From: an uncultured Poribacteria bacterium
Lineage (GTDB): Bacteria > Poribacteria > WGA-4E > WGA-3G
Assembly (NCBI GenBank): GCA_951828385.1
Contig: OX639973.1
Coordinates: 4,951,200 to 5,015,199 of the forward strand
DNA: 64,000 nucleotides
Direction: 5' to 3'
Numbering within the stretch: the first letter of the stretch is position 1; each line of letters begins with the position of its first letter. The notes beneath the pieces are model-generated. The model did no database searches. It was not told the DNA's origin and saw only the letters and a program-made list of their open reading frames with translations. The translations under genes were made by a program, and so were the position numbers. This document shows, piece by piece, positions 1-64,000 of the stretch.

Positions 1-3000
1 GCAGCTATCGCTCTCCAAGACCTATTCAACCGTTATTATACTTCACTCTATATTAGCATTGACCTCTCGTCTCAATCCAATCAGTTCGGTGTATTCAATA
101 AAGGATGGTTCTACGACCAACAACCTGAATTTGTACTGCGGCGTGAATTTGCCAGTATCGGTAATAAACTCGCTACCTACGCACAAGATGCCGACTTCGG
201 TGTCCGGATCCGAAAACTTTGGCAGTGGACAGATGACCAGATCCGGCAAGCAGTGATGGCACGCCAATGGACGGTCGCAAATGGGATTTCCGATAAAACC
301 GCACTCGAAGGAAAGACACTTGAAACGCTACTCAGCTCACACTTCAACAAACTCACTGGACTCAGCGGTGTGAGTCGATTGATGAAGATGCAGTTTGAGC
401 AGTGGCGCAATCAAGGCGAACCTTCCGAGGATATGCTTAAGGATATGGATTATATCCGAAAAGAGGTTGAGCGTTTCATCCGAAACGATGTACGCACCGC
501 AAAGAAAAATCGGAAGAACAGCATTCGTGCACGCGAGAAACTCGACACGATGCTCCGACTCCGGCACGAGGATCCTGATACCTTCTCCGAAGATGAGATT
601 GAGGACATCAAAACCCTCATTTCAATCGCTGGGCTCGGCGGACAATCCAACTTCGTTAACGCCATATCTGCAAGCGGTGGAAAGACATGGAAAACATACA
701 TTCCCGGTAAAATCGCCTTTGACAGCGAGGTCGCAACGCTTGTTGGGAAAACCGGAATCGCTTTCGCAACGATTGAAGACGCACGCGTCTTAACGGATAC
801 CCCACTCGACACAATTGATCGCGTCGATTTGCGCGAAGGCGGTAATCTCCATCAGCAAGCACAGACATTGGCTTCACTCCTCATTCAAGCACTCCGAGAT
901 GAAGAGATGCCTACCGCGGCTCGCGTCGGTAATTTCTACTGCAACCTCTTCGGTGATGTCGTCGAATTTGATGCACGTGAGTCCGCGCTTCCCAATAAAC
1001 CGGTACCTTATCCCATCTTGACACTTCGCAGAAAACATAAAACTATGATGGGTGTACGCGGCGACCTGTTCGTCATGGGCGATAACAAAGGCAACTTTGA
1101 GGTGGCGGGTTTAGCCATGGAAGGGAGAGCAACACGCCGACTCGGGGGCGCACAAGAGGTCGAAGCATATATTCTTGACAAGGATTCAGGCGACATCGTC
1201 TTCGCACCCGATTTGGGGAACTATGGTGCAAAACTTCTCCCGAATAAAGTACCTATTAATACACGGAGGCGTGGGTGCCGGGTCGTAACATTCCCCTGTG
1301 TCTCCACGACGATCTATGATTTGGTCGACCAGCGGTATCTCCGAACCTTGCGCGAGCTCGAAATTTATGACGCACTCACCGATAGCGCACCGGAGAAATA
1401 TGGAATGTCCAAACCCTGGCAACAGGAAGGTGTCTCCGCAGCTGAACCGATCGCCCTCGTCTACAGCGAACCGAACACCCGGATTAAAATCGGAATGGCT
1501 TACGGGCAGATCGGGAAACGACTCCTCCTCATCAAAGCCACGAAGAGCGGTATGAAGAACCCCACGCTTTACACTGGCGAAGGGTTCGTCGTGCGTGAAA
1601 ATGGACGCATCCGTCTCACACCCTACGTCGTTGTTCGAGATATGTGGTGGCTTGATGAGAACCGATCACGCCTCTATAAACGTTTCGGTATCTCCAGCGA
1701 CCGGCTCGACAAACTACATCAATTCGCCAATGAATACCTCGCACGCGCCGAGACTGAACTCCTCCAAAGTGACTATCAACAGGCACTCAAACTTGCACGT
1801 GCCGCATGGGGATATGAATCTCGTGCATACCCTGACGTCAAACAGACCGGTAACGATGTCGTCAACGGTGTAATGTTCTATCTCGCATTGTTGATGCCGT
1901 TCGCCTACTTTATGGAACGGCTCATCTTCGGCTTCCCAAATATCCATAAGCAAATTCTTGGCTCGTTCGGTATCTTTTTACTCGTGTTCTTCTTCTTAAG
2001 CCAGGTTCACCCTGCCTTCCAGATCACGACGACACCTGTGATTATTCTAATAGCGTTCGTTGTGCTCGCGTTGACGGTTATCGTCATCAGCATCATCGTC
2101 CGAAAATTTGAGGAGCAGCTCGAAAAAATTCGGCAAGAGGGCAGCAAGGTCTACAAGGCGGATGTCGGTAGGTTGAGTGCAAGTGCTGCAGCGTTTAGTT
2201 TGGGGATTTCCAATATGCGGAAACGCAAAGGACGAACGATCCTGACATGTTGCACGTTGGTAATCCTTACTTTCACAGTTATCTCGTTTACCTCCGTCCG
2301 GACGTTTATGCATCCGAATAGAACGAGCCTCCCACAGGTGACACCGCGCTATACAGGACTCCTTATCCGCGACCAGTACTGGCGCCCCCTTGAGGAACCC
2401 GTGCTGACCTCTGTGCGAAACGACATGCAGAAGACACAGATTACACTCACCGCTTTAGAACGACTCTTGGCGCGAAAAAATGAAATCTTCGTCAAACAGG
2501 GACAGCAACCGATTGATGTGGCAGAAGCGATCGCCGCTTTAGAGCAGGACGGCTTCATTGAACAGGTAGACGAAGAATCCATTGTGACCGTCCGAAACGT
2601 CATCGCACCCCGCGCGTGGTATCAATCCTCAGGAACTGGGGATCAGTCGTTTGTGCAGCTAACACGCACACCAAACACCGCAGATACATCACCGCCGACG
2701 CATCAACTCACCGGTGAAGCATTGACGTTCGCTGCAAACATGCTCGTCGGGATGAGCGAAGGGGAACCCGCTGTTAGCGGTATTAATAGATACCTGCAAT
2801 ATGGAAAGTGGTTTGATCCCGCTGATGCCAGCGAATGGCCCACAGAGTGGCCTTATGCGATTGTCCTCCCGAAAGGGATGGCAGAATTGCTGAAAATCAC
2901 CGAAAGTGATATGGGCAAGGCGACTGTCTCTGTATACGGCGCAGACTTTACTGTCGTCGGTGTACTCGGCATCGGGTTCAAAGACCTCACCGATAACGAT

Positions 3001-4221
3001 GGTGAAGAACTTACACCCGTCGATTATCAATTAATGCAACAGCAACGCAGCCGCGGTGCTACAGGCGATGAAACGCTTGAGGGTGAACTGCAGAAGTATC
3101 TCCACCTCACGCCAGACAGTATCGCTATTCTGCCTTATGAGGTCGTCATGAACCAAGGCGGCACGCTCCGCAGCGTCGCCGTTAACATGGAACCGAGAGA
3201 AAATGACCCGAAACTGCTCGGAGCGATTGATAAGTTGGATCTCATCATGGCACCGCTCATGAACCGTATCGCACTTGACTTTTTCGTCGGACGCGATAAA
3301 GACACATACCTCTATAGCAGTATCGGGATGACGAGTTTCAGTGGAATGGGCAACCTATTCGTGCCGATTTTGATTGCCGCACTCATCGTACTCAACACAA
3401 TGCTTGGCGCAGTCTATGAACGGGTCCGAGAGATCAGTATTTACAGTTCTGTCGGTCTCGCACCGGTACATATCGCTTTCCTCTTCCTTGCTGAAGCATG
3501 TGTATACGCCATCGTTGGGGCAGTGTTAGGTTACCTCATGGGACAAGCCATCGCGACAACCCTCGTACATTTCGGATGGCTCGCAGGGTTGACGCTCAAC
3601 TATTCATCGATGTCAACCGTTGTCGCAACAATTATCGTCATGATTGTGGTGCTGCTGAGTACCCTGTATCCAGCAATTAAAGCCTCACGGATGGCGGTCC
3701 CCGATATTGAACGTAAATGGAAACTCCCGGAACCAGAAGGCGATGTATGGCACTTCAACCTGCCTTTCACGGTGCTTGAAGAAGAAGCTCTCGGCTTGAA
3801 CGTCTTTATGCGCGACTATTTTGAGGCGCACGCCGATGAATCCGCAAGCGATTTCTACACCGACCAAGTCGCGTTCAGTGAAACTGCAGAAGACTCCTAC
3901 CAAATCGGAATGATGGTGTGGTTGGCACCCTATGACTTGGGCGTGAGCCAATCAATTCAATTCGTTACATCTCCAGTCGGCGGTGAAGAGGAAGATCTCT
4001 TCAAAATTACATTGGATGTACATCGAGAGAGCGGCGAAATCGCTTCTTGGAAACGGGTCAACCGACGGTTCCTCAACCTCCTACGGAAGCAGCTCCTCAT
4101 CTGGCGGACGTTCAGTGTTGATATTCGTTCCGAATTCCATGAACGCGGCAGAACTGAAGGCACGGACGCATCCGCAGAAGAAGCCTCACAAATGGATGCG
4201 GTGCCGACACCAGCGGATTAA
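1..4221 (+). CDS. Giant FtsX/MacB-type ABC transporter permease (5' end outside window)
   Basis: The frame is open from base 1, so the start lies upstream; 1406 residues are visible. A long soluble N-terminal region (to about base 1850) is followed by three hydrophobic segments (about 1855-2110), another membrane segment near 2230-2300, and a large extracytoplasmic domain like that of MacB-type permeases. The FtsX core is at about 3350-3700 and contains ERVREISIYSSVGLAP, close to the usual ERTREIG motif. A soluble domain of about 170 residues ends the protein. FtsX-type permeases work with LolD/MacB-like ATPases in lipoprotein or substrate extrusion; the ATPase at 10144 is a candidate partner. 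The N- and C-terminal extensions are unusual and unidentified. Family call is firm, substrate unknown. Confidence 0.85.
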   Translation, partial: AAIALQDLFNRYYTSLYISIDLSSQSNQFGVFNKGWFYDQQPEFVLRREFASIGNKLATYAQDADFGVRIRKLWQWTDDQIRQAVMARQWTVANGISDKTALEGKTLETLLSSHFNKLTGLSGVSRLMKMQFEQWRNQGEPSEDMLKDMDYIRKEVERFIRNDVRTAKKNRKNSIRAREKLDTMLRLRHEDPDTFSEDEIEDIKTLISIAGLGGQSNFVNAISASGGKTWKTYIPGKIAFDSEVATLVGKTGIAFATIEDARVLTDTPLDTIDRVDLREGGNLHQQAQTLASLLIQALRDEEMPTAARVGNFYCNLFGDVVEFDARESALPNKPVPYPILTLRRKHKTMMGVRGDLFVMGDNKGNFEVAGLAMEGRATRRLGGAQEVEAYILDKDSGDIVFAPDLGNYGAKLLPNKVPINTRRRGCRVVTFPCVSTTIYDLVDQRYLRTLRELEIYDALTDSAPEKYGMSKPWQQEGVSAAEPIALVYSEPNTRIKIGMAYGQIGKRLLLIKATKSGMKNPTLYTGEGFVVRENGRIRLTPYVVVRDMWWLDENRSRLYKRFGISSDRLDKLHQFANEYLARAETELLQSDYQQALKLARAAWGYESRAYPDVKQTGNDVVNGVMFYLALLMPFAYFMERLIFGFPNIHKQILGSFGIFLLVFFFLSQVHPAFQITTTPVIILIAFVVLALTVIVISIIVRKFEEQLEKIRQEGSKVYKADVGRLSASAAAFSLGISNMRKRKGRTILTCCTLVILTFTVISFTSVRTFMHPNRTSLPQVTPRYTGLLIRDQYWRPLEEPVLTSVRNDMQKTQITLTALERLLARKNEIFVKQGQQPIDVAEAIAALEQDGFIEQVDEESIVTVRNVIAPRAWYQSSGTGDQSFVQLTRTPNTADTSPPTHQLTGEALTFAANMLVGMSEGEPAVSGINRYLQYGKWFDPADASEWPTEWPYAIVLPKGMAELLKITESDMGKATVSVYGADFTVVGVLGIGFKDLTDNDGEELTPVDYQLMQQQRSRGATGDETLEGELQKYLHLTPDSIAILPYEVVMNQGGTLRSVAVNMEPRENDPKLLGAIDKLDLIMAPLMNRIALDFFVGRDKDTYLYSSIGMTSFSGMGNLFVPILIAALIVLNTMLGAVYERVREISIYSSVGLAPVHIAFLFLAEACVYAIVGAVLGYLMGQAIATTLVHFGWLAGLTLNYSSMSTVVATIIVMIVVLLSTLYPAIKASRMAVPDIERKWKLPEPEGDVWHFNLPFTVLEEEALGLNVFMRDYFEAHADESASDFYTDQVAFSETAEDSYQIGMMVWLAPYDLGVSQSIQFVTSPVGGEEEDLFKITLDVHRESGEIASWKRVNRRFLNLLRKQLLIWRTFSVDIRSEFHERGRTEGTDASAEEASQMDAVPTPAD

Positions 4222-4351
4222 AAAGAAGCGATCAGTCGTCAAGCAATCAGTGCTCAGGCTAAAGAGGGCTAAGACAACTCTAAAGCCTCTCAGGGCTGAC
4301 GGAACCGAAGGCTTCCGATGGCTGATTGCCAACTAAAAAAGGACAGAAAAT

Positions 4352-4540
4352 GTGGAAAAAATAGCAAGTTTCGTTATTATCCTGGGCACCTTCTTGTGGC
4401 TGTTTAGTATTATCGTCTTTGAAGGGCGTTGGCAATGGCAAATGTTCTCGGCACTTGTGCTGATACTCGGTATCTTCTGCGCGCATTTCTGGGAAGAGTT
4501 ACGAGACACAGGCAACTCTGAAGAGGGAGACGAAGGGTAA
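4352..4540 (+). CDS. Small two-helix membrane protein
   Basis: A 62-residue protein starts at GTG 4352 after an AAAAAGGA Shine-Dalgarno stretch at about 4335-4342. Two hydrophobic stretches (about residues 5-22 and 28-46) are followed by an acidic tail. It lies 130 nt after the large permease and before the OPT-like transporter, on the same strand, so it may belong to that transcript. No family was recognised. The GTG start and short length leave some doubt. Confidence 0.5.
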   Translation: MEKIASFVIILGTFLWLFSIIVFEGRWQWQMFSALVLILGIFCAHFWEELRDTGNSEEGDEG

Positions 4541-4542
4541 GG

Positions 4543-4610
4543 ATTAGTTGTCGGTCATCAGTTATCGGCTGTCAGGAACGAAAATTGCTTACCGATAACT
4601 GATAACTAAT
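4543..4610. repeat. Intergenic inverted repeat (GTTATCGG type)
   Basis: The arms read ATTAGTTG...CATCAGTTATCGG on the left and CCGATAACTGATAACTAAT on the right, so this short intergenic stretch can fold into an imperfect hairpin. It is one of many GTTA/TAAC-rich inverted repeats in this window, and it ends just before the ribosome binding site of the transporter at 4629. Confidence 0.6.
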
Positions 4611-4628
4611 GGAAGGAGAATATTCAAC

Positions 4629-6617
4629 TTGGCGAGAGAAAGAGTAACACAGGCAGATGAATGGCAAGCTTGGGCACAGCGATACGACATTGAAGGCGGG
4701 ATCCGTACCTTTGAGTCGGGGCTAACGGTTAAAGTGTTCGTCGGAGCACTTTTCGTTGGCCTGTTGATGATGCCAGGCTCCATCTATCTCAGTTATGTAT
4801 CCGGCGAATCCGGTGCTGGCGCAGCGCCTTGGGTCGCAGTAATTCTGTTCACTGAACTCGCGCGGCGTTCCTTTACGACTGCCCGGCGACAGGAACTCTA
4901 TATGCTCCTCGGGTTAACCGGTGCAGCCGTCGGAAGTGGGATGCAGTACCGGAGTTTTATCTGGTACGCCTACTTTATCAATACCCCGCAGGCAGCTTCC
5001 TATGAAATTGCTGACAAAATACCAGAGTGGGTCGTACCAGCAGGGGATTCTGTCGGGGTGCTTACGCGGAGCCTCTTACATCCAGACTGGCTCCTGCCTA
5101 TCGGGATCTACCTCGTAGGAAAACTCCTCGGAACTTTGCGATCTGTGAGTGCGCAGTACATCTTGTTCCGGCTTACGGCGGACCTTGAACGCCTCCCATA
5201 TCCAATGGCACCCATTACCGCACAGGGAGCAACCGCACTCGCAGAAACGACAGGAAAAGAAGAGACTTGGCGATGGCGGGTCTTCTCTATCGGCTCTATG
5301 GCAGGACTCATCTGGGGGTTCCTCTATATCGGGGTGCCTTCGCTCACCGGGGTCATGATGAGCCAGCCGATTCAGATATTGAAGATTCCGTGGATTGATT
5401 TCACGCAGAGTATTGAAGGCTTCGCACCAACAGGGGTTTTTGCCTTCCGAACCGATTTCGGACAGATGCTCTTTGGGTTCGTGCTGCCATTCCCGATTGT
5501 CATGACGGAATTTATTGCCGCAATGGCAACACAATTCGTCTTGAACCCACAAATTCTGTACCGATTTGAGATACTCCACCAGTGGAAACCGGGTTTGGAT
5601 GTCCGTGGGGTCGGTCTGTTCAATGGTCTGGATTTCTGGATGAGCTGCGGCATGGGGAAATCTTTTAGTTTCGCAGTTGTCGGTATGGCGGCTTCGGTAC
5701 CGATGCTCTTTAAAATGGGGAGAACCAAGAAAACCGCTGGCGAACGCGGTGTCTTCGCTCCGCCGCCAAATCGCGGTGATTTCCCGATATGGTTGATGGG
5801 ATTGTTGTGGTTCGTCGGTATGGGCGGATTTGTTTGGCTCATCCACTGGATGGTCCCGAATTTCCCACTGAGTTTCCTGTTAGGCTTTGCATTCCTGTAT
5901 ACACCGCTCAACTCATATATCACTGCACGGACCTTCGGGGTGTTAGGACGCGACCTATTTGATATACCGTATCTACACGAAATTACCTTTATTTTAAGCC
6001 GATATGAGGAAGTCGATATCTGGTTCGCACCACTACCAGACGAAGATTACGGACGCGGCACACAGAGTTGGCGAGTACTTGAATTGACAGGGACAACCTT
6101 CACTTCAAATCTTGCCGGCACCCTACTGATTATGCCGATCCTGATTGTCAGTGGGATTGTGGTGATGCACTTTATCTGGAAGATAGCACCTATCCCGAGT
6201 GCGCAGTATCCGTATGCACAGATGATGTGGCCGATTAATGCAACAAACGAGTGTCTCTGGAAGACATCGCTGCGGGATGGAAATAGCGAGATGCTCCAAG
6301 CCATTCGCGGCGATTATGTCGCCGCTGGGTTTACCGGAAGTCTTGCCATCTACGGGATGTTGTGGGTCTTCAAACTACCCTCAATGTGGTTCTACGGCAT
6401 TGTCGGTGGTATCGGGGCTGATCCGGGCAGCATGATGGCACGCCTACTCGGGGCAGTTATCGGGCGATTCTATATGATCAAACGATTCGGCATGAAACGT
6501 TGGTATATGTTCAACCCAGTCCTCGCAGCTGGATTTGCGTGTGGGGTCGGCCTCATCGGCATGGGCACCGTGGCGATTGCCCTCGTCTCCAAAGCCGTCA
6601 TCGTTAAACCGTTTTAA
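4629..6617 (+). CDS. OPT-like (DUF6785-type) integral membrane transporter
   Basis: This 662-residue, highly hydrophobic protein has roughly 14 membrane segments. The start is TTG at 4629, chosen because GGAAGGAG at 4611-4618 sits 10 nt upstream. Overall architecture and motifs such as DLERLPYPMAPI and GDPGSMMARLLGAVIGRF-like residues near the C-terminus resemble oligopeptide-transporter (OPT) superfamily members often annotated as DUF6784/DUF6785 proteins in Planctomycetes and Poribacteria. OPT proteins move peptides or metal chelates by proton coupling, but the substrate here cannot be read from sequence. It follows the FtsX permease on the same strand. Confidence 0.75.
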   Translation: MARERVTQADEWQAWAQRYDIEGGIRTFESGLTVKVFVGALFVGLLMMPGSIYLSYVSGESGAGAAPWVAVILFTELARRSFTTARRQELYMLLGLTGAAVGSGMQYRSFIWYAYFINTPQAASYEIADKIPEWVVPAGDSVGVLTRSLLHPDWLLPIGIYLVGKLLGTLRSVSAQYILFRLTADLERLPYPMAPITAQGATALAETTGKEETWRWRVFSIGSMAGLIWGFLYIGVPSLTGVMMSQPIQILKIPWIDFTQSIEGFAPTGVFAFRTDFGQMLFGFVLPFPIVMTEFIAAMATQFVLNPQILYRFEILHQWKPGLDVRGVGLFNGLDFWMSCGMGKSFSFAVVGMAASVPMLFKMGRTKKTAGERGVFAPPPNRGDFPIWLMGLLWFVGMGGFVWLIHWMVPNFPLSFLLGFAFLYTPLNSYITARTFGVLGRDLFDIPYLHEITFILSRYEEVDIWFAPLPDEDYGRGTQSWRVLELTGTTFTSNLAGTLLIMPILIVSGIVVMHFIWKIAPIPSAQYPYAQMMWPINATNECLWKTSLRDGNSEMLQAIRGDYVAAGFTGSLAIYGMLWVFKLPSMWFYGIVGGIGADPGSMMARLLGAVIGRFYMIKRFGMKRWYMFNPVLAAGFACGVGLIGMGTVAIALVSKAVIVKPF

Positions 6618-6618
6618 T

Positions 6619-7171
6619 GGTTATAAGTTATTGGTTATAAGTTGTTAGTTCAAGAGACCTTTTGTGTCAGTCCTGTTCACTTTAACTGCCACAGAAACCT
6701 TCTTAACTAACAACCCCCTATTTGGTAGTTAAGAGGTATGCAAGATTTCAAGAAGTTGATGGTTTGGAAAAAATCTCATGATTTAACTATGAGGGTATAT
6801 AATTTAACATCCCAATTCCCGCGTGAAGAGATATATGGACTTACAAGCCAAATTCGGCGCGCGTCTGCCTCAATTCCAACGAACATTGCCGAGGGGTGTG
6901 GAAGAAAGAGTTCTGCTGAATTCGCCCGTTTTCTTCAGATCGCAATAGGTTCGACGAGTGAAACGGAGTATCTCCTTTTTCTTGCGCATGATCTTAAATA
7001 TCTCGGTTCTGATCAATATGATCAGTTAGAGGATATAATTATCAGCGTGAAGAAGATGCTAATTACCTTATTAAAAAGGCTCGAAACCTAGAACGTGGTT
7101 ATGCTACAAGAGGCATTCTTCCAATCAGAAACCTCTTTAACTTATAACTTATAACTTATAACTTATAACTA
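6619..7171. repeat. TTATAAG/CTTATAA arms flanking the four-helix-bundle gene
   Basis: The left arm at 6619-6650 repeats GGTTATAAGTTATTGG and TTATAAGTTGTTAGTT. The right arm at 7139-7171 carries four TAACTTA units in the opposite orientation. A shorter internal partner, TTAACTAACAAC, lies at 6704-6716. The arms bracket the gene at 6738-7091, so that gene may be cargo of a larger inverted-repeat unit. The same arm sequence appears without a gene at 10965-11116 and 61349-61508. Confidence 0.55.
6738..7091 (+). CDS. Four-helix-bundle protein of the 23S-rRNA intervening sequence (S23) family
   Basis: The 117-residue product carries the family hallmarks: an N-terminal LMVWKKSHDLTMRVY, then IRRASASIPTNIAEGCGR, then STSETEYLLFLAHDL. 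S23 proteins form pentameric four-helix bundles of unknown function; they were first found in intervening sequences of 23S rRNA but most copies lie elsewhere. Here no rRNA is near, the gene is more AT-rich than its neighbours, and GTTATAA-type inverted-repeat arms bracket it. This suggests a mobile passenger interrupting the surrounding gene string. Confidence 0.88.
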   Translation: MQDFKKLMVWKKSHDLTMRVYNLTSQFPREEIYGLTSQIRRASASIPTNIAEGCGRKSSAEFARFLQIAIGSTSETEYLLFLAHDLKYLGSDQYDQLEDIIISVKKMLITLLKRLET

Positions 7172-7178
7172 TATAAAC

Positions 7179-8219
7179 ATGGACTGGACTGTTTTTGGTT
7201 GGGCAGGTATAGAACTCGAAGTACCCATGACATGGGAGCTTAGCGGACTCAGCGGAGATCAGAAGACTGGATATCTCCGGCTTGATGACGGTGATATGCC
7301 TCGCCTCGAACTCAAATGGGCGCATACGCGACGTAAAAAGCCAGATCTTCATGCGACACTTGACGACTACTTCAAGTTGATTCGCAAGACTTACAAAAGA
7401 AGAGGCACTGAGCTTTCTTTCCGCCGGAACGTTAACCTTGTTAAAGAGGAAGGCTTCTTTGAAGGACGCACGGTCCTCGGTTTCAGCTGGAAAGGCGAGA
7501 TTCGTGCTAACGGTTTGATTTTCCACGCCGGAAAACGGATCACAATCGTACAGGTGATGGGGCGGCTCAAAGAGAACTGGCGACCCACGGTACTCCGAAT
7601 TTTCCAATCAATTGTAGACCGTAGTGAAGCATCACAAACATTGTGGAGTGCTTACGGACTCAAGTTGGGGGTGCCGAAAGAATACAGGTTGGAACGTCAG
7701 AAGCTGCTCAGCGGCTATCTACTGTTTGCGTTTGGCGCAAAACCTGCACGTTTCCAGATGCCTATAAAGATTGCGAAATTGGTAGCGAACCGCCTACGAA
7801 AAACGAACGGTCCTGTCGAAAACATAGATTTTTCGCCACCCGACAGAGGACGGTTGAGCGTTGAACGATACGGGCCGGCTGAGATAATGCTCGGCGACTA
7901 TAAAGATGATCCGAACCCGCTGGAAGCATGGTTTCGCGCAAAATACGCAAAAGCGATTCGCGGCTACGGGTTTGAGGTGACATCGCATACGAATTCGGAA
8001 GATGAACGCCTGACACTGATTGGAGAACAGACACGACTCTACGACGGTGTACCGTTCAGTCCGGTATTGGTACTCGATAAGCTTTCCAAACGGACAGCAC
8101 TTGTGTTTCACCTCTGGCACTGCAATCATTCGAATCGTATCTATGTCATCCAGTCCATCGGGAGCAACAACGCCTCCCCGACTGTCCAAAAAGTCGCTGA
8201 AAGTATTCAATGTCACTAA
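7179..8219 (+). CDS. Hypothetical protein (346 aa)
   Basis: No family was recognised. The protein has no signal peptide or clear membrane segment and appears soluble, with an N-terminal half rich in beta-like alternating residues (DWTVFGWAGIELEVPMTWEL) and a second half that starts with a similar phrase (YGLKLGVPKEYRLERQKLLS). The two halves may therefore be copies of one domain. The ATG at 7179 follows an AT-rich repeat end with no Shine-Dalgarno sequence. The PqqD-like gene follows after 23 nt, so the two are probably cotranscribed and may act together. Confidence 0.7.
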   Translation: MDWTVFGWAGIELEVPMTWELSGLSGDQKTGYLRLDDGDMPRLELKWAHTRRKKPDLHATLDDYFKLIRKTYKRRGTELSFRRNVNLVKEEGFFEGRTVLGFSWKGEIRANGLIFHAGKRITIVQVMGRLKENWRPTVLRIFQSIVDRSEASQTLWSAYGLKLGVPKEYRLERQKLLSGYLLFAFGAKPARFQMPIKIAKLVANRLRKTNGPVENIDFSPPDRGRLSVERYGPAEIMLGDYKDDPNPLEAWFRAKYAKAIRGYGFEVTSHTNSEDERLTLIGEQTRLYDGVPFSPVLVLDKLSKRTALVFHLWHCNHSNRIYVIQSIGSNNASPTVQKVAESIQCH

Positions 8220-8242
8220 CAACTTATAACTATTAAAAAAAT

Positions 8243-8707
8243 ATGCTAAACAGACTTCTCTATACCCTCAAACTCAAAAAACGTCCCGACATGGACCGGA
8301 CACGGGTCATGAAGGCATTTCCTGTGCGGAATCAGGTAATCACCTGGGAGATAGACGACAAAGGCGAAGCCGCACTCGTTATTCCACAGAAAGAAACACT
8401 CTGGATCCGACTCGTCAGTAAACTCTTCATGCTCCCCGGAAAAAGAGTGATTGTGCTCGATTCTATCGGCACTTACGTGTGGCAGATGTGCGATGGCAAG
8501 CATACCATTTCGCAGATTATCAAGGGAGTCCAAAAGCAGTACCAATTGACACGCAAAGAGGCAGAAACCTCGCTCTTTACGTTTATGCAGCAGCTCGGCA
8601 AACGGAACTTCATACAGTTCGCTATCCCGCAACAGAATGCACCCGCAGCACCCCTTGAACCCGAACCCGCAAAACCGGGACTGCTTGGATTCCTACAGAG
8701 ACGGTAA
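8243..8707 (+). CDS. PqqD-like peptide-chaperone domain protein
   Basis: The 154-residue protein contains a PqqD-type winged-helix signature at about residues 65-130: LDSIGTYVWQMCDG, then HTISQIIKGVQKQYQLT and a terminal helix. PqqD-like domains present precursor peptides to radical SAM enzymes in RiPP pathways, but many stand-alone copies in Planctomycetes-like genomes have no such partner. No radical SAM enzyme or precursor peptide is visible nearby. The Pro/Ala-rich tail (residues 133-147) is a linker. It follows the hypothetical gene by 23 nt. Confidence 0.75.
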   Translation: MLNRLLYTLKLKKRPDMDRTRVMKAFPVRNQVITWEIDDKGEAALVIPQKETLWIRLVSKLFMLPGKRVIVLDSIGTYVWQMCDGKHTISQIIKGVQKQYQLTRKEAETSLFTFMQQLGKRNFIQFAIPQQNAPAAPLEPEPAKPGLLGFLQRR

Positions 8708-8709
8708 AG

Positions 8710-8802
8710 GTATAATTGTCAGTTATTGGTATCACGCACCGATTAAAAGGGGGTTTGGGTTAACCAAAGCACCTCTTAACTGAAAACTGACAACCAGTAA
8801 GG
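8710..8802. repeat. Intergenic inverted repeat (AATTGTCAGTTATTGG / ACTGACAACC)
   Basis: The left arm (AATTGTCAGTTATTGG, about 8717-8732) is complementary to AACTGAAAACTGACAACC at about 8778-8796. This is the GTTGTCAG variant of the window-wide intergenic inverted repeats. It separates the PqqD-like gene from the IsrB transposon. Confidence 0.5.
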
Positions 8803-8812
8803 AGAAAAAGTC

Positions 8813-9016
8813 AGTGACCCCTCACTAAAGTAAGGGGCTTGTGCGAAGCCTATGCCAAAGGTTCACTCCACAAGTTAAACCGCTTTCTACACACAATATC
8901 GCGGTATCTTAGCGTGGCAGTTAGCACAATGTTTCGGATGCTCCCAAAGTCTGATTCACTTTTGGATACTGTGATGTGGAAGGGGCAATACACACTCCAC
9001 AGGAGACTTACAAACT
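8813..9016 (+). ncRNA. Probable omega RNA (HEARO-type) upstream of isrB
   Basis: IscB and IsrB proteins use a structured RNA encoded directly upstream of the gene, with the guide read from the flank outside the left end. The 200 nt here hold no plausible gene, start at the transposon-end hairpin and run to the start of the ORF. Other short stems are visible, for example around 8862-8880. The assignment rests on position and the end hairpin; no covariance search was possible. Confidence 0.45.
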
Positions 9017-10115
9017 ATGTTTGTTCCCGTCGTAGATAAGAACCAAAGACCCCTTATGCCCACAAAGCCTTCACGGGCAAGGAAGTGGATAAGAGATAAG
9101 AAGGCAACACCGTTTTGGAAAAATGGCGTGTTTTGTGTGCGTTTAAATATAGACCCATCCGACAGATATTTCCAAGAAGTTGTTGTCGGTGTTGACCCGG
9201 GTAGCAAGAAAGAAGGCTTTACCGTTAAATCCGAAGCACACACCTATTTGAATGTGCAGGCAGACGCTCATAGCGGCATTGGTAAGAAAGTCGCCAAACG
9301 TCGTGAGTTGCGGAGAAGCCGGCGTTCCCGAAAGTGTCCGAACCGCAAGAACAGAACCAACCGTCTTGCGAACACAGAACGTGTCCCCGCAGGCACGCGT
9401 GCGAGGTGGGACTGGAAACTTCGGATATTAGATTGGCTTTCAAAGGTGTATCGAGTCACACACGTATGTGTTGAAGATATTAGAGCACGCACCATAGAAC
9501 GCGCTAAGAAATGGAATACCTCTTTTAGTCCACTTGAAGTCGGTAAGCAGTGGTTTTATACCGAAATCCGAAAACGGTGGCAGTTGCGAACCCTTCAAGG
9601 CTGGCAAACCCAAGAGATACGCGATCGGTTAGGTCTCAAGAAATCCTCAAAGAAGTTCGCAGAAACCTTTGATGCCCATTGTGTAGATTCTTGGTGTCTG
9701 GCGTATCACACGGTTGGCGGCTCGGGTGTCCCTGATAACATGAACTTACTGTGTGTCTCACCGATACCGATAAAGCGCAGAGAGTTGCATAGGCAACAGG
9801 AAGCGAAGGGGGGGTTAAGAACGAGAAACTTCTGACTGGTAACTCGTAACGTTGCATAGGCAACAGGAAGCGAAGGGGGGTAAACGCTCACGGGTGGGTG
9901 GCACTGTATTAAGTCAAGGTCTAATCAAAAACACATTGATTCGGCATGTCAAATACGGTTTAACCCGACTCGCTGGCGTTAACGCCAAGGGTTTGTTTTC
10001 AATATACAGCATGGAAACCCACAAGCGATTAACAACAGGTGCGAAGCCGTCTGATTTAAGAGTGCTAACACGCCTTAACTTTTACTACAGGAGCGGGCAT
10101 GCCTCCCCTGCCTAA
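9017..10115 (+). pseudogene. isrB: Disrupted isrB-like RuvC nuclease gene
   Basis: The first part (9017-9835, 272 residues) has a PLMP domain (VVDKNQRPLMPTKPSRARKW), RuvC-I GVDPGSKKEG, an arginine-rich bridge helix (RRELRRSRRSRK), RuvC-II THVCVEDI and RuvC-III ETFDAHCVDSW. No HNH domain lies between RuvC-II and RuvC-III, which fits IsrB rather than IscB. The expected C-terminal domain continues in another frame at 9852-10115 (GGTVLSQGLIKNTLIRHVKY, KPSDLRVLTRLNF). Removing one copy of a 67-bp duplication at 9784-9880 would join the parts into about 340 residues, the usual IsrB length. All three RuvC acidic residues remain. Confidence 0.8.
9784..9880. repeat. 67-bp direct duplication that breaks isrB
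   Basis: The motif GTTGCATAGGCAACAGGAAG followed by CGAAGGGGGG occurs at 9784 and again at 9851, 67 bp apart. The spacer contains a small palindrome (TTAAGAACGAG...CTCGTAAC) like the other GTTA/TAAC intergenic repeats. Because 67 is not a multiple of three, the reading frame shifts and TGA follows at 9833. Confidence 0.8.
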
Positions 10116-10143
10116 AGACAGGGGTCTCCTGCCCGAAGATTAG

Positions 10144-10956
10144 ATGAACGAACAAATAGAAAATGGTGTTGTTGGCGCAACTTTCGCCGAAACACCAGAA
10201 CGTCTCGAGCGTCTTATTCCCAAGGAAAACACAGTCCGCGTCCGAAACCTCATCAAACGGTATGAGATGGGTACGCAGACCGTTGATGCACTCCGTGGTG
10301 TCAATTTCCAAATCCAACGCGGTGAATACATCTCAATCATGGGACCCTCCGGTTCCGGGAAATCAACGCTCTTCAACATGATTGGCGGACTCGACAAACC
10401 CACTGAAGGCAGAGTCTACATTGATGAGGTGGACATCGCACAACTCGATGCCTACGAACTCGCATGGCTCCGCTGCCGAAAAATCGGTTACATTTTTCAG
10501 TCGTTTAACCTCATCCCTGTTATGACAGCACTCGAAAATGTCTCACTCCCGATGATTTTCGCCGGTATGAGTGCTGATGAAAGTAGAGAGAAAGGCGTTG
10601 ACCTCCTCTCACTCGTTGGACTTGGTGACCGTGTGCAGCACAAGCCTTTAGAACTCTCCGGTGGACAGCAGCAGCGCGTCGCTATCGCACGCTCCCTCGC
10701 AAACGACCCCGCGATTGTCCTCGCTGACGAACCGACTGGAAACCTTGATACCAAAACTGGGTTAGAAATCATTGACCTACTCCGGCGCCTCAACGATGAA
10801 AGCGGTGTGACCATCATCACAGCGACACACGACCACAAGATGTTAGATGTCTCTGACCGCATTTTCCACATGGCAGATGGCAAAGTAGAGAAAATTGAGT
10901 CTCGCGATGAGATTGACCTCCACGTCGGTAAATTAGACGGTGAAGAAGTGGGGTAA
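10144..10956 (+). CDS. LolD/MacB-type ABC transporter ATP-binding protein
   Basis: The 270-residue ATPase has Walker A GPSGSGKS, signature LSGGQQQRVAIAR, Walker B IVLADEPTGNLD and the LolD-like order of motifs. Such ATPases drive FtsX/MacB permeases that move lipoproteins or toxins without transporting them through the membrane in the usual way. The large permease at 1-4221 is the nearest unpaired FtsX protein on this strand. The start codon lies directly against the IsrB element's right end, so the original leader has been replaced and no good Shine-Dalgarno sequence is present. The roughly 35 residues before the ATPase domain may be partly non-native. Confidence 0.9.
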   Translation: MNEQIENGVVGATFAETPERLERLIPKENTVRVRNLIKRYEMGTQTVDALRGVNFQIQRGEYISIMGPSGSGKSTLFNMIGGLDKPTEGRVYIDEVDIAQLDAYELAWLRCRKIGYIFQSFNLIPVMTALENVSLPMIFAGMSADESREKGVDLLSLVGLGDRVQHKPLELSGGQQQRVAIARSLANDPAIVLADEPTGNLDTKTGLEIIDLLRRLNDESGVTIITATHDHKMLDVSDRIFHMADGKVEKIESRDEIDLHVGKLDGEEVG

Positions 10957-10964
10957 GTAGTTTA

Positions 10965-11116
10965 GAGTTATAAGTTATAAGTTTTTAGTTAAGACGGTTC
11001 CGAGGATTTAACGGTCCTTGGTAACCGTTGCAACCCAATTGTGCTTGAAAGATTAAGAAAAAATGTTCAGCAATCACAACCCAGACTTATAACTTATAAC
11101 CAACAACTTATAACTA
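10965..11116. repeat. Intergenic inverted repeat with GTTATAAG arms
   Basis: The arms AGTTATAAGTTATAAGTT (about 10967-10984) and ACTTATAACTTATAACC plus AACTTATAACTAC (about 11087-11116) are complementary. They enclose about 100 nt containing a smaller imperfect palindrome (GAGGATTTAACGGTCC region). The element ends 7 nt before the ATG at 11123. Confidence 0.65.
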
Positions 11117-11122
11117 CAAAAA

Positions 11123-12271
11123 ATGACTATCTACAAACGCTTAGGCATCCGCACAGTGATTAACGGCAACGCAACGCTCACGCGACTCGGTGGCTCCATT
11201 ATGCCACCTGAAGTCGTCGCCGCGATGGCTGATGCGTCTAAGCATTTCGTAGACATCATCGAACTCCAAAAACGGGTCGGCGAAGAAATCGCGAAGCTCA
11301 CCCACAACGAAGCAGCATACATCTCTTGTGGTGCCGCCGCTGCATTGACACTCAGCACCGCCGCGTGTATCACCGGACTTGATGCTGCCAAGCGTGAAAA
11401 ATTACCCCTCTCTCTCCCCCCCGGTAGGGGCGGTTTCCAACCGCACACAATGAAAAACGAAGTCATTGTCCATCGCCACGGTCGCGTCGGATACGATTTC
11501 GCTGTCCGCCAGGTCGGTGTCACATTCGTAGAGATAGGCGACGAGAACGGAACAACGCCCACCGAATTAGAAAACGCCATCACCGAAAAAACCGCCGCCA
11601 TCTTCTACTTCGCCAACCCCGGTAGAGAACACCTCTGGGTGTCTTATGAAGAAGCCATCGCAATTGCCAAAAGGCACAGTGTTCCGCTTATCGTTGATGC
11701 GGCAGCGCAGTTGCCACCCCCAGAGAACTTATGGCGTTTCACACAAATGGGAGTGGATTTAGCACTCTTCAGCGGTGGAAAAGGCTTGTGCGGCCCCCAG
11801 AGTAGTGGATTAATCGTCGGAAAAAAATCGCTGATTGAGGCGATTGCCTTCAACGGACCGCCACACCCGTTTATCGGTAGAGGGATGAAGGTAGGTAAAG
11901 AGGAGATGGTCGGGCTACTTGCCGCTGTGGAATGGTATCTGAACCATGACCACGGAGAATTACAGCAATCTTACGAGGATCAGGTTACCTACTATGACGA
12001 AGTGTTTACGGACACGCAGGGCGTAACAATCCATCGTAGTTTCCCCTCCGAAGCCGGACAACCGATGCCGCGCACCGAAATCCGGTTTGACGAGGAACGC
12101 CTCGGCATCACGCGAAACGAGATCCTACACCACCTACAAACGGGTGAACCGTCTATTGACATCGCAGGCGCAGGCGCGAACGGTGTTCTTATCAATGGAC
12201 AGACCCTAATGCCCGGAGAAGTAGAAATTATAGCACAAAGACTAAAGGAGATATTAGATAACGTCCCATGA
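11123..12271 (+). CDS. SelA-like PLP-dependent enzyme (DgaE / aminotransferase class V fold)
   Basis: The 382-residue protein matches the family of SelA-related fold-type I PLP enzymes that includes D-glucosaminate-6-phosphate ammonia lyase. Visible marks are the N-terminal INGNATLTRLGGSIMPPEV, a glycine/alanine loop AAYISCGAAAALTLSTAA, the Asp of VPLIVDAAAQLP, and the PLP-lysine context DLALFSGGKGLCGPQSSG. The substrate is unknown. The gene overlaps the next by ATGA, so the two are translationally coupled. At about residues 99-109 a palindromic repeat has been inserted in frame. The start has no Shine-Dalgarno sequence (leader ACTACAAAAA). Confidence 0.8.
   Translation: MTIYKRLGIRTVINGNATLTRLGGSIMPPEVVAAMADASKHFVDIIELQKRVGEEIAKLTHNEAAYISCGAAAALTLSTAACITGLDAAKREKLPLSLPPGRGGFQPHTMKNEVIVHRHGRVGYDFAVRQVGVTFVEIGDENGTTPTELENAITEKTAAIFYFANPGREHLWVSYEEAIAIAKRHSVPLIVDAAAQLPPPENLWRFTQMGVDLALFSGGKGLCGPQSSGLIVGKKSLIEAIAFNGPPHPFIGRGMKVGKEEMVGLLAAVEWYLNHDHGELQQSYEDQVTYYDEVFTDTQGVTIHRSFPSEAGQPMPRTEIRFDEERLGITRNEILHHLQTGEPSIDIAGAGANGVLINGQTLMPGEVEIIAQRLKEILDNVP
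11421..11446. repeat. Palindromic repeat inserted in frame in the PLP-enzyme gene
   Basis: The sequence GGTAGGGGCGGTTTCCAACC with GCAC following is nearly the palindrome found in intergenic DNA at 39371-39400 (GGTAGGTGCGGTTTCCTAAC). Here it adds about ten residues (PPGRGGFQPH) to a surface-loop-like site without a frameshift. Confidence 0.6.
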
Positions 12272-12978
12272 AACTTGACAACGGTATTCGCCTGACATGG
12301 CTCGGACACTCCACCTTCAAAATCGAAGCAGACGGACAGACACTCCTCATTGACCCATGGGTGACAAACAACCCCGTCTGTCCTGATGCGCTCAAAGCCT
12401 TTGACGCACTTGACGTGATACTCATAACGCACGGACACGCTGACCATATTAGCGATGCGGTGCCACTCGCCAAAAAACATACACCGACAGTTGTATCTAT
12501 CGTCGAAATCGCCGGATGGCTTGGTAAGCAAGGGGTTGATAACACGATTGGGATGAACAAGGGAGGGACTGTCACAATCGGTGGTACGAAGGCGACGATG
12601 GTTTCAGCAAACCATAGCAGTAGTTTCACAGAGGAAGATGGCACGACGGTCTATCTCGGTGAACCCGCAGGCTACGTGATTGAATTCGCTAACGGTTACA
12701 AAATCTACCACGCTGGGGATACGAATGTCTTTGGGGATATGCGGATTATCGGTGAAATCTACCAACCCGATCTGGCACTCCTCCCTATCGGCGACCACTT
12801 CACAATGGGACCGCGTGAAGCTGCTTATGCCGCACAACTGCTCAATGTCCCAGCAATCCTGCCCATCCATTACGGCACCTTCCCACTCTTAACAGGAACA
12901 CCAAAAGAACTCCGTCAATTGACAGCATCTCAAGATGTGGAAATTATCACGCTAAAAGTCGGGGAAACCTTAGATTAA
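12268..12978 (+). CDS. UPF0173 metal-dependent hydrolase (metallo-beta-lactamase fold)
   Basis: The 236-residue protein begins LTWLGHSTFKIEADGQTLLI, typical of UPF0173, and carries the metal motif ITHGHADHISDA (HxHxDH), a second ligand region in YHAGDTNVFGD and the C-terminal LPIHYGTFPLLTG. Family members are intracellular hydrolases related to UlaG; the natural substrate is not established. The ATG overlaps the stop of the PLP enzyme (ATGA at 12268-12271), which implies coupled translation and perhaps consecutive steps in sugar-acid or amino-sugar breakdown. Its stop codon TAA is the first three bases of an inserted repeat. Confidence 0.9.
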   Translation: MKLDNGIRLTWLGHSTFKIEADGQTLLIDPWVTNNPVCPDALKAFDALDVILITHGHADHISDAVPLAKKHTPTVVSIVEIAGWLGKQGVDNTIGMNKGGTVTIGGTKATMVSANHSSSFTEEDGTTVYLGEPAGYVIEFANGYKIYHAGDTNVFGDMRIIGEIYQPDLALLPIGDHFTMGPREAAYAAQLLNVPAILPIHYGTFPLLTGTPKELRQLTASQDVEIITLKVGETLD

Positions 12979-13131
12979 CGCCAGTTTGATTAATCATTTC
13001 GGTTGTGTTGCGGTTCTATTTTCGCATCACAGAGACATCAATTGTAGCACAAACTTCCCAGTTTGTGGCGTATATGACGTCCATTAACAGTGAACGCTAC
13101 ATAAGTCCAACATTTATCAAACTCACGTTAG
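12976..13131. repeat. MITE family 3, copy 1 (156 bp)
   Basis: The terminal inverted repeats are TAACGCCAGTTTGATTAA and, read inward from the right, TAACGTGAGTTTGATAAA. The middle carries the shared hairpin module TGTAGCACAAACTTCCCAGT at about 13035. A copy differing in only a few bases lies at 58320-58475. The left end supplies the stop codon of the UPF0173 gene. Confidence 0.85.
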
Positions 13132-13167
13132 ATTAAAAAATTGTTCGGACGAAGTTAGGTGTCTGTC

Positions 13168-13410
13168 CTATTGTTGGGTCAATTCGGTGTACGCGTACAC
13201 AGGTGTTGTGATCGTACGAATAGGGCGGCATTTGCCCCACACGGCTTGATGTAAACGCTCAACGGTTTCTGGCGAGAAGTATTTTTCCCCCGTATCAACG
13301 TTAACTCGGGCTGGTACATTCTCAACCAGAACGAATTGACCATTTATCTCAATCGTGTAGGTCACATTCTTCTCAACTAAAATTTTATTCCAAGCCACGT
13401 TGTCAGACAT
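13168..13410 (-). CDS. YgiT-like protein that lacks the zinc-finger cysteines
   Basis: The 80-residue product (start ATG 13410, overlapping the preceding gene's stop by 8 nt) resembles the C-terminal part of YgiT/MqsA-type antitoxin zinc-finger domains: VTYTIEINGQFVLVENVPA, then EKYFSPETVERLHQAV, then a short basic tail ending TPVYAY. The CxxC pairs expected in the family are absent; the position of the second pair reads VNVDTGE. Start 13410 is preferred over the longer frame because of the short overlap with the nucleotidyltransferase. No toxin partner is adjacent. Function is inferred only at fold level. Confidence 0.55.
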   Translation of the reverse strand: MSDNVAWNKILVEKNVTYTIEINGQFVLVENVPARVNVDTGEKYFSPETVERLHQAVWGKCRPIRTITTPVYAYTELTQQ

Positions 13411-14332
13411 TTCTTTTCCTAAGCAAAGCGTCCCGATAGGGTCCTTGTAATCCAAAAGCATTCACAGTCCTGAGTAACTCTTGTGGGTTGCCCGTATCGT
13501 AACGCTGACCCGAGACCCGGTACCCCGACATACCTTCCTGCTTAATCATTTCTGACATCGCATCCCGCAATTGAATCTCACCGTGCGTCACGATTCGGTG
13601 GCTGTAGTTGTAGTCCAATATGTCAAAGAGGAGCGGTGTAAGGAGATCTATGCCGAAGTTACAGAGATACTGCTGCGCGGGGACACCTTCAACGCGGAGA
13701 TGTTTTTGTGCGAACTCGGCCGTCGGTTTTTCGGAGATTTGTTGTAGTGTAAAGAGCCGATCAGATTCAGCAGCGGGGCTGCCGTGAACGATACCGTTGA
13801 GCGAGAGTTCGCTTTCATGACAGAGATCCAAACTCGTCACAGACTGTCCAACCTGTGAATAGACATCCACGAGTTGTTTGGCGCATGAGGTCTTTGATTC
13901 TGAAATATAGAGGTGGTCACCAAGCAGAACCATAACCGGCTCACCCGCGGCAAAATCTTTTGCACAGTAGATGGCGTGTCCGAAGCCTTCAGGTTTTTCC
14001 TGAATAGCGAAATGCAACCGCTGTCCTATCTCCGCCAATCGGTCGGCTTGCGCTGCCAATTCCACCTTTTCAAGGATCGCATCGGCAACGGTGCCAGAGA
14101 AATAGTCGGTGATTGGATCGACTTGTTGCGGTTGAGCAACGATACATACTTCTTCCACACCCGCCAATAAAGCCTCTTCAATAATCAACTGAATGACCGG
14201 TTTAGCGATGCCATCTTGCGCAATAATCGGAAAGAGAGCTTTCGGCACGGCTTTCGTTGCCGGGAAAAGACGGGTCCCATATCCGGCAATAGGGATAACT
14301 GCTTTTTGAATCGGTTTCATAGGGTTTGCCAT
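13403..14332 (-). CDS. galU: GalU-type UTP-glucose-1-phosphate uridylyltransferase
   Basis: The protein is about 309 residues from ATG 14332 and begins MANPMKPIQKAVIPIAGYGT. It then shows the nucleotidyltransferase motif GYGTRLFPATKAVPKALFPI, the GalU-like IQLIIEEALLAGVEEVCIV, the metal Asp region VMVLLGDHLY, and YDTGNPQELLRTVNAF near the end. The enzyme activates glucose-1-phosphate (or a similar sugar phosphate) with UTP for envelope polysaccharides. It differs somewhat from E. coli GalU, so another sugar nucleotide cannot be excluded. A 29-nt hairpin lies just upstream (14340-14368). The next gene overlaps its stop. Confidence 0.85.
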   Translation of the reverse strand: MANPMKPIQKAVIPIAGYGTRLFPATKAVPKALFPIIAQDGIAKPVIQLIIEEALLAGVEEVCIVAQPQQVDPITDYFSGTVADAILEKVELAAQADRLAEIGQRLHFAIQEKPEGFGHAIYCAKDFAAGEPVMVLLGDHLYISESKTSCAKQLVDVYSQVGQSVTSLDLCHESELSLNGIVHGSPAAESDRLFTLQQISEKPTAEFAQKHLRVEGVPAQQYLCNFGIDLLTPLLFDILDYNYSHRIVTHGEIQLRDAMSEMIKQEGMSGYRVSGQRYDTGNPQELLRTVNAFGLQGPYRDALLRKRNV

Positions 14333-14421
14333 TAAGCGAAGATGCCCGCCTAATTTTGGCGGACATCTCATTTGCAACGCACTGCGTATCTCATATAGGC
14401 AGCGCATGTTTCAAAGGGTGT

Positions 14422-15276
14422 CTATTGGGAGGATTTGAGTTTGCCCCAAGTCGTCGCCATTTTTCCAGCGGCATCAACATCTAACGCGCCTTCAATCCCC
14501 TCACCGAGTTTTGAAACCTCGTCATCGGTGAGTGTCACGTTGAAGATAACAACCTCATCAATGATACCGTTCCACTGACAGCGTTTGCCACAGCCGGGAT
14601 CTGCGCCGATGTAAACTTCTTCCGGACATGCCCACGGCGGGCCCTTAGCATCCTCGGTCCCTTGTAATTCCCCATTGACGTAAATCCGATTTTTGCCGCC
14701 ATCCCAAGTACCAACAAGGTGCACCCATTCCTTCGCCGGGAGTTCATCGCCAAGGACTTCTAACTTAGCACTCCCGTTAGCAGCTCGGATATGAAACGAT
14801 GCCCTCGTGGAATTTTCACCGTTTTCGTGCGCGCCCGTTCCGAGTAAGAACTGTGACCAAGTTGAACATCCAAGTCCTTTCCATACGACACATTTGCCGG
14901 TCGGGTCCTCTGCTGCATAGACCCAGGCGTGGACGGAGAACCCTTCGGATTCTTTGAAATCCAAGGCGGCTAACGTTTTATCTTCACCCTTAGTGCCGAG
15001 TTTGACCCAAGTATCTTCACCGTTAAACTCCAACCCGCCGCCGAATTTGCCTTTCGCCCACTTTAGGTCGCCAACAAATTCACCATCGGTTCCGTTACCG
15101 GAGAGATCTTTGACTTCCTTACCTTTGCCTTCTTCAAACGTCCACATCCCTGCAATTGAATCTTCATCAAGATTCGCATCGCTTGTGGGTACCATCGCGA
15201 AACTAAGCGCGATGATAGCAATCGCAACGAGTGTGTAATTCAGATAGCGTGTTGCCAAAAACATATTTCTTAGCAT
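14422..15276 (-). CDS. Secreted LamG (concanavalin A-like) domain protein
   Basis: The 284-residue protein starts at 15276, supported by AAGGAG about 10 nt upstream. An N-terminal signal segment (hydrophobic residues 13-30) is followed by one LamG/jelly-roll domain: GMWTFEEGKG, LSGNGTDGEFVGD, FSVHAWVYAAED, WVHLVGTWDGGKNRIYVNGE and IIDEVVIFNVTLTDDEV, a complete series of family phrases. Such domains bind glycans or act as structural parts of extracellular proteins. Four cysteines (for example CSTW, CPEE, CGKRC) may form disulfides. No catalytic domain is attached. Confidence 0.85.
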   Translation of the reverse strand: MLRNMFLATRYLNYTLVAIAIIALSFAMVPTSDANLDEDSIAGMWTFEEGKGKEVKDLSGNGTDGEFVGDLKWAKGKFGGGLEFNGEDTWVKLGTKGEDKTLAALDFKESEGFSVHAWVYAAEDPTGKCVVWKGLGCSTWSQFLLGTGAHENGENSTRASFHIRAANGSAKLEVLGDELPAKEWVHLVGTWDGGKNRIYVNGELQGTEDAKGPPWACPEEVYIGADPGCGKRCQWNGIIDEVVIFNVTLTDDEVSKLGEGIEGALDVDAAGKMATTWGKLKSSQ

Positions 15277-15382
15277 TTGAATAGCTCCTTTTGATTATGG
15301 AAATTAGATTCCATTTGTAAACGCGCCTATTTTTATAGACACATCTCTTATACCTTAATTTACTAAAACCTGTTTATACATT

Positions 15383-16420
15383 TTAACCTATGCTTTTTCT
15401 GTTTGTCAAGTCAATTGCATCCGCTTCGGCAAGTTTCTGCGCAAGCGTAAGGTTATCCTCATAGACAGTTTTGATTAACTCCTCAATATCAGGTTCTTGA
15501 ACCGATATGTCTACAATTTTGAATCTTTGGAGTATCGCACCGATGAGGTCCGCCGTGCTAATCGCCTCCGGCGAAAACCGGTACTGCACGCGAGTCTCTT
15601 CTTGATAGATAACCTGAGCGTTAGGAATACTGATGTCTGAGTAGCTTTCGGCATAATCGACGCTCAAAATCCGTTCTGTCGAAAGCAATCGCCGGAGTGC
15701 AGCGAGTTCGCCATCAAAGCAAAGCCTCGCATTGTCAATAAGAATGACGCGTTTGCAGAGTTTTTCGACATCGTCCAAGTCATGTGTTGTTAAGACGACC
15801 GTGACCTGTCGCTCGGCGTTAATTTGCTGAATGAACTCGCGGATACGTGCCTTAGCAACCACATCCAATCCGATCGTCGGTTCATCAAGGAACAACACAT
15901 CCGGATTGTGGAGAAGCGCAGCCGCAATATCCGCACGCATCCGTTGACCGAGACTCAATTGGCGGACTGGGGTCTGAAAAAACTCACCAAGACTCAGCAA
16001 TTCATCGAAGACCGCCACATTATGGCGGTATTGTACCTGTGGAATTCGGTAGATACGCTGCAGCAATTCAAACGATTCTTGCACCGGTAGATCGAACCAC
16101 AGATGCGAACGCTGCCCAAACACAACCCCGATATGTTTCGCGTTCTCCTTGCGCTGACGATGCGGGATATAACCGTTCACTGTCACATTACCGGATGTCG
16201 GCACCAAAATACCGGTTAACATCTTAAGGGTTGTTGACTTTCCAGCACCGTTCGGTCCTAAATATCCCACGATTTCCCCGCGTGCTACGGAGAATGAAAC
16301 GCTGTCCACTGCTTGCACAAGGCGGTGTTTGCGAGAGAAAAGGTTCACAAAACTCCCGAAAAACCCTTTCCGGTGGTGATAGACTTTGAAGGTTTTGCTA
16401 AGGTTATTAACTTCAATCAT
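15383..16420 (-). CDS. ABC-2 type exporter ATP-binding protein
   Basis: The 345-residue ATPase has Walker A GPNGAGKS, signature LSLGQRMRADIAAAL and Walker B VLFLDEPTIGLD. The long insertion KVYHHRKGFFGSFVNLFSRK ahead of Walker A is characteristic of the subgroup that pairs with DUF990-type permeases (viologen-exporter-like systems). The two permease genes at 16553 and 17369 lie upstream in the same direction, so the three form one exporter. The substrate is unknown. An inverted repeat separates it from the permeases and leaves an AAAAAAT leader without a Shine-Dalgarno sequence. Confidence 0.9.
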   Translation of the reverse strand: MIEVNNLSKTFKVYHHRKGFFGSFVNLFSRKHRLVQAVDSVSFSVARGEIVGYLGPNGAGKSTTLKMLTGILVPTSGNVTVNGYIPHRQRKENAKHIGVVFGQRSHLWFDLPVQESFELLQRIYRIPQVQYRHNVAVFDELLSLGEFFQTPVRQLSLGQRMRADIAAALLHNPDVLFLDEPTIGLDVVAKARIREFIQQINAERQVTVVLTTHDLDDVEKLCKRVILIDNARLCFDGELAALRRLLSTERILSVDYAESYSDISIPNAQVIYQEETRVQYRFSPEAISTADLIGAILQRFKIVDISVQEPDIEELIKTVYEDNLTLAQKLAEADAIDLTNRKSIG

Positions 16421-16428
16421 ATTTTTTA

Positions 16429-16556
16429 AGGGTTGTCAGTACGATTTTTCTGCGAAAAATCTTTCAGTCATCAGTTTTCAGTTAAGAGAAAGACTTGGCT
16501 AAATCAGATATCCCTCTTAACTTATAACTTATAACTTATAACTTATAACTATTTAA
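16429..16556. repeat. Intergenic inverted repeat between exporter genes
   Basis: One side reads GTTGTCAGTACGATTTTTCT with GCGAAAAATC, itself a small hairpin. The other side holds four CTTATAA units (about 16515-16550). It lies between the ATPase and the first permease on the minus strand and ends close to the ATPase start codon. Confidence 0.55.
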
Positions 16557-17353
16557 TGCCCTGTACTCTGATAGCGCAACACGCCCCATCGCCAGAACAG
16601 CATGGTAACACCAAGAAAAAGGAACCCCGCGTAAGGTGCTAATTGCACACCGATCGGTGAAACTCCAGAAGACGCGACTTTTTCCAATAAAAAAAGGGAC
16701 GGAAAATAGTTGACACACGCCAGTGGAATAATAAAAGTAAAGAAATGTCGAAACCACCACCGATAAATCGAGAATGGGTAGCTTCCCATGAAAACGCCAC
16801 CGTTTGTAAAAATATTAATGATCTCTATGGATTGGACAGTCCAAAAACAGCTGGTCGCACCAATTACGAAAAGTCCGATAAAAAAGCAGGTACCGCTTAC
16901 CAACGAAACCAGCAGAAATCCAACCTTGCCGAGTGACCAAGAGATATCTAACTGCGCGTTGGCAATCAGCAACACGGCTAATGCCTGTGCGATTCTACCT
17001 ATCCTTCGGAGTAGAAATTCATGCGCAAAGACTTGATAAAAGGTCCCAAGCGGACGGACAAGCATTGTATCAAATCCGCCGCGCACAACGTTTCTCTGAA
17101 AGACATCAAAGCCTCTTCCCATCATTTCAGCAACAGCAAAGCAGATACCAATCATCCCATAGAGAAACCCGACTTCCCATAGACTCCATCCCGCTAACTG
17201 TTTGAAACGGGTAAAAAGCAGCGCAATCATGAAAAAATCGATAACGGAAACGCTCGCTTGGGCAAATAGATCAAAGATAAACGAGACCCGATACGCCATC
17301 TGTGATCGGATACGCAGCTTAACAAAATGAAGGTAAAGCGAAAGGTGGTGCAT
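16553..17353 (-). CDS. ABC-2 family exporter permease (DUF990-like), second subunit
   Basis: The 266-residue protein has six hydrophobic segments and the subgroup phrase VVRGGFDTMLVRPLGTFYQV (about residues 90-110), followed by EFLLRRIGRIAQ. These are typical of the paired permeases encoded with the preceding ATPase type. The upstream subunit ends 16 nt away, so the two are translated from one message. It probably forms a heterodimeric channel with the product of 17369-18184. Confidence 0.88.
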   Translation of the reverse strand: MHHLSLYLHFVKLRIRSQMAYRVSFIFDLFAQASVSVIDFFMIALLFTRFKQLAGWSLWEVGFLYGMIGICFAVAEMMGRGFDVFQRNVVRGGFDTMLVRPLGTFYQVFAHEFLLRRIGRIAQALAVLLIANAQLDISWSLGKVGFLLVSLVSGTCFFIGLFVIGATSCFWTVQSIEIINIFTNGGVFMGSYPFSIYRWWFRHFFTFIIPLACVNYFPSLFLLEKVASSGVSPIGVQLAPYAGFLFLGVTMLFWRWGVLRYQSTGH

Positions 17354-17368
17354 GTTTCGGAAAACCTA

Positions 17369-18184
17369 CTAACCGCCCTGGATGACGAGCCGAGAAAATC
17401 CACGTCTTAAAAGAATCCGCCCTAATCCAACGAAAAAGACGACCCATATCATCTGTTTGCCGATGGCAACCCAGGCGTCAATACCTGTAATCTTACCCAA
17501 ATAGATACTAAACGGAATATCAATTAGACCGCCAAACGGCAGCCATGCCGCGATGTGTGCCAACCATTCGGGCCATAACGCAATCGGAACCAACATACCG
17601 GAAAATAAGGTGATTATAGAATAAGATAGCCCAGAAATGCCTGTTGTATCCAGCGTCCAAAACGCAGAACTAAAAATGGCTATCGTGATGGCAGCACTCA
17701 TGAAAGTCGCGAGTGTCATTGAAACTGCAAACGCCACTAAGGTCATTGGCTGCGTCGGGAGCGCAACCGTGAAGAAGATAATGCTAATAAGAAAGGTCGG
17801 AAGGCCCCGCATGAATAAATAATAGCAGGCTCTACCACATTCATCTGAGAACCAATAGGCATGGAAATCTACCGGTTTGGTTAATTGGAGTGCAACGCTG
17901 CCGTCTTTGATCGCGTTCGTCACTTCAGAACGAGCCCCCCAAAGCGGCATGAGCATAAAAAAAACCTGACAAAGCACAAAATAGGTGATAACTTCATTCA
18001 GGGTGAGAGGTTGTGGCTCAGTGCTAACTTTATAGAAAGCGGTATAGACAAAAATATGCACCAACAAAAAAAAGAAATTGGTGGTCAACCCCGCAAGGTT
18101 CGCAACCCGATATTGCATCCGCTTTTGGAATGACTTCGTCACAAACGCCAGATAGACATGGAAAGTCAGATAGACGGTTCTCAT
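17369..18184 (-). CDS. ABC-2 family exporter permease, first subunit
   Basis: The 271-residue protein has six membrane segments and the conserved phrase NAIKDGSVALQLTKPVDFHAYWFSDE in its middle part (about residues 88-113), the counterpart of the motif in the sister permease. Its start codon overlaps the stop of the dehydrogenase gene (ATGA, 18181-18184), so the exporter is coupled to a Gfo/Idh/MocA enzyme. That link suggests a sugar or sugar-derived substrate, but this is inference from context. Confidence 0.88.
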   Translation of the reverse strand: MRTVYLTFHVYLAFVTKSFQKRMQYRVANLAGLTTNFFFLLVHIFVYTAFYKVSTEPQPLTLNEVITYFVLCQVFFMLMPLWGARSEVTNAIKDGSVALQLTKPVDFHAYWFSDECGRACYYLFMRGLPTFLISIIFFTVALPTQPMTLVAFAVSMTLATFMSAAITIAIFSSAFWTLDTTGISGLSYSIITLFSGMLVPIALWPEWLAHIAAWLPFGGLIDIPFSIYLGKITGIDAWVAIGKQMIWVVFFVGLGRILLRRGFSRLVIQGG

Positions 18185-19269
18185 CCCTTCGCAGTGTTGA
18201 GGGCAGCGATAGACACTGATTGCCCCTTCTCTGAGGATGCGTAAATACCGTCAAGCATCTGCATCAGCATGATACCTTGTTCCGCTGAAGAGATAGGTAC
18301 TTTCCCTTCCACTATGCACGCCACAAAGTGTTTTACCTCTTCGTCAAAGCCGTTAATCGAAGGCGCGTTAAGCGGTTTATCCACTTCCTTGCCGTTTTCT
18401 TCCGTATAAAGCGTAAAAGGGTTGAGCGTCGCGCCTGCTTTCGTTCCAGCGATTTTAATGTAATTATCGCCCGGTAGGTTCAGGGACCACGTCGTTTCGA
18501 GGATAATAGTCGCGCCGTTTTCAAACAGGATGTGCGCGAATGTCCCATCGTCAACATCGTATTTAACGTTGTCTGGCACAAGATGCCCAAAGTGAGAATA
18601 CGACGTGCCCATAACCTCAACCGGCCTTGGAGAGTTCATCAACCACCAGATACAATCTAACGCATGAACACCAATATCAATGAGCGCGCCACCGCCAGAA
18701 CGTGCTCTATCAACAAACCAGCCTTCCTTACCAATCGGGATGCCGCGCCGTCGGACATACGCGGCTTTACCGAAATAAACATCACCGAGTTCGCCTGCTT
18801 TAACAAGCTGCTTGAGTTTCTGAGAACTCCCATCAAACCGCTGCACGAGAGCGTACATTAAAGTCTTACCGTTTTCGGCAGCGGCATCCGCCATAGCCTT
18901 CGCTTCTTGCGCACTCCGAGCCGGAGGTTTTTCGCATAGCACGTGCTTACCGGCGTTCAACGCGTCGATAGTGATGGGCGCGTGAAGAAAATTCGGCAGA
19001 CAGACACTCACGGCATCAATGTCTTTGTTCTCCAACATCTCTAAGTGATTAGTGTAGGTATGTGGTATGTTATGTTGTGCTGCCACCGCTTTGGCATGCG
19101 TCTGGTCTAAATCGCAGACAGCGATGACCTCTGAACGCGGATCGGCGGTATAACCTTTGAGATGCTGCATCCCCGGCCAACCGAGACCGACGACTGCCGC
19201 GCGAACTTTCGTTGTTGGATGTCGCACAGGGCGTGCTCCTTTCGTTTTTGGAAGAATAGTGACTGTCAA
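18181..19269 (-). CDS. Gfo/Idh/MocA family NAD(P)-dependent oxidoreductase
   Basis: The 362-residue enzyme has an N-terminal Rossmann domain (AAVVGLGWPGMQHLKGY, then VIAVCDLDQ) and the family motif LCEKPPARSAQEAKAM near residue 110, followed by the C-terminal alpha/beta domain with GGGALIDIGVHALDCIWWL. Members oxidise or reduce sugars and cyclitols. It is the first gene of the ABC-2 exporter operon on the minus strand and overlaps the first permease by 4 nt. The substrate is unknown. Confidence 0.9.
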   Translation of the reverse strand: MTVTILPKTKGARPVRHPTTKVRAAVVGLGWPGMQHLKGYTADPRSEVIAVCDLDQTHAKAVAAQHNIPHTYTNHLEMLENKDIDAVSVCLPNFLHAPITIDALNAGKHVLCEKPPARSAQEAKAMADAAAENGKTLMYALVQRFDGSSQKLKQLVKAGELGDVYFGKAAYVRRRGIPIGKEGWFVDRARSGGGALIDIGVHALDCIWWLMNSPRPVEVMGTSYSHFGHLVPDNVKYDVDDGTFAHILFENGATIILETTWSLNLPGDNYIKIAGTKAGATLNPFTLYTEENGKEVDKPLNAPSINGFDEEVKHFVACIVEGKVPISSAEQGIMLMQMLDGIYASSEKGQSVSIAALNTAKG

Positions 19270-19286
19270 TCGTCACGGCTGCCTTT

Positions 19287-19495
19287 TATAGTGAAGCCCA
19301 TAAATAAGTGGACATCTTTGTAGCACAAACTTCCAGTTTGTGTTTCCAGTCTGTTATTCGTAGCACAAACTTCCAGTTTGTGTTTCCAGTCTGTTATTCG
19401 TAGCACAAACTTCCAGTTTGTGTTTCCAGTCTGAATGCCTGTTATAGGCATTCAGACTGTTTGAGAGTGCCCAATTAATTCTAAACTTTACTATA
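19287..19495. repeat. MITE family 1, copy A (209 bp, expanded core)
   Basis: The ends TATAGTGAAGCCCATAAATA and (right, read inward) TATAGTAAAGTTTAGAATTA are imperfect inverted repeats ending in TA, consistent with a TA target site. The core contains three tandem 41-bp units, each with the palindrome CAAACTTCCAGTTTG, then a hairpin CAGTCTGAATGCC..GGCATTCAGACTG. Other copies carry only one unit. Confidence 0.85.
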
Positions 19496-19536
19496 ACTGA
19501 AGACTGATGGCTAATGGTTTCCGAAAGCCAATAATT

Positions 19537-19659
19537 TAGGATTTACGGAGTGTCGTCTTTTGTAGCATAGGCTGTTAGCCTGTGCGCTGAGACCGCCTGC
19601 GTTGTTTACAGGTATCTCCTCTCACAGAGTCTGCGCTGAGCCGAAGTGCGTAAGTCCTG
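19537..19659. repeat. MITE family 2, copy 1 (TAGGATTTACGGA ends)
   Basis: The left end TAGGATTTACGGA and the right end TGCGTAAGTCCTG are inverted repeats, flanked by the 5-bp duplication TAATT (19532-19536 and 19660-19664). The core holds the hairpin module TGTAGCATAGGCTGTTAGCC. The right duplication overlaps the stop codon of the permease at 19663. Confidence 0.8.
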
Positions 19660-19662
19660 TAA

Positions 19663-20898
19663 TTATTCGTGACGCAGTGCCTCTGTCGGTGTAAGACCGG
19701 CGGCTTTGTTAGCCGGGTACAGTCCGAAGAATATTCCGATTAAGGCAGAAACGCTAAACGCAATCAACGCAGCTTCAATAGAGACGATGGCAGGCCAACT
19801 CGCCTTCATGAGTTTTGAAATAATCAAACCCGAAATGGAAGCAAGGCTGCTGCCGATGAAAATGCCGATCAGACCGCCGCAAACGCTTAAAACAATCGCC
19901 TCAATTAGGAATTGCGTCAAGATGTCGCGCCGTCTCGCACCGATCGCTTTACGTAACCCGATTTCGCGAGTCCGTTCCGTCACAGAGACCAACATGATAT
20001 TCATGATCCCGATGCCACCAACGAACAAGGCGACACTCGCAACACCGCCGAGGAGTACCTGGACAATCCGACTGACATTGCCTACCTGTTTTATAATCTG
20101 TTTCGCCGTGAAAAATTCAAAATATTTTTCGTCGCCGTGTAGCTGCCGCATAGCGACTTTGATCTCCGCAACTGCCTGTTCAACCTTATCGTAACTTTCG
20201 GCTTGACAAAATAGGTGGATCCAACCTTTATATCTACCGATAAAACGAATTCCCAGTGTGGTGAGCGGGATGATCACCCGATTATCCCACCCCTCACTCG
20301 CCATACTGTTGCCCTTCTCCTCCATAACGCCGATGACCGTGAACCGCTCTTGTCCGATTCTCAGCTCGAGTCCGATCGGATCCCGCATCTGAAACAGGTC
20401 TTTGTGGACCTCCGAACCGATCACACACACCGGATCTCTCCGCTCAATATCGTTCTCAGTAATGAACCGCCCAAATTGGATGTACCAGTTATTGGCTTCT
20501 TGGTAGAACGGTGTAACGCCTTGGACATTAAGCGACTGATTAACGTGTTTGTGCGATACCGGACGGTTCATTCCGGATTGCGCAGTAGCCAGTTTAAGAG
20601 AAGGACAGTTGTCAACGATAAAGGCGAGATCAGCGTATTCAATATATTCCGGGTGTTTATTTTCGATATACGAGCCATCTTCCCGCCGAATCGCCTCTTT
20701 CCGAAAGCAGACGATCATACCCGCACCGCCGATCCGTTCTAATTCAGCGAGCATGAGGTGTTCGGCACCCCCACCGACGGAGACAACCGCAACAACCGCG
20801 GCGATACCAATAATAATTCCGAGTGTTGTGAGCACTGACCGTAACTTGTTACGCCGTAGTGCTGCTAAACCGACGCTAACGCCTTGTGTAATTTGCAT
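19663..20898 (-). CDS. MacB-type ABC transporter permease
   Basis: The 411-residue protein has the MacB/FtsX layout: an N-terminal helix (LRSVLTTLGIIIGIAAVVAV), a periplasmic MacB-PCD domain (residues about 45-270), and three C-terminal helices with the motif SVTERTREIGLRKAIGARRR and PANKAAGLTPTEALRHE at the end. Such permeases act with a LolD/MacB ATPase and often a membrane-fusion protein; neither is adjacent, so the ATPase at 10144 or one outside the window may serve. A family 2 MITE abuts its stop codon. Confidence 0.9.
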   Translation of the reverse strand: MQITQGVSVGLAALRRNKLRSVLTTLGIIIGIAAVVAVVSVGGGAEHLMLAELERIGGAGMIVCFRKEAIRREDGSYIENKHPEYIEYADLAFIVDNCPSLKLATAQSGMNRPVSHKHVNQSLNVQGVTPFYQEANNWYIQFGRFITENDIERRDPVCVIGSEVHKDLFQMRDPIGLELRIGQERFTVIGVMEEKGNSMASEGWDNRVIIPLTTLGIRFIGRYKGWIHLFCQAESYDKVEQAVAEIKVAMRQLHGDEKYFEFFTAKQIIKQVGNVSRIVQVLLGGVASVALFVGGIGIMNIMLVSVTERTREIGLRKAIGARRRDILTQFLIEAIVLSVCGGLIGIFIGSSLASISGLIISKLMKASWPAIVSIEAALIAFSVSALIGIFFGLYPANKAAGLTPTEALRHE

Positions 20899-21060
20899 AG
20901 ATTCTTTAATAGTTGTCAGTTGTCAGTTCGGTTTTTCTGCGAAAAACCTTTCAGTTTGCCTCGCAGTGAGAGTAAACCACTTGTGGCGGGTACAAATTGT
21001 GTCACTATCACAATAAACCTCTTTAACTCAAAACTGACAACTGGTAACTGATAACCGTTA
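20899..21060. repeat. Intergenic inverted repeat (GTTGTCAG arms)
   Basis: The left arm AGTTGTCAGTTGTCAGTTCG (about 20911-20930) pairs with AAACTGACAACTGGTAACTG (about 21031-21050). A hairpin GGTTTTTCTGCGAAAAACC (20930-20948) follows the left arm. The element fills the gap between the dehydrogenase and permease genes on the minus strand. Confidence 0.6.
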
Positions 21061-21061
21061 A

Positions 21062-22132
21062 CTACTCCGGTTTCATAGATTCACCGTGCAACAGGAACGC
21101 GCGGATGTCATAACGCCCAGGGCGTTCAATCGGTAGATCACCGTTCTCGATCATCAAATCAAGTGGGTTCGCGTGCGTCCGCAACGGCAATTGAACCACT
21201 TCATGCATACGCGCGGATTCATAGATCGCCATGATAATCTCAACAGCGGCGCGCCCATGTTTCGCTTCCCCACGGTGTTCGGGACCATCTTCAATCCATT
21301 CGACGAGCTCTGCTGCTTGGGCAACGTGCTGGTTCGTACCGTCGGACGGGCGTTCTTCCCATTCGGTGGCTTTATTGTTCAGAAGGCGAACGCGCCCTTC
21401 CGTCACATCCGCGATGCCGTCTGTGCCGTAGACGATGCCGCCTTGGTAATTCGGTCTGCCGATTTCTTGCAAAAGCATACCGATGCAACCGTTCTCAAAT
21501 CCGATAATACCGGCACTCCGATCTTCAATCTGAATATCGCGTTCATAACGCTCAGTTTTGCGTTCAACATTTCCAATCACCCATGCAGGGGCCGGATCGC
21601 CGAGAACGTAGCGCATCATATCAAACAGGTGTGAGCAGTCATTCAATAAACCCTGTCCCCCGTGACAGACAATCTGCCGCGGTTCACCGATGGCACCATC
21701 GGCGATCAGGTTTCGGGCATCTGTCCATGCCGAGTTGAACCGGCGTTGATGGCCAATGACGACCTTCACATCGGTCCGCCTGGCAGCGATTAACATCTCG
21801 TCACACTCACCTAAATTCACACCCATCGGCTTTTCACAGAGTACAGCCTTTGGACTCCGCGCACACGCCGCAATCGTCATAGGCGCGTGAAGTTTATGCC
21901 ACGTCGCGACGCTCACAATGTCAAGGTTCTCGTTATCCAACATCTCGCGCGCATCCAAATAGCAGTTTTCTGCCGGGACACCGTAGGTGTCCGAAAACTT
22001 ATCAAGTGCCGCTTGAATTGGGTCGGCGAGTGCGACGATTTCTGTCTGTTCAACACCTTGATAGCCGCGGGCGTGTGCATTCGCAATACCACCACATCCA
22101 ATAATTCCAACGCGATATTTAGAGGTTTCCAT
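21062..22132 (-). CDS. Gfo/Idh/MocA family oxidoreductase
   Basis: The 356-residue protein starts MxxxKYRVGIIGCGGIANAH (Rossmann GxGxxA), has VLCEKPMGVNLGECDEML at about residue 95 and a C-terminal domain containing CHGGQGLLNDCSHLFDMMRY. It is a second, clearly different member of the family from the one at 18181. Members act on sugars, inositols or related compounds with NAD(P). The gene is followed on the minus strand by the MacB-type permease across an inverted repeat. Confidence 0.9.
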   Translation of the reverse strand: METSKYRVGIIGCGGIANAHARGYQGVEQTEIVALADPIQAALDKFSDTYGVPAENCYLDAREMLDNENLDIVSVATWHKLHAPMTIAACARSPKAVLCEKPMGVNLGECDEMLIAARRTDVKVVIGHQRRFNSAWTDARNLIADGAIGEPRQIVCHGGQGLLNDCSHLFDMMRYVLGDPAPAWVIGNVERKTERYERDIQIEDRSAGIIGFENGCIGMLLQEIGRPNYQGGIVYGTDGIADVTEGRVRLLNNKATEWEERPSDGTNQHVAQAAELVEWIEDGPEHRGEAKHGRAAVEIIMAIYESARMHEVVQLPLRTHANPLDLMIENGDLPIERPGRYDIRAFLLHGESMKPE

Positions 22133-22467
22133 ATTCGTACTTCCTATATTTCTGCCACGCTATAGATTCATACACATGGCGATAAAGTCGGTAAAAGCGA
22201 AGATACAATTATCAAGCAACCCTTATGATATGCCCCAAATTTTCCGTGAACGCAAATTTTTTGTAACCGCGTCTCAGAGATTGCGTATTACAAAGCGCGT
22301 TTTATATTTTATAAAATTATAAAAATCTAAGAGAGGAAAATACAGATGAGCTTCCTTGTTATCCTATCTGTTGTTTGGATTAACGTGCTCCTCAGACTTT
22401 CCAGACACTCCTAAGTTCGAGCAGCGTTTCAAAAATTACGCAATTATTCACTTCAAGATTAAGTGGC

Positions 22468-22503
22468 ATAAAAGGCTACAATGGTTAAGCCCATTGTAGC
22501 CTT
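22468..22503 (-). terminator. Probable intrinsic terminator (minus strand)
   Basis: A 13-bp perfect stem AAGGCTACAATGG / CCATTGTAGCCTT (22472-22484 and 22491-22503) with a 6-nt loop is followed on the minus strand by TTTTATG. It would stop transcripts of the dockerin gene after the MITE at 22527. The rest of 22133-22526 is AT-rich and shows no gene. Confidence 0.55.
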
Positions 22504-22526
22504 CTGCCTATACCAATGTAAATTTT

Positions 22527-22652
22527 TATAGTGAAGCCCATAAATAAGTGGACATCTTTGTAGCACAAACTTCCAGTTTGCGCCAGTCTGAATGCCTGTT
22601 ATAGGTATTCAGACTGTTTGAGAGTGCCCAATTAACTATAGGTTTTACTATA
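22527..22652. repeat. MITE family 1, copy B (126 bp)
   Basis: The ends TATAGTGAAGCCCATAAATA and GGTTTTACTATA are inverted repeats. The core has one CAAACTTCCAGTTTG palindrome and the hairpin CAGTCTGAATGCC..GGTATTCAGACTG. This 126-bp form appears to be the basic unit of the family. Confidence 0.88.
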
Positions 22653-22750
22653 AGTCTCCCAAACCGGACTGACACTTTGTAGGTCAGGTTTGGGACCCCG
22701 ATTTTGTAGCCTATGGGGTCCTTGAGGGACAGTAAGAGAGACACTACTAA

Positions 22751-24289
22751 CTAATTACTTGTATCTTCACCGAGATGCGACGCAACAATAACTAAATCCC
22801 GAATATCCACTGTGCCATCACCATTTATATCCCCCTTAAGGGCTTCACCAGACTCACCCAATTGACCAGCAACAATGACTAAGTCTCGAATATCAACAGT
22901 TCCGTCATCGTTAACATCCCAAGGGGTCGGCGGTGGTTCTATCGTCGTTGTTGTCGTGGCTTCAGCAGTCTTCGTGCTATCTGTCTTGGAAGTTGCTGTC
23001 ACACTAATCGGATAATCACCGGGTTTTGTGAAGAGATCTCCTGCGACCTTCAACGTCACTTCTGCTGCTGCACCAGCTTCAAGTTCTATTGAACGTTCGC
23101 TGTCGCTAAGGCTGCCGAGCACACTGCCCTCAATACCAACCTCCGCTGAGGCTCCAAGCGTTATCGTATCCATCATATTGCCGGTATTCGTGACTTTGAG
23201 CGTGTAACTCACACCTTCAACGGCATCCATCGTAGAGAGCGCATTATCTCCAACGACTTCCAACGACACGCCCGCGATTACCGGTATCTCTATCGTCGTT
23301 GTCGTCGTGACTGTAGCAGTCATCGTGTTATCGGTTCCAGAGGTTGCTTTTACACCGATGACGTAATCGCCCGGTGTTGTAAATAGATCCCCTGCGACTA
23401 CCAGTGTCACTTCTTCAGATGCACCAGCCTCAAGTTCAACTGAATTTTTGCTGAGACTGCCAAGCACGCTGCCTTGACTACCTCTACTACTCGCAGCAGC
23501 GATCAAATCTTGAGTATTCACCGTGCCATCACCGTTCAGATCAGCCGCAAGGTCTTCTCCAGACTCACCGAATTGAGTAGCGATGCCGACCTCTGCGGAG
23601 GCTTCAAGCGTTACCGTATCCATCGCATTGCCGGTGTTCGTAACTTTGAGCGTGTAACTCACACCTGCGACAGCATCCACCGTAGAAAGCGATGCCTCTC
23701 CGACGATTTCCAACGACACACCTCCGACCACCGATGCCGATTCCGATTGTGTCGTGTAAATATAATCGCCCGTGGTGTTGAAATCGCCATTGGCGGCGTT
23801 TCCAGCAGCGTAGAAGGTAACCGGACCCATATCCGCATCTGGTGCAGTCCATTGAAATTCCCAACTATTTGCATCGTTTGTGCCTGCAGCGGTTCCAGCA
23901 GTCGTATGGTGGATATACTTTTTACTGTTTGCTTCAAATATCCCGGTATTTCCAGCATCATCGACTATAAAGGAACCGGCACTGCCACCATCGGCATCCA
24001 GCGCAGTCATCTCAAATCCCCAACGACTCTGTCCTTCACGCGACAAATTGACGACAATCGTATACACCTCATTTGGAATATATGTTTCAGGAATTGTCAG
24101 CATCAGGGAGCCATCTGAGGCATTAAGTTCATTACCAACGTGACAATCCATGCAGGTGCTTTCATTAGGAGCTCCTGTTTTTTCCGCAGGTGGTGCTTGA
24201 ACAGAGAAAGCAAATGCACTACCGGTGCTTACAGCGAAAAGTAGTACAAGCACTCCCCAAACAGGTAACATATTTTTTAGATTCATCAA
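22751..24289 (-). CDS. Secreted dockerin protein with CxxCH-containing N-terminal domain
   Basis: The 512-residue protein has a signal peptide (residues 1-28), then CMDCH at about residue 42 in a Reeler-like domain (choice-of-anchor type: VYTIVVNLSREGQSRWGFEM). Two NEW/CARDB-like beta repeats of about 130 residues follow, each with VSYTLKVTNTGN. A partial EF-hand-like insert (DLNGDGTVNTQDLI) lies in the first repeat. The C-terminus is a type I dockerin: DVNDDGTVDIRDLVIVA and DINGDGTVDIRDLVIVASHL, two calcium-loop repeats. Dockerins bind cohesins; the neighbour at 24664 has a cohesin-like domain. The single CxxCH could bind one heme c. Extracellular location is expected. Confidence 0.85.
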   Translation of the reverse strand: MMNLKNMLPVWGVLVLLFAVSTGSAFAFSVQAPPAEKTGAPNESTCMDCHVGNELNASDGSLMLTIPETYIPNEVYTIVVNLSREGQSRWGFEMTALDADGGSAGSFIVDDAGNTGIFEANSKKYIHHTTAGTAAGTNDANSWEFQWTAPDADMGPVTFYAAGNAANGDFNTTGDYIYTTQSESASVVGGVSLEIVGEASLSTVDAVAGVSYTLKVTNTGNAMDTVTLEASAEVGIATQFGESGEDLAADLNGDGTVNTQDLIAAASSRGSQGSVLGSLSKNSVELEAGASEEVTLVVAGDLFTTPGDYVIGVKATSGTDNTMTATVTTTTTIEIPVIAGVSLEVVGDNALSTMDAVEGVSYTLKVTNTGNMMDTITLGASAEVGIEGSVLGSLSDSERSIELEAGAAAEVTLKVAGDLFTKPGDYPISVTATSKTDSTKTAEATTTTTIEPPPTPWDVNDDGTVDIRDLVIVAGQLGESGEALKGDINGDGTVDIRDLVIVASHLGEDTSN

Positions 24290-24313
24290 AGACTTTTCCT
24301 CTATTTATACGAT

Positions 24314-24395
24314 AAAAAACGCCCCAACGCCGACTGCTAATCGGCGTTGATTCGCGGTTAGCTCAACCGGCAGGTCGGGGCGTTTTATTTTTTTT
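24314..24395. terminator. Structured bidirectional terminator-like element
   Basis: A stem AAAACGCCCC / GGGGCGTTTT (24316-24325 and 24377-24386) encloses a hairpin AACGCCGActgctaATCGGCGTT and the stretch GCGGTTAGCTCAACCGGC, itself a short stem resembling a tRNA D-arm. Runs of T follow on both strands. It lies between the cohesin and dockerin genes and could end transcription or attenuate read-through into the dockerin gene. Confidence 0.6.
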
Positions 24396-24504
24396 GTAGT
24401 TATTAGTTGTCGGTCCTCGGTTGTCGGTAAGAGCGATTTGTAACAATCCGCCTCTTCCTTGGGAATATTCCAGGAAGCGGTCAATTAGTTACAGAGTCCC
24501 TCTT

Positions 24505-24630
24505 TATAGCGAAGTCCATAAATAAGTGGACATCTTTGTAGCATAAACTTCCAGTTTGTGCCAGTCTGAATGCCTGTTATAGGTATTCAGACTGTTTGAG
24601 AGTGCCCAATTAATTATAGGTTTTACTATA
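24505..24630. repeat. MITE family 1, copy C (126 bp)
   Basis: The ends TATAGCGAAGTCCATAAATA and GGTTTTACTATA mark this copy. It sits inside a GTTATTAG/CTAATAAC inverted repeat (24397-24662), so it has probably inserted into an older intergenic repeat between the cohesin and dockerin genes. Confidence 0.85.
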
Positions 24631-24663
24631 ACTAATAACCAACAACTAATAACCAATAACCAT

Positions 24664-27321
24664 TTACTTCAGGATAACCATCCGTCGGGTTGCAGCAAAC
24701 TCTGGGGTCTGGAGCGTATAGAAGTAGATACCACTCGCGACGCTCTCGCCAACCGAGTTCTTACCATCCCAATACGCTGCTGTCGCAGGCGTCATGTAGG
24801 CACCTGTCGGCTTCAGACCTAAATCCAACGTGCGAATTAGGTGACCCGCAACATTATGAATATGGATCGACACTTCAGTTGATTCGCTCAACTGATATGG
24901 AATCCACGTTTCAGGGTTGAACGGGTTCGGGTAGTTCTGCGCAAGGATCGTGTCCTTCGGCTGCACGTCACCAACATTCAGTTGCAGATTCAGGAATGCA
25001 TTGCGAATATCAGCAGTTGAAACCGTGCGCTGGAAGGGACCGGAAACGATATTCCCGCGTTCGTCGTAAAGTGCAACTTCAAGTTTGTCGCCTGCTTCAA
25101 CGACGCTCTTGCGGTTGAGGTCTGCCCAAACAGCGGAGGAACGTCTCGTAGCACTGGTAACATTCTCCGTGGCGATAATGCCAGTGCGGAGGTTTTCAGC
25201 GACGAGCGTGTAAGCCATACCCGTATGCATACCTTGGATATCGCTGGTAACGACGAATGCCCATGCGCTCTTGAAGGTAGAAAGTGCGGGGGCAGCGGCT
25301 GCACCATTTCCACCAGCATCGGCGTTAGCTTCGCCTTCGCCTTCGACAGTGGCATCGGCATCAGCATCAGCATCAGCATCGGCATCAGCAGTGGCATCAG
25401 CGTCGGCATCAGCATCAGCGTCGGCATCAGCATCAGCGTCGGCATCAGCATCAGCATCAGCAGTGGCATCAGCGTCAGCATCAGCATCAGCATCAGCGTC
25501 GGCATCAGCAGTGGCGTCAGCGTCGGCATCAGCATCGGCATCAGCGTCAGCATCGGCGTCGGCATCAGCAACTGGTTCATCTGGCGTTGGTTCCGGTGCA
25601 GGAGGTTGGTTATCCCATGCGCTACCGGTGAACTTCACCATGCCGCCAGCTGGCGTATTAACGATATACCCCATGCCACCGTCAATACCAAACCCATCGC
25701 CTTCATCAGCGACAGTATAACCGACGAAACTTTGCGTTGCCGTATCCAGTTGAATGACGACTGTTGCGTTGAGCATTGTTGCCAATGATTTCGCGGTATA
25801 AGGTGTTTCTGGCATCAGGGGGAGAGAAATCATGTTCAAGCCCGGGGCGAGTGTAACATCAAAACCAGGACCTGCCGGCTCCGGCGTAGGTTCGGTAGGT
25901 TCGGTAGGTTCGGTAGGTTCGGTAGGTGCTTCGACCGGTGTGATCATGAGCATCGCTACCGGTTCTGCCCATGCAAACGCTTCACTGACATCAGCACCAC
26001 CTTGAATACCTTCGTGCGCCATAATCACGCCACCTTCGGTCGGCACGCGTGCATTACTGCCTGCAGGATCAACTTCAGGATCTAAACCGAGCGGACCCGG
26101 AATATCAGAAGCCATCTCTGTGTTATCTTCGCTACCAGCATCGTAAGCCATCAAGTCAATGGTTGCGGTAACGGGCATACCTTCTGCATCAAAGAGTGGT
26201 ACATCAATAGCAGCGATGAACGCATCGTTCGTTGAGACTAACATGGAGCCGACAGAGAGCGAAGAGTTCACCATATCAGCAGTTACGGTAACCGTCGTAG
26301 ATTGCCCTGGCATCGTATATCTGTTGGTGCCATCCGCATTCATAGCAATCATCACGTTTGCGCCAGCACCCTCTGCAAATAAGGCGAGTCCTGAGACATC
26401 TCCACCTTCAGCCATTGCAACAATTGCTGGACTTGCGGGTTGACCGACTTCAGCAAGTTTAACACCGGCAGGATGTGCTGCGAAAATTGCGGGGGAGAAC
26501 GTTTGTCCACTGACACCGTGTTCACCCTCAGTGAGGTTCGTGAGTTTAATCTCGAACATCTGGCTAACCGGCATTTCAACCTCGGTAGTTTCACCTTCGG
26601 TTTCGCCTTCAGTAGTCTCACCTTCAGTAGTTTCACCTTCGGTGGTCTCACCTTCAGTAGTTTCACCTTCGGTGGTCTCACCTTCAGTAGTTTCACCTTC
26701 GGTGGTCTCACCTTCAGTAGTTTCACCTTCGGTGGTCTCACCTTCAGTAGTTTCACCTTCGGTGGTCTCACCTTCAGTAGTTTCGCCTTCGGTGGTTTCA
26801 CCATCAGTTTCACCATCGGTTTCACCGTCAGCAGCGGCGACAGTTACCATGCCATCTGCAGATGTGGCTTCAATTGTAGTATCACCAGCACCAGCGAGGA
26901 TAACGTTCGCTATACCAATCGTGGACGCTTTCGCCTCAACAACTTCAAATGTTACCGTAGCAAGTGTACCATCTGCATCCGATGCAGCACCGGCCAGAGA
27001 GGCCGCCGAGATTTTGACACCACCTTCAGATTCTATAGCTGGTGTCGAAAATGCACCGGCAGGCAGATAATCCGCGTTCGCACTTCCAACAAAACTAAGT
27101 GCAGTCGAATCATAGGATATATCAACTTCGTATCCTAATACACCTTCACCACCCGCTATATTGATATTCACCATGAGTTGTTCCCCAACTGCTGGGGATT
27201 CAACTTCAGCAGGATCCACAGAGACAACGGCTTGACCGTAACTCATGGCTGTAAATCCTAAACACATTACAACAGCTAATAAGGAAAATAGGGCTTTCCT
27301 ATTAAAAAGCTGGTCTTTCAT
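24664..27321 (-). CDS. Large surface protein: cohesin-like domain, TEGE and Asp-Ala repeats, C-terminal sorting-type domain
   Basis: The 885-residue protein has a signal peptide (residues 1-29) and a cohesin-like domain at about 30-170 (VVSVDPAEVESPAVGEQLMV, GYEVDISYDSTALSFVG, GTLATVTFEVVEAKAS). About 13 TEGET repeats follow, then a spondin-like region (residues about 245-470) and an Asp-Ala repeat of about 80 residues. The end has the FlgD-like phrase LAQNYPNPFNPETWIPYQLS and GIYFYTLQ...RRMVILK, as in C-terminal secretion/sorting domains. It is probably a secreted or surface-tethered scaffold. The dockerin protein encoded next could be its partner. Both repeats are likely length-variable. 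Confidence 0.85.
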   Translation of the reverse strand: MKDQLFNRKALFSLLAVVMCLGFTAMSYGQAVVSVDPAEVESPAVGEQLMVNINIAGGEGVLGYEVDISYDSTALSFVGSANADYLPAGAFSTPAIESEGGVKISAASLAGAASDADGTLATVTFEVVEAKASTIGIANVILAGAGDTTIEATSADGMVTVAAADGETDGETDGETTEGETTEGETTEGETTEGETTEGETTEGETTEGETTEGETTEGETTEGETTEGETTEGETTEGETEGETTEVEMPVSQMFEIKLTNLTEGEHGVSGQTFSPAIFAAHPAGVKLAEVGQPASPAIVAMAEGGDVSGLALFAEGAGANVMIAMNADGTNRYTMPGQSTTVTVTADMVNSSLSVGSMLVSTNDAFIAAIDVPLFDAEGMPVTATIDLMAYDAGSEDNTEMASDIPGPLGLDPEVDPAGSNARVPTEGGVIMAHEGIQGGADVSEAFAWAEPVAMLMITPVEAPTEPTEPTEPTEPTPEPAGPGFDVTLAPGLNMISLPLMPETPYTAKSLATMLNATVVIQLDTATQSFVGYTVADEGDGFGIDGGMGYIVNTPAGGMVKFTGSAWDNQPPAPEPTPDEPVADADADADADADADADADATADADADADADADADATADADADADADADADADADADADATADADADADADADATVEGEGEANADAGGNGAAAAPALSTFKSAWAFVVTSDIQGMHTGMAYTLVAENLRTGIIATENVTSATRRSSAVWADLNRKSVVEAGDKLEVALYDERGNIVSGPFQRTVSTADIRNAFLNLQLNVGDVQPKDTILAQNYPNPFNPETWIPYQLSESTEVSIHIHNVAGHLIRTLDLGLKPTGAYMTPATAAYWDGKNSVGESVASGIYFYTLQTPEFAATRRMVILK
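25328..25575. repeat. Asp-Ala coding minisatellite
   Basis: The minus strand encodes (DA)n with occasional TA, made from GCCGATGCTGAT-like codons over about 240 nt. Alternating GAT/GAC and GCT/GCC use shows that selection preserved the peptide while codons varied. The acidic stretch would be extended and calcium-binding-like. Confidence 0.85.
26581..26830. repeat. TEGE coding minisatellite (about 13 units)
   Basis: The minus strand encodes repeated TEGET with a 36-nt higher-order period (GGTGGTCTCACCTTCAGTAG on the plus strand). Units are nearly identical, so recent slippage or unequal exchange is likely. The peptide is an acidic linker between the cohesin-like domain and the next domain. 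Confidence 0.9.
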
Positions 27322-27470
27322 AAAGACACTCCTTATAATTCATTAATATTGTGACGTTTTCTTTACCTTTCGGTATATATAGAGGTCAGCCCCTCGTTCG
27401 CGAATATGAGGTATCCTCCAGCGTGGTATGTTTCGCACAAAGGCGGTTCGCTTAAACGAGGTTTTCGTCA

Positions 27471-27885
27471 TAGGTACCCACTACCTAAAGGTAGGGGCTT
27501 GTGCTTCCTCGCGACTGCGGTTTTCTCAGAGAGTCCACCGTCTTATTATCGCTCCACTTTAGGCAGCCAAGCCTGCCCGTTTGATATTTTCCGCGAACGT
27601 CGTGGGTTGGCTCTGTTTCCACCCATTTTACAGTTTCCCTTCCTACCGAGAACGCCGTGCGGCAAGTCCTGAGACTTCGGGAGGTATCTCCTCCGCTCAC
27701 GCATTCCAGTCTACGTCTACGTTTTTAGACGCATTGGCTTGATATGGACGCTAACCACCGACTCTAAAGGTTAGAATATAGCGATGGGTTTTATTCCGCT
27801 TTCGCTGGACATTTCGTGCTGTCCATCACATTGTTAGCCGTCTACATCCCGCAAGCTAAAGCATCGGGATTTGACGGAAGAGCGT
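27471..27885 (-). mobile_element. Degenerate IS605-type element without transposase or nuclease gene
   Basis: Read on the minus strand, one end has CCCGATGCTTTAGCTTGCGG and the other GAAGCACAAGCCCCTACCTT with TAGGTAGTGGGTACC, which match the left and right ends of the TnpB element at 39.5-41 kb. The 400 nt between them encode no convincing protein but hold several stems, as in a TnpB-type omega RNA. It occupies most of the gap 27322-28034, which otherwise is AT-rich and empty. Confidence 0.6.
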
Positions 27886-28034
27886 TAAAAGATAAGTTTA
27901 CCGTAATATTATAACGTTGTCAAATTAAATTCGGTTTAAAGTTTAAAATAGACAATTTTCGTCAATCGGACGAACATACCTTTATTGTTTAAAGTATACC
28001 ATAAACTTTAGAGATAAAACAAATTAAAAACAAA

Positions 28035-28667
28035 TTACGCATCTACGCGCGGTGCAAGCGCGTTCCAAACATCGGCTAATTCAGCAGTCGCCTTGTAAAC
28101 CGGATAGAGTGCCTCCCACATCGCTTTGCGCGCTGCAGTCGCAGCATCCGCATCACCTTCAGCGAGTGCTGTTTTAAGTTGATTCCCCATCTCTTGCTGG
28201 ACGGCTGCACACGTTTGTGTCAGTTCCGCAAGCAATTCGGCTGCATGGTTCTGGCGCGCAACGAGTTCCGATACGGATACCTGCATATCCGGCTCAACAT
28301 CATAAGCACGAGCAGGCGTGAAATTATGTGGGAGCCGCTCGCCATCTGCTGTGCGTGGCGTATGCGTCGGGTGGATATGTGGCGTGACGGACAAATACAT
28401 CGTCATCGGTTCATCACCAAGAACGCGCACTGTATGCGGTTGATCTGCCAAAGCCACGCACATCTGCCCAGGACCCAGCTCTTCGGTTTCACCGTCAATT
28501 TCAAATTCAACGCGCCCTTCAAGAATCAGGAAAATCTCATGTCCTAAGTCGTGGCTATGGAGCTGAGCACTCTGCCCAGGTTCCATTTTTAAGAACCGTG
28601 AACGAATTTGCGGTGTCACCAACACATTGCGGACATCTGTACGGTAATCGTAAACAGGAAATCCCAT
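28035..28667 (-). CDS. Cupin-domain protein
   Basis: The 210-residue protein starts at ATG 28667, chosen because GGAGGT lies 7 nt upstream. The cupin fold is shown by SAQLHSHDLGHEIFLILEGR (metal ligands of motif 1) and by GQMCVALADQPHTVRVLG (motif 2). A helical C-terminal half of about 90 residues (QVSVSELVARQNHAAELLAE onward) is not part of the usual cupin and is alanine-rich. Function is unknown; small-molecule binding or dioxygenase-type chemistry is typical. It stands alone between repeats. Confidence 0.82.
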   Translation of the reverse strand: MGFPVYDYRTDVRNVLVTPQIRSRFLKMEPGQSAQLHSHDLGHEIFLILEGRVEFEIDGETEELGPGQMCVALADQPHTVRVLGDEPMTMYLSVTPHIHPTHTPRTADGERLPHNFTPARAYDVEPDMQVSVSELVARQNHAAELLAELTQTCAAVQQEMGNQLKTALAEGDADAATAARKAMWEALYPVYKATAELADVWNALAPRVDA

Positions 28668-28769
28668 CGCGTACCTCCATACACTTTTGGGATAAATGTA
28701 GCACTTTCTGTAAAAATTGTCAAGAGAAATATCAGTAAATATTGTCTTCATCTAACCATGTTTCAATAT

Positions 28770-28965
28770 TATAGTGAATCCTAAAAATAAATAGACACAT
28801 TCGTAGCACAAACTTTTAGTTTGGGTTTCCAGTCTGTTATTCGTAGCACAAACTTCCAGTTTGTTATTCGTAGCACAAACTTCCAGTTTGGGTTTCCAGT
28901 CTGAATGCCTGTCATAGGTATTCAGACTGTTTGAGAGCGTCCAATTAATTCTGAACTTTACTATA
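28770..28965. repeat. MITE family 1, copy D (196 bp)
   Basis: The ends TATAGTGAATCCTAAAAATA and the inverted right end TATAGTAAAGTTCAGAATTA define this copy. Like copy A it has an expanded core with three hairpin units, but the second unit is shortened, which shows independent expansion. Confidence 0.85.
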
Positions 28966-29090
28966 AATTGATGTTTCTGATCTTCAGTTCTTCCAATCTT
29001 CCTTTTTTTCACTTTTCCTCAAAGCCTAAAATTTGCTTCTTGATGTTGCTTAACTGAGTACTGATAACTGACAACTAATTACCTTTTTCC

Positions 29091-29118
29091 TTGACATCCC
29101 TTTAAATATAAATACAAT
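29091..29118 (+). promoter_or_regulatory. Sigma-70-type promoter for the DUF5069 gene
   Basis: TTGACA at 29091-29096 and TACAAT at 29113-29118 are separated by 16 bp, 48 nt before the start codon at 29167. A weak AAAGGA ribosome site follows at 29152. Confidence 0.65.
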
Positions 29119-29166
29119 ATTCACAAACGACTTGATTCATCATTTTCAATTGAAAGGACACAAATT

Positions 29167-30450
29167 ATGGATTTAACACGCCAACCGCCGCGCCGCCCTT
29201 CAAACCTTGGAGTCGCCGGAATTGTCGGTGCAGCACGGATGACAGACAAGGCACGCGCATATAACGAGGAAACCCTCGGCGAGTATATCTACGGTGAGAG
29301 CTCCGGTTTAGATCAACGCGTCTTAGTATTCTTGGGGATTTCAGCGGACGCTTTCGCCGAAGCCGCTGGCGAACGCGACGATACCGCACTCGGGCACTGG
29401 GTGCTTGAAACAAGCGGAAAGACAGCGGCAGAGATTGCCGAGTTTAACGATGCCGCCCTTAGTCAACTGCCCGATACCGATGCACACAAGCAACGCTTAA
29501 AAGACCGACTCGCTCGCTTCGCACCTAACAGAACTGATATTACAACGGTGCTACAGTCGATGGAACTCGACGATTGGGGCAGTTTCTGGCAAGTTGACCT
29601 CACCGCGGGACCGCCCCGCAGCGCACGCGCGAAAGGTATTGCAGGCATCTGCGGTGTCGCACGCATGGCAGACAAAGCACGGGCGGAACGTGCAGAGAAA
29701 ATCGGTGAATACCTATACGGCGACGATTCCGGTCAAGATGTACGCATCCTAACCTTCCTCGGTATTTCAGCCGCAGATTTTCAAGAAGCAGCCGTGAACA
29801 ACCCGAACGATCTCGAAATCGGCGCATGGGTACGCGAAAACTGCAGTAAATCGCAGGATGAGATTGATACTTTCAACGAAACGTTGGTAAACTACGCACC
29901 CAATGAAGCATCACAGGAACGGTTTAACGCACGCATCCAAGAGATAGATCCAAGTCGCACGGACATCAACACGTGGGTCGCACTGCAGGACTTGGATGAC
30001 CAGTTAAGTTTCGGTATTATCGACCTCAATCGCCGCGCACCCCGAAGCCCATACAATACCGATGTCTACGGAATGGTTCAACTCGCACGGTTGGTTGACA
30101 AAGGCAGAGCATCCAATTCCAACACACTCGGTGCCTATTTTTATGCTGAGGACTCTGGAATTGACCGGGCAACGCTCGCTTTTCTCGGTGTTTCCGCTGC
30201 TGAATTCACTGAAGCACTAAGAAAGTTGTCAACCGATGCAGAAATTGAGGCGTGGCTGAAGGCAGATCATCCAAAAAGCGATGCCGATATTGAGGCATAT
30301 AACGAGCGGATGACGCAGATGGGACCTACGGATGAACGCTATAAAGCGTTAATGGCAAACATGATCAATAAGATCGCACCAGAGCGCACCGACATCAATA
30401 CCTGGTTCGCTTTGATGCTGCTTGATGATGAGAAAACCTTCGCATCATAG
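29167..30450 (+). CDS. Protein with three tandem DUF5069 domains
   Basis: Each third of the 427-residue protein repeats the DUF5069 pattern: a basic start (DLTRQPPRRPS, DLTAGPPRSARA, DLNRRAPRSPY), then AARMTDKARA-like, GEYIYGESSGLDQRVLVFLG-like, and an ending like NRTDITTVLQSMELDDW. Most DUF5069 proteins carry one domain. No catalytic motif is known for the family. The copies differ at many positions, so the triplication is old. The gene has its own promoter at 29091 and no obvious operon partner. Confidence 0.85.
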   Translation: MDLTRQPPRRPSNLGVAGIVGAARMTDKARAYNEETLGEYIYGESSGLDQRVLVFLGISADAFAEAAGERDDTALGHWVLETSGKTAAEIAEFNDAALSQLPDTDAHKQRLKDRLARFAPNRTDITTVLQSMELDDWGSFWQVDLTAGPPRSARAKGIAGICGVARMADKARAERAEKIGEYLYGDDSGQDVRILTFLGISAADFQEAAVNNPNDLEIGAWVRENCSKSQDEIDTFNETLVNYAPNEASQERFNARIQEIDPSRTDINTWVALQDLDDQLSFGIIDLNRRAPRSPYNTDVYGMVQLARLVDKGRASNSNTLGAYFYAEDSGIDRATLAFLGVSAAEFTEALRKLSTDAEIEAWLKADHPKSDADIEAYNERMTQMGPTDERYKALMANMINKIAPERTDINTWFALMLLDDEKTFAS

Positions 30451-30533
30451 ATTGATTCGGTAAGGTAGTTGATAACAGGTATAAATCGGTCGCCGTTAAA
30501 AGAGTAGATTACATCACAAAGGGTTTACAGTTG

Positions 30534-30893
30534 ATGGTCAAGAACTCTCGTTTTGCTGACTACTCTGTCAGGGTTTCTGACGAAGCCTTTGTTGTCAGGG
30601 GAGGTCAAAACCGGATAGAAGATATTCGACGCGGCATAGGAACACACCCGAGTGGAATTACTGGGGTGTCGGTAGAAAGTGCTGAAGGTGTAACAATCGT
30701 TGAACTTTCTCGCGCTATCCCACATAGGCAAATTGGTGTAACAACAGTAGGTGAAATCCGAAAAATTGGTGGTGATGTTATACGAACTTCTGGTAGAAGC
30801 TTGTATCATGCCACATTAACCGGACTTACACCGGAACAAATTAGCAATCTTCTTACACCAACGATTCTAAATCCTATACGGGGAGAAAAATGA
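30534..30893 (+). CDS. Hypothetical small protein, first of an overlapping pair
   Basis: The 119-residue protein (ATG 30534) is not recognised with certainty. It is soluble, basic overall, and ends with the phrase SLYHATLTGLTPEQISNLL before a short tail, which recalls the ends of small predicted toxin domains but is not proof. The following gene overlaps its stop by ATGA (30890-30893), so the two are coupled. A two-gene toxin/immunity-like unit is possible. Confidence 0.6.
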   Translation: MVKNSRFADYSVRVSDEAFVVRGGQNRIEDIRRGIGTHPSGITGVSVESAEGVTIVELSRAIPHRQIGVTTVGEIRKIGGDVIRTSGRSLYHATLTGLTPEQISNLLTPTILNPIRGEK

Positions 30894-31159
30894 TGAAGAA
30901 ATCAAGAGTTTTTGCAGACTTTCATAATGCAGATATGAAAGGTAGGTTGCGCTTAAATTGTGCTGGAACCCTGACTGACCTTGCCTGTCAGAAAATCATT
31001 TTGCAGGACAGCCAACGCCTCATCTTTTACAGTGAAGAATTGGAAGTTGACGGTATTGTGCAGTATTCAGACGAAGAAAATTTATGGGTTGCAGTGATTG
31101 ATTGGAATACTATCCGCGAAGTCCCTGAAGATATGCCTGAAAATGATATAGCAACCTAA
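30890..31159 (+). CDS. Hypothetical small protein, second of an overlapping pair
   Basis: The 89-residue acidic protein begins with ATGATG overlapping the previous stop. It contains KGRLRLNCAGTLTDLACQKI and a C-terminal acidic tail (REVPEDMPENDIA). No family was recognised. The 4-nt overlap and complementary charges of the two products suggest they interact. Confidence 0.6.
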   Translation: MMKKSRVFADFHNADMKGRLRLNCAGTLTDLACQKIILQDSQRLIFYSEELEVDGIVQYSDEENLWVAVIDWNTIREVPEDMPENDIAT

Positions 31160-31286
31160 CTTGTCTGGTTTTAGATGTAAAAAATTTATGAGGGTGTGGG
31201 TAGTTTTGAGCAGGTGAAGTGTCCGTTGGCTTAAGCATAGGCGAAACCTGATCTGTTCACCACCGTCGAGCAGTGAGGTGATATTA

Positions 31287-32555
31287 ATGATGAAAAATCT
31301 TGAAGCAATTGCGGATGTGCAGTCCGGGAAAACCAAAGTTGCCAACGCCGCATGGTGGGGATTCAACCCAGAGGACGCGACAGAAACCCTACAAGCCGCT
31401 ATTGACTCCGGCGCGAAACGGGTGATTGTTCCCAATATGCGCGCCGATTGGATCGTTCGACCCATCAAACTTACCGGAAATCAAGAATTGATTTTTGAAC
31501 CCGGCACAGTCGTCTCTGCGAAACGCGGTGAATACCGCGGCAGAGGCGACTCGATGTTCATCGCACAAGATGTCGAGAATCTCACGATCCGCGGATACGG
31601 TGCAACCTTCAGGATGTGGAAACAGGACTATATCACCGGACTTGTGCTTGAGCAGATGGGCTGGCACCGATGGTACGGGCAGTACGAGAAGGCAGAGTGG
31701 CGCATGACACTCGCAATTCGAGGCTCTAAAAATGTAACTGTCGCAGGCTTAACACTCGAAGATAGCGGCGGCGACGGCATCTACGTCAACGGCGGCAAGG
31801 AACGCTCCTACTCTGAAAATGTCCATCTACGCGACATCGTCTGCAACAACCACTACCGACAAGGCATCAGTATCATCAGCACCGAAAACCTCAAAGTCGA
31901 AAACTGTTCGTTTTCAAACACGTGGGGAACGCCACCTTGTTCCGGCGTAGATATTGAACCCGACAAAAGCGAACAGCGGATAAAGAACGTCCTATTCTCC
32001 GGCTGCAAATTTATTGACAACGCTGGAGACGGTATTGAGATCTTCTTGGCACACACCACTGACGAAACTGACGACGTGACAATGCGTTTTGAAGATTGCT
32101 ACATCAGCAGTAGACACGGGACAGGTATCCGTGTATCGAAGATTAGAGACGATGGACCCGGTGGTAGCATTGAATTTGATAACTGCACAGTGGAGAGTAC
32201 CATCGGTTTCGGTATCAAGGTTCAAGAAAAATCAGTGAAAGGCGCGCGTGTGACCTTCACGAATTGCAATGTCATCAACGCCGCCAGTGATCGTCAGTTC
32301 GGCGGCGAATGGGCACCGATTTCCTTATCTTTGCCGCAAACGAACATCGTCCAAAGTATGGGCGGCATTGATTTCATCGACTGTTTTGTTGAGGACAAGC
32401 ACAACCGTCCCGCCGTCGAGTTCACACAGCCGCAAAGTGATTTCCCACTTCACGACATCACCGGAACAGTCACGGTCTTGAACCCGAACGGGGTCCGTGC
32501 TGAGCTCGGTAAACACCGTGAAACGCTTCCACTGATTGTCAAGATATACGAATAG
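31287..32555 (+). CDS. Right-handed parallel beta-helix protein (pectate-lyase-like fold)
   Basis: The protein is about 422 residues from ATG 31287; GAGGTG at 31275-31280 supports this start. The N-terminal region has the pattern DATETLQAAIDSGAKRVIVP common to beta-helix glycan enzymes. Successive coils (VTVAGLTLEDSGGDGIYVNG, LKVENCSFSNTW, VLFSGCKFIDNAGDGIEIF, RFEDCYISSRHGTGIRVSK) follow with about 22-residue spacing. No signal peptide is visible, so it may be cytoplasmic. Catalytic residues cannot be assigned. Confidence 0.82.
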   Translation: MMKNLEAIADVQSGKTKVANAAWWGFNPEDATETLQAAIDSGAKRVIVPNMRADWIVRPIKLTGNQELIFEPGTVVSAKRGEYRGRGDSMFIAQDVENLTIRGYGATFRMWKQDYITGLVLEQMGWHRWYGQYEKAEWRMTLAIRGSKNVTVAGLTLEDSGGDGIYVNGGKERSYSENVHLRDIVCNNHYRQGISIISTENLKVENCSFSNTWGTPPCSGVDIEPDKSEQRIKNVLFSGCKFIDNAGDGIEIFLAHTTDETDDVTMRFEDCYISSRHGTGIRVSKIRDDGPGGSIEFDNCTVESTIGFGIKVQEKSVKGARVTFTNCNVINAASDRQFGGEWAPISLSLPQTNIVQSMGGIDFIDCFVEDKHNRPAVEFTQPQSDFPLHDITGTVTVLNPNGVRAELGKHRETLPLIVKIYE

Positions 32556-32722
32556 TGTTCTGTCTATTTTCAAATTATTGAAATTGCGGGTAAATCTGGC
32601 TTGTAGTAGGGCAATTCATTGCCCGTTATTGACTTGTTCTCACTGCGTAGCGGTACGATCAATCGCACTGCTACGAACCGACCCTAAAATTAAAACTGGA
32701 TAAAGCAATTGGATGCAAAAAT

Positions 32723-33553
32723 ATGTCAAAAGAGCAGACACTTCCTGCAGAACCACTGCCACCGGACACCTTAAATGCTGTTTTGGAGGATTTCTACCAA
32801 AACGGCGTGACGATCGTCCGAAATGTACTCTCACGCGAAGCGTGTGAACGCATCGTTGCGCGCGTTGACGAAATTTTCGCCGAACCGTACTTCATGCAAA
32901 TGCGAAATGTCAAAGGCTCCCGGCAAGATGGCAAAGATCCGATCGTGGTACACCGCCTTTTTGAATGCGACCTCATGTTCCGGGACCTGCTCGTGCGTGA
33001 GCCGATTATCAGCATCGCCGAAACTGTACTCGGTGAGCACTGCCACTGTATTGCACAAGGCTGTATCTTGAACCGGAAAGATTTGGGTATCAACCGATTT
33101 CACATTGACGATGGTGTGGAATTCCCAATCACGCCAGAGATGGACCGGCACGACCCGAGACTGCGGATGCCGGTGCTACGTATGTCCGTACAAATAGCGT
33201 TGAGCGACCAAGATGAAGCCAAATACGGTCCGTCTCAATTTGTTCCGGGCAGCCACTACTCTGGCAGGCAACCCGATGACCCAGAACATCCGACATTTGA
33301 GGGTAAAGAACCCGTTTCGCTCCTCATGAAAGCCGGGGATCTCTATCTGCTCAACGGACAAACATGGCATCGCGGCGCGCCGAACCAGACGGATCGGGTG
33401 CGTTACCTCTTCCATCAAGTCTACGGACAACGCTTCGTCGCACAGCGGTTCTGGCCCTACCTCAACTACCGTATGCCCGATTACGTTTTGGAGGGTGCTG
33501 ATGAACGTCTACTCCGCGTTCTCGGCAAACACCCTGAAATGGCATACGGATAA
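32723..33553 (+). CDS. Phytanoyl-CoA dioxygenase family Fe(II)/2-oxoglutarate oxygenase
   Basis: The 276-residue protein shows the double-stranded beta-helix iron site: HxD in NRFHIDDGVEF, the distal His in LNGQTWHRGAPNQT, and the 2-oxoglutarate-binding Arg in DRVRYLFHQVY. The N-terminal FYQNGVTIVRNVLSREACERI is typical of the family. Such enzymes hydroxylate small molecules, and large families of them occur in Poribacteria. The gene stands alone; the substrate is unknown. Confidence 0.9.
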   Translation: MSKEQTLPAEPLPPDTLNAVLEDFYQNGVTIVRNVLSREACERIVARVDEIFAEPYFMQMRNVKGSRQDGKDPIVVHRLFECDLMFRDLLVREPIISIAETVLGEHCHCIAQGCILNRKDLGINRFHIDDGVEFPITPEMDRHDPRLRMPVLRMSVQIALSDQDEAKYGPSQFVPGSHYSGRQPDDPEHPTFEGKEPVSLLMKAGDLYLLNGQTWHRGAPNQTDRVRYLFHQVYGQRFVAQRFWPYLNYRMPDYVLEGADERLLRVLGKHPEMAYG

Positions 33554-33633
33554 ACCGATACCCCTACACGGCAAATGATTTTTTATGGCATGAAAACTGC
33601 AGTTGTCAGTATACTACAGGGAGACGTTAATTC

Positions 33634-33861
33634 ATGGCACATCTAGATAAAGTTAAAGAAGAAATCGGCTGGTTGAAGGTAGTCTTCGCTATTTTAATTG
33701 CCGCGGACATTTCCTTAGTCGCATGGGTGGCTCAGAACCACCGAAAAGCCGATCCGTTTCTTGTTACAGCAGGTGTAATCGGCGCATTTTTAGTTACATT
33801 TGTAGTTGTTTGGATTAACAACGTTGCATATCTAAAAATTAATGATTTGGAGGAATTATAA
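33634..33861 (+). CDS. Small two-helix membrane protein
   Basis: The 75-residue protein has hydrophobic segments at about 13-32 and 43-63 and charged ends. GGGAGA upstream at 33618 supports the start. The stop codon shares one base with the ATG of the 30-residue gene that follows (TAATG), so they form a coupled pair. Family unknown. Confidence 0.65.
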   Translation: MAHLDKVKEEIGWLKVVFAILIAADISLVAWVAQNHRKADPFLVTAGVIGAFLVTFVVVWINNVAYLKINDLEEL

Positions 33862-33953
33862 TGGAATGGGCACCAATTCTTGCATTGGCAGTGTTTCTCG
33901 TGGGGATCGGTATAGTCGCGGGAACTGCTATAAGAAACGCTTATAAAGATTAG
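33861..33953 (+). CDS. 30-residue single-helix membrane microprotein, copy 1
   Basis: The ORF is MEW, then a hydrophobic helix (APILALAVFLVGIGIVAG), then TAIRNAYKD and a stop. GGAGGAA at 33849 is a good ribosome site and the ATG overlaps the previous stop. A second copy at 36858-36950 keeps the C-terminal GIVAGTAIRNAYKD exactly while the helix diverges conservatively. That pattern argues for a real translated protein. Confidence 0.7.
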   Translation: MEWAPILALAVFLVGIGIVAGTAIRNAYKD

Positions 33954-34052
33954 CAGACTGTCAAGCTTTTGATTCGTCGAGCCAATAAATATGTCTATAG
34001 ACAACGTTACCACTTTATGATTGTCAAACTGCGTTAGAGGATAAAGACAATT

Positions 34053-34922
34053 ATGGATAACTATGCGAAGTTGATTTTAGGACGTGATTTGTATCATATT
34101 GCAAATTTGTTGATGAGTATTATGTGTGTGTTTATGTGTATAACAGGTTGTGGAAAGGCGCAGAATGTCCCATCCGACACCGAGAAGATGGAGTGGGGCT
34201 ACGAAACGGAAAACGGACCAGATGTTTGGGCGCAGCTCAGCCCGGAATACTTCTTGTGTGCTGAGGGGAGACACCAATCGCCAATTGATCTTGTGAACCC
34301 GATCCTCGAAAAACTTCCACTTATTACGGATGAGTACTATCACACAAGGGACCTGAACATCCGAAATACTGGACATACCATTGAAGTGGCGTACCCGGAA
34401 GGCAGTCGTATCTATATTGATGGCACCGCTTATCAACTGCTCCAATTCCATTTCCACGCCCCCAGCGAACATACAGTAGCAGGTAAACCGTTTGATATGG
34501 AGATGCACCTCGTTCACAAAAGCGAAGAGGACAACTTGGCAGTCGTTGGATTGTTAATCGAGGAGGGTCGTCACAACTCCTCTTATGATCCTATCTGGGA
34601 CCATCTGCCCGCCGTCCCAGGCGAAACGCAACACTTTACGGTTAGCGGGAATTTTCCCGTTGATCCTCGGATGATGTTGTCGCCAAATGGGCACGTAACC
34701 GACGAAGCAGTGCGCCCTTTTCCGCCTGCCTACCGCTACGAGGGTTCACTGACGACACCGCCCTGTTCAGAAGAAGTCAAATGGATCGTGCTCACAACGC
34801 CGATTGAGATGTCTGAAGCCCAAATCGCAGCATTTAAAGCGATCATTCATGACAACAACCGACCAGTACAACCCCTGAATGGGCGAAAACTGTTGGTAAA
34901 TTCTATCGCGGACGAGCAATGA
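34053..34922 (+). CDS. Alpha-class carbonic anhydrase, lipoprotein-type
   Basis: The 289-residue protein has a lipobox-like VFMCITGC at residues 27-34 and then a complete alpha-CA domain: QSPIDLVNPI, the zinc ligands in LQFHFHAPSEH and MEMHLVHK, and SLTTPPCSEEVKWIV with the active-site Thr. It hydrates CO2 to bicarbonate, probably in the periplasm or at the cell surface. The next gene overlaps its stop by 4 nt. Confidence 0.93.
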   Translation: MDNYAKLILGRDLYHIANLLMSIMCVFMCITGCGKAQNVPSDTEKMEWGYETENGPDVWAQLSPEYFLCAEGRHQSPIDLVNPILEKLPLITDEYYHTRDLNIRNTGHTIEVAYPEGSRIYIDGTAYQLLQFHFHAPSEHTVAGKPFDMEMHLVHKSEEDNLAVVGLLIEEGRHNSSYDPIWDHLPAVPGETQHFTVSGNFPVDPRMMLSPNGHVTDEAVRPFPPAYRYEGSLTTPPCSEEVKWIVLTTPIEMSEAQIAAFKAIIHDNNRPVQPLNGRKLLVNSIADEQ

Positions 34923-35338
34923 TTGGTTTTCTGGGGACAACAATGTATTTATACCACGGAAGTAAGCAGTCGTTTCCCAAATTAAAAAAACGGAAGGCGC
35001 ACGCGCCACAAGGGAGACCCCCTGAAGAAGCTTTGGAAGCAATCTATCTCACGCCTGATTTCCTTTTCGCATTGGCTTGCGCGGCACGTCCACCGGGGAC
35101 TGCTAACATCGATCTAAAAAAACGGCTCATCTCCTTTGACAATCCCGATCAGTTTGAGCCAGATGAGACGGTTTATATCTATTTTGTAGACCTCGCAAAA
35201 ATTTTAGATGACAAGAAAATCTACATTGATCCGTGGCAGATTGCTGTAACCGAGGCTGAGATAACACCAGACAAAGTTGAAACCTATAAATCTGGCGATC
35301 TGTGGAAATACTATCGCCTTGTTGATAAATCGGATTGA
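34919..35338 (+). CDS. Hypothetical protein with ART-like N-terminal phrase
   Basis: The 139-residue protein overlaps the carbonic anhydrase by 4 nt (ATGA). The start YLYHGSKQSFPKLKKRKA followed by AIYLTPDFLFALACA resembles the beginning of small ADP-ribosyltransferase or RNA 2'-phosphotransferase-type folds (YHGS, then a Y-T segment). The rest is not diagnostic. An in-frame alternative ATG at 34943 (MYLYHG) would fit such a domain better. Function is uncertain. Confidence 0.6.
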   Translation: MIGFLGTTMYLYHGSKQSFPKLKKRKAHAPQGRPPEEALEAIYLTPDFLFALACAARPPGTANIDLKKRLISFDNPDQFEPDETVYIYFVDLAKILDDKKIYIDPWQIAVTEAEITPDKVETYKSGDLWKYYRLVDKSD

Positions 35339-35356
35339 TTTACAGGAGGGAACATA

Positions 35357-36337
35357 ATGTTTATTGCCACGAACAACGCTATCTATGCCGTTGAAGATAA
35401 CGGAAACGACGAACCCACCCAAATCTATAACGGCACAAACCATCAAGATCACGGCGGAAACGGAACGCATGACGCAATGGTTTCACTGTCAAACGGTCAG
35501 GCTGTGCTGTCTGCCCTGTCGGATGGCACACTACTACTTTTATCAGGAGATAACGAAAAACGGATTCCAACAGGTATAGAAGATCCGATCGCTTCGTTGC
35601 TCGTTGTGCGCGAAGACCCGTTGACACTGCTCATCGGAACCGATGAAGGGGCTTATGTCTATCGCCTCGTGGGAGAGGAAGGACCGGCTGAACGCGTCGT
35701 CGCGTTTGACGAATTAGAATGTCGGGAAGATTGGTATACGCCGTGGGGCGGTCCCCCAGCCGTGCGGACGCTTGCCAAAACCCAAGACGGTTTTTGTTAC
35801 GCGGATATCCACGTCGGAAGTATCATGCGCTCCCACGATGAAGGGATTTCCTGGGAACCCGTCACGCCGGAACTCCATAAAGATGTCCATCAGGTCACTA
35901 CGTGTCCTGCAGACGATAATCGAGTTTATGCAAACACGCAAAACGGTGTTTATGTCAGTGCCGACCGTGGGCACTCCTGGGAGAATCGGATCGAAGGGTT
36001 GCCACGTCGCTACGGCACCGGTATCGCCGTACATCCAACAGACCCAGACCTAATGATCGCCACAGTCCAAAACGGACCTAGAGGCGGCGGTGCTTGGCTC
36101 TGTCGTTCAGACAACGGCGGCGCGACATGGACAGAACTCAACGATCAACTCACAGAACCTACCGATCGGATTAGAACAGGTTACATAGCATTTACATCCG
36201 ATGGAACAGCGTGGGCAGTTATCGGAAAGACGCTTTACATCGGAAAGGACCGAGCCACAGATTGGAGTCCGTTCTGGACACCACCCGAACGCCAGGCATC
36301 GTCCAATGCGTATCCGATCCAATCTCTCGCTGTATAA
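35357..36337 (+). CDS. BNR/Asp-box beta-propeller protein (sialidase/VPS10-like repeats)
   Basis: The 326-residue protein contains Asp-box motifs SxDxGxxW: SHDEGISWEP, SADRGHSWEN and SDNGGATWTE, spaced as in a beta-propeller. No signal peptide is visible and it starts MFIATNNAIYAVEDNG. Such proteins are often called exo-alpha-sialidase or WD40/YVTN-like, but catalytic residues of sialidases are not evident. AGGAGGG at 35343 supports the start. A copy of its last 45 codons lies at 36976-37112. Confidence 0.85.
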   Translation: MFIATNNAIYAVEDNGNDEPTQIYNGTNHQDHGGNGTHDAMVSLSNGQAVLSALSDGTLLLLSGDNEKRIPTGIEDPIASLLVVREDPLTLLIGTDEGAYVYRLVGEEGPAERVVAFDELECREDWYTPWGGPPAVRTLAKTQDGFCYADIHVGSIMRSHDEGISWEPVTPELHKDVHQVTTCPADDNRVYANTQNGVYVSADRGHSWENRIEGLPRRYGTGIAVHPTDPDLMIATVQNGPRGGGAWLCRSDNGGATWTELNDQLTEPTDRIRTGYIAFTSDGTAWAVIGKTLYIGKDRATDWSPFWTPPERQASSNAYPIQSLAV

Positions 36338-36455
36338 CCTATCGTTTGCGTTGGTATTGAAGGGATAGTAAACTATGAAGGGTATTATCTAACAATCCCA
36401 ATCCTTTAGGTTTAGGTCCAACCCCGTAACGCTCGTGCTGGAGGTCAAAAAACAC

Positions 36456-36484
36456 TTGACTTTTACCTAAAATTGTGGTATAAT
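36456..36484 (+). promoter_or_regulatory. Strong extended -10 promoter for an orphan omega-RNA-like transcript
   Basis: TTGACT at 36456-36461 and TATAAT at 36479-36484 have a 17-bp spacer ending in TGG, an extended -10. It points into a 290-nt structured stretch with no gene. Confidence 0.75.
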
Positions 36485-36770
36485 TAGAGCGTCAGTTGTG
36501 GCGGAATGCTTATCGGCTATCACTCAATAGCCGTCCCGCCACCCCTAATAAGCAGGAATACTGACACTGACGATCCAGTGAGTATCGTTATCATACATAT
36601 CATAGACTCACAGTAGGTTTGGTCACTACAAACCGATATTATCCTCGCCGTAGGGCATACGGAGAGTCTAAACGCCTGTGGAGTCCGTGTAAGACCTCAC
36701 TTTGGAGGCTGTGGACGTTGAAACAGGAATGGAGGCATCCCACTGCTTTAGCTGTGGGAGGATGTCAATG
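36485..36770 (+). ncRNA. Orphan TnpB/IscB-type omega-RNA-like element
   Basis: The stretch begins with a long imperfect stem (GTGGCGGAATGCTTAT / ATAAGC...CCGCCAC region, 36497-36560) and has further stems (AGTAGGTTTGGTCACTACAA area). It ends with CATCCCACTGCTTTAGCTGT and GGGAGGATGTC, the typical right-end hairpin of IS200/IS605 TnpB elements. No TnpB or TnpA gene is present. It interrupts the first codons of a duplicated VOC gene, so a guide read past the right end would be VOC sequence. Confidence 0.6.
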
Positions 36771-36771
36771 T

Positions 36772-36840
36772 GTTAGGTATAGACTTCACGTTTTTTGCGG
36801 TGAGCGATATGCAAAAATCGCTCACCTTTTATTGTGACCT
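36772..36840 (+). pseudogene. 5' fragment of a duplicated VOC gene
   Basis: Bases from TTAGGTATAGACTTCACG onward match codons 3-25 of the intact VOC gene at 37256, including a perfect 10-bp stem at 36799-36826. The fragment has lost its start to the inserted RNA element and stops being similar near 36845, where the 30-residue microprotein gene follows. Confidence 0.85.
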
Positions 36841-36857
36841 GCTTTGGAGGATTTATA

Positions 36858-36950
36858 ATGGAGTGGTTTGCAATTTCTATGGTAGTCATATTTCTCACAG
36901 GGCTCGGTATAGTTGCCGGAACTGCTATAAGAAACGCCTATAAAGATTAG
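36858..36950 (+). CDS. 30-residue single-helix membrane microprotein, copy 2
   Basis: MEW is followed by a hydrophobic helix (FAISMVVIFLTGLGIVAG) and TAIRNAYKD. TTTGGAGG at 36843-36850 is a good ribosome site. The ATG context ATTTATAATGGA also resembles copy 1 at 33861, so the duplication included its leader. The 75-residue partner of copy 1 is missing here. Confidence 0.65.
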   Translation: MEWFAISMVVIFLTGLGIVAGTAIRNAYKD

Positions 36951-36975
36951 GATTTATTAGAAGTAAATATCCCAT

Positions 36976-37112
36976 GTACTGCCGATGGAACAGCGTGGAC
37001 AGTTATCGGAAAGACGCTCTACGTCGGAAAAGATCGTGCCACAAATTGGAGTCCGTTCTGGACAGCACCCGAATATGATGGTGAATATCCGATCCAATCC
37101 TTCGCCGTTTAA
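36976..37112 (+). pseudogene. 3' fragment of the BNR-repeat gene
   Basis: The sequence from GCCGATGGAACAGCGTGGAC to the stop codon matches the last 45 codons of the gene at 35357 with scattered substitutions (for example CGAACGCCAGG replaced by a shorter GAATATGATGG stretch). It has no start and is a remnant of a segmental duplication. Confidence 0.85.
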
Positions 37113-37118
37113 CCTATC

Positions 37119-37211
37119 TAGGACTTACGCAAACCCCTTCGCTGGCGGGGTTTGAAACTCCGCCAGCAGCGCGCCTTATGTAGAGGCTCATGAAAAAATG
37201 CGTAAGTCCTA
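37119..37211. repeat. MITE family 2, copy 2 (93 bp, perfect 13-bp ends)
   Basis: The ends TAGGACTTACGCA and TGCGTAAGTCCTA are perfect inverted repeats. The element is flanked by CTATC on both sides (37114-37118 and 37212-37216). The duplicated paralogous site at 36338-36350 lacks the element and has a single CTATC, so it is an empty-site control. Confidence 0.9.
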
Positions 37212-37255
37212 CTATCCTTTGCGTTGGTGTTGAAGAGATAAAAGATATAAAAACT

Positions 37256-37621
37256 ATGAAAATATTAGGTATAGACTTCACGTTTTTTGCGGTGAGCGAT
37301 ATGCAAAAATCGCTCACCTTTTATCGTGACCTCCTTGGGATTCCGCTGGCATGTTTGGTGCATGACGGTACATGGGCAGAATTCGAGATAGACCCCGGAA
37401 CGTTGGTATTAGGACAAGGTTATGATTTCACACCTCCCGGTGGTGGGACGGTCGCACTTGCTGTTGAGGACGTGAGGGCTGCCTTGGGAGAATTAGAACA
37501 ATTAGGCATCCAAATCCATTCGCCTCTCGGTGAATCCGCCGTATGTTTTTGGGCGGTTATCACGGACCCCGACGGCAATCGTGTCATCGTCCATCAGCGA
37601 AAGGATAAAACAGTCGGTTGA
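37256..37621 (+). CDS. VOC (glyoxalase/bleomycin-resistance) family protein
   Basis: The protein is 121 residues from ATG 37256 and begins MKILGIDFTFFAVSDMQKSL. The VOC pattern is clear: an N-terminal beta strand, FYRDLLGIPL, the metal-ligand Glu in GTWAEFEIDPG, and FWAVITDPDGNRVIVHQ near the end. Family members bind metals and act as lyases, dioxygenases or resistance proteins. The start was moved from the longer frame because similarity with the duplicate at 36772 begins here. A terminator-like hairpin (37292-37319) lies inside the coding sequence. Confidence 0.87.
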   Translation: MKILGIDFTFFAVSDMQKSLTFYRDLLGIPLACLVHDGTWAEFEIDPGTLVLGQGYDFTPPGGGTVALAVEDVRAALGELEQLGIQIHSPLGESAVCFWAVITDPDGNRVIVHQRKDKTVG

Positions 37622-37637
37622 AATAAGGAACAACCAT

Positions 37638-38375
37638 TTGGTACAATACGCGAAGAAATTTCTGACACTGCAAGTTAAATTCGCCCAGAAAATCGCAGAA
37701 ATCTCCAATCAAGCACTCGCAGATGTCCTAATCGACTACACAATATTGCGAACGCTGTTCAATTTACGAGTCTCCCACGATATTTCCCATCCATTGTGGG
37801 ATGCGTTCATCACAGGCCTTGAGCTGTCCGATAACTCTGAAGATTGGACATACAACTTCTATCTCCAGCGTATGACAGTGAACTCGGATACTTCTGATGA
37901 ACGGCGATTTTTTGGGTGTTTCTCCTATGTCTATCCATGGCGCGGCACGAAAAAACTCCGACTCCATTTTGAAAATCGTGAGACCGCTGACCATGGTGCA
38001 TTGAGCAAGGAAAGAATGGCACTCCGAAAGTCGGAGTTGTCGGCGATGTTCCGATACGTCCAAGACAATCATCCCGATGTAGAAACGGTGCGTGGTGGTT
38101 CGTGGCTTTACAACATCCCTGCCTATTGTAGACTCTTCCCGCCAGATTATGTTAAGACAGCCAAACCCGTCGGTTATGAATATGAAACCACATTCTGGGC
38201 ATTGTGGGGACAATTTGTTGCTCGCAATGGATCCATTCGAGAACCCGCTGCCTCGCAATTCTTAGAGGGACTTGGTAAGCAGCAAACGATTGAAGGCTGT
38301 CTTCAATGTTTTCCCTACCAAGTGCTGAGACCGGAATGTTCGATTGAGATATTCTACGATTTTTATAACTTGTGA
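37638..38375 (+). CDS. Hypothetical protein (about 245 aa)
   Basis: The longer frame overlaps the VOC gene by 90 nt; TTG at 37638 with AAGGAA at 37625-37630 is the better start. The protein is soluble, begins VQYAKKFLTLQVKFAQKIAE and contains RRFFGCFSYVYPWRGTKKLR and VRGGSWLYNIPAYCRLFPPD. It has several Trp and Tyr residues and ends with a Cys-containing ECSIEIFYDFY. No family was recognised. It directly follows the VOC gene and may be cotranscribed. Confidence 0.7.
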   Translation: MVQYAKKFLTLQVKFAQKIAEISNQALADVLIDYTILRTLFNLRVSHDISHPLWDAFITGLELSDNSEDWTYNFYLQRMTVNSDTSDERRFFGCFSYVYPWRGTKKLRLHFENRETADHGALSKERMALRKSELSAMFRYVQDNHPDVETVRGGSWLYNIPAYCRLFPPDYVKTAKPVGYEYETTFWALWGQFVARNGSIREPAASQFLEGLGKQQTIEGCLQCFPYQVLRPECSIEIFYDFYNL

Positions 38376-38434
38376 ACCTCAGACGGCGGATTTCCGTTTT
38401 TCCCTATGTTCAGAAGTATGATTATCTCTATTCT

Positions 38435-38463
38435 TTGCAATTCAGAAAAATTGTAGGTATAAT
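38435..38463 (+). promoter_or_regulatory. Promoter for the lipoprotein gene at 38534
   Basis: TTGCAA at 38435-38440 and TATAAT at 38458-38463 are separated by 17 bp, with AGG before the -10. The start codon is 71 nt downstream. Confidence 0.6.
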
Positions 38464-38533
38464 ATCATTGAAATCTATTGCTTCTATAAGAAGCGCATGT
38501 AATCTAATTTTTTATTTTTTAAAGGAATTCAAC

Positions 38534-39058
38534 GTGAACATCAAAAACAGGTACGTCATAAAACTCACATTTATACTGATTATTACCACTTTGATTGTCG
38601 GACTCTTTGCTTGTGACCGAGTTCATCAGGTAATAGAACCAGAAATCTCCGAAACAGATGTCTCCGTGCCGATGGAAGAACGCGACCACGTGTGGGTCGT
38701 CGATCAAAACGGTGTTGAGATACCTGTCCCCGGAACATGGGTGTTAGTATCGCATACACATCTGAATTCAACCTCTACAATCGGCGAAAGTTTCACTTTA
38801 CCACCAGATGATCCGCATAGCACTCAAATATCGGATGGCACATACACAGACGGTGAAGGTATCCTCTGGACAAAGGTAAGGGTAACTACCGCCAGTGGTG
38901 ACCAATGGCAGTTCTTGGAACGCGTTGACACAAGCGTTACCCCACATCGGCTCTACGTTGTTGTCACAGTAGACGACAACGGTGTCCCTATACTCGAATA
39001 CGGCGAATACCCTTTCGATTTACCGAAACATAACTTCCAAATCTGGGAAAAACAGTGA
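38534..39058 (+). CDS. Small lipoprotein of unknown function
   Basis: The start GTG 38534 has AAAGGA at 38521-38526, giving 174 residues with a hydrophobic segment and the lipobox LFAC at about residue 24-27. The mature part is beta-rich (HVWVVDQNGVEIPVPGTWVL, then YVVVTVDDNGVPILEYGEY). The longer upstream frame is rejected because a promoter lies inside it. It has no recognised domain and is followed by a 37-residue ORF. Confidence 0.7.
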   Translation: MNIKNRYVIKLTFILIITTLIVGLFACDRVHQVIEPEISETDVSVPMEERDHVWVVDQNGVEIPVPGTWVLVSHTHLNSTSTIGESFTLPPDDPHSTQISDGTYTDGEGILWTKVRVTTASGDQWQFLERVDTSVTPHRLYVVVTVDDNGVPILEYGEYPFDLPKHNFQIWEKQ

Positions 39059-39062
39059 GGTT

Positions 39063-39176
39063 ATGAGAATGGTTCAAAAGATTGAAGAACAAGACGGACA
39101 CATGTTTCTCCACTTTGGTGACCCACCAGAGGATGTAGGAAAAATTGAGTTCGTCAATTGCATAGCGTATCAGTAA
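39063..39176 (+). CDS. Possible 37-residue peptide
   Basis: The ORF begins MRMVQKIEEQDGHMFLHFGD, 4 nt after the lipoprotein stop, and ends inside the left arm of a terminator. GAGG at 39056-39059 is a weak ribosome site. Short length leaves it uncertain. Confidence 0.35.
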   Translation: MRMVQKIEEQDGHMFLHFGDPPEDVGKIEFVNCIAYQ

Positions 39177-39192
39177 AACCTGATACGCTTTT
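39164..39192 (+). terminator. Intrinsic terminator after the lipoprotein gene
   Basis: AGCGTATCAG and CTGATACGCT (39164-39173 and 39180-39189) form a 10-bp stem with a TAAAAC loop, followed by TTT. The stop codon of the 37-residue ORF lies in the loop. Confidence 0.75.
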
Positions 39193-39198
39193 GCTAAG

Positions 39199-39492
39199 TT
39201 ATAACCCAAGTTGCTACTAACAGGTTTCGCACATTTCAGAAAGCGTTTTCGTCTCTTTCCCCACCCCGTAGGGGTGATATTGCTTCGCAGTGAGAATAGA
39301 AAATGGCGTATTTACGCGATTGCACTCCGTATGAAGGTTAAAAAATAAACTGGGTAATTTACTCCAGGTCCGGTAGGTGCGGTTTCCTAACCGCACCGGG
39401 TCCGATAAAAAACTGAAAATTACCCGATTAAATTCTTAATCTTCATTAGGAGTGCTATGTCTATAATAGGTGGCAACTTGCGTTAAGTTATA
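39199..39492. repeat. Composite inverted-repeat element (TTATAACCCAAGTTGC ends)
   Basis: The left end TTATAACCCAAGTTGCTAC and the right end GGCAACTTGCGTTAAGTTATAA are complementary with gaps. Inside lies a second small element with ends GGGTAATTTAC and GAAAATTACCC (about 39351-39422). That element carries the palindrome GGTAGGTGCGGTTTCCTAAC (39371-39400). The stretch has no gene. Confidence 0.55.
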
Positions 39493-39574
39493 ATTCATCT
39501 AATCTTCGGGCAGGAGACCCCGCTGCTTTAGCTCGGGGAGGAATGCCCGCTCCTGTATTATGTAGAAAAAATAT

Positions 39575-39603
39575 TTGAAATTCTATGAAAAATGTTGTAT
39601 GAT
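39575..39603 (+). promoter_or_regulatory. tnpB promoter and structured leader
   Basis: TTGAAA at 39575-39580 and TATGAT at 39598-39603 have a 17-bp spacer. The leader that follows can fold GGAAACCGACA (39617-39627) with TGTCGGTTTCC (39680-39690), enclosing a GTTACCG/CGGTGAC arm. Confidence 0.6.
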
Positions 39604-39732
39604 AATAGTATCACGTTGGAAACCGACATACGAAGCGTTACCGCCCCCTTCCCAGTAACGGGTGGGGACCCCGGTGACGTGTCGGTTTCCTACCCACTTC
39701 GTAGGGGTTAAAGGCGTGATACGTGAAAACCC

Positions 39733-40896
39733 ATGGCGAAAAAACGAAAGCGAAAACAAAAGCGCGTGCGTCGGACGTATAAATATCAGATACGTGAGCA
39801 TCCACAAAATATGCGACTCGGCAATATGCTGGATGATCTTGCTGATGTCCACAACCATTTTTTGCGACTTGAGAACCGCTATTATCGCAGATATGGTAAA
39901 TATGCGGGGCGTTTCCGCTTGCAACCGCACTTGACGAACTTGCTGAAACGCACCAAGAAACATTGGGCTTGGATACCTCGTGACACACTTGACGCTGTAA
40001 TTATACGCCTCCACATCTCTTTTGAAAGGTTTTTCGACATCGTAGGTGTCGGTCGTCCGAAATACAAGAAACGTGGAAAATACCGTTCTGCGAAGTTTCA
40101 AAGTGGTTATCTCCTTGAAGAAGGTCGTGTCCGTCTCTCTTTCAAAGCGTGGGACGAACCCTCGCACTCCTTTAAATTCCACAAACGCTGGTTTTCTTTT
40201 CATCAGCACCGTGATTGGAAAGGAAATGTTCGCTATATCCAAATCCTTCGTGATGCTGTCGGCACCTATTGGCTCTATGTCGTGACCGATGATACCTCTA
40301 AAGAAGTGCTGCCTGCTACGGGTGAAAGTGTAGGTGCAGACTTCGGTATGAAAGACGCATTTTTGACGTTGAACACCGGTGAGAAAATACAATCGCCACA
40401 ATTCTTGAAACAGTCCTTGAAAGAACTCCGAACACTCAACAAAGCACTTAGCCGTAAAGTCAAAGGTTCTAACAATTGGTGGCGTTGCCTGCGTCAACTC
40501 ACATGGTTATATCGCAAAGTTTCTAATCAACGCAAAGATTGGCATTGGAAACTTGCCACGGACCTGTGTAGAAGGTTTGACCTTATCGCCACCGAGACGC
40601 TGAACCTTTCGGGCATGAAACGCCTGTGGGGACGCAAAGTTTCCGACCTTTCCTTCGGGCAGTTTGTTGAGATATTGAAGTTCAAGTGTTTCAAACATAA
40701 TCGTGAGTTCCGTCAAGTCGGACAATGGACCCCTACAACCAAACCGTGTTCGGATTGTGGGTATCACAACGAAAATCTTTCTCTCTCTGATAGGCAGTGG
40801 ACGTGTCCTGAATGTGGTTCTCACCACGATAGAGATGTCAACGCTGCGATAAACATTTTGAGGGCTGCTTGTGGTCCCTCTGTGGAGCAGATGTAA
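39733..40896 (+). CDS. tnpB: TnpB RNA-guided nuclease (RuvC, zinc finger)
   Basis: The 387-residue protein keeps all RuvC acidic residues: D in SVGADFGMKDAFLTLN, E in LIATETLNLSGMK and D in HDRDVNAAINILRAA. The four-cysteine zinc finger is CSDCGYHNENLS...CPEC. The N-terminus is strongly basic (KKRKRKQKRVRR), as in other TnpB proteins. It would use an RNA from the element's 3' end to cut DNA next to a transposon-specific motif. The gene is intact. Confidence 0.93.
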   Translation: MAKKRKRKQKRVRRTYKYQIREHPQNMRLGNMLDDLADVHNHFLRLENRYYRRYGKYAGRFRLQPHLTNLLKRTKKHWAWIPRDTLDAVIIRLHISFERFFDIVGVGRPKYKKRGKYRSAKFQSGYLLEEGRVRLSFKAWDEPSHSFKFHKRWFSFHQHRDWKGNVRYIQILRDAVGTYWLYVVTDDTSKEVLPATGESVGADFGMKDAFLTLNTGEKIQSPQFLKQSLKELRTLNKALSRKVKGSNNWWRCLRQLTWLYRKVSNQRKDWHWKLATDLCRRFDLIATETLNLSGMKRLWGRKVSDLSFGQFVEILKFKCFKHNREFRQVGQWTPTTKPCSDCGYHNENLSLSDRQWTCPECGSHHDRDVNAAINILRAACGPSVEQM

Positions 40897-40966
40897 GACG
40901 TTTCCTCGGAAATGCGAACTGCTACGAAGCACAAGCCCCTGCCTTTAGGCAGTGGGTGCCTTGACT
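40700..40966 (+). ncRNA. Probable TnpB omega RNA (3' end of tnpB and right end)
   Basis: TnpB guide RNAs come from the 3' part of tnpB and end at the right end, with the guide read from flanking DNA. The right-end hairpin CCCCTGCCTTTAGGCAGTGGG is present at 40936-40956 and the next bases outside would form the guide. The 5' boundary is a guess. Confidence 0.45.
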
Positions 40967-40978
40967 TTTCAGATTTTT

Positions 40979-41007
40979 TTGACATTCACGAAAATTGTGG
41001 GTATAAT
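40979..41007 (+). promoter_or_regulatory. Promoter P1 upstream of the porin gene
   Basis: TTGACA (40979-40984), 17 bp and TATAAT (41002-41007). It starts 12 nt outside the TnpB element and is nearly a duplicate of P2 73 bp downstream. Confidence 0.7.
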
Positions 41008-41051
41008 TAATCCAATTCGTGCGATTATTCATGAATTTATCGTGATTTTAT

Positions 41052-41080
41052 TTGACATCCGCGAGGGGTGTGGGTATAAT
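41052..41080 (+). promoter_or_regulatory. Promoter P2 upstream of the porin gene
   Basis: TTGACA (41052-41057), 17 bp and TATAAT (41075-41080), immediately followed by a Fur-box-like sequence at the expected transcription start. Confidence 0.75.
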
Positions 41081-41085
41081 TAAAA

Positions 41086-41104
41086 GATAATGAGATTCGT
41101 TATC
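41086..41104. promoter_or_regulatory. Fur-box-like operator 1
   Basis: GATAATGAGATTCGTTATC matches 16 of 19 positions of the classic Fur consensus GATAATGATAATCATTATC. It lies just after the -10 of P2, so bound Fur would block initiation. Confidence 0.7.
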
Positions 41105-41169
41105 AATTTTTCAGAGGCATGACCTCGCATAAACATTCGGATTTCACGCTATACAAACAACTAAAATAT

Positions 41170-41188
41170 GATAATGAGTCTCAATATC
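41170..41188. promoter_or_regulatory. Fur-box-like operator 2
   Basis: GATAATGAGTCTCAATATC matches about 15 of 19 Fur-consensus positions and lies 18 nt before the preferred start codon of the porin gene. The overlap with the longer frame's start argues against that start. Confidence 0.6.
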
Positions 41189-41206
41189 ATATTTTTTGTA
41201 AATTCT

Positions 41207-42454
41207 ATGAAAAAACAACTGGTTCTCCTCACTATTTGCGGGCTGTTTACCTTACTCAATATTGGTGCTATCGCTGAATCAAACCCGTTCTCGGTCTCCG
41301 GATACGGCGTGATTCACTACGCACACTTCGATTGGGAACTTGATCCTGACAGACGCGCCGCGATTGACGTGGAACGTTTTGTCATCGCGCCAAAATACCG
41401 TATCAACGATACCATCCGACTTGAATCGGAACTCGAATTTGAACACGGTGGGACCGGCAGCACGATGGAATTTGACAAATTTGAAGAGTTCGGAGAATTT
41501 GAGACAGAGATTGAAAAGGGTGGCGAGGTGATTGTCGAAAAACTCGCTGCTGTCTTCTCCTTCCAGCCATCTTTCAACCTCCGCGTTGGACACATCATCG
41601 TTCCGGTAGGTCTCGTTGCGAAACGGCACCGACCCCAACACTACTTCACAACAACCCGTCCCGAAGCAGAGACACACCTTATTCCAACGATCTGGCACGA
41701 AACTGGTGTTGAACTTTTCGGTTCACTCGGTTCGCTGAACTATCAAGCACAAATTGTCAATGGATTGGATTCAACCGGTTTCAGTTCGCGGCACTGGATC
41801 GTTCGCGGACACCAACTGCGATTTGAAACTATAAACGCCGAGGCTCCCGCGTTCGTCGGACGACTCGATTATGTGTTTAACGAAAACGCAACCGTCGGTA
41901 TCTCTGGTTATTATGGAGACACCGCGGCAAACCGTCCGAAACCCGATGTAGATTTCGATGCACACGTCGGGATTGTCAGCCTTCACGGATTTTACGAGGC
42001 GAATGCCGTGAAAGTTCGAGGATTGTTCCTCTGGGGAGCACTCCAAAACGCTGATCGGCTCTCTAAAGTCAACCGGACCCTCTCCAATAACCTCAATGTG
42101 AAACGGACACCGATAGGCAGTTCAGCCCTCGGTTGGTCCATTGAAGCAGGCTATGATATTTTATCATTTTTCAAGCAACCCAATAACAGCACGGACCGCC
42201 ACAACCTGAAGGACACATCTCCAGATAAGGTTTTGGATGTCTTCGCGCGTTACGACTATTATGATACGATGGCGAGCGTTGAAGGGATTATCTTCGACAA
42301 TCCGCGGTGGCAGAGAAGTACATGGACTTTCGGGATTAACTACCACGTTCATCCGAAGGTGGTTTTCAAGAGTCACTACTCACTCCGACGCTTAGCAACA
42401 AAGGATAAAAACAGGGAAAATACCTTCGCACTCGGCTTCGGTTTTCAATATTGA
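41207..42454 (+). CDS. Outer-membrane porin-like beta-barrel protein
   Basis: From ATG 41207 the protein has 415 residues with a signal peptide (MKKQLVLLTICGLFTLLNIG). Amphipathic strands fill the rest (FSVSGYGVIHYAHFDW, LNYQAQIVNGLDS, WTFGINYHVHPKVVFKSHYS) and the C-terminus LGFGFQY ends in an aromatic residue, as in outer-membrane barrels. It resembles phosphate-selective-porin-type proteins found in FCB/PVC genomes. Two promoters and two Fur-box-like sites suggest iron control. Substrate unknown; it may feed iron complexes or organic ligands to the adjacent island. Confidence 0.78.
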   Translation: MKKQLVLLTICGLFTLLNIGAIAESNPFSVSGYGVIHYAHFDWELDPDRRAAIDVERFVIAPKYRINDTIRLESELEFEHGGTGSTMEFDKFEEFGEFETEIEKGGEVIVEKLAAVFSFQPSFNLRVGHIIVPVGLVAKRHRPQHYFTTTRPEAETHLIPTIWHETGVELFGSLGSLNYQAQIVNGLDSTGFSSRHWIVRGHQLRFETINAEAPAFVGRLDYVFNENATVGISGYYGDTAANRPKPDVDFDAHVGIVSLHGFYEANAVKVRGLFLWGALQNADRLSKVNRTLSNNLNVKRTPIGSSALGWSIEAGYDILSFFKQPNNSTDRHNLKDTSPDKVLDVFARYDYYDTMASVEGIIFDNPRWQRSTWTFGINYHVHPKVVFKSHYSLRRLATKDKNRENTFALGFGFQY

Positions 42455-42587
42455 TAACAATTGTCAGTCGTCAGTACGATTTTTTTCTCCAAAAAAAATC
42501 TTTCAGTTTGCCTTGCAGTGAGAGTTACAAGAGGTTCTTGGAAATCCCAACGCCTCTTTCTGAAAACTGGTAACTGGTAACTATTCC
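42455..42587. repeat. Intergenic inverted repeat (TTGTCAG arms)
   Basis: CAATTGTCAGTCGTCAGTAC with the hairpin GATTTTTTTCTCCAAAAAAAATC on the left pairs with CTGAAAACTGGTAACTGGTAAC on the right. It separates the porin and imelysin genes. Confidence 0.5.
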
Positions 42588-42599
42588 ATGGAGATTTTT

Positions 42600-43727
42600 A
42601 TGAAACTTTATAAGATTTGGACACTTTTTGACGCAGCTTGCAAGTCAAAACTTGCTATAGGAATGTGTTGTTTGCTACTTGCATCCGCTTTTATTGTCGG
42701 ATGTGGGAGGGACGATGAAACAGACGAATCTGGCGATGCGCAGGGCGAGGCTTTTGATGCAAGCACTATGCTCAACGATTTTGCCAATACCGTTGTATTA
42801 GCCACCTACACTGAATTAGATAGCAAAGCAGGCGAACTCTTGACCGCTGTCAAAGCGTTGGCAGCGGATACCTCGCAAGCAAACCTTCAAAAAGCGCAAC
42901 AGGCGTGGAAAGCGACCCGAAAACCGTGGGAACAGAGCGAATCGTTCTTATTCGGGCCCGTGGATACGCAAGGGCTTGATCCAGCATTAGATAGCTGGCC
43001 CGTCGATCACGTCAATCTACAATCTGTTTTGGATAGTAACGCCGCCTTAACAGTCGATTTTGTCAGCGGTTTAGAAGATACACAGAAAGGTTTTCACACC
43101 ATTGAGTTCTTGCTGTTCCGTGATGGCGACCAACGCAAAGCATCGGATATAACTGATCGTGAATTGGAGTACCTCGTTTCGACAACAGAGAACCTTAAAG
43201 AGAGTACTTCTCAACTACGGTTGGCATGGGCACCAGAGGGCGAAAATTTCAGTAACATCGTCGCGCAAGCCGGCGCGGGCAGTACTGTCTATCCGTCGCA
43301 GAACGCCGCAGTGCAAGAGATGATCAACGGTATGATTGTCATCGCCGACGAAGTCGCAAACGGCAAAATTTCTGACCCTTACAACGAATCGGACACGACC
43401 CTTGTTGAATCTCAATTTAGTTTCAACTCCATCTCAGATTTCCAAGACAATATCCGGGGGATTCAGAACGTCTATATAGGGAAATTTATAACTGATGGGC
43501 AAGGACTCAACGAATTCGTGAATAGTAAGGATGCAGATTTAGATGCTCGCTTCCAGCAGGAGGTGCAGGCAGCAATTGACGCTATCGGCGCGATTCCAGA
43601 CCCGTTTCGCGATTCGATTACTGCAAACCGCGGTGCTGTCCAAATCGCGATTGATGCTGTCAGCAAGGTACAACAGACGCTTGAACAGGATATACTCCCG
43701 CTCGTTCAATCGAGTGAGTTCAATTAA
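42600..43727 (+). CDS. Imelysin (IrpA/EfeO-like) lipoprotein
   Basis: From ATG 42600 (GGAG 7 nt upstream) the protein has 375 residues with lipobox AFIVGC. The imelysin domain is recognised by the GxHxxE motif in KGFHTIEFLLF, by WEQSESFLFGPVDTQGLDPALDSWP, and by QNAAVQEMINGMIVIADEVANGKI. Imelysin-type proteins are induced by iron limitation and act in iron uptake near the outer membrane or periplasm. The DUF1111 gene downstream is a usual neighbour. The stop codon overlaps a target duplication of a MITE. Confidence 0.92.
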   Translation: MKLYKIWTLFDAACKSKLAIGMCCLLLASAFIVGCGRDDETDESGDAQGEAFDASTMLNDFANTVVLATYTELDSKAGELLTAVKALAADTSQANLQKAQQAWKATRKPWEQSESFLFGPVDTQGLDPALDSWPVDHVNLQSVLDSNAALTVDFVSGLEDTQKGFHTIEFLLFRDGDQRKASDITDRELEYLVSTTENLKESTSQLRLAWAPEGENFSNIVAQAGAGSTVYPSQNAAVQEMINGMIVIADEVANGKISDPYNESDTTLVESQFSFNSISDFQDNIRGIQNVYIGKFITDGQGLNEFVNSKDADLDARFQQEVQAAIDAIGAIPDPFRDSITANRGAVQIAIDAVSKVQQTLEQDILPLVQSSEFN

Positions 43728-43729
43728 TA

Positions 43730-43915
43730 TAGGACTTACGCATACTGCTCTTTTGTAGCACAAACTTCCCAGTTTGTGTCACCAGAACGCTGTGTTTTCT
43801 TACGCATACTGCTCTTTTGTAGCACAAACTTCCCAGTTTGTGTCACTAGAACGCTGTGTTTTCCGAAAATTCTCATCTAACAGAACGGGCTGCAGTCAAA
43901 ATTGCGTAAATCCTA
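43730..43915. repeat. MITE family 2, copy 3 (186 bp, with internal 64-bp duplication)
   Basis: The ends TAGGACTTACGCA and TGCGTAAATCCTA are inverted repeats, flanked by TAATA (43725-43729 and 43916-43920). The internal unit starting CTTACGCATACTGCTC is tandemly duplicated (43735-43798 and 43799-43862), each with one TGTAGCACAAACTTCCCAGT hairpin module. The left duplication contains the imelysin stop codon. Confidence 0.9.
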
Positions 43916-43916
43916 T

Positions 43917-44020
43917 AATAGTAGTAGGCACGCGCCACCGTGCCGTAAACATAATAGTAGTGGGCATGCTCCGTCGTGCCGTAAACCTAAAGTAGTAGGC
44001 ACGCGCCACCGTGCCGTTCC
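43917..44020. repeat. Three tandem GTAGTAGGCACGCGCCACCG units
   Basis: A unit of about 33 bp with the palindrome GGCACG..CGTGCC occurs three times (one unit reads GGGCATGCTCCGTCGTGCC). Single copies lie at 48432-48460 and 58472-58498. It forms the leader of the DUF1111 gene. Confidence 0.8.
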
Positions 44021-44031
44021 ACAATCTAAAA

Positions 44032-45432
44032 ATGAGACATTTTCAGAGTCTACTATACTTCACAATCTTGGCGACAATTTTACTGACCGCCTGCAGTTCA
44101 GAATCTCCAGTGACTGTAGAATCTACACCGGTATTTTCGACAAGCGAACTTTCCGGGGGTGAGACGACTGTCTTTGATGCGTCAAGCCACGCCTTCTCAA
44201 TCCCTGCTCCGAATCTTTCGCCAGCAGCACTTGAAAAACACCTAAAAGGCGATGTCGAATTTGAGGCTGTCTTTGTGACAGCACCCGCTGTCGTAAACCC
44301 TGGACTCGGACCGATCTACAACAATGTTTCCTGCATCAACTGCCATTCCCGTGATGGTCGCGGACGACCACCGGATGCTGACGAAGGACTGGTGTCACTA
44401 CTCTTCAGGCTTAGCCTCCCGAAGACAGAAGATGCCATGGACGGGAAGCCACCGATTCCGGTGCCAGGGTTCGGTACACAACTCAACAACCGTGCGATTG
44501 TCAACGCAAATCCAGAAGGTAAAATCAAGATTGACTATACTGAGCAGACACTGACAACAGAAGATGGAACGCGTGTGCATCTACGCTACCCGAACTATAC
44601 ATTGACTGAAACCTATCAACCGCTACCGGAAGAGGTCGAAGTATCACCACGCGTCGCACCCGTTGTCTTTGGACTCGGTTTGCTCGAAGCGATTCCTGAA
44701 AACGCTATCCTCGCGTATGCAGACGAGGCAGACGCAGACGGAGACGGCATATCGGGTAAACCCAACTTTGTCTGGAATGTCGTGGAACAGCGTTACACTT
44801 TAGGACGCTTCGGATGGAAAGCGAACCAACCGACACTGCTTCAGCAGGTTGCAGCGGCGTATCACGATGATATGGGGATAACGACCTCACTGTTCCGAAC
44901 GGAAAATTCGGCAGGGCAACCGCAACTTACTGCACACAGTGCAACACCAGAAATCAGTGACGAGATTTTAGAGGTGGTAACCTTCTACGTCCAGACGTTG
45001 GCGGTGCCAGCGCGACGCAACGTTGAGGACCCACAGGTTGAACAAGGTGAGCAACTTTTCGCCAAAGCGCAATGCGCCAGTTGCCATGTGCCGACGCTAA
45101 GAACCGGCGTTTTAGCCGGTGTCCCCTCGGTTAGCAATCAGACAATACATCCGTACACGGATCTGTTATTGCACGATATGGGACCCGACTTAGCGGACAA
45201 TCGTCCCGATTTTCATGCCAATGGTAGCGAATGGCGGACCCCACCCTTGTGGGGCATTGGTTTGGTGAAAAGGGTTAACGGGCATACCAACTTCCTCCAT
45301 GATGGCAGAGCGCGGAACCTCATGGAAGCAATCCTCTGGCATGGTGGCGAGGCGGAAGCCTCACGACAAGCTGTTGAACAGATGTCAAAAACCGAACGCG
45401 ACGCGCTCATCGCGTTCTTAGAGTCGTTATAA
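44032..45432 (+). CDS. Di-heme oxidoreductase (DUF1111) lipoprotein
   Basis: From ATG 44032 the protein has 466 residues with lipobox LLTACSS. Two heme-c motifs are visible: CINCHSRDGRG (about residue 100) and CASCHVP (about 345), plus GLGLLEAIPENAIL and PLWGIGLV that typify DUF1111 di-heme proteins. Such cytochromes sit next to imelysin genes and are thought to change the redox state of iron at the cell surface. It follows the imelysin gene across a MITE. Confidence 0.92.
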   Translation: MRHFQSLLYFTILATILLTACSSESPVTVESTPVFSTSELSGGETTVFDASSHAFSIPAPNLSPAALEKHLKGDVEFEAVFVTAPAVVNPGLGPIYNNVSCINCHSRDGRGRPPDADEGLVSLLFRLSLPKTEDAMDGKPPIPVPGFGTQLNNRAIVNANPEGKIKIDYTEQTLTTEDGTRVHLRYPNYTLTETYQPLPEEVEVSPRVAPVVFGLGLLEAIPENAILAYADEADADGDGISGKPNFVWNVVEQRYTLGRFGWKANQPTLLQQVAAAYHDDMGITTSLFRTENSAGQPQLTAHSATPEISDEILEVVTFYVQTLAVPARRNVEDPQVEQGEQLFAKAQCASCHVPTLRTGVLAGVPSVSNQTIHPYTDLLLHDMGPDLADNRPDFHANGSEWRTPPLWGIGLVKRVNGHTNFLHDGRARNLMEAILWHGGEAEASRQAVEQMSKTERDALIAFLESL

Positions 45433-45536
45433 AAGTAAAACGCATAATAACCCGTAGGGCGAATTTCTATATCTACCTACTACGGGGTGTTGAATCAAGT
45501 CAGCGGGGAATAGGATACCCCGCCTTACCATATTTT

Positions 45537-45555
45537 GATAATGAGTTTCATTTTC
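45537..45555. promoter_or_regulatory. Fur-box-like operator upstream of the monooxygenase gene
   Basis: GATAATGAGTTTCATTTTC matches about 15 of 19 Fur-consensus positions, 26 nt before the start codon at 45581. Confidence 0.6.
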
Positions 45556-45580
45556 AAATTAAATTATTAAGGAGAAGTTT

Positions 45581-45937
45581 ATGATAACCGTTGCAAATCG
45601 AATTTATGTCGCACCAGAGTATCAGGACGAATTTGAGGAACGTTTCCGAAACCGCGCCCGTCTTGTTGATGGAATGCCGGGATTCATCTCTAATCAAGTC
45701 CTCCGTCCTGTCAATGACGGCGATCCGTATGTTGTTTTCACACTCTGGGAATCGCGAAAGGATTTTGAAAACTGGGTAGAATCTGAGGAATTCCGTAAAG
45801 GACATGCACAGTCCGGCACATTACCGAAAGAAGCATTTACGCAATCAAACAAACTCGAACTTCACGAGGTATTTCTCGATTCCGCTCGGTCAGACCTGAA
45901 AGAGGAACCCCGCGGGGGGCCATTCAAGGTTCACTAA
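45581..45937 (+). CDS. IsdG/HmoB-like antibiotic-biosynthesis-type monooxygenase (heme-degrading candidate)
   Basis: The 118-residue protein begins MITVANRIYVAPEYQDEFEE and contains MPGFISNQVLRPVNDGDPYVVFTLWESRKDF and a His in RKGHAQSG, the ABM-fold pattern of heme-degrading monooxygenases (Asn near the N-terminus, Trp, His). Such enzymes open the heme ring and release iron. AAGGAG at 45569 supports the start. The Fur-box-like site upstream and the TonB/HmuY/HmuTV genes downstream support this role. Confidence 0.85.
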   Translation: MITVANRIYVAPEYQDEFEERFRNRARLVDGMPGFISNQVLRPVNDGDPYVVFTLWESRKDFENWVESEEFRKGHAQSGTLPKEAFTQSNKLELHEVFLDSARSDLKEEPRGGPFKVH

Positions 45938-46237
45938 AGTAAAAAAGTAGCAGAAAAAGCGACGCAAGAAACAGGACATGCTCCCAACTGCCCATTGTTA
46001 GCGACTGTCCACGTTTCTGAGGAAAATCAACACATGTCGATTGCGAACCGACAGCGTTTCGCGTTTCGCGGGCTGCTCACGCTTGTTTATTGAAGCGTTT
46101 CGTACCCGATGCCTTTTCTGCCTTAATTAGAATACGCGGTTAACGTTGGAATTGTCAAGAGAATTCGGACTCGGATCCTTAACCCTTGCTATCTTCTTTA
46201 TCTGGCGAGCCTTCTAACAAATTCAAGAGGAAAAATT

Positions 46238-48202
46238 ATGATTTCAAATACGAAAATTTGGATTTTGCGGGTAATAATCAACCTTGTATTCGGATTGCTT
46301 CTATTGGCAATATTGAGTTCGGCAGAGAGCGAAAACGACATATCCGAAACCGGTTCTGCCGTGGAATTAGAGCCTGTTGTGGTGACAGCGACAAGGACAC
46401 CACAACATCTGAAAGATACACCCGTTATTACAAATCTCATTACGCGTGCAGAGATTGAAGCAACCGGAGCAGAGAACGTCGGAGAAGTACTTGAACATAC
46501 GGCAGGTATCATTATCCACCGTGATGGACATGGCGACGGTGTACAACTCCAAGGGCTTGACTCTGAGTACGTGCTAATTCTCGTGGATGGCGAACCGCAA
46601 GTCGGGCGCATTGCTGGCAAACTTGACATGGCGCGACTTGCTATTGAAAACGTTGAACGCATAGAAATCGTCAAAGGTGCAACCGCTTCTCTCTTCGGCA
46701 ATGCCGCACTCGGCGGCGTTATTAACATCATTACCCGTAAAGCGACTTCACCCTTCTCAGTACAGGTCTCCCAGACTTTTGAGCAAAACAGCACGTTTGA
46801 TAGCCGAGGCACTCTTGAATTACAACGCGATAAACTTAACGCCCTTTTAACACTGAGTAGGAACCACCGCAGTCCTATTGATTTAGACACTTCGGATATC
46901 ACAACGACAATTGACGGTTATGCCAATGTAACGGGTTCCGCGCGGACGGAATATCAACTCACACCAGCGACAAGTCTACTATTTTCCGGACAATACTTCA
47001 CGCAGGATCAGGAGGGAATAAGTGAAAGCGGTCCCACTGTTTTTGACAGACTCGGCGACCTCGAAAACTTTAGTGGGAGTTTGGGAATAGAACATGAATT
47101 CGCTGATGCTACTTTACTAACCGGAAAAATCTATGTAACCCGATACGACGATGAATCGACCGTAATCAATAGAGAGACAACAGCGGTAGACTCCCGAAAC
47201 CTCAACATCCAAGACCTTGTCAAGGGCGAAGCGCAGTTTGACACAACGCTCTGGCGGAAACATCAAATAACCCTCGGTGGCGAGGTCGTTCTTGAAAATC
47301 TCCAATCTCAGCGGATTACAGGCGGGGAACGTGGAATTCTGACCAACGCTCTCTTTGTGCAGGACGAATTCCGTCCGATCTCTGCATTCGCACTCGTCAT
47401 TGGTGGACGTTTAGACAATCACTCCGAATTCGGTACGCATTTCAGTCCAAAGTTAAGCACGCTGTATCGAATGACCGACAACCTTCGGGTTCGTGCCTCG
47501 TATGGGCAAGGCTTCCGCGCACCAGATTTCAAAAACCTCTATCTCGACTTCACAAATGTGACATCCGGCTACCAAGTATTAGGCAATCCGAGCCTTCAAC
47601 CTGAATCCTCACACAGCTGGAATCTGGGACTGGAATATGAGATATTCAACGGTTTGCTTGGCAGAATCCACCTGTATCGCAACGACCTGCACAATTTGAT
47701 TGAAGCCGAGCGTATCGGACAGAGCGCGGCGGGTGGAAGCAAATTTGAATACCAAAACATCAGTAGAGCGTTCACAGAGGGCGTTGATGTTGAAGCCGTT
47801 ATCGGAAGTATGGGTGGATTTACCTCAACCCTCGGTTACGCTTATCTCCGGGGCGCGGATAAGAAGACTGGATTGGCATTGCTGAACCGTTCAACACACA
47901 GCGGCACACTTAAATTAGCATACCTACATGCCAATAGCGGCTTTCACGTTGACTTACGCGGACGCTACGCCAGTCCTTGGGGATTCTTTGATGATGGCGA
48001 CAAAGTACTTGAACCCGAAGAATTGGCACCGAGTTATTGGGTCTGGAACCTTCGCGCTTCAAAAACTCTTTTTAAGATATTTAAAGCCTCGATCGGATGC
48101 AATAATATCTTTGATTTCAAAATTCCTACATTTTACACGTTCACCGGGCGTTCTTTTTATGGCGGCCTCGCTTTAACCTATTATAGTGAAGCCCATAAAT
48201 AA
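46238..48202 (+). CDS. TonB-dependent outer-membrane receptor (iron/heme uptake)
   Basis: The 654-residue protein has a signal peptide, a TonB-box-like ELEPVVVTATRTPQHL, a plug domain (VLIDGEPQ-like VLILVDGEPQVGR, IEIVKGATASLFGNAALGGV) and a barrel ending VRASYGQGFRAPDFKNLYLDF... and FYGGLALTY. It imports iron complexes or heme across the outer membrane. AAGAGGAAAA upstream at 46226 is the ribosome site. The natural C-terminal end has been replaced: the last residues YSEAHK and the stop are encoded by MITE copy E. No Fur box was seen directly upstream. Confidence 0.92.
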   Translation: MISNTKIWILRVIINLVFGLLLLAILSSAESENDISETGSAVELEPVVVTATRTPQHLKDTPVITNLITRAEIEATGAENVGEVLEHTAGIIIHRDGHGDGVQLQGLDSEYVLILVDGEPQVGRIAGKLDMARLAIENVERIEIVKGATASLFGNAALGGVINIITRKATSPFSVQVSQTFEQNSTFDSRGTLELQRDKLNALLTLSRNHRSPIDLDTSDITTTIDGYANVTGSARTEYQLTPATSLLFSGQYFTQDQEGISESGPTVFDRLGDLENFSGSLGIEHEFADATLLTGKIYVTRYDDESTVINRETTAVDSRNLNIQDLVKGEAQFDTTLWRKHQITLGGEVVLENLQSQRITGGERGILTNALFVQDEFRPISAFALVIGGRLDNHSEFGTHFSPKLSTLYRMTDNLRVRASYGQGFRAPDFKNLYLDFTNVTSGYQVLGNPSLQPESSHSWNLGLEYEIFNGLLGRIHLYRNDLHNLIEAERIGQSAAGGSKFEYQNISRAFTEGVDVEAVIGSMGGFTSTLGYAYLRGADKKTGLALLNRSTHSGTLKLAYLHANSGFHVDLRGRYASPWGFFDDGDKVLEPEELAPSYWVWNLRASKTLFKIFKASIGCNNIFDFKIPTFYTFTGRSFYGGLALTYYSEAHK

Positions 48203-48307
48203 GTCGACATCTTTGTAGCATAAACTTCCAGTTTGTGCCAGTCTGAATGCCTGTCATAGGCATTCAGACTGTTTGAGAGTGCACAATTAATTATAGGTCT
48301 TACTATA
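48182..48307. repeat. MITE family 1, copy E (126 bp) at the receptor's 3' end
   Basis: The ends TATAGTGAAGCCCATAAATA and GGTCTTACTATA mark this copy. Its first 21 bases are translated as the receptor's last residues. The core has one CATAAACTTCCAGTTTGTG module and a CAGTCTGAATGCC..GGCATTCAGACTG hairpin. Confidence 0.9.
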
Positions 48308-48330
48308 ACACGCGAAAGGATACACAAGGC

Positions 48331-48431
48331 ATGATACGGTTTATATGTTACACAACCTTACTGTTAGTTTTCACCGTCAGCACTGCTGTCCTCACAGCGT
48401 CTGCTGAACTTTATCAATACACCGAAATTAA
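48331..48431 (+). pseudogene. Orphan signal peptide: truncated secreted-protein gene
   Basis: ATG 48331 after GAAAGGA starts a clear signal peptide (MIRFICYTTLLLVFTVSTAV with LTASAE cleavage region). After only about 33 residues the frame runs into the GGCATG..CGTGCC palindromic repeat at 48432 and then reads through the next gene out of frame. The mature part appears lost to a repeat-mediated event. Confidence 0.55.
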
Positions 48432-48470
48432 AGTAGTAGGCATGCTCCGTCGTGCCGTAAGGAGACTAAA

Positions 48471-48701
48471 ATGGGTTACAAAGCAGAATTTTTATCACAA
48501 ACCGAGGTATGCGCCATCTATCAATGCCTTGATGGACATATCCACCTGAAATATCGCACTTTAGACATCGCGATGGATGCTTGCGATTTCCACCAAGTTG
48601 CTGAAGTTTTTGTCGAAGCACTACGGGTTTTACAAAAGGTCGAAGAACCCGTAACCGAAGAAATCGATCTGAAAAACATGGATACGCTCGTGAAAGTTTA
48701 A
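48471..48701 (+). CDS. Small conserved-looking protein in the heme island
   Basis: The 76-residue protein has a good ribosome site (AAGGAG at 48458). It begins MGYKAEFLSQTEVCAIYQCL and has the phrase DGHIHLKYRTLDIAMDACDF; the Cys/His arrangement could bind a metal. It recalls short uncharacterised Bacteroidetes-type proteins, but no family can be named with confidence. Location between the TonB receptor and the HmuY-like lipoprotein suggests a role in iron handling. Confidence 0.65.
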   Translation: MGYKAEFLSQTEVCAIYQCLDGHIHLKYRTLDIAMDACDFHQVAEVFVEALRVLQKVEEPVTEEIDLKNMDTLVKV

Positions 48702-48784
48702 CCCAGCGTGTCAGAAAATCACCGATTTAATCTTGTAAAAAGATAGGCACAGCACTTGTGCCGCTACTTGACAGGAGAGCTAGC

Positions 48785-49471
48785 ATGGAAAACATCAGAA
48801 GTTTTGTCAATCAACACGCCACCGTCTCTCTTATGCTAATACTCGGCGTTGTTATCCTTTTCAGTTTCGGTTGTGGTCCCGTTGGTGAAGAAGACATTGA
48901 AAAACTGCTTCAGCCAGAGGAAACCGCCGACACGACACCGCCGGTGCCGACGGATACTGAGGCAACAGTCGAAGACCCCGTCGGACTTGAAACACTAACG
49001 TTCACGATTGACGCGACGAATAGAGAGGCGTGGGTATATTTCTCTTTCGCCACCGGGGACGTTGTTGAGGTGGAAGATGCCGAAAATTCGGATGCGTGGG
49101 ATATCGGTTTTCAGATAACGAAAGTCAAACTTAACGGAGGTATCAGCGGACCAGGAATGGGCAGTGTCGTCATGCTCACCGAGACAACTTTTGAGGCAGT
49201 GACAGCTGCCCCAGCAGACGGATACAAGGCTGATACGGAAGACACCCTTGCTATCGTTCCGCAAAGTGAGAAAGGGTGGTACATCTACACCGGACCCCCA
49301 ACACATTGGATCCTGCCCTTAGAAGATCGCGTGTTTGTGATAAAAGCCGCAGATGGAACGTTCGCCAAAGTCCAATTTGTCGGATATTACAAAGACAACG
49401 AAAACAAGGAAGATAGTGGTTTTGTGACCTTTGAATACGTCCATCAGCCGGACGGAAGTTCTAATTTTTAA
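48785..49471 (+). CDS. HmuY-family heme-binding lipoprotein
   Basis: From ATG 48785 (AGGAG 9 nt upstream) the protein has 228 residues with lipobox LFSFGC. The mature domain shows the HmuY pattern: FTIDATNREAWVYFSFATGD, VEVEDAENSDAWDIGFQITK and, near the end, VFVIKAADGTFAKVQFVGYY. HmuY proteins hold heme at the cell surface and pass it to a TonB receptor such as the one encoded upstream. Residues binding heme cannot be assigned by eye. Confidence 0.85.
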   Translation: MENIRSFVNQHATVSLMLILGVVILFSFGCGPVGEEDIEKLLQPEETADTTPPVPTDTEATVEDPVGLETLTFTIDATNREAWVYFSFATGDVVEVEDAENSDAWDIGFQITKVKLNGGISGPGMGSVVMLTETTFEAVTAAPADGYKADTEDTLAIVPQSEKGWYIYTGPPTHWILPLEDRVFVIKAADGTFAKVQFVGYYKDNENKEDSGFVTFEYVHQPDGSSNF

Positions 49472-49677
49472 TGTACGCTCCCGCTTGAAGATCAAGACTT
49501 GTTATTAAAAATCTTATAGGGGGAACCGCTAAAAATACCCCTATCTATCGTCCATACAGAACAACTGAACAACGCGTTCATGAGCCATTGGGCATGGGAT
49601 ACCGTGCATCATAAATCTCCTAAAAAAGTTAAAACGGATTCTATGTCCAACGACTCATTTCTATAAGGGAGGAAACA

Positions 49678-50697
49678 ATGCTTTTTTGGCGTAACTTGCA
49701 ACGCCGGGGTCCCCGTAGCGAACAGCGTGCGGGGCAAACTTGCTATAAAATAGTTCGCTCAAACGTGTTCAAGGCATGGATATTAAGCGTTTCGATCTTT
49801 ATATTTTTCGGCATCATGCTCTGCCTTGCTGTCGCAGATGCAATTGAGGTCACAGATGCAGACGACAAAACCGTCGTTATCACATCATCGGAACGGATCG
49901 TATGTCTCAACGGCAGCACGACCGAAATTCTGTTCGCATTGGGTGTCGGGGACAAAGTCGTCGGTTGTGATGCCTCATCGTCATATCCGAAAGGTGTGAA
50001 AGAAAAGTTGCCGAGCGTTGGGTATCAATATGGACTCAACGCTGAAGGAATTCTCTCTTTAAATCCAACGTTGGTGATTGGGCGTAACGATGTAAGACCG
50101 CCACAGGTCGTGCAACAACTCCGCATGGCGGGTGTAACCGTTCTACTGCTTAAAGAACCCCGCAGTTTTGAAACTGCCAAGCAACGCTTGCTAACGATCG
50201 GTAAAGCCGTCGGACGCAAGAAAAAGGCTGTGGAATTGATGGCGGCTTTAGATGCAGACATCAAGAAGCTGGAAACCAAACTCGCCGCTCGAAAAGACGA
50301 ACCGAAACAGAAAGCACTCTTTCTCTACCTACGAGGCACACAAACCACGCTCGTGTTAGGGACAGATACCGCACCGGGAGCGATGTTTGATATTGTTGAC
50401 GCTGAAAATGCCGCTGGAAACATCAAGGGAAACAAACCGATGACGGCAGAAGCAGTGATCGCTGCGCAACCCGATGTCTATGTACTGTTTACTACGGGCT
50501 TGGAATCAATCGGTGGGGTTGATGGACTACTCAAATTACCCGGGTTAGCACACACACCCGCGGGACAAAACAGACGCGTTGTGACGCTTGATGGACAATA
50601 TTTGTCCGGATTCGGTCCCCGTTGTGGACGCGCTGCACTCGACCTATTCCGAGGCATCTACGAAAAGGATGGGCACTTTATTGCCACAGGCGAATAA
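49678..50697 (+). CDS. hmuT: Hemin ABC transporter substrate-binding protein (HmuT/BtuF-like)
   Basis: The 339-residue protein has a strong ribosome site (AAGGGAGGAAAC) before ATG 49678. The first 30 residues are a basic extension partly encoded by a palindromic GGGGTCCCC-type repeat. A hydrophobic signal segment follows (residues 33-52). The binding-protein domain shows RIVCLNGSTTEILFALGVGD, KLPSVGYQYGLNAEGILSLN, PTLVIGRNDVRPPQVV and LPGLAHTPAGQNRRVVTLDG. It delivers hemin to a FecCD-type permease; the permease gene after it is badly deleted. Confidence 0.9.
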   Translation: MLFWRNLQRRGPRSEQRAGQTCYKIVRSNVFKAWILSVSIFIFFGIMLCLAVADAIEVTDADDKTVVITSSERIVCLNGSTTEILFALGVGDKVVGCDASSSYPKGVKEKLPSVGYQYGLNAEGILSLNPTLVIGRNDVRPPQVVQQLRMAGVTVLLLKEPRSFETAKQRLLTIGKAVGRKKKAVELMAALDADIKKLETKLAARKDEPKQKALFLYLRGTQTTLVLGTDTAPGAMFDIVDAENAAGNIKGNKPMTAEAVIAAQPDVYVLFTTGLESIGGVDGLLKLPGLAHTPAGQNRRVVTLDGQYLSGFGPRCGRAALDLFRGIYEKDGHFIATGE

Positions 50698-50724
50698 TTC
50701 TATAGTATCGCGCCTTTAGACAAA

Positions 50725-50934
50725 ATGCAAAAGCGAACGAAAATTCTGTTCATCCTGATCGGTTTACTTCCGATATCAATGTGCATCGCAGCAGGGATAG
50801 GCGCGTATCAAATTCTACCGTGGCGTATCCCGCGAATTCTATTTTTCCGAGAAGAGGGTTTCGTTACTGCACTCATTGGCGGCCCCTTCTTCTTGTGGCT
50901 ACTGCTCAGATTTAAACGTGAAGTTTTTTTATAG
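50725..50934 (+). pseudogene. hmuU: Internally deleted FecCD-type hemin permease gene
   Basis: The 69-residue product fuses a typical permease start (first membrane helix then GIGAYQILPWRIPRIL, about residues 1-42) to the typical end EEGFVTALIGGPFFLWLLLR. A normal HmuU has about 340 residues, so roughly 270 residues have been removed in frame. Both remaining parts fit the family well and it still lies between hmuT and hmuV. The transporter encoded here should lack a working channel unless another permease exists. Confidence 0.8.
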
Positions 50935-50939
50935 GAGAA

Positions 50940-51085
50940 GTTATCCGCTGTCAATTAGTAGGAATTGGATTCCCCAACCCATACGTCCCCAATGGGTGTA
51001 CAAGTAATTATGGGTTTTACTATAACGTTCATCAGAACCCTCTTTAACTGACAACTGACAACTGACAACTGATAACTAAAAATAC
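50940..51085. repeat. Intergenic inverted repeat and MITE end remnant
   Basis: GTTATCCGCTGTCAATTAG (50940-50958) pairs loosely with CTGACAACTGACAACTGATAAC (51050-51078). The stretch GTAATTATGGGTTTTACTATA (51004-51023) matches the right end of MITE family 1, without a left end. It separates the deleted permease from hmuV. Confidence 0.5.
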
Positions 51086-51086
51086 A

Positions 51087-51857
51087 ATGATTGAATTGGA
51101 AAACGTTGGTTACCGCATTGGCGCGAATTGGTTGGTCCGAGACATTAGTGTCACGATTGAGAACGGGACGTTATGTGGATTTGTCGGTCCCAACGGTGCT
51201 GGTAAATCGACACTCCTACGCCTCATCTCTGGGGAACTCTTGCCAACGACTGGAGAAATCCGGCTCATCGGCAAACCTATTCGTAGGTATGAACCGAAAG
51301 AATTGGCACGCCTCCGGGCTTATCTCCAACAAAAACGGGATATAAACTTCCCTTTTACCAGTTTGGAGGTTGTCCTATTTGGACGACATCCCCATCTCAA
51401 CGGCACAAAAGAGACTGCCAAGGACATCACAATTGCCAAAGGCGCGCTGCAGCGCGTTGAAGCCGATATGTTTGAAGGACAACTCTATCCAACGCTATCT
51501 GGTGGTGAAGCAAGCCGTGTTGATGTCGCACGGATCCTCACGCAAGCCCCAGACCTGTTTCTGTTAGATGAGCCGACGAATCACCTCGATCCGAGACACC
51601 AAGTACAAATACTCGACCTGTGTAAAACGATTTGTAGTCGAGGCAAAACGGTCATCACCGCAATTCACGACCTGAACCTTGCATCAATGTATGCCGATCA
51701 GTTATTGCTATTGAAAGATGGGATTTCTGTGGCGTGCGGGCCGCCTGAAACCGTGCTGACCCTGGGGCTGTTAGCAGAGACTTACGGTATCCCGTTTGAT
51801 ATGTTGCCGCATCCAGATGGCTATTCGTGGGTGATGCCGAGCCTGAATGTTTTGTAA
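51087..51857 (+). CDS. hmuV: Hemin ABC transporter ATP-binding protein
   Basis: The 256-residue ATPase has Walker A GPNGAGKS, signature LSGGEASRVDVARIL, Walker B LFLLDEPTNHLD and the HmuV-like LRAYLQQKRDINFPFTSLEV and PETVLTLGLLAETYGIPF. It energises hemin import with HmuT and HmuU. The gene appears intact although the permease gene is not. It follows an inverted repeat and has no clear Shine-Dalgarno sequence. Confidence 0.92.
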   Translation: MIELENVGYRIGANWLVRDISVTIENGTLCGFVGPNGAGKSTLLRLISGELLPTTGEIRLIGKPIRRYEPKELARLRAYLQQKRDINFPFTSLEVVLFGRHPHLNGTKETAKDITIAKGALQRVEADMFEGQLYPTLSGGEASRVDVARILTQAPDLFLLDEPTNHLDPRHQVQILDLCKTICSRGKTVITAIHDLNLASMYADQLLLLKDGISVACGPPETVLTLGLLAETYGIPFDMLPHPDGYSWVMPSLNVL

Positions 51858-51889
51858 CAGTTTCATTCATACGTAAGAGGCGGAAAAGA

Positions 51890-51918
51890 TTGAAGCCCGT
51901 CCCAACGTATGGTATACT
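51890..51918 (+). promoter_or_regulatory. Possible promoter upstream of the ferritin-like gene
   Basis: TTGAAG (51890-51895), 17 bp ending TGG, and TATACT (51913-51918). The transcript would have a 260-nt leader containing hairpin repeats. Confidence 0.5.
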
Positions 51919-51927
51919 AATAGATAC

Positions 51928-52112
51928 TAAAGTTTGGACAGTTTTTTGTAGCATAGGAGACCGTTAGCCTGTGTATCTTCTGTAGCATAGGCTGTTAGCC
52001 TGTGGCAAATTCGCAGTTACCGTTATTTTTCAGCGAGTTCTGTGGCAGATGAAACACCAAAGAAAATCCTTTCAACCTCTGGGAACGCAACTGAAATGCG
52101 ACATAAATTGTC
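51928..52112. repeat. Inverted-repeat element with TGTAGCATAGG cargo
   Basis: AGTTTGGACAGTTTT (51931-51945) and AAATTGTCCAAACT (52095-52108) are inverted. Inside are two hairpin modules of the type TGTAGCATAGGCTGTTAGCC. Only one copy was seen in the window. Confidence 0.55.
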
Positions 52113-52180
52113 CAAACTACTGTAATAGATAGACCAATCATTCAATCTTAAACCCAATCATCTACGATAGGAGAAAAACA

Positions 52181-52641
52181 ATGGAAGACGGAAGAACAGA
52201 CGCAATTATCAAAGAACTGACGCGTGCTTATTGGTTAGAGTTGGAAACAACATTAATTATCTGGCGATCTCCGTCGACTTGGACGGCATCCGCGCTGAAG
52301 AAATTAAAAAATCCTTGGCAGCAGATATCCAAACAGAAATTACACACGCACAAGAACTTGCCGCTCGCATAAAGGAAATTGACGGACGGGTCCCCGGTTC
52401 GTTCGCCTTTAAACCCGAACAGGCATCGCTGCAACCGCCCGAAGATTCAACGGATGTTGTGGCAACGATCCATGGGGTCATTGAAGCCGAAAACGCCGCG
52501 ATTGAACAGTACAACAAAATTATCCGCTTATGCGATGGAATTGACTACGTCACGCAAGACCTCTGCATCAAACTTCTCGCCGATGAAGAGACGCACCGCC
52601 GGGAATTCAGAGGGTTTCTCAAAGAATACGAGAACGACTAA
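52181..52641 (+). pseudogene. Ferritin-like protein gene with a one-base frameshift
   Basis: The frame starting ATG 52181 (AGGAG upstream) gives MEDGRTDAIIKELTRAYWLE. The homologous continuation NYLAISVDLDGIRAEEIKKS lies in another frame from about 52255. One base is missing after ACAACATT near 52253. The joined protein of about 153 residues is a bacterioferritin/rubrerythrin-like four-helix domain with metal ligands in EITHAQELAAR, IEAENAAIEQYNKI and LADEETHRREF. It may be a true pseudogene or an assembly error. Confidence 0.8.
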
Positions 52642-52811
52642 TTCTAACCCAAGTTGCCACTTTGTAGCATAGGCTGTTAGCCTGTGCCTCTTCGGGTTCT
52701 CCGAAAATGGCAGGAAACACGCCAAGTTTTTCGCAAAAATGACCGCTTTTCACTGAAAAATGGTGTTCGTGCGTCTAAAATCATATAGGTAACACGTTGG
52801 GTTAATTCTAG
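52642..52811. repeat. Probable inverted-repeat element (TAACCCAA ends)
   Basis: TTCTAACCCAAGTTGCCAC at the left and ACGTTGGGTTAATTCTAG at the right are inverted. The left end resembles that of the element at 39199. The core begins with TGTAGCATAGGCTGTTAGCC. No gene is present. Confidence 0.5.
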
Positions 52812-52830
52812 TAAAGCGGACCGAAAACGC

Positions 52831-52865
52831 CGAACAACGGGTAACAATACCCGTTGTTCGTTTTT
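52831..52865 (+). terminator. Intrinsic terminator between convergent genes
   Basis: CGAACAACGGGTA and TACCCGTTGTTCG form a 13-bp stem with an ACAA loop, followed by TTTTT. It ends the ferritin-like transcript before the convergent lipoprotein gene. Confidence 0.88.
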
Positions 52866-52913
52866 AAGGCAAAACATGGAAGAACGTCAGAAGATATGCG
52901 CGAAAAAGCAAAC

Positions 52914-53543
52914 CTACTGCTTCTCAAGCACCATCTCTTCACCAGTAGCCGTTATCAGGACAAGTGTATCCCCCTGTTTCGTACAAGCCGATCGCGCAAA
53001 GGGTGTGATGAAATCGGACCTGAAGTCCTCGTCATAATCTTGCTCTGCTTCTGCGGGTGCCTGATCAAATGCCACCTGAAAAAAATCTTTGGGTTCAGGG
53101 GCTATGTGCACCTCTGATTCTTTTGTAAATATGGAGAGCGTCTGACCATCGAAAGCGTAAGTCCCCGACCATATCCCAGTCGCCTCAAGAGTGGCAGGCG
53201 GTATATCCGGAAAATCAATTAAAGTTCTTTCCTCAAGATCGCAAGTCCATGAATCATCAGCCGCAAAAACGTAGCTAAGGTGTTTTATCTTGATTTCTGC
53301 CTCGCCGCCAACTGTGAAAGATTCAAGATATTCTTCGGCAGTCTTGCCGTGGATTGATGCAACCTCCCAAGTACCGTATAATTCTGCATTTGCCAACGAC
53401 GAAACAGACGATTCAACTGTTGACGCTCCAGTTTTTTCGTCTCCTAACAATGCAGGTTTTTCCAAATCCTGACCACAACCAACTACACCTAAAAGCACCA
53501 TACCCACAAGTAGAACTGAAATAACAAAACTTTTCCGGATCAT
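52914..53543 (-). CDS. Lipoprotein, possibly lipocalin-like
   Basis: The 209-residue protein has a signal segment ending in lipobox GVVGC (residues 19-23), with AGGAG upstream. The domain begins ELYGTWEVASIHGKTAEEYL and has alternating strands ending DTLVLITATGEEMVLEK, the pattern of lipocalin-like (META/DUF-type) small barrels. Function is unknown. Confidence 0.7.
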   Translation of the reverse strand: MIRKSFVISVLLVGMVLLGVVGCGQDLEKPALLGDEKTGASTVESSVSSLANAELYGTWEVASIHGKTAEEYLESFTVGGEAEIKIKHLSYVFAADDSWTCDLEERTLIDFPDIPPATLEATGIWSGTYAFDGQTLSIFTKESEVHIAPEPKDFFQVAFDQAPAEAEQDYDEDFRSDFITPFARSACTKQGDTLVLITATGEEMVLEKQ

Positions 53544-53723
53544 TTCTCCTCCTAAATTTGGATAGACCAGAAGGCTGTTCTATAACCTTGTCTTCAGCGC
53601 ACCCCAAACCGTCGGCAACTTCTGCGCGGGTTCCACAGCAAACCCGATTTTGGACCCAAAATTTTGGAATACTTCAGCATCGGTAAGCGGTTGATAAAGG
53701 TATCTCAGGGTTCAAAACGCCGT

Positions 53724-54008
53724 TCACTTTACCCAATAGAAATCACCGCTCGAAGCCGGCCAATCAAGCACATACAAAATTTGAGATTTTGTCTCATATT
53801 TCTCAACTTCGTTACGGACACTTGCCCAACGCTTCTGGACTTCATCAGTTTCAAGTTTGTTAAAGATTTCTGGGTTTTCGTATTCTGGTATAACTTCCTG
53901 CCAGCATGTCATTGCAAGGTTTTTCAGATTTTCGACCTTTTTTTCCCGAGACGTGTGCGTATCCCTAATCAGTTCGTCTATTTGGTGTATGATTCGTGGT
54001 ACCGACAT
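53724..54008 (-). CDS. Small helical protein, second of a pair
   Basis: The 94-residue protein starts MSVPRIIHQIDELIRDTHTS and is predicted helical with many charged residues. AAGGAG sits upstream at about 54012-54017. It follows the 137-residue gene by 16 nt. No family was recognised; a partner role to the preceding product is possible. Confidence 0.6.
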   Translation of the reverse strand: MSVPRIIHQIDELIRDTHTSREKKVENLKNLAMTCWQEVIPEYENPEIFNKLETDEVQKRWASVRNEVEKYETKSQILYVLDWPASSGDFYWVK

Positions 54009-54024
54009 TTAGATCTCCTTAGTG

Positions 54025-54438
54025 TTAACATCTTGCTGTAATGAATGTTCGTTGGTGAATGATTCTTCGCTGTACTGAGAAACCTGCTTTATTTAGAGCG
54101 TCACTTATTGCAAATTCACTAAATTGTCCGGTTGTAATAACAATTCGCTTTACTTGTAGGCTTTGGGCCTGCTTGACGAAAGCATTTGGTTCGACAAATG
54201 CTCCTGTTGGAACTGGAACGAAAGGAACATTTGATGCTCGCAAAAATCGAACGTGTGTCCCCAAAATATCTCTCAATTGCACTTCATTGACATTCGCGAC
54301 AATTGTGTTTGGCCCATGATTCAAGTCCACATGTCTGAAATCCTGACGCTGGCTTCGAGGTGTGATAAAGTTGTCTAAGGGGCCGCCTACATTCACAACT
54401 TTTACTTGTGTGTGTTGGGTATCTGTATCTACAATCAC
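54025..54438 (-). CDS. Hypothetical protein, first of a pair
   Basis: The 137-residue protein begins MIVDTDTQHTQVKVVNVGGP and contains the histidine-rich phrase QDFRHVDLNHGPNTIVANVN and FVKQAQSLQVKRIVITTGQF. It ends in a basic tail (RRIIHQRTFITARC). It resembles the C-terminal part of a larger toxin-like protein, but no family can be named. It starts 8 nt after the end of the permease gene upstream on this strand. Confidence 0.55.
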   Translation of the reverse strand: MIVDTDTQHTQVKVVNVGGPLDNFITPRSQRQDFRHVDLNHGPNTIVANVNEVQLRDILGTHVRFLRASNVPFVPVPTGAFVEPNAFVKQAQSLQVKRIVITTGQFSEFAISDALNKAGFSVQRRIIHQRTFITARC

Positions 54439-54445
54439 TGTTTAT

Positions 54446-55621
54446 CTACTCCATCCGCAACCTCGGATCCAAGGCATCTCGAACAGCATCACCGAACAGA
54501 TTCGCAGGCAGCACCAACCCGAACATAAAAGCAAACGCCGCAGCGAGATTCCACCACACAATCGGATCGCGCGCAAGTTCCAAACGCGCCGTGTTAATCA
54601 TATTTCCCCAACTCCCGGTCGTCGGGTCAACACCGATCTGGAGGTAACTCAGCAACGCCTCTGTCAGGACCAATCCGCTAAATCGTAGGATAGCAATGAT
54701 CAACACAATATGCATGAGATTCGGTATGATATGCTTGAGAATAATCAGACCACGCCGGACACCGAAGGCTTCAGCGGCTTGGATGTACTCCAATTCTCGG
54801 AGTTTCAAGGTTTCGCCGCGCAAGATACGGCACAACCCCGTCCAACTGCTGATCCCCATGATAAGACAAAGATTGAATAACCCTTGCCCAAACAGGAGCA
54901 TGAAAGCGACGATGAGGAGGATACTCGGAATCGAAGCAAGCGTCGCATAGATGTATTGAACAACATCGTCTACCCAACCACCGAAATAGCCCGCAATCAC
55001 GCCAAACAGTATAGCGAACGGCACAGCAATCAGGGTCGTAAATCCGCCGATAATGAGACCCGTACGCACCCCCTTTAAAGCACGATAAAAGACATCACTG
55101 CCGACTTTGTCAGTACCTAAAAGATGCGCGCGTGGATATTCAAGCGGCGGATATTCCCGAACCGTTCGACCATCCGCGGTCTGAACGTTGCTCTTCGCAT
55201 ACAGGTGTGTTGCTAAAGGCGCAGAATAGGTTTTCTCGCTCCGTTTGCGAAGTGGCGTGCAAAGCCTATCAAGAAGGCTCAAGCCTCTCGGTTTATAAAC
55301 AACGGCACCGTTCTCGTTTCGGGTGAGCGTCTGATCCGTCTGACGTATCAACGGGTCGCGCCACTCGATACTATCCAATACACCGATGAGGAGATACCCT
55401 AAGAGGATAAAGAGACAGATCATAGCAAGACGGTTTCCGCGTATCTGTCTCGCAGCGTTCCGCCAATGCTCTTGCCGCGCGGCGTATCGGAGGAGCCACC
55501 CCGCAGCAACGAGAAATGCGATAACAATGATATTCTGATATGCATCGGAATGCCAGACCCAACCCAGTCGGTCACCGATTCCAATGCCTTCAGTATCTAC
55601 TCCCAATAAAAAAATAGGCAT
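54446..55621 (-). CDS. OppC/DppC-type ABC transporter permease
   Basis: The 391-residue protein has a long N-terminal part with membrane segments (residues about 30-85) and an internal soluble stretch, then the conserved peptide-permease core: HLLGTDKVGSDVFYRALKGV, IGGFTTLIAVPFAILFGVIA, and the EAA loop YIQAAEAFGVRRGLIILKHI. The end DAVRDALDPRLRME is typical. It transports peptides or nickel with OppB and ATPases, none of which are adjacent. Confidence 0.9.
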   Translation of the reverse strand: MPIFLLGVDTEGIGIGDRLGWVWHSDAYQNIIVIAFLVAAGWLLRYAARQEHWRNAARQIRGNRLAMICLFILLGYLLIGVLDSIEWRDPLIRQTDQTLTRNENGAVVYKPRGLSLLDRLCTPLRKRSEKTYSAPLATHLYAKSNVQTADGRTVREYPPLEYPRAHLLGTDKVGSDVFYRALKGVRTGLIIGGFTTLIAVPFAILFGVIAGYFGGWVDDVVQYIYATLASIPSILLIVAFMLLFGQGLFNLCLIMGISSWTGLCRILRGETLKLRELEYIQAAEAFGVRRGLIILKHIIPNLMHIVLIIAILRFSGLVLTEALLSYLQIGVDPTTGSWGNMINTARLELARDPIVWWNLAAAFAFMFGLVLPANLFGDAVRDALDPRLRME

Positions 55622-55847
55622 TTGATAGTTGTCAGTACGGCGACTGCGTCTCCTTTCAGTTGTCGATTATCAGTACTCAGTTGTCAGTACTCAGTTAACA
55701 GTCCTTCGGTTCATCACATCTCGCTGGTTGCAGGTGAGGTTAACTGAAAACCAGTCCTCTGACAACTGAAAGGTTTTCGCAGAAAACCGTACTGAGTACT
55801 GACAACTATTAACTGAAAGATTTTTCGGAGAAAAATCGTACTGAAAA
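55622..55847. repeat. Cluster of GTTGTCAGTACTC inverted repeats
   Basis: Units such as GTTGTCAGTACTCAGTTAAC and TACTGAGTACTGACAACTATTAAC recur in both orientations, with the hairpin GATTTTTCGGAGAAAAATC at 55810-55828. The whole gap between the XylF-like and OppC-type genes consists of this material. Confidence 0.7.
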
Positions 55848-56912
55848 CTATTCCTGATACACGGCTTCACGCGTATGAAACCCATCTTTAATGACAACCG
55901 CGTCCAAATTGTCTTTGTCAACCTGAATAGGTGTCAGCAAAATGGAGGGCACCTCAATTTTACCGTTGTTCACAGTCTGCGTGGCGTCAGCAATCGTCTC
56001 ACCCTTCGCGAGTGCAACAGCCGCTTGTGCTGCCTTTGTTGCAATAAGGTGAATCGGTTTGTAGACCGTCATCGTTTGTGTGCCTTTAACGATCCGCTGA
56101 CACGCCGCAAGTTCAGCATCCTGTCCAGAAACGATGACACTCCCCGCCAAATTCTGGCCCTCAAGTGCCTGGATAACACCACCAGCGGTGCCATCGTTAG
56201 ATGCCACCACAGCGTCTACTTTGTTATTCGTCTGTGTCAAAACCTGCTCCGCTTTTTTCAGCGCATCACGCGGATCCCAGTTGACTGCCCAATGTTTTCC
56301 TTCTGCCACCAACCGGATGTCGCCTTTGTCAATCGCAGGTTTTAATGCACGCATCTGTCCTTGCCGGAGGAGTTGTGCGTTGTTGTCCGAGGGCGCGCCA
56401 CCGAGCAAGAAATAGTTCCCTTTCGGTTTTTGGCGCAGTAGGTATTCGGCTTGTAGATACCCGACCTGTTCATTGTCGAAAGAGATATAGAGATCGGGTG
56501 AACTCTCGCGAATCAATCGGTCATAAGCGATCACTTTGATGCCTTCTGCCTGTGCAACTTGAACAATTTGGGCAGCAGCGACACTATCCTTGGGTATCAC
56601 AACAAGGACATCCACGCCTTGCGTAATCATGTTCTCTGCTTGTTGAAGCTGCCGTCGTTCATCACCATCAGCAGATTGAACAATAACTTCAGCCCCGAGT
56701 TTTTCTGCCTCAGCCGTGAAGATATCCCGATCCTTCTGCCACCGTTCTACACGGAGCGAATCCATGGATAAACCGATTTTAACTTTCTTGGCATCGGCAT
56801 ATCCAAGTAATGGGGCGAGACACATTACCATAACGCAGAGAAGGAGGGTTACTTTTAAACAAGCCTTACTTTTAGGACGGCTGTTACGGTAAAAAGTCAA
56901 GAAATGCATCAT
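55848..56912 (-). CDS. XylF-type sugar ABC transporter substrate-binding protein
   Basis: From ATG 56912 (AAAGGAG 8 nt upstream) the protein has 354 residues with a signal segment. The periplasmic-binding domain has KIGLSMDSLRVERWQKDRDI, VLVVIPKDSVAAAQIVQ, YDRLIRESSPDLYISFDNEQVG and SGQDAELAACQRIVKGTQTMTVYK, strongly like D-xylose-binding XylF. It would capture a pentose in the periplasm. No XylG or XylH gene is adjacent. Confidence 0.92.
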   Translation of the reverse strand: MMHFLTFYRNSRPKSKACLKVTLLLCVMVMCLAPLLGYADAKKVKIGLSMDSLRVERWQKDRDIFTAEAEKLGAEVIVQSADGDERRQLQQAENMITQGVDVLVVIPKDSVAAAQIVQVAQAEGIKVIAYDRLIRESSPDLYISFDNEQVGYLQAEYLLRQKPKGNYFLLGGAPSDNNAQLLRQGQMRALKPAIDKGDIRLVAEGKHWAVNWDPRDALKKAEQVLTQTNNKVDAVVASNDGTAGGVIQALEGQNLAGSVIVSGQDAELAACQRIVKGTQTMTVYKPIHLIATKAAQAAVALAKGETIADATQTVNNGKIEVPSILLTPIQVDKDNLDAVVIKDGFHTREAVYQE

Positions 56913-56929
56913 ACAACTCCTTTCAAGAG

Positions 56930-58225
56930 TCACTCTTGTTCTTCGGATTCTTCGGAAGGCGGTGCTTCAGGCGTAATCTCACTAACAACATCGCCCCTTT
57001 TGAGGGGTTCCGTTATTTCAACGACGCGGAAGATAGAGACCTTATCCGTCTGGATCTCCGAAACCGCCAAGGTCCCGATCTTTTTTGGCACGTAAGTTAA
57101 AATTTCGCCCGTATCTATATCTCGCACGGGCTTGCCCTTGGTAAAGACCGAAAATTCTTGATTAATAGCTATACCCGTGTTGGAACCGATATTGACGTAA
57201 ATTATATCTGGGTCAACATACACGATCTGCCCTTTGATAGGTCCCTCTGTTGCCATTGAAGGCGTTTTCTTACCTTTTTCGGCGGTTGCAGGTTTCGGTT
57301 CCCACGGTGTAATGAAGTTCGGTCCGACGGTATCTCGGAGTGCCAATACTACCTTGATTAACGCTTCATTCGTTACTATGCCGAATAGCGTCTCGTTGTA
57401 GTGGTGGGGATGTTTACTCTTATCCTCGTCCGACTGATTATCCCAGTCTACCTGAGTGGTAGCAAACTTAATTTTGTTGAGTTCAGTCGGTTTAACAATC
57501 GGACGTGGATTCCTCCGCTGCCTGTCCGAGGTCTGACCAAACGAGAGATTTGTCCCTTCTTCTGTCACACTCGCTTCGAGGGAGGCGAATTTTGTGCCGA
57601 GATAATTGTGGTCCCGACTCGCGGAGATTCTGGGTTCTGCTACAGCGTTGCCGGACGCATTGTAAAATTTCATGTTCAGTTCAATGGCGGCACGGTGTAC
57701 AGATCCCCGCAACATAACAGGAGCAATATAGCTTGCTCCGACAGGTCCCCGCTGCGCTTCGCGCCCGCCTTCCCGCAGGGTCCGAGAAGCGTTGGTGCGT
57801 AGCCGCTCCTGATTAAACTTGCGGATATTGCCTAACACAATGACATCAGCATCGAGATGCTTCGCAAGTTCCGCCCGCTGCTCCTGATCTAATTTCTTCA
57901 AGTTATGTCGCGAGAGTGTCATCATTGCCATCGCGTCTAAGAGTTCATCTGTCGTTACCGGCTCGTATACATTCGTTTGCACTAACTTCCGGTTGAGCAT
58001 TTTTGCGAATCCTGCCTCCAAATCCCACCGTTTTTTTGTACTGAAAATATTACCGATAAAACCGGGTATGCAACCACAGCCCGTCGGAGAATCAAAGCGA
58101 CTGTTGTCCTCAAAATAGAGCACCGCAACCCGTTTTTTCGGTGTTGCTTCACTAACGGCAGCAGTACTAACAATAAAACCTAAACTGAATCCTACCAACA
58201 ATAGATATGAGAAGAAGCGTTTCAC
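56930..58225 (-). CDS. CsgG-family outer-membrane protein with FlgT-like C-terminal domain
   Basis: The 431-residue protein has a signal peptide, then a CsgG-type N-terminal domain (RVAVLYFEDNSRFDSP, FAKMLNRKLVQTNVYEPVTT, ELAKHLDADVIVLGNIRKF). At about residues 330-405 there is a FlgT C-terminal-like domain (GQIVYVDPDIIYVNIGSNTG, INQEFSVFTKGKPVRD). A GC-rich stretch (57743-57790) adds REGGREAQRGP and looks like an inserted repeat. CsgG proteins form outer-membrane secretion channels; this one may instead be a regulatory or envelope-stability protein. Confidence 0.78.
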   Translation of the reverse strand: MKRFFSYLLLVGFSLGFIVSTAAVSEATPKKRVAVLYFEDNSRFDSPTGCGCIPGFIGNIFSTKKRWDLEAGFAKMLNRKLVQTNVYEPVTTDELLDAMAMMTLSRHNLKKLDQEQRAELAKHLDADVIVLGNIRKFNQERLRTNASRTLREGGREAQRGPVGASYIAPVMLRGSVHRAAIELNMKFYNASGNAVAEPRISASRDHNYLGTKFASLEASVTEEGTNLSFGQTSDRQRRNPRPIVKPTELNKIKFATTQVDWDNQSDEDKSKHPHHYNETLFGIVTNEALIKVVLALRDTVGPNFITPWEPKPATAEKGKKTPSMATEGPIKGQIVYVDPDIIYVNIGSNTGIAINQEFSVFTKGKPVRDIDTGEILTYVPKKIGTLAVSEIQTDKVSIFRVVEITEPLKRGDVVSEITPEAPPSEESEEQE

Positions 58226-58319
58226 TGTATTTTAGCCTCCTTTTCGTCTACTCATCTTTCACGGTTATAGTTTAACAGTTGTTTCAACATTTATCAAGAA
58301 AATTTAACATGCAAAGTAG

Positions 58320-58475
58320 TAACGCCAGTTTGATTAATCATTTCGGTTGTGTTGCGGTTCTATTTTCGCATCACAGAGACATCAATTGTAGCACAAACTT
58401 CATAGTTTGTGGCGTATATGACGTCCATTAACAGTGAACGCTACATAAGTCCAACATTTATCAAACTCACGTTAG
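58320..58475. repeat. MITE family 3, copy 2 (156 bp)
   Basis: Nearly identical to the element at 12976-13131, with the same ends TAACGCCAGTTTGATTAA and ATTTATCAAACTCACGTTA. The main differences are in the central hairpin, where CATAG replaces CCCAG. A fragment of the GGCACGCGCC repeat follows directly. Confidence 0.9.
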
Positions 58476-58528
58476 TAGGCACGCGCCGCGTACCGTAACA
58501 CCCGAAAACTTACTTCCTCACAAAAGAC

Positions 58529-58557
58529 TTGAAATGTCTCAAAACATTTGGTATCAT
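58529..58557 (+). promoter_or_regulatory. Promoter for the TAXI binding-protein gene
   Basis: TTGAAA (58529-58534), 17 bp ending TGG, and TATCAT (58552-58557), 74 nt before the start codon. Confidence 0.6.
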
Positions 58558-58630
58558 TTCTATGAGTTAATGCGTACCACCTGCAAGCCAAAACTACCTA
58601 TTCAATATACAAACGAAAAAGGAAACCTCT

Positions 58631-59695
58631 ATGTTTACAATGAACAAACCTATATATCGCAATTTACTGCACAATATATCTATATTATGCCTCGCACTGG
58701 CTATATCTGTCGCACCGTACGGTTGTAGCGATAAACAATCGGCTGAAAAATCGAAAACAGATAACACCGTTTCTCAGGAAAAGGAATGGCTCTCAATTCT
58801 CGGAGGCACGATCGGGGGGAGTTTTTCGCAATTCGCAGGCGGCGTTCGCCAAGTCGTCGCGAAACACGAACCCCATCTAAAAATATCTGTTGACGGCTCC
58901 GCGGGGTCTGTCGAAAATACGCGGCGTGTCAATGAAGACCCGGAAGCACTCGGTGTCGTTTTTGCCGCTGAAAGTTATCTCGGCTACCACGGCAAAGATA
59001 TTTTCGCCGAAGAGGGACCAAAGACCAATATCCGCGTCGTGACGCTCCTCTTTATCGCCTATGACCAATTTTCAACGTTAGCGAACAGTGATGTCCATCA
59101 GTTTGAAGACATCGTTGGCAGGAAAATCGCCGCAGGCGCGAGCGGTTCCGGTACCGCACAGACGTTGGAACGGTTATCGAAATTGGCGGGTATCTGGGGA
59201 AAGTTCACGCCGATTTACAAAGGCGGCTCCGCAGCCGCCGAGGCACTTCAAAACGGGCAAGTTGATGGATTCCAGTGGTTGGTGAGTGTGCCGAATAGTG
59301 CCGTTATCGAGTTGACAACGATTAAATCCATCCGGATGTTGGACCTTGACACACCTGCTAAGAAGTACGGCTTCTATGAAAAATACCCGTTCTACCTCCC
59401 CGGATCTTTGCCTGAGGGCGCGTATGACGGGAAAGTTAAACCCGTAAAAACTATTTTGATGCCAACACTCCTCATCGCCCACAAAGATGTGAACGAGGAG
59501 ACGATCTATGCTATCCTAAAACACGTTTACGCACCGGAAGGGCATCAGGCAATGCTCCTCGTAAATCAAGCCGCAGCAGATATGACAATAGAAAACGGAC
59601 AGAAAGCATTTGTTATCCCACTACATCGGGGTGCGTACAAATTTTGGAGTGAACAAGGCATCGAAATCCCAACCCACGCAATGCCCGTGGATTAA
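58631..59695 (+). CDS. TAXI-family TRAP transporter solute-binding lipoprotein
   Basis: The 354-residue protein has a lipobox-like VAPYGC (residues 27-32). The TAXI domain shows LGGTIGGSFSQFAGGVRQVV, VDGSAGSVENTRRVNEDPEA, GRKIAAGASGSGTAQTLERL and PFYLPGSLPEGAYDGK. TAXI proteins deliver carboxylates or amino acids to TRAP permeases. The fused DctQM-type permease is not nearby. AAGGAA precedes the start. Confidence 0.9.
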   Translation: MFTMNKPIYRNLLHNISILCLALAISVAPYGCSDKQSAEKSKTDNTVSQEKEWLSILGGTIGGSFSQFAGGVRQVVAKHEPHLKISVDGSAGSVENTRRVNEDPEALGVVFAAESYLGYHGKDIFAEEGPKTNIRVVTLLFIAYDQFSTLANSDVHQFEDIVGRKIAAGASGSGTAQTLERLSKLAGIWGKFTPIYKGGSAAAEALQNGQVDGFQWLVSVPNSAVIELTTIKSIRMLDLDTPAKKYGFYEKYPFYLPGSLPEGAYDGKVKPVKTILMPTLLIAHKDVNEETIYAILKHVYAPEGHQAMLLVNQAAADMTIENGQKAFVIPLHRGAYKFWSEQGIEIPTHAMPVD

Positions 59696-59865
59696 TTGTG
59701 CTCACTTCTAATCTACATATAATAACGACCTGTGCTAATTGTTTGACGGAGATATTATTCACACGCTTTTCGTAGTGTCCGCTGTTAGCTTGCGCCATAA
59801 CGAGGCCAATCTAACAGATGATGCTACAAAGTCAACGATTTGGTATAACTGCTCTCGCTGACAAC

Positions 59866-59994
59866 TATAGTGAATCCTAAAAATAAATAGACACATTCGT
59901 ACCACAAACTTCCAGTTTGGGTTTCCAGTCTGAATGCCTGTTATAGGTATTCAGACTGTTTGAGAGTGCCAAATTAATTCTAAACTTTACTATA
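59866..59994. repeat. MITE family 1, copy F (129 bp)
   Basis: The ends TATAGTGAATCCTAAAAATA and CTAAACTTTACTATA mark this copy. Its right TA is shared with the left TA of copy G. The core carries TACCACAAACTTCCAGTTTG. Confidence 0.88.
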
Positions 59995-60118
59995 TAGTGA
60001 ATCCTAAAAATAAATAGACACATTCGTACCACAAACTTCCAGTTTGTGCCAGTCTGAATGCCTGTTATAGGTATTCAGACTGTTTGAGAGTGCCAAATTA
60101 ATTCTAAACTTTACTATA
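59993..60118. repeat. MITE family 1, copy G (126 bp), adjoining copy F
   Basis: Same ends as copy F and almost the same core. The two copies are head-to-tail and share one TA (59993-59994), as expected if one inserted into the terminal TA of the other. Confidence 0.88.
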
Positions 60119-60178
60119 ATTGCTGACGGCTGACAGCTAATTACCGATTGCTGACAACCGACAACCGATACAAAAAAT

Positions 60179-60207
60179 TTGACAAACGCCGCCTTTCATG
60201 ATATAAT
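60179..60207 (+). promoter_or_regulatory. rplM-rpsI promoter
   Basis: TTGACA (60179-60184), 17 bp and TATAAT (60202-60207), about 100 nt before rplM. Confidence 0.8.
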
Positions 60208-60221
60208 ATTATGCGGTGATG

Positions 60222-60263
60222 TTCGCAATTAGGCAACACCCTATTGAGGGTGAGGCATGCGAA
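60222..60263 (+). promoter_or_regulatory. Structured rplM leader (candidate r-protein autoregulatory RNA)
   Basis: TTCGCA and TGCGAA (60222-60227 and 60258-60263) enclose CACCCT..AGGGTG (60237-60252) separated by an internal loop with AGGCA on both sides. The symmetric two-stem form within the 5' leader of L13-S9 suggests feedback binding by L13, as in known L13 leaders. Confidence 0.45.
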
Positions 60264-60309
60264 TAATAGACTACAAAAAGTTTGGTTATTAGTAAAAGGA
60301 TAGGGAATC

Positions 60310-60747
60310 ATGGTACTAAAAACGAAAACCTATTTTCCGAAAGCGGATAAAGACATTAAATGGTATGTGGTGGACGCGGAAGGACAAGTGCTTGGGCGTT
60401 TAGCATCTCGGATCGCACACGTGCTACGCGGAAAAAATGACCCGCGGTTTACACCCCACGCCGATTTGGGTTTTCGCGTTGCTGTTGTGAACGCAGAGAA
60501 GGTACACGTCACCGGAAACAAACGGGAGCAGAAAACCTATTTTAGGCATAGCGGCTACCCTGGTGGTGATAAATACCGTACCTTCGATAAACAGATGGAA
60601 CTCAAGCCTGAGGCGATTATCACCGATGCCGTCAAGGGGATGCTCCCCAAGAATAGCCTCGGTCGCCAATTAATGAAGGGACTCAAAGTTTACAAGGGAC
60701 CCTCTCACCCCCATCAAGCACAGGAACCGGAAGTCTTAACGTTTTAA
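60310..60747 (+). CDS. rplM: 50S ribosomal protein L13
   Basis: The 145-residue protein shows the full L13 pattern: [58 protein letters not shown] and a C-terminal [21 protein letters not shown]13 is needed early in 50S assembly. AAAGGATAGGG precedes the ATG. rpsI follows, the usual order. Confidence 0.98.
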
Positions 60748-60769
60748 TTGAGTTGAAGAACCGCCATAA

Positions 60770-60844
60770 TGGTAGGAGGGGTTTGTAACCCCGATTGACA
60801 ATCTACCTCATAACTGGTAGGAGGGGTTTGTAGCCCCGATTGAC
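60770..60844. repeat. Two copies of GGTAGGAGGGGTTTGTARCC between rplM and rpsI
   Basis: The unit GGTAGGAGGGGTTTGTAACC with CCGATTGAC occurs at 60770 and 60817, differing at one base. Each contains a GGGGTTTGTAACCCC-type palindrome. The repeat expands the normally short rplM-rpsI spacer to about 100 nt. Confidence 0.85.
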
Positions 60845-60854
60845 TTTGGAGAGT

Positions 60855-61259
60855 ATGAGCAGTATGGCTATTGAACAATTCTGGGGAACCGGTCGACGTA
60901 AAACCTCAGTGGCGCGGGTCCGTATCATCCCCGGTGGTGAAGCTGGGATTATCGTCAATAAGAAACCGATTCAGGAATATTTCCAACGTGCCGACCATTG
61001 GCAGGCAGCACAACGCCCCATTGAGCATGTTGAGAAAAGCGGCGAGTTTACTGTCCACGTCAACGTAAAAGGCGGCGGGCATACCGGGCAGGCAGGTGCA
61101 ATTTCACACGGGCTTGCACGTGCTCTCGTCAAAGCGGATGAAGCCTTGAAGCCTTCCTTGAAAAAAGCAGGGTTTTTGACTCGCGATCCGAGAATGGTCG
61201 AGCGGAAGAAATACGGGCAAAAAGGCGCACGCGCACGCTTTCAATTCTCTAAGCGTTAG
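60855..61259 (+). CDS. rpsI: 30S ribosomal protein S9
   Basis: From ATG 60855 (GGAG at 60847-60850) the protein has 134 residues. It shows FWGTGRRKTSVARVRIIPGG, GGGHTGQAGAISHGLARALV and the conserved end RARFQFSKR whose last residues contact P-site tRNA. An alternative ATG at 60864 is possible. Confidence 0.97.
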   Translation: MSSMAIEQFWGTGRRKTSVARVRIIPGGEAGIIVNKKPIQEYFQRADHWQAAQRPIEHVEKSGEFTVHVNVKGGGHTGQAGAISHGLARALVKADEALKPSLKKAGFLTRDPRMVERKKYGQKGARARFQFSKR

Positions 61260-61348
61260 AATTGTCGGCGACCCCGCATATTTCATCACCGTTGGACGGA
61301 TATTGAAACCCGCCAGCAGCGTTCCCCTTAATCACGGATTTTATATCA

Positions 61349-61508
61349 GTTGTCAGTTGTTAGTTATAAGTTTTTAGTTAAGAGGGTTCTGATCACTCAC
61401 ATATCTTTGTTACCTTTGTCGCTTCAATGTAGGTAACGACGCGGACAAAAATATGATCCAGTATCAGAAAACAGACTTATAACTTATAACCAACAACTTA
61501 TAACTATT
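61349..61508. repeat. Intergenic inverted repeat with GTTATAAG arms
   Basis: GTTGTTAGTTATAAGTTTTT (61357-61376) pairs with ACTTATAACTTATAACCAAC and AACTTATAACTATTTATAAC (61474-61508). It contains an internal palindrome and lies between rpsI and purA. Confidence 0.6.
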
Positions 61509-61595
61509 TATAACGCAAAATGCACGCTTAGGTCGTAACACAGGCGCGGCTAAAGGTCGCGTCTACACGTTTTTGTGAGTAGCAAGAGGTTTTCT

Positions 61596-62876
61596 ATGTC
61601 AAACATTGTCATCTTAGGTGCACAGTGGGGCGATGAAAGTAAAGGAAAACTGACCGATGTTTTTGCCGGTGATGCGGATGTCGTCGCACGCTATCAAGGC
61701 GGCGATAACGCCGGGCATACTATCGTTCTCGGTGACAAAACATTTATTCTTCATCTCATCCCATCAGGTATCCTCAGAACGGACACCGTCAACGTTATCG
61801 GCAACGGAGTCGTTATCAATTTGGAGACGCTTTTCGGTGAAATTGACCGGCTGCAGGCACAGGGGATCGAAGTCAGCAGCGATAACCTGAAAATCAGCGA
61901 CCGCGCCCACCTCATCCTGCCCTACCATAAGGCGGTTGAGCAGTGGGAACAGATGGGAAGTGCTACCAAAATCGGCACGACCTCGCGCGGCATTGGGCCC
62001 ACCTACTCCGATAAGATGAACCGGCACGCCGGCATTCGCGTCGGCGACCTGCTCGAGTTTGACCATTTCCAAAAGAAATTGGATTACAACCTTGAAACCA
62101 AAGCCGAAGCACTCCAGATAGGCGGACCCGATCGACACGTCCTGCTCGAAACTTACTACGCCTACGCACAGCGGATCGCGCCTTATGTGACCGATACCGT
62201 TGCCCTCATGCACGATGCACTCGCTGCTGAAAAAAAGATTCTCTTTGAAGGCGCACAGGGAACGATGCTGGATATAGATTTTGGGACATATCCCTACGTT
62301 ACCTCTTCTAACTGTACCGCAGGTGCTGTCTGCACCGGACTCGGCATCGGGCCCAAAGCAATTGAGGAAGTACTCGGTGTCTCCAAAGCCTACGTAACGC
62401 GCGTCGGTGGTGGCCCCTTCCCAACCGAGATGCCACCCGACTTGGACGAAGAGATTCGGCAAATTGGCAAAGAATACGGTGCCACAACGCAACGTCCAAG
62501 ACGCTGCGGTTGGCTCGATCTCGTCGCACTCCGATATGCAACGCAGATTAACGGACTCACCGCTATCGCAATGACGAAACTTGATGTATTCGATACGCTT
62601 ACCGATTTGCAGGTCTGTGTCGCTTACCGCTATAAAGGAAAAGAGACAACCCGTTTTCCGAGCAGCCTACAAGTGTTAGAAGAATGCGAACCGGTCTATG
62701 AAACGCTGCCCGGATGGGAACACCCTTTAACCGAAGCACGCACCGCAGCGGATATTCCGCAACGCACCAAAGACTATGTCGCTTATGTCTCGGATTATCT
62801 CAACGTCCCGATTCCGATTATCTCTATTGGACCCGATAGAGATCAGATTGTACACTTAGGACAACCGCTCTGGTAA
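61596..62876 (+). CDS. purA: Adenylosuccinate synthetase
   Basis: From ATG 61596 (AAGAGG upstream) the protein has 426 residues. It carries ILGAQWGDESKGKLTD (GTP loop with catalytic Asp), YQGGDNAGHTIVLG (catalytic His), TTSRGIGPTYSDKMNRHAGI, EGAQGTMLDIDFGTYPYVTS and the GTP-specificity TKLDVFDTL. It makes adenylosuccinate from IMP, aspartate and GTP. No purine genes adjoin it. Confidence 0.98.
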   Translation: MSNIVILGAQWGDESKGKLTDVFAGDADVVARYQGGDNAGHTIVLGDKTFILHLIPSGILRTDTVNVIGNGVVINLETLFGEIDRLQAQGIEVSSDNLKISDRAHLILPYHKAVEQWEQMGSATKIGTTSRGIGPTYSDKMNRHAGIRVGDLLEFDHFQKKLDYNLETKAEALQIGGPDRHVLLETYYAYAQRIAPYVTDTVALMHDALAAEKKILFEGAQGTMLDIDFGTYPYVTSSNCTAGAVCTGLGIGPKAIEEVLGVSKAYVTRVGGGPFPTEMPPDLDEEIRQIGKEYGATTQRPRRCGWLDLVALRYATQINGLTAIAMTKLDVFDTLTDLQVCVAYRYKGKETTRFPSSLQVLEECEPVYETLPGWEHPLTEARTAADIPQRTKDYVAYVSDYLNVPIPIISIGPDRDQIVHLGQPLW

Positions 62877-62932
62877 CTAACTGACTACTGACTACTGATA
62901 ACTGAAAACTACTAAAATTTTTTCACTTTAAT

Positions 62933-62961
62933 TTGACATCCACCTAAAAGTATGGTATCAT
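62933..62961 (+). promoter_or_regulatory. Promoter for tRNA-Lys/tRNA-Glu
   Basis: TTGACA (62933-62938), 17 bp ending TGG, and TATCAT (62956-62961), 20 nt before tRNA-Lys. Confidence 0.8.
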
Positions 62962-62980
62962 TAAAATTTGTGATTACTTT

Positions 62981-63053
62981 GAGCCGTTAGCTCAGCTGGT
63001 AGAGCATCTGACTTTTAATCAGGTGGTCACAGGTTCGATCCCTGTACGGCTCA
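62981..63053 (+). tRNA. tRNA-Lys (anticodon UUU)
   Basis: The acceptor stem is GAGCCGT/ACGGCTC, the D-arm GCTC..GAGC, the anticodon loop CTTTTAA and the T-arm ACAGG TTCGATC CCTGT. All arms fold normally. The CCA end is not encoded. Confidence 0.97.
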
Positions 63054-63098
63054 TTCACTTTCCTTTGTGGAATTGAAATGTACGGTTCACATTCTTAC

Positions 63099-63173
63099 GC
63101 CCCCGTCGTCTAGCCTGGCCAAGGACACCGCCCTTTCACGGCGGCGACACGAGTTCAAATCTCGTCGGGGGTA
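63099..63173 (+). tRNA. tRNA-Glu (anticodon UUC)
   Basis: The acceptor stem is GCCCCCG/CGGGGGT with a terminal G-U pair, the anticodon stem-loop is CCGCC CTTTCAC GGCGG and the T-arm ACGAG TTCAAAT CTCGT. The 45-nt gap to tRNA-Lys suggests cotranscription. Confidence 0.96.
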
Positions 63174-63188
63174 TTTTAACGAAAATAG

Positions 63189-63219
63189 ACAAGCCCCGTC
63201 TCCTCGGGGCTTGTTTTTT
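63189..63219 (+). terminator. Intrinsic terminator after the tRNA genes
   Basis: ACAAGCCCCG and CGGGGCTTGT form a 10-bp stem followed by TTTTTT. It ends the two-tRNA transcript. Confidence 0.92.
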
Positions 63220-63222
63220 GTT

Positions 63223-63351
63223 TATAGTGAATCCTAAAAATAAATAGACACATTCGTAGCACAAACTTCCAGTTTGTGTTTCCAGTCTGAATGCCCATTA
63301 GAGGCATTCAGACTGTTTGAGAGTGCCCAATTAATTATAGGTTTTACTATA
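63223..63351. repeat. MITE family 1, copy H (129 bp)
   Basis: The ends TATAGTGAATCCTAAAAATA and GGTTTTACTATA mark this copy, directly after the T-run of the tRNA terminator. The core has one CAAACTTCCAGTTTG module and a CAGTCTGAATGCC..GGCATTCAGACTG hairpin. Confidence 0.88.
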
Positions 63352-63366
63352 AAGCATATACACGCA

Positions 63367-64000
63367 TCAGCGCGGTAGGTGAGCCGCAACGAGCTGCTCC
63401 AATCTTTTCCCCCATGCTTCAGTCGAATACACCTTCCCGGATCGCGCCTCAATCACTTTTCCATCGGTATCAATCAGCACGACTGCCGGGAGGTCGACTA
63501 CGGAAGATAGTCTCTCTGACACCAAGCTGAACTGCTGAGCCAGGGGTCCCTCATCGTCATCATAGATATGCTGTCCTGGATACCCCTTCTCGCGGATATA
63601 GTTACGTAGTGCTTCTTCATTGTTCCATCCGCCAGTGTCAATACAGATAATCTCAAACCCTTTGTCGTGATATTTTTGGTATACCGTGTCCAGAGATGTT
63701 AGTTCCGCTTCACAATAATCGCTCGTCCTCCAAAAATAGAGCAGCACAACCTTCCCACGGTGCGCCGAGAGCGAAACAGGCTCCCCATCTACAGTGACTG
63801 CTGAGAAATCTGGAACCGCTTTCCCAACCCGTGTGAGTTCAGTCCACTTTATAAGTTGCCCGAGCTGTTCACCTCTGGTACTAACTGAGAGAATCTTGCC
63901 ATCTCGGTCAATAAGCCACTGTGAAGGCACGCTATTAATGCCGAAATACCGTGCAAGTTCACTCTCCCATCCTTTTCCATCAAAAATCTGGAGCCACGGA
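63367..64000 (-). CDS. Double thioredoxin-like (TlpA-type) protein, start outside window
   Basis: The frame stays open to base 64000, so the N-terminus is missing; 211 residues are visible. The first part (WESELARYFGINSVPSQWLI, then DRDGKIL) is the end of one thioredoxin domain. A full second domain follows: VGKAVPDFSAVTVDGEPVSL, VVLLYFWRTSDYCEAELTSL, and VVDLPAVVLIDTDGKVIEAR. The usual CxxC is replaced by SDYC, so this domain keeps only the second cysteine. It may bind or reduce partners weakly, or be structural. A signal peptide may lie outside the window. Confidence 0.82.
   Translation of the reverse strand, partial: PWLQIFDGKGWESELARYFGINSVPSQWLIDRDGKILSVSTRGEQLGQLIKWTELTRVGKAVPDFSAVTVDGEPVSLSAHRGKVVLLYFWRTSDYCEAELTSLDTVYQKYHDKGFEIICIDTGGWNNEEALRNYIREKGYPGQHIYDDDEGPLAQQFSLVSERLSSVVDLPAVVLIDTDGKVIEARSGKVYSTEAWGKRLEQLVAAHLPR

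What the first reader, a model, noticed from the sequence alone, without database searches (positions are those of the whole stretch)
36456..36840. Stand-alone omega-RNA-like transcript whose guide would match an intact VOC gene
A strong promoter drives a structured stretch ending in an IS605-type right-end hairpin, with no nuclease gene. The bases beyond the right end (TTAGGTATAGACTTCACG...) equal codons 3 onward of the intact VOC gene at 37256. A nuclease acting in trans, such as the TnpB at 39733 only 3 kb away, could be guided to the paralogous locus. This might be homing or a domesticated repressor-like system.
Basis: inference. Interest (0 to 1): 0.7.

Follow-up and report, generated by a model that had tools for sequence, protein, structure and literature searches.

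The report
Transposon remnant making guide RNA alone
A short piece of a transposon in a sponge-associated bacterium keeps everything needed to make a DNA-cutting guide RNA except the cutting enzyme, and it begins with a knotted RNA leader that matches no known RNA family yet heads dozens of related transposons, while the guide's likeness to the nearby intact gene is a by-product of duplicated DNA and is probably too imperfect for cutting.

Summary
The feature is real: a 389-bp element (36380-36768) in a Candidatus Poribacteria genome. It is a non-autonomous IS200/IS605 (IS608-like) element with left end, strong promoter, pseudoknotted 5' leader, omega-RNA-like scaffold and right end, but no tnpB. 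Two full-length relatives in the same genome carry tnpB between the same ends (L009, L010); similar tnpB-less elements occur in related genomes. Empty sites at two genes fix the rule: insertion after TGAA (here ATGAA), element end GTCAA, guide = flank. The intact VOC gene has the TAM but mismatches guide positions 1, 2 and 4; the likeness comes from a local duplication, and published TnpB data predict no cutting. The likely nuclease is the L009/L010 TnpB, not the one at 39733, a distant lineage that inserts after TTCAT. Homing or repression of VOC is not supported; a guide RNA usable in trans is plausible but untested. The surprise is the leader: a strongly covarying pseudoknotted RNA (42 model matches here; 50 of 85 genomes searched in the phylum; no Rfam match) heading tnpB-only elements and some tnpB-less ones, with a duplicated, co-varying closing strand that suggests a two-state switch.

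The parts
36375..36379 (+). ATGAA: start of the VOC fragment and TAM-like target site left of the element
   Evidence: TGAA precedes 28 of 30 recognisable left ends of the family, TTGAC two; empty sites at VOC and larB
36380..36768 (+). Whole non-autonomous IS608-like element, 389 bp, no tnpA or tnpB
   Evidence: Ends shared with tnpB-bearing L009 and L010; empty-site comparison; no ORF of size
36397..36416 (+). Left-end hairpin CCCAATCC-TTTA-GGTTTAGG, two mismatches (perfect in L009 and L010)
   Evidence: Sequence; compared
36456..36484 (+). Sigma-70-type promoter, 11 of 12, spacer 17, TG before the -10
36490..36572 (+). Pseudoknotted 5' leader: P1 36490-36496 with 36566-36572 (or the first copy 36560-36565); P2 36498-36506 with 36534-36542; pseudoknot 36507-36513 with 36548-36554; P3 36514-36520 with 36527-36533
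   Evidence: R1 match, 44 bits (this sequence was in the training set); topology above 1000 of 1000 shuffles
36644..36768 (+). Guide-RNA scaffold, RAGATH-18-like core at 36675-36729
   Evidence: Rfam 27.9 bits, below the cut-off 44.9; R2 and covariation
36735..36738 (+). GCAT in front of the right-end hairpin; most relatives have GAAT
   Evidence: Alignment; coordinates
36739..36758 (+). Right-end hairpin
36769..36788 (+). Guide, 20 nt: TGTGTTAGGTATAGACTTCA (codon 2 onward of the VOC fragment)
36799..36826 (+). Terminator-like hairpin plus T run inside the VOC fragment, 11 bp after the guide
   Evidence: 1 found, 0.5 expected
37261..37280 (+). Matching stretch of the intact VOC gene (37256-37621), mismatched at guide positions 1, 2 and 4; preceded by ATGAA
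36773..36848 (+). VOC 5' fragment, 96% identical to 37265-37340
36973..37118 (+). Second copy of the end of the BNR/sortilin-like gene (first copy 36189-36343), 81% identical
   Evidence: Pfam

Best explanation
The feature is a non-autonomous IS608-like element that lacks tnpB but keeps the transposon ends and a complete guide-RNA transcription unit: promoter, pseudoknotted leader at the predicted transcript start, scaffold, then a guide taken from the host flank. Shown: anatomy, ends, insertion rule, relatives with tnpB, covariation of scaffold and leader, and TnpB genes with catalytic motifs elsewhere in the genome. Inferred: the RNA is made and loaded in trans by the L009/L010-type TnpB; after insertion it would have directed cutting of the empty site (ATGAA plus VOC start) on sister copies, which favours retention. 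Changes at both ends suggest that the element itself no longer moves. The intact VOC gene is a bystander left by a local duplication and is predicted not to be cut. The leader most likely protects or gates the transcript at its 5' end (inference).
For: Full-length relatives with tnpB between the same ends in the same genome. Insertion rule from two independent empty sites and 28 of 30 left ends. Scaffold: 21 of 27 pairs change on both sides, 97.4% of cells paired against 42-51% when slid. Strong promoter and leader fold. Other tnpB-less elements with the same ends in related genomes: L197, L198, L200, L201, L207, L215. L009/L010 TnpB is ISDra2-like with D/E/D motifs. A Y1 tnpA with the same kind of left end at L016.
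Against: No expression data. Left-end hairpin has two mismatches and GAAT is GCAT, so parts may already be decaying. Single copy. The scaffold alignment was fitted to its model and includes this sequence.
Confidence: 0.6

Rival explanations
1. An inert relic: a deletion derivative that looks intact only because it is young, with no guide RNA in use.
For: Two mismatches in the left-end hairpin and GCAT for GAAT; single copy; sits in a gene fragment; another scaffold copy, L011, has lost its left end.
Against: Promoter, leader and all 27 scaffold pairs are intact; tnpB-less elements recur in several genomes with different leaders.
Confidence: 0.33
2. One reading: a nuclease such as the TnpB at 39733 is guided to the intact VOC gene, as homing or as a domesticated repressor.
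For: TAM and guide positions 3 and 5-20 match the intact gene, the only near match in the genome; the two TnpB elements are 3 kb apart.
Against: Mismatches at guide positions 1, 2 and 4 against published seed requirements; the 39733 TnpB is a different lineage with a different insertion site; the likeness is explained by duplication; the arrangement is not conserved in relatives.
Confidence: 0.05
3. On the leader only: it is a translational switch for tnpB, in which the 5' strand pairs either with the first downstream copy (knot closed) or with the second copy next to the start codon; in tnpB-less elements it is a leftover.
For: Both copies covary with the same strand: scores 0.419 and 0.403, 98% and 96% of cells paired, at most 0.134 when slid. 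tnpB starts a few bases after the second copy; in L072 the second copy contains the ATG. Absent where tnpA comes first.
Against: The knotted leader persists in elements without an ORF: this one, L207 and L203. A role as 5' clamp that stabilises the transcript fits as well.
Confidence: 0.4

Closest known systems
Palindrome-associated (ends-only) IS200/IS605 elements, e.g. the PATE-like element of Halanaerobium (PMC7290912)
   Same: Short element with left and right ends, no complete transposase or tnpB, presumably moved in trans
   Different: This one keeps its own strong promoter, a knotted leader and a complete guide-RNA scaffold
TnpB omega-RNA of IS200/IS605 elements (ISDra2; TnpB processing its own mRNA, PMC10278001)
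   Same: Scaffold ends in the right-end hairpin, guide is the flank, TAM on the left
   Different: No tnpB in cis; RNA is a separate transcription unit
RAGATH-18-derived RNA of IS607 TnpB (PMC11061315)
   Same: Core helices CCUGU...ACAGG and GUCC...GGAC and surrounding bases; same scaffold family serves IS607 elements of this genome (L012)
   Different: Below the Rfam cut-off; sits inside IS608-like ends and carries an added right-end hairpin, whereas that paper reports RAGATH-18 only with IS607
HDV-like pseudoknot RNAs (comparison for the leader)
   Same: Strand order of P2, pseudoknot and P3 resembles HDV P1, P2 and P3 (from general knowledge)
   Different: No Rfam match; no P4 or catalytic segment recognised; an extra outer helix with duplicated 3' strand

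Membership tests
Non-autonomous IS200/IS605 element | Same ends as complete family members, no transposase gene | tested here: met
Non-autonomous IS200/IS605 element | Site-specific insertion next to a fixed short motif, no target duplication | tested here: met
   Two empty sites and 28 of 30 left ends
Non-autonomous IS200/IS605 element | Mobilised in trans by a Y1 TnpA | not testable with these tools
   A tnpA with the same type of left end exists (L016); end hairpin and GAAT are altered here
TnpB guide (omega) RNA | Conserved scaffold structure shared with RNA next to tnpB | tested here: met
TnpB guide (omega) RNA | Transcribed, bound by TnpB and guiding cleavage | not testable with these tools
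   Promoter only
RAGATH-18 RNA (RF03064) | Reaches the family's gathering score | tested here: not met
   27.9 against 44.9 bits; therefore called RAGATH-18-like only
IS607 | IS607 serine recombinase and ends | tested here: not met
   IS608-like ends with TGAA / GTCAA; L012 has the recombinase, this family does not
TldR-type RNA-guided repressor | TnpB with lost RuvC residues | tested here: not met
   Cognate L009/L010 TnpB keeps D, E and D motifs
Any described RNA family, for the leader | Rfam match | tested here: not met
   None in 33000-43000 at E 1 or in L009, L010 at E 5
HDV-like ribozyme, for the leader | Self-cleavage with catalytic core | not tested
   Only strand order compared; cleavage needs an experiment

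The most novel reading that the evidence does not exclude
The 5' leader is an undescribed transposon-borne structured RNA of Poribacteria: a pseudoknot whose closing 5' strand can pair with either of two tandem 3' strands and so acts as a switch or 5' clamp. It controls output of TnpB and of stand-alone guide RNAs in elements that lack tnpA, so that guide-only elements share the regulation of the tnpB elements and borrow their nuclease.
Probability: 0.35. Interest if true: 0.72.

Novelty: new variant of a known kind. Interest (0 to 1): 0.55.

Why it matters
If the RNA is made, these genomes hold guide-only transposons that borrow a nuclease encoded elsewhere, a direct test case for how RNA-guided nucleases help selfish DNA persist. 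The leader is a candidate regulatory RNA for TnpB expression, about which little is known: dozens of copies per genome, clear covariation and no Rfam family, so it can be probed and mutated at once. The RAGATH-18-like scaffold between IS608-like ends shows that nuclease and scaffold have been exchanged between IS607 and IS200/IS605 transposons.

Tried and rejected
A retargeted or homing guide was rejected because empty sites show that the guide is the plain insertion flank. An escape-mutation reading of the mismatches in the intact VOC gene was considered and dropped, because codons 2 and 3 vary among the orthologs. A domesticated guide upstream of larB (L011) was tested: the scaffold is there only in this genome and in one G046 contig that is probably contamination; the other 28 larB loci examined lack it. 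A first general pairing scan mis-assigned several leaders and was replaced by a stricter topology search with shuffles; in L197, L198, L013 and L127 that search finds no such topology, although L127 is an R1 match. MAFFT misplaced the short scaffolds, so a model-based alignment was used. Two regular expressions for left ends were badly anchored and were replaced.

Full report
Setting. The window lies in a 6.66-Mb single-contig genome. Named records that encode relatives of its TnpB are almost all Candidatus Poribacteria, among them a chromosome of the same length as the same-genus genome G009. A protein search finds 53 matches to the window's TnpB in the genome.

What is there. A DNA search with the region gives two places, L009 and L010, where the left part (query 1-105) and the right part (264-397) lie about 1.25 kb apart, and others with only one part. 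L009 and L010 are full elements: left-end hairpin, promoter, leader, a 358-codon tnpB, scaffold, right-end hairpin. The finding is the same kind of element without tnpB. Exact ends come from empty sites. VOC orthologs in relatives mostly begin ATGAATGTATTAGG; here the DNA reads ATGAA|GGG...GTCAA|TGTGTTAGG. larB orthologs mostly read AAATGAATGGAAATTG; at L011 the DNA reads GTCAA|TGGAAATTG. Of 60 pattern matches, 30 are recognisable left ends of this family; TGAA precedes 28 and TTGAC two. The element is 36380-36768 and the guide starts at 36769.

The guide and the VOC gene. The flank is a VOC fragment (76 bp, 96% identical to 37265-37340), and the end of the upstream BNR/sortilin-like gene is duplicated too (155 bp, 81%). 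Among 60 genomes a second VOC match is seen only here and, as a separate partial match, in G034. A genome-wide pattern search with up to 3 mismatches finds only the element's own flank and the intact gene, the latter with three mismatches, all in the first four guide positions. Work on two TnpBs says that mismatches there stop or impair cleavage. So the likeness is inherited, and cutting of the intact gene is not expected. Those codons also vary among relatives.

Which nuclease. The L009 and L010 TnpBs are 97% identical to each other, 53% identical to the TnpB of an IS607 element of this genome (L012) and 31% identical over 252 aa to the TnpB at 39733. They have the Pfam TnpB domains, are ISDra2-like (E 2.4e-44 to a solved TnpB) and keep the three RuvC motifs. 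The 39733 element has other ends and inserts after TTCAT. Its own 3' RNA resembles the scaffold faintly (21 bits), so these RNAs may share an ancient core, but it is not the natural partner. A Y1 tnpA with the same kind of left end lies at L016.

Scaffold. Rfam gives a sub-threshold RAGATH-18 match (27.9 against 44.9 bits). In a model-based alignment of 34 matches (31 distinct), 21 of 27 pairs change on both sides and 97.4% of cells pair, against 42-51% when slid. That alignment was fitted to the structure, and this element was among the ten training sequences; the compensatory changes are nevertheless visible in the raw sequences (GUCC/GGAC against GUUU/AAAC). In this genome the model gives four strong matches, two with tnpB and two without, then IS607-type and weaker ones.

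Leader. The stretch after the promoter has the strand order P1-P2-PK-P3-P2'-PK'-P1', and a search for that topology scores it above all of 1000 dinucleotide shuffles. The same architecture precedes most tnpB-only elements of the genome: 42 model matches, about 38 with a tnpB start codon directly behind. On 20 leaders aligned by MAFFT without any structure model, 25 of 32 pairs change on both sides, including all seven pseudoknot pairs, and 92% of cells pair against 32-43% when slid; the structure was named from one of those sequences. The model R1 contains this element's leader, so its own 44-bit match is partly by construction. R1 matches occur in every same-genus genome searched and in 50 of 85 genomes of the phylum, mostly in one family. 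Elements whose first gene is tnpA lack the leader. No Rfam family matches it. The 3' strand of P1 occurs twice in tandem, and both copies follow the 5' strand equally (0.419 and 0.403), which suggests two alternative pairings; the second copy lies next to the tnpB start codon. The duplicated strand is kept in the finding's element, which has no ORF, and the knotted topology is also found in tnpB-less L207 and L203, so a purely translational role is not required.

Verdict. A stand-alone guide RNA is plausible, and the L009/L010 TnpB is the most likely nuclease. Targeting of VOC and domestication are not supported. An inactive relic is the main rival, because the left-end hairpin and the GAAT before the right-end hairpin are altered; that GAAT reads the TCAA end in IS608 is general knowledge, not tested here. 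Transcription, loading, cutting and the leader's function are all untested.

Noticed in passing
39604-39736 and about 40 other places in the genome: The same pseudoknotted leader stands in front of the window's TnpB gene and most tnpB-only elements, with covariation in all helices and a duplicated P1 3' strand.
   Followed up: yes
L012 (2724.4-2726.8 kb) against L009 and L010: IS607-type elements with a serine recombinase and IS608-like elements share a TnpB lineage and scaffold, which suggests exchange of the nuclease-scaffold module between transposon types.
   Followed up: partly
39620-39690 (P3 of the leader) and leaders L030, L033, L039, L040, L049, L056, L058, L059; also L035: A GC-rich palindrome (about CCCCCTTCCCAGTAACGGGTGGGGACCCC) sits in the P3 loop of several unrelated leaders and, in L035, in a left-end hairpin: it looks like a small mobile palindrome that targets hairpins.
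   Followed up: no
37118-37213: Inverted-repeat insertion (AGGACTTACGCAAA ... GCGTAAGTCCTA) between the duplicated gene end and the intact VOC gene; similar ends appear at L144.
   Followed up: no
L013 (4340.6 kb): Another tnpB-less unit: promoter, hairpin leader with a tandem copy GACGTAGT-GACGTAGT, then an IS607-type scaffold; no pseudoknot of the same topology was found.
   Followed up: partly
L197 and L198: tnpB-less elements of relatives whose 5' structure differs from the common leader but whose outer helices differ in a compensatory way (CTGCTTA/TAAGCAG, CTACTTGC/GCAAGTAG).
   Followed up: no
G046:C255 (L208, L220): A contig 93% identical to this genome's larB locus, where other members of its genus give about 70-75%: probable contamination of that assembly.
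   Followed up: partly
around 10128, minus strand: A left end of the 39733 type (AATCTTCGGGCAGG) with no leader behind it.
   Followed up: no

Follow-up and report, generated by a model that had tools for sequence, protein, structure and literature searches.

An apparently recent in-frame deletion reduces the heme-type permease gene hmuU to 69 codons in a poribacterial sponge symbiont

Introduction

Permeases of the FecCD family form dimers with about ten helices per subunit, and a cytoplasmic segment of each docks the ATPase, as in BtuCD and HmuUV. The conserved LNAMSLGESEAYHLGV segment of the family lies at this ATPase contact, corresponding to the cytoplasmic docking segment in the BtuCD and HmuUV structures. 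Among systems described previously, three resemble the locus reported here. The first comprises the hemin permeases HmuU/BhuU (4g1u, 5b57): our locus encodes a remnant that keeps both ends of an intact protein of this type, as found in the related genome G017, but lacks 262 of its 331 residues, the LNAMSLGESEAYHLGV segment included. With the Hmu operon of Bacteroidota (hmuYRSTUV), it shares an HmuY lipoprotein, a TonB receptor and inner-membrane genes, yet its inner-membrane genes encode, as in Yersinia-type HmuTUV, a binding protein (T), a FecCD permease (U) and an ABC ATPase (V). Finally, it is reminiscent of deletion pseudogenes of symbiont uptake genes in its internal deletion, dispensable importer, intact neighbours and independent losses among relatives. 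In contrast to these, the frame has been kept, a small open reading frame (ORF) is left, and the genome is large (6.66 Mb) rather than reduced. Loss of this importer is not described in the listed titles and abstract openings of related poribacterial and HmuY/HmuU literature (PMC8546597, PMC12583661).

Results

A poribacterial heme-type uptake operon

The window analysed here, a stretch of 64,000 nt, belongs to the single-contig genome of a sponge symbiont, and the relatives sharing the locus are Candidatus Poribacteria at all 15 named loci. Pfam searches and comparison with these relatives identified a poribacterial heme-type uptake operon that comprises a TonB receptor, two HmuY proteins, HmuT, HmuU and HmuV and is organised as follows:

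46238–48202, + strand: TonB-dependent receptor, intact (Pfam, comparison with relatives)
48331–48549, + strand: remnant of hmuY copy 1, retaining a signal-like N-terminal end (comparison with relatives)
48471–48701, + strand: intact 76-aa ORF between the hmuY copies, function unassigned (comparison with relatives)
48785–49471, + strand: hmuY copy 2, HmuY lipoprotein, intact (Pfam, comparison with relatives)
49678–50697, + strand: hmuT, periplasmic binding protein (Peripla_BP_2), intact (Pfam, comparison with relatives)
50725–50934, + strand: hmuU remnant, 69-aa ORF with ATG start (ORF list, Pfam, alignment to relatives)
50861–50863, + strand: deletion joint (direct reading against relatives, best-joint scan)
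51087–51857, + strand: hmuV, ABC ATPase, intact (Pfam, comparison with relatives)
52181–52641, + strand: ferritin-like gene downstream of hmuV, frameshifted (Pfam, comparison with relatives)

Both hmuT (Peripla_BP_2, E = 7.5e-37) and hmuV (ABC_tran, E = 1.3e-27) are open and full length relative to their counterparts, in agreement with an earlier note on this DNA, to which they had looked intact. The HmuY neighbours, together with hemin permeases as the nearest solved relatives of the intact permease, point to heme as the probable substrate. For hmuY copy 2, a GTG at 48758 offers an alternative start. The 76-aa ORF is conserved but has no Pfam match; 13 genus loci out of 14 carry it (the contig of the 14th ends before it), with dN/dS values of 0.034–0.122 over seven pairs with the symbiont genome. 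hmuU and hmuV are separated by 152 bp that contain a short ACTGACAACTGACAACTGA-like repeat (50995–51080), and similar pieces match unrelated places of several related loci. A GTAGCATAGGCTGTTAGCCTGTG-like motif is repeated in the intergenic stretches flanking the ferritin-like gene (51950–52010 and 52660–52690).

hmuU is reduced to its two ends

In 12 members of the genus with an intact gene, hmuU measures 996 bp including the stop codon versus 210 bp here, so that 786 bp, or 262 codons, have been lost in frame. The remainder consists of codons 1–46 fused in frame to the final 24–25 codons of the 331-aa permease: residues 1–48 align with codons 1–48 of the intact relatives and residues 44/45–69 with their final 25–26 codons, with nothing in between. 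Descent from the 331-aa hmuU located between hmuT and hmuV in the relatives is thus apparent at both ends. The earlier note had proposed an in-frame internal deletion joining the first helix of the permease to its last 25 residues, and the comparison bears it out.

At 50861–50863, the triplet TCG can be read from either side in the relatives, which leaves the placement of the joint ambiguous (~50860–50868); scanning against the relatives put the best joint at nt 136–144 of the ORF, varying by relative. The deletion may therefore have involved a microhomology of ~3 bp. The longest exact matches between the end regions of 12 related genes were 7–9 bp long, scattered and in other registers, and no shared stretch of ≥10 bp was detected near both deletion ends in these genes. 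Recombination between long repeats was rejected on these grounds, and the lack of a longer repeat at the joint also argues against a repeat collapse in the assembly.

Against the Pfam FecCD model (PF01032), the remnant scored 18.8 bits (E = 0.00092), below the gathering score of 26.5, and matched only positions 264–311 of the 311-position model. With 69 aa and two hydrophobic segments, it has neither the ~ten-helix channel nor the ATPase-docking segment of the family, the conserved LNAMSLGESEAYHLGV segment falling within the missing part. A single-sequence AlphaFold model of modest confidence (mean pLDDT 73.2, pTM 0.44) placed helices at residues 3–30 and 37–68. A channel formed by this remnant is not plausible.

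Distribution of intact and broken permease genes

The intact protein of G017, the nearest relative at this locus, is a FecCD permease whose nearest solved relatives, the hemin permeases 5b57 (E = 2.1e-79) and 4g1u (E = 2e-70), match it over nearly its full length. Searching 72 genomes of the order (E ≤ 1e-6) returned a permease in 30, full length and in one open frame in 27 of them. The three broken genes are those of the symbiont genome (deletion), G030 (three pieces in three frames) and G043 (a relic matching residues 12–64, with a stop). The 69-codon form was found in the symbiont genome alone. Within the genus, hmuT and hmuU were matched in the identical 14 of 38 genomes and, at the cut-offs used, neither was matched in the other 24. 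Full-length hmuU without stops is likewise present at all 15 named loci, ten of which are genus members already counted. In G004 and G035, a 204-aa ORF resembling ribosomal protein S4 (by eye) lies between hmuT and hmuU, accompanied in G004 by WD40-like and PQQ-like ORFs.

No replacement permease of the same family

The FecCD model identified no gene at E ≤ 1e-10 in the symbiont genome. Two weaker matches proved to be ABC-3 (zinc/manganese-type) permeases, scoring 158.7 and 237 bits as such versus 31.8 and 31.9 bits as FecCD, and one of them is preceded by an ORF that by eye resembles an ABC ATPase. Substitution by another FecCD permease, for which the earlier note had recommended a genome search, is not supported. 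hmuT has a single match in the genome (E ≤ 1e-20). Of an HmuTUV-type importer, the binding protein and the ATPase are present and intact, and no complete permease was found at the locus or elsewhere in the genome. An unrelated (non-FecCD) route may substitute for it.

Ferrochelatase is encoded in all 38 genomes of the genus; heme import thus looks dispensable, and the cells probably complete heme synthesis themselves. Most likely, the symbiont makes its own heme and import is an accessory trait.

Constraint on the neighbouring genes and age of the deletion

HmuU of the relatives is strongly constrained (median dN/dS 0.041; 36 pairs). For hmuT of the symbiont genome, dN/dS was 0.056–0.109 against eight relatives (G017 left out), and the pair with G017 gave 0.151 at low divergence, exceeding the maximum of 0.127 among other pairs. 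Values for hmuV were 0.077–0.121, compared with 0.044–0.174 in other pairs. Both genes of the symbiont genome lie mostly within the range of the other pairs, with no clear sign that constraint has relaxed. As both are also open, the lesion looks young. Over its first 139 nt, the remnant differs from intact hmuU of G017 at two sites, and its codons 1–46 encode an identical protein. These comparisons fit a recent deletion.

The similarity to G017 is confined to a tract. Identity reaches 96% over 49996–50863 only (L033 7733–8600) and is mostly 72–84% elsewhere in the locus; dS between the two genomes amounts to 0.161 for hmuT, 1.108 for hmuV and 1.384 for the receptor. In G017, where a ~730 bp deletion joins hmuY2 to hmuT at a GTGAAA match, the tract ends at this fusion. 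It likely represents an exchange between species. In G017, hmuT and the first 150–300 nt of hmuU resemble the symbiont genome and G020, and most of the receptor, the remaining hmuU and hmuV tend toward G006 or G033, a pattern suggesting that a lineage close to the symbiont genome supplied G017 with hmuT and the beginning of hmuU. To the right of the joint, the symbiont genome is nearest to G032, G020 and G027 (62, 61 and 61 of 71 nt), and G020 and G032 are also among its nearest relatives in hmuT and hmuV. Because the 96% tract stands amid an identity of mostly 72–84%, we considered incoming G017-like DNA as the cause of the deletion, but rejected it as the main reading since G017, not the symbiont genome, looks like the recipient; this rejection is no proof, the end of the tract on the symbiont side being hidden by the deletion itself. 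If G017 was the recipient, the donor lineage would still have carried hmuU past the present joint at the time of exchange.

Further lesions in the locus and in its relatives

Beyond what the earlier note had described, two additional genes of the symbiont locus are damaged. hmuY copy 1 has lost ~540–550 bp near 48422 relative to its counterparts, shifting the frame and leaving a 72-aa out-of-frame ORF, and the ferritin-like gene is frameshifted after codon ~24–25, with the rest lying in another frame.

Lesions also occur in other genomes. Either hmuT or hmuU is broken in four of the 14 genus loci: the symbiont genome, G017 (through the hmuY2–hmuT fusion), G030 (frameshifts in hmuU) and G060 (frameshift in hmuT), the latter two being fragmented assemblies whose lesions may be errors. 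hmuY1 is truncated in G019, and in G027 the receptor is frameshifted near its start. Altogether, at least one gene is broken in six of the 14 loci, as judged from genes within contig or fetch ends and with the same proviso for fragmented assemblies. In G043, which belongs to another genus, hmuT codons 257–274 are directly followed by hmuU codons 7–61 with a stop (L089 9418–9636), and no receptor, hmuY or hmuV was found in the 19 kb fetched around this relic. The heme-import locus looks to be decaying repeatedly, with several relatives losing it independently.

Discussion

The hmuU remnant very probably stems from a deletion that recently inactivated a dispensable heme importer, i.e. from ordinary gene decay. 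A single deletion of 786 bp, probably between very short matching sequences, would have taken out hmuU codons ~47–307, with the frame retained by chance (odds of about one in three). Its 69-residue product would have two helices at most and would lack the cytoplasmic segment gripped by the ATPase and most of the channel, which would leave the inner-membrane step dead. Heme import over the inner membrane through hmuTUV has thus most likely been lost. HmuT, HmuV, HmuY2 and the receptor would still be intact because too little time has elapsed, and poribacteria would shed heme import repeatedly as an accessory trait. Among the three options that the earlier note had left side by side, a dead and decaying system is the one favoured by the lack of another FecCD permease, the further lesions in the locus and the independent lesions or absence in relatives; a substitute permease of the FecCD family and a new role found no such support.

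Certain observations run counter to decay, namely that frame, start and stop are kept, as they would be in a functional mini-protein, and that hmuT and hmuV show no decay. The latter two being open, under constraint much like that in relatives, is what would be expected if the importer still functioned with another permease partnering HmuT and HmuV. This scenario is nonetheless highly improbable, given that no other FecCD permease was found and that the two weak matches are ABC-3 proteins, with an ATPase ORF of their own alongside. The retained frame and the two helices of the single-sequence model could, in turn, indicate a new role for the 69-residue protein, e.g. as a two-helix membrane protein modulating HmuV or the envelope. 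We give this idea almost no credence: the form occurs in only one of the 72 order genomes searched, an open frame is retained by chance in about one of three cases, the two helices simply derive from the termini of the complete permease, the model is of modest confidence, and the remnant is devoid of the cytoplasmic segment that docks the ATPase in this family. Equally far-fetched is a two-helix membrane miniprotein whose frame is under selection and that puts the importer to another use, e.g. by anchoring or braking HmuV, with HmuT and HmuY binding periplasmic heme for storage or detoxification.

An assembly error or the consensus of a mixed population, with hmuU actually full length or deleted in some cells only, is unlikely, too. 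All 15 named related records are metagenome assemblies and the symbiont assembly probably is as well; either a deletion in only part of the cells or a misassembly may count against decay. Yet no collapsible long repeat flanks the lost 786 bp in the related genes, the joint reads cleanly through in frame, the missing segment is found nowhere else in the genome, and separate lesions affect the same locus in the symbiont genome and in its relatives.

Decay of hmuU thus remains our preferred reading. It would document a distinct and seemingly recent stage as sponge symbionts lose a heme importer, whose condition in relatives ranges from intact through part-broken and relic to absent. For annotation, it implies that the presence of hmuT and hmuV here should not be taken for a working importer. 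More generally, it raises the question of what makes heme import so easy to lose.
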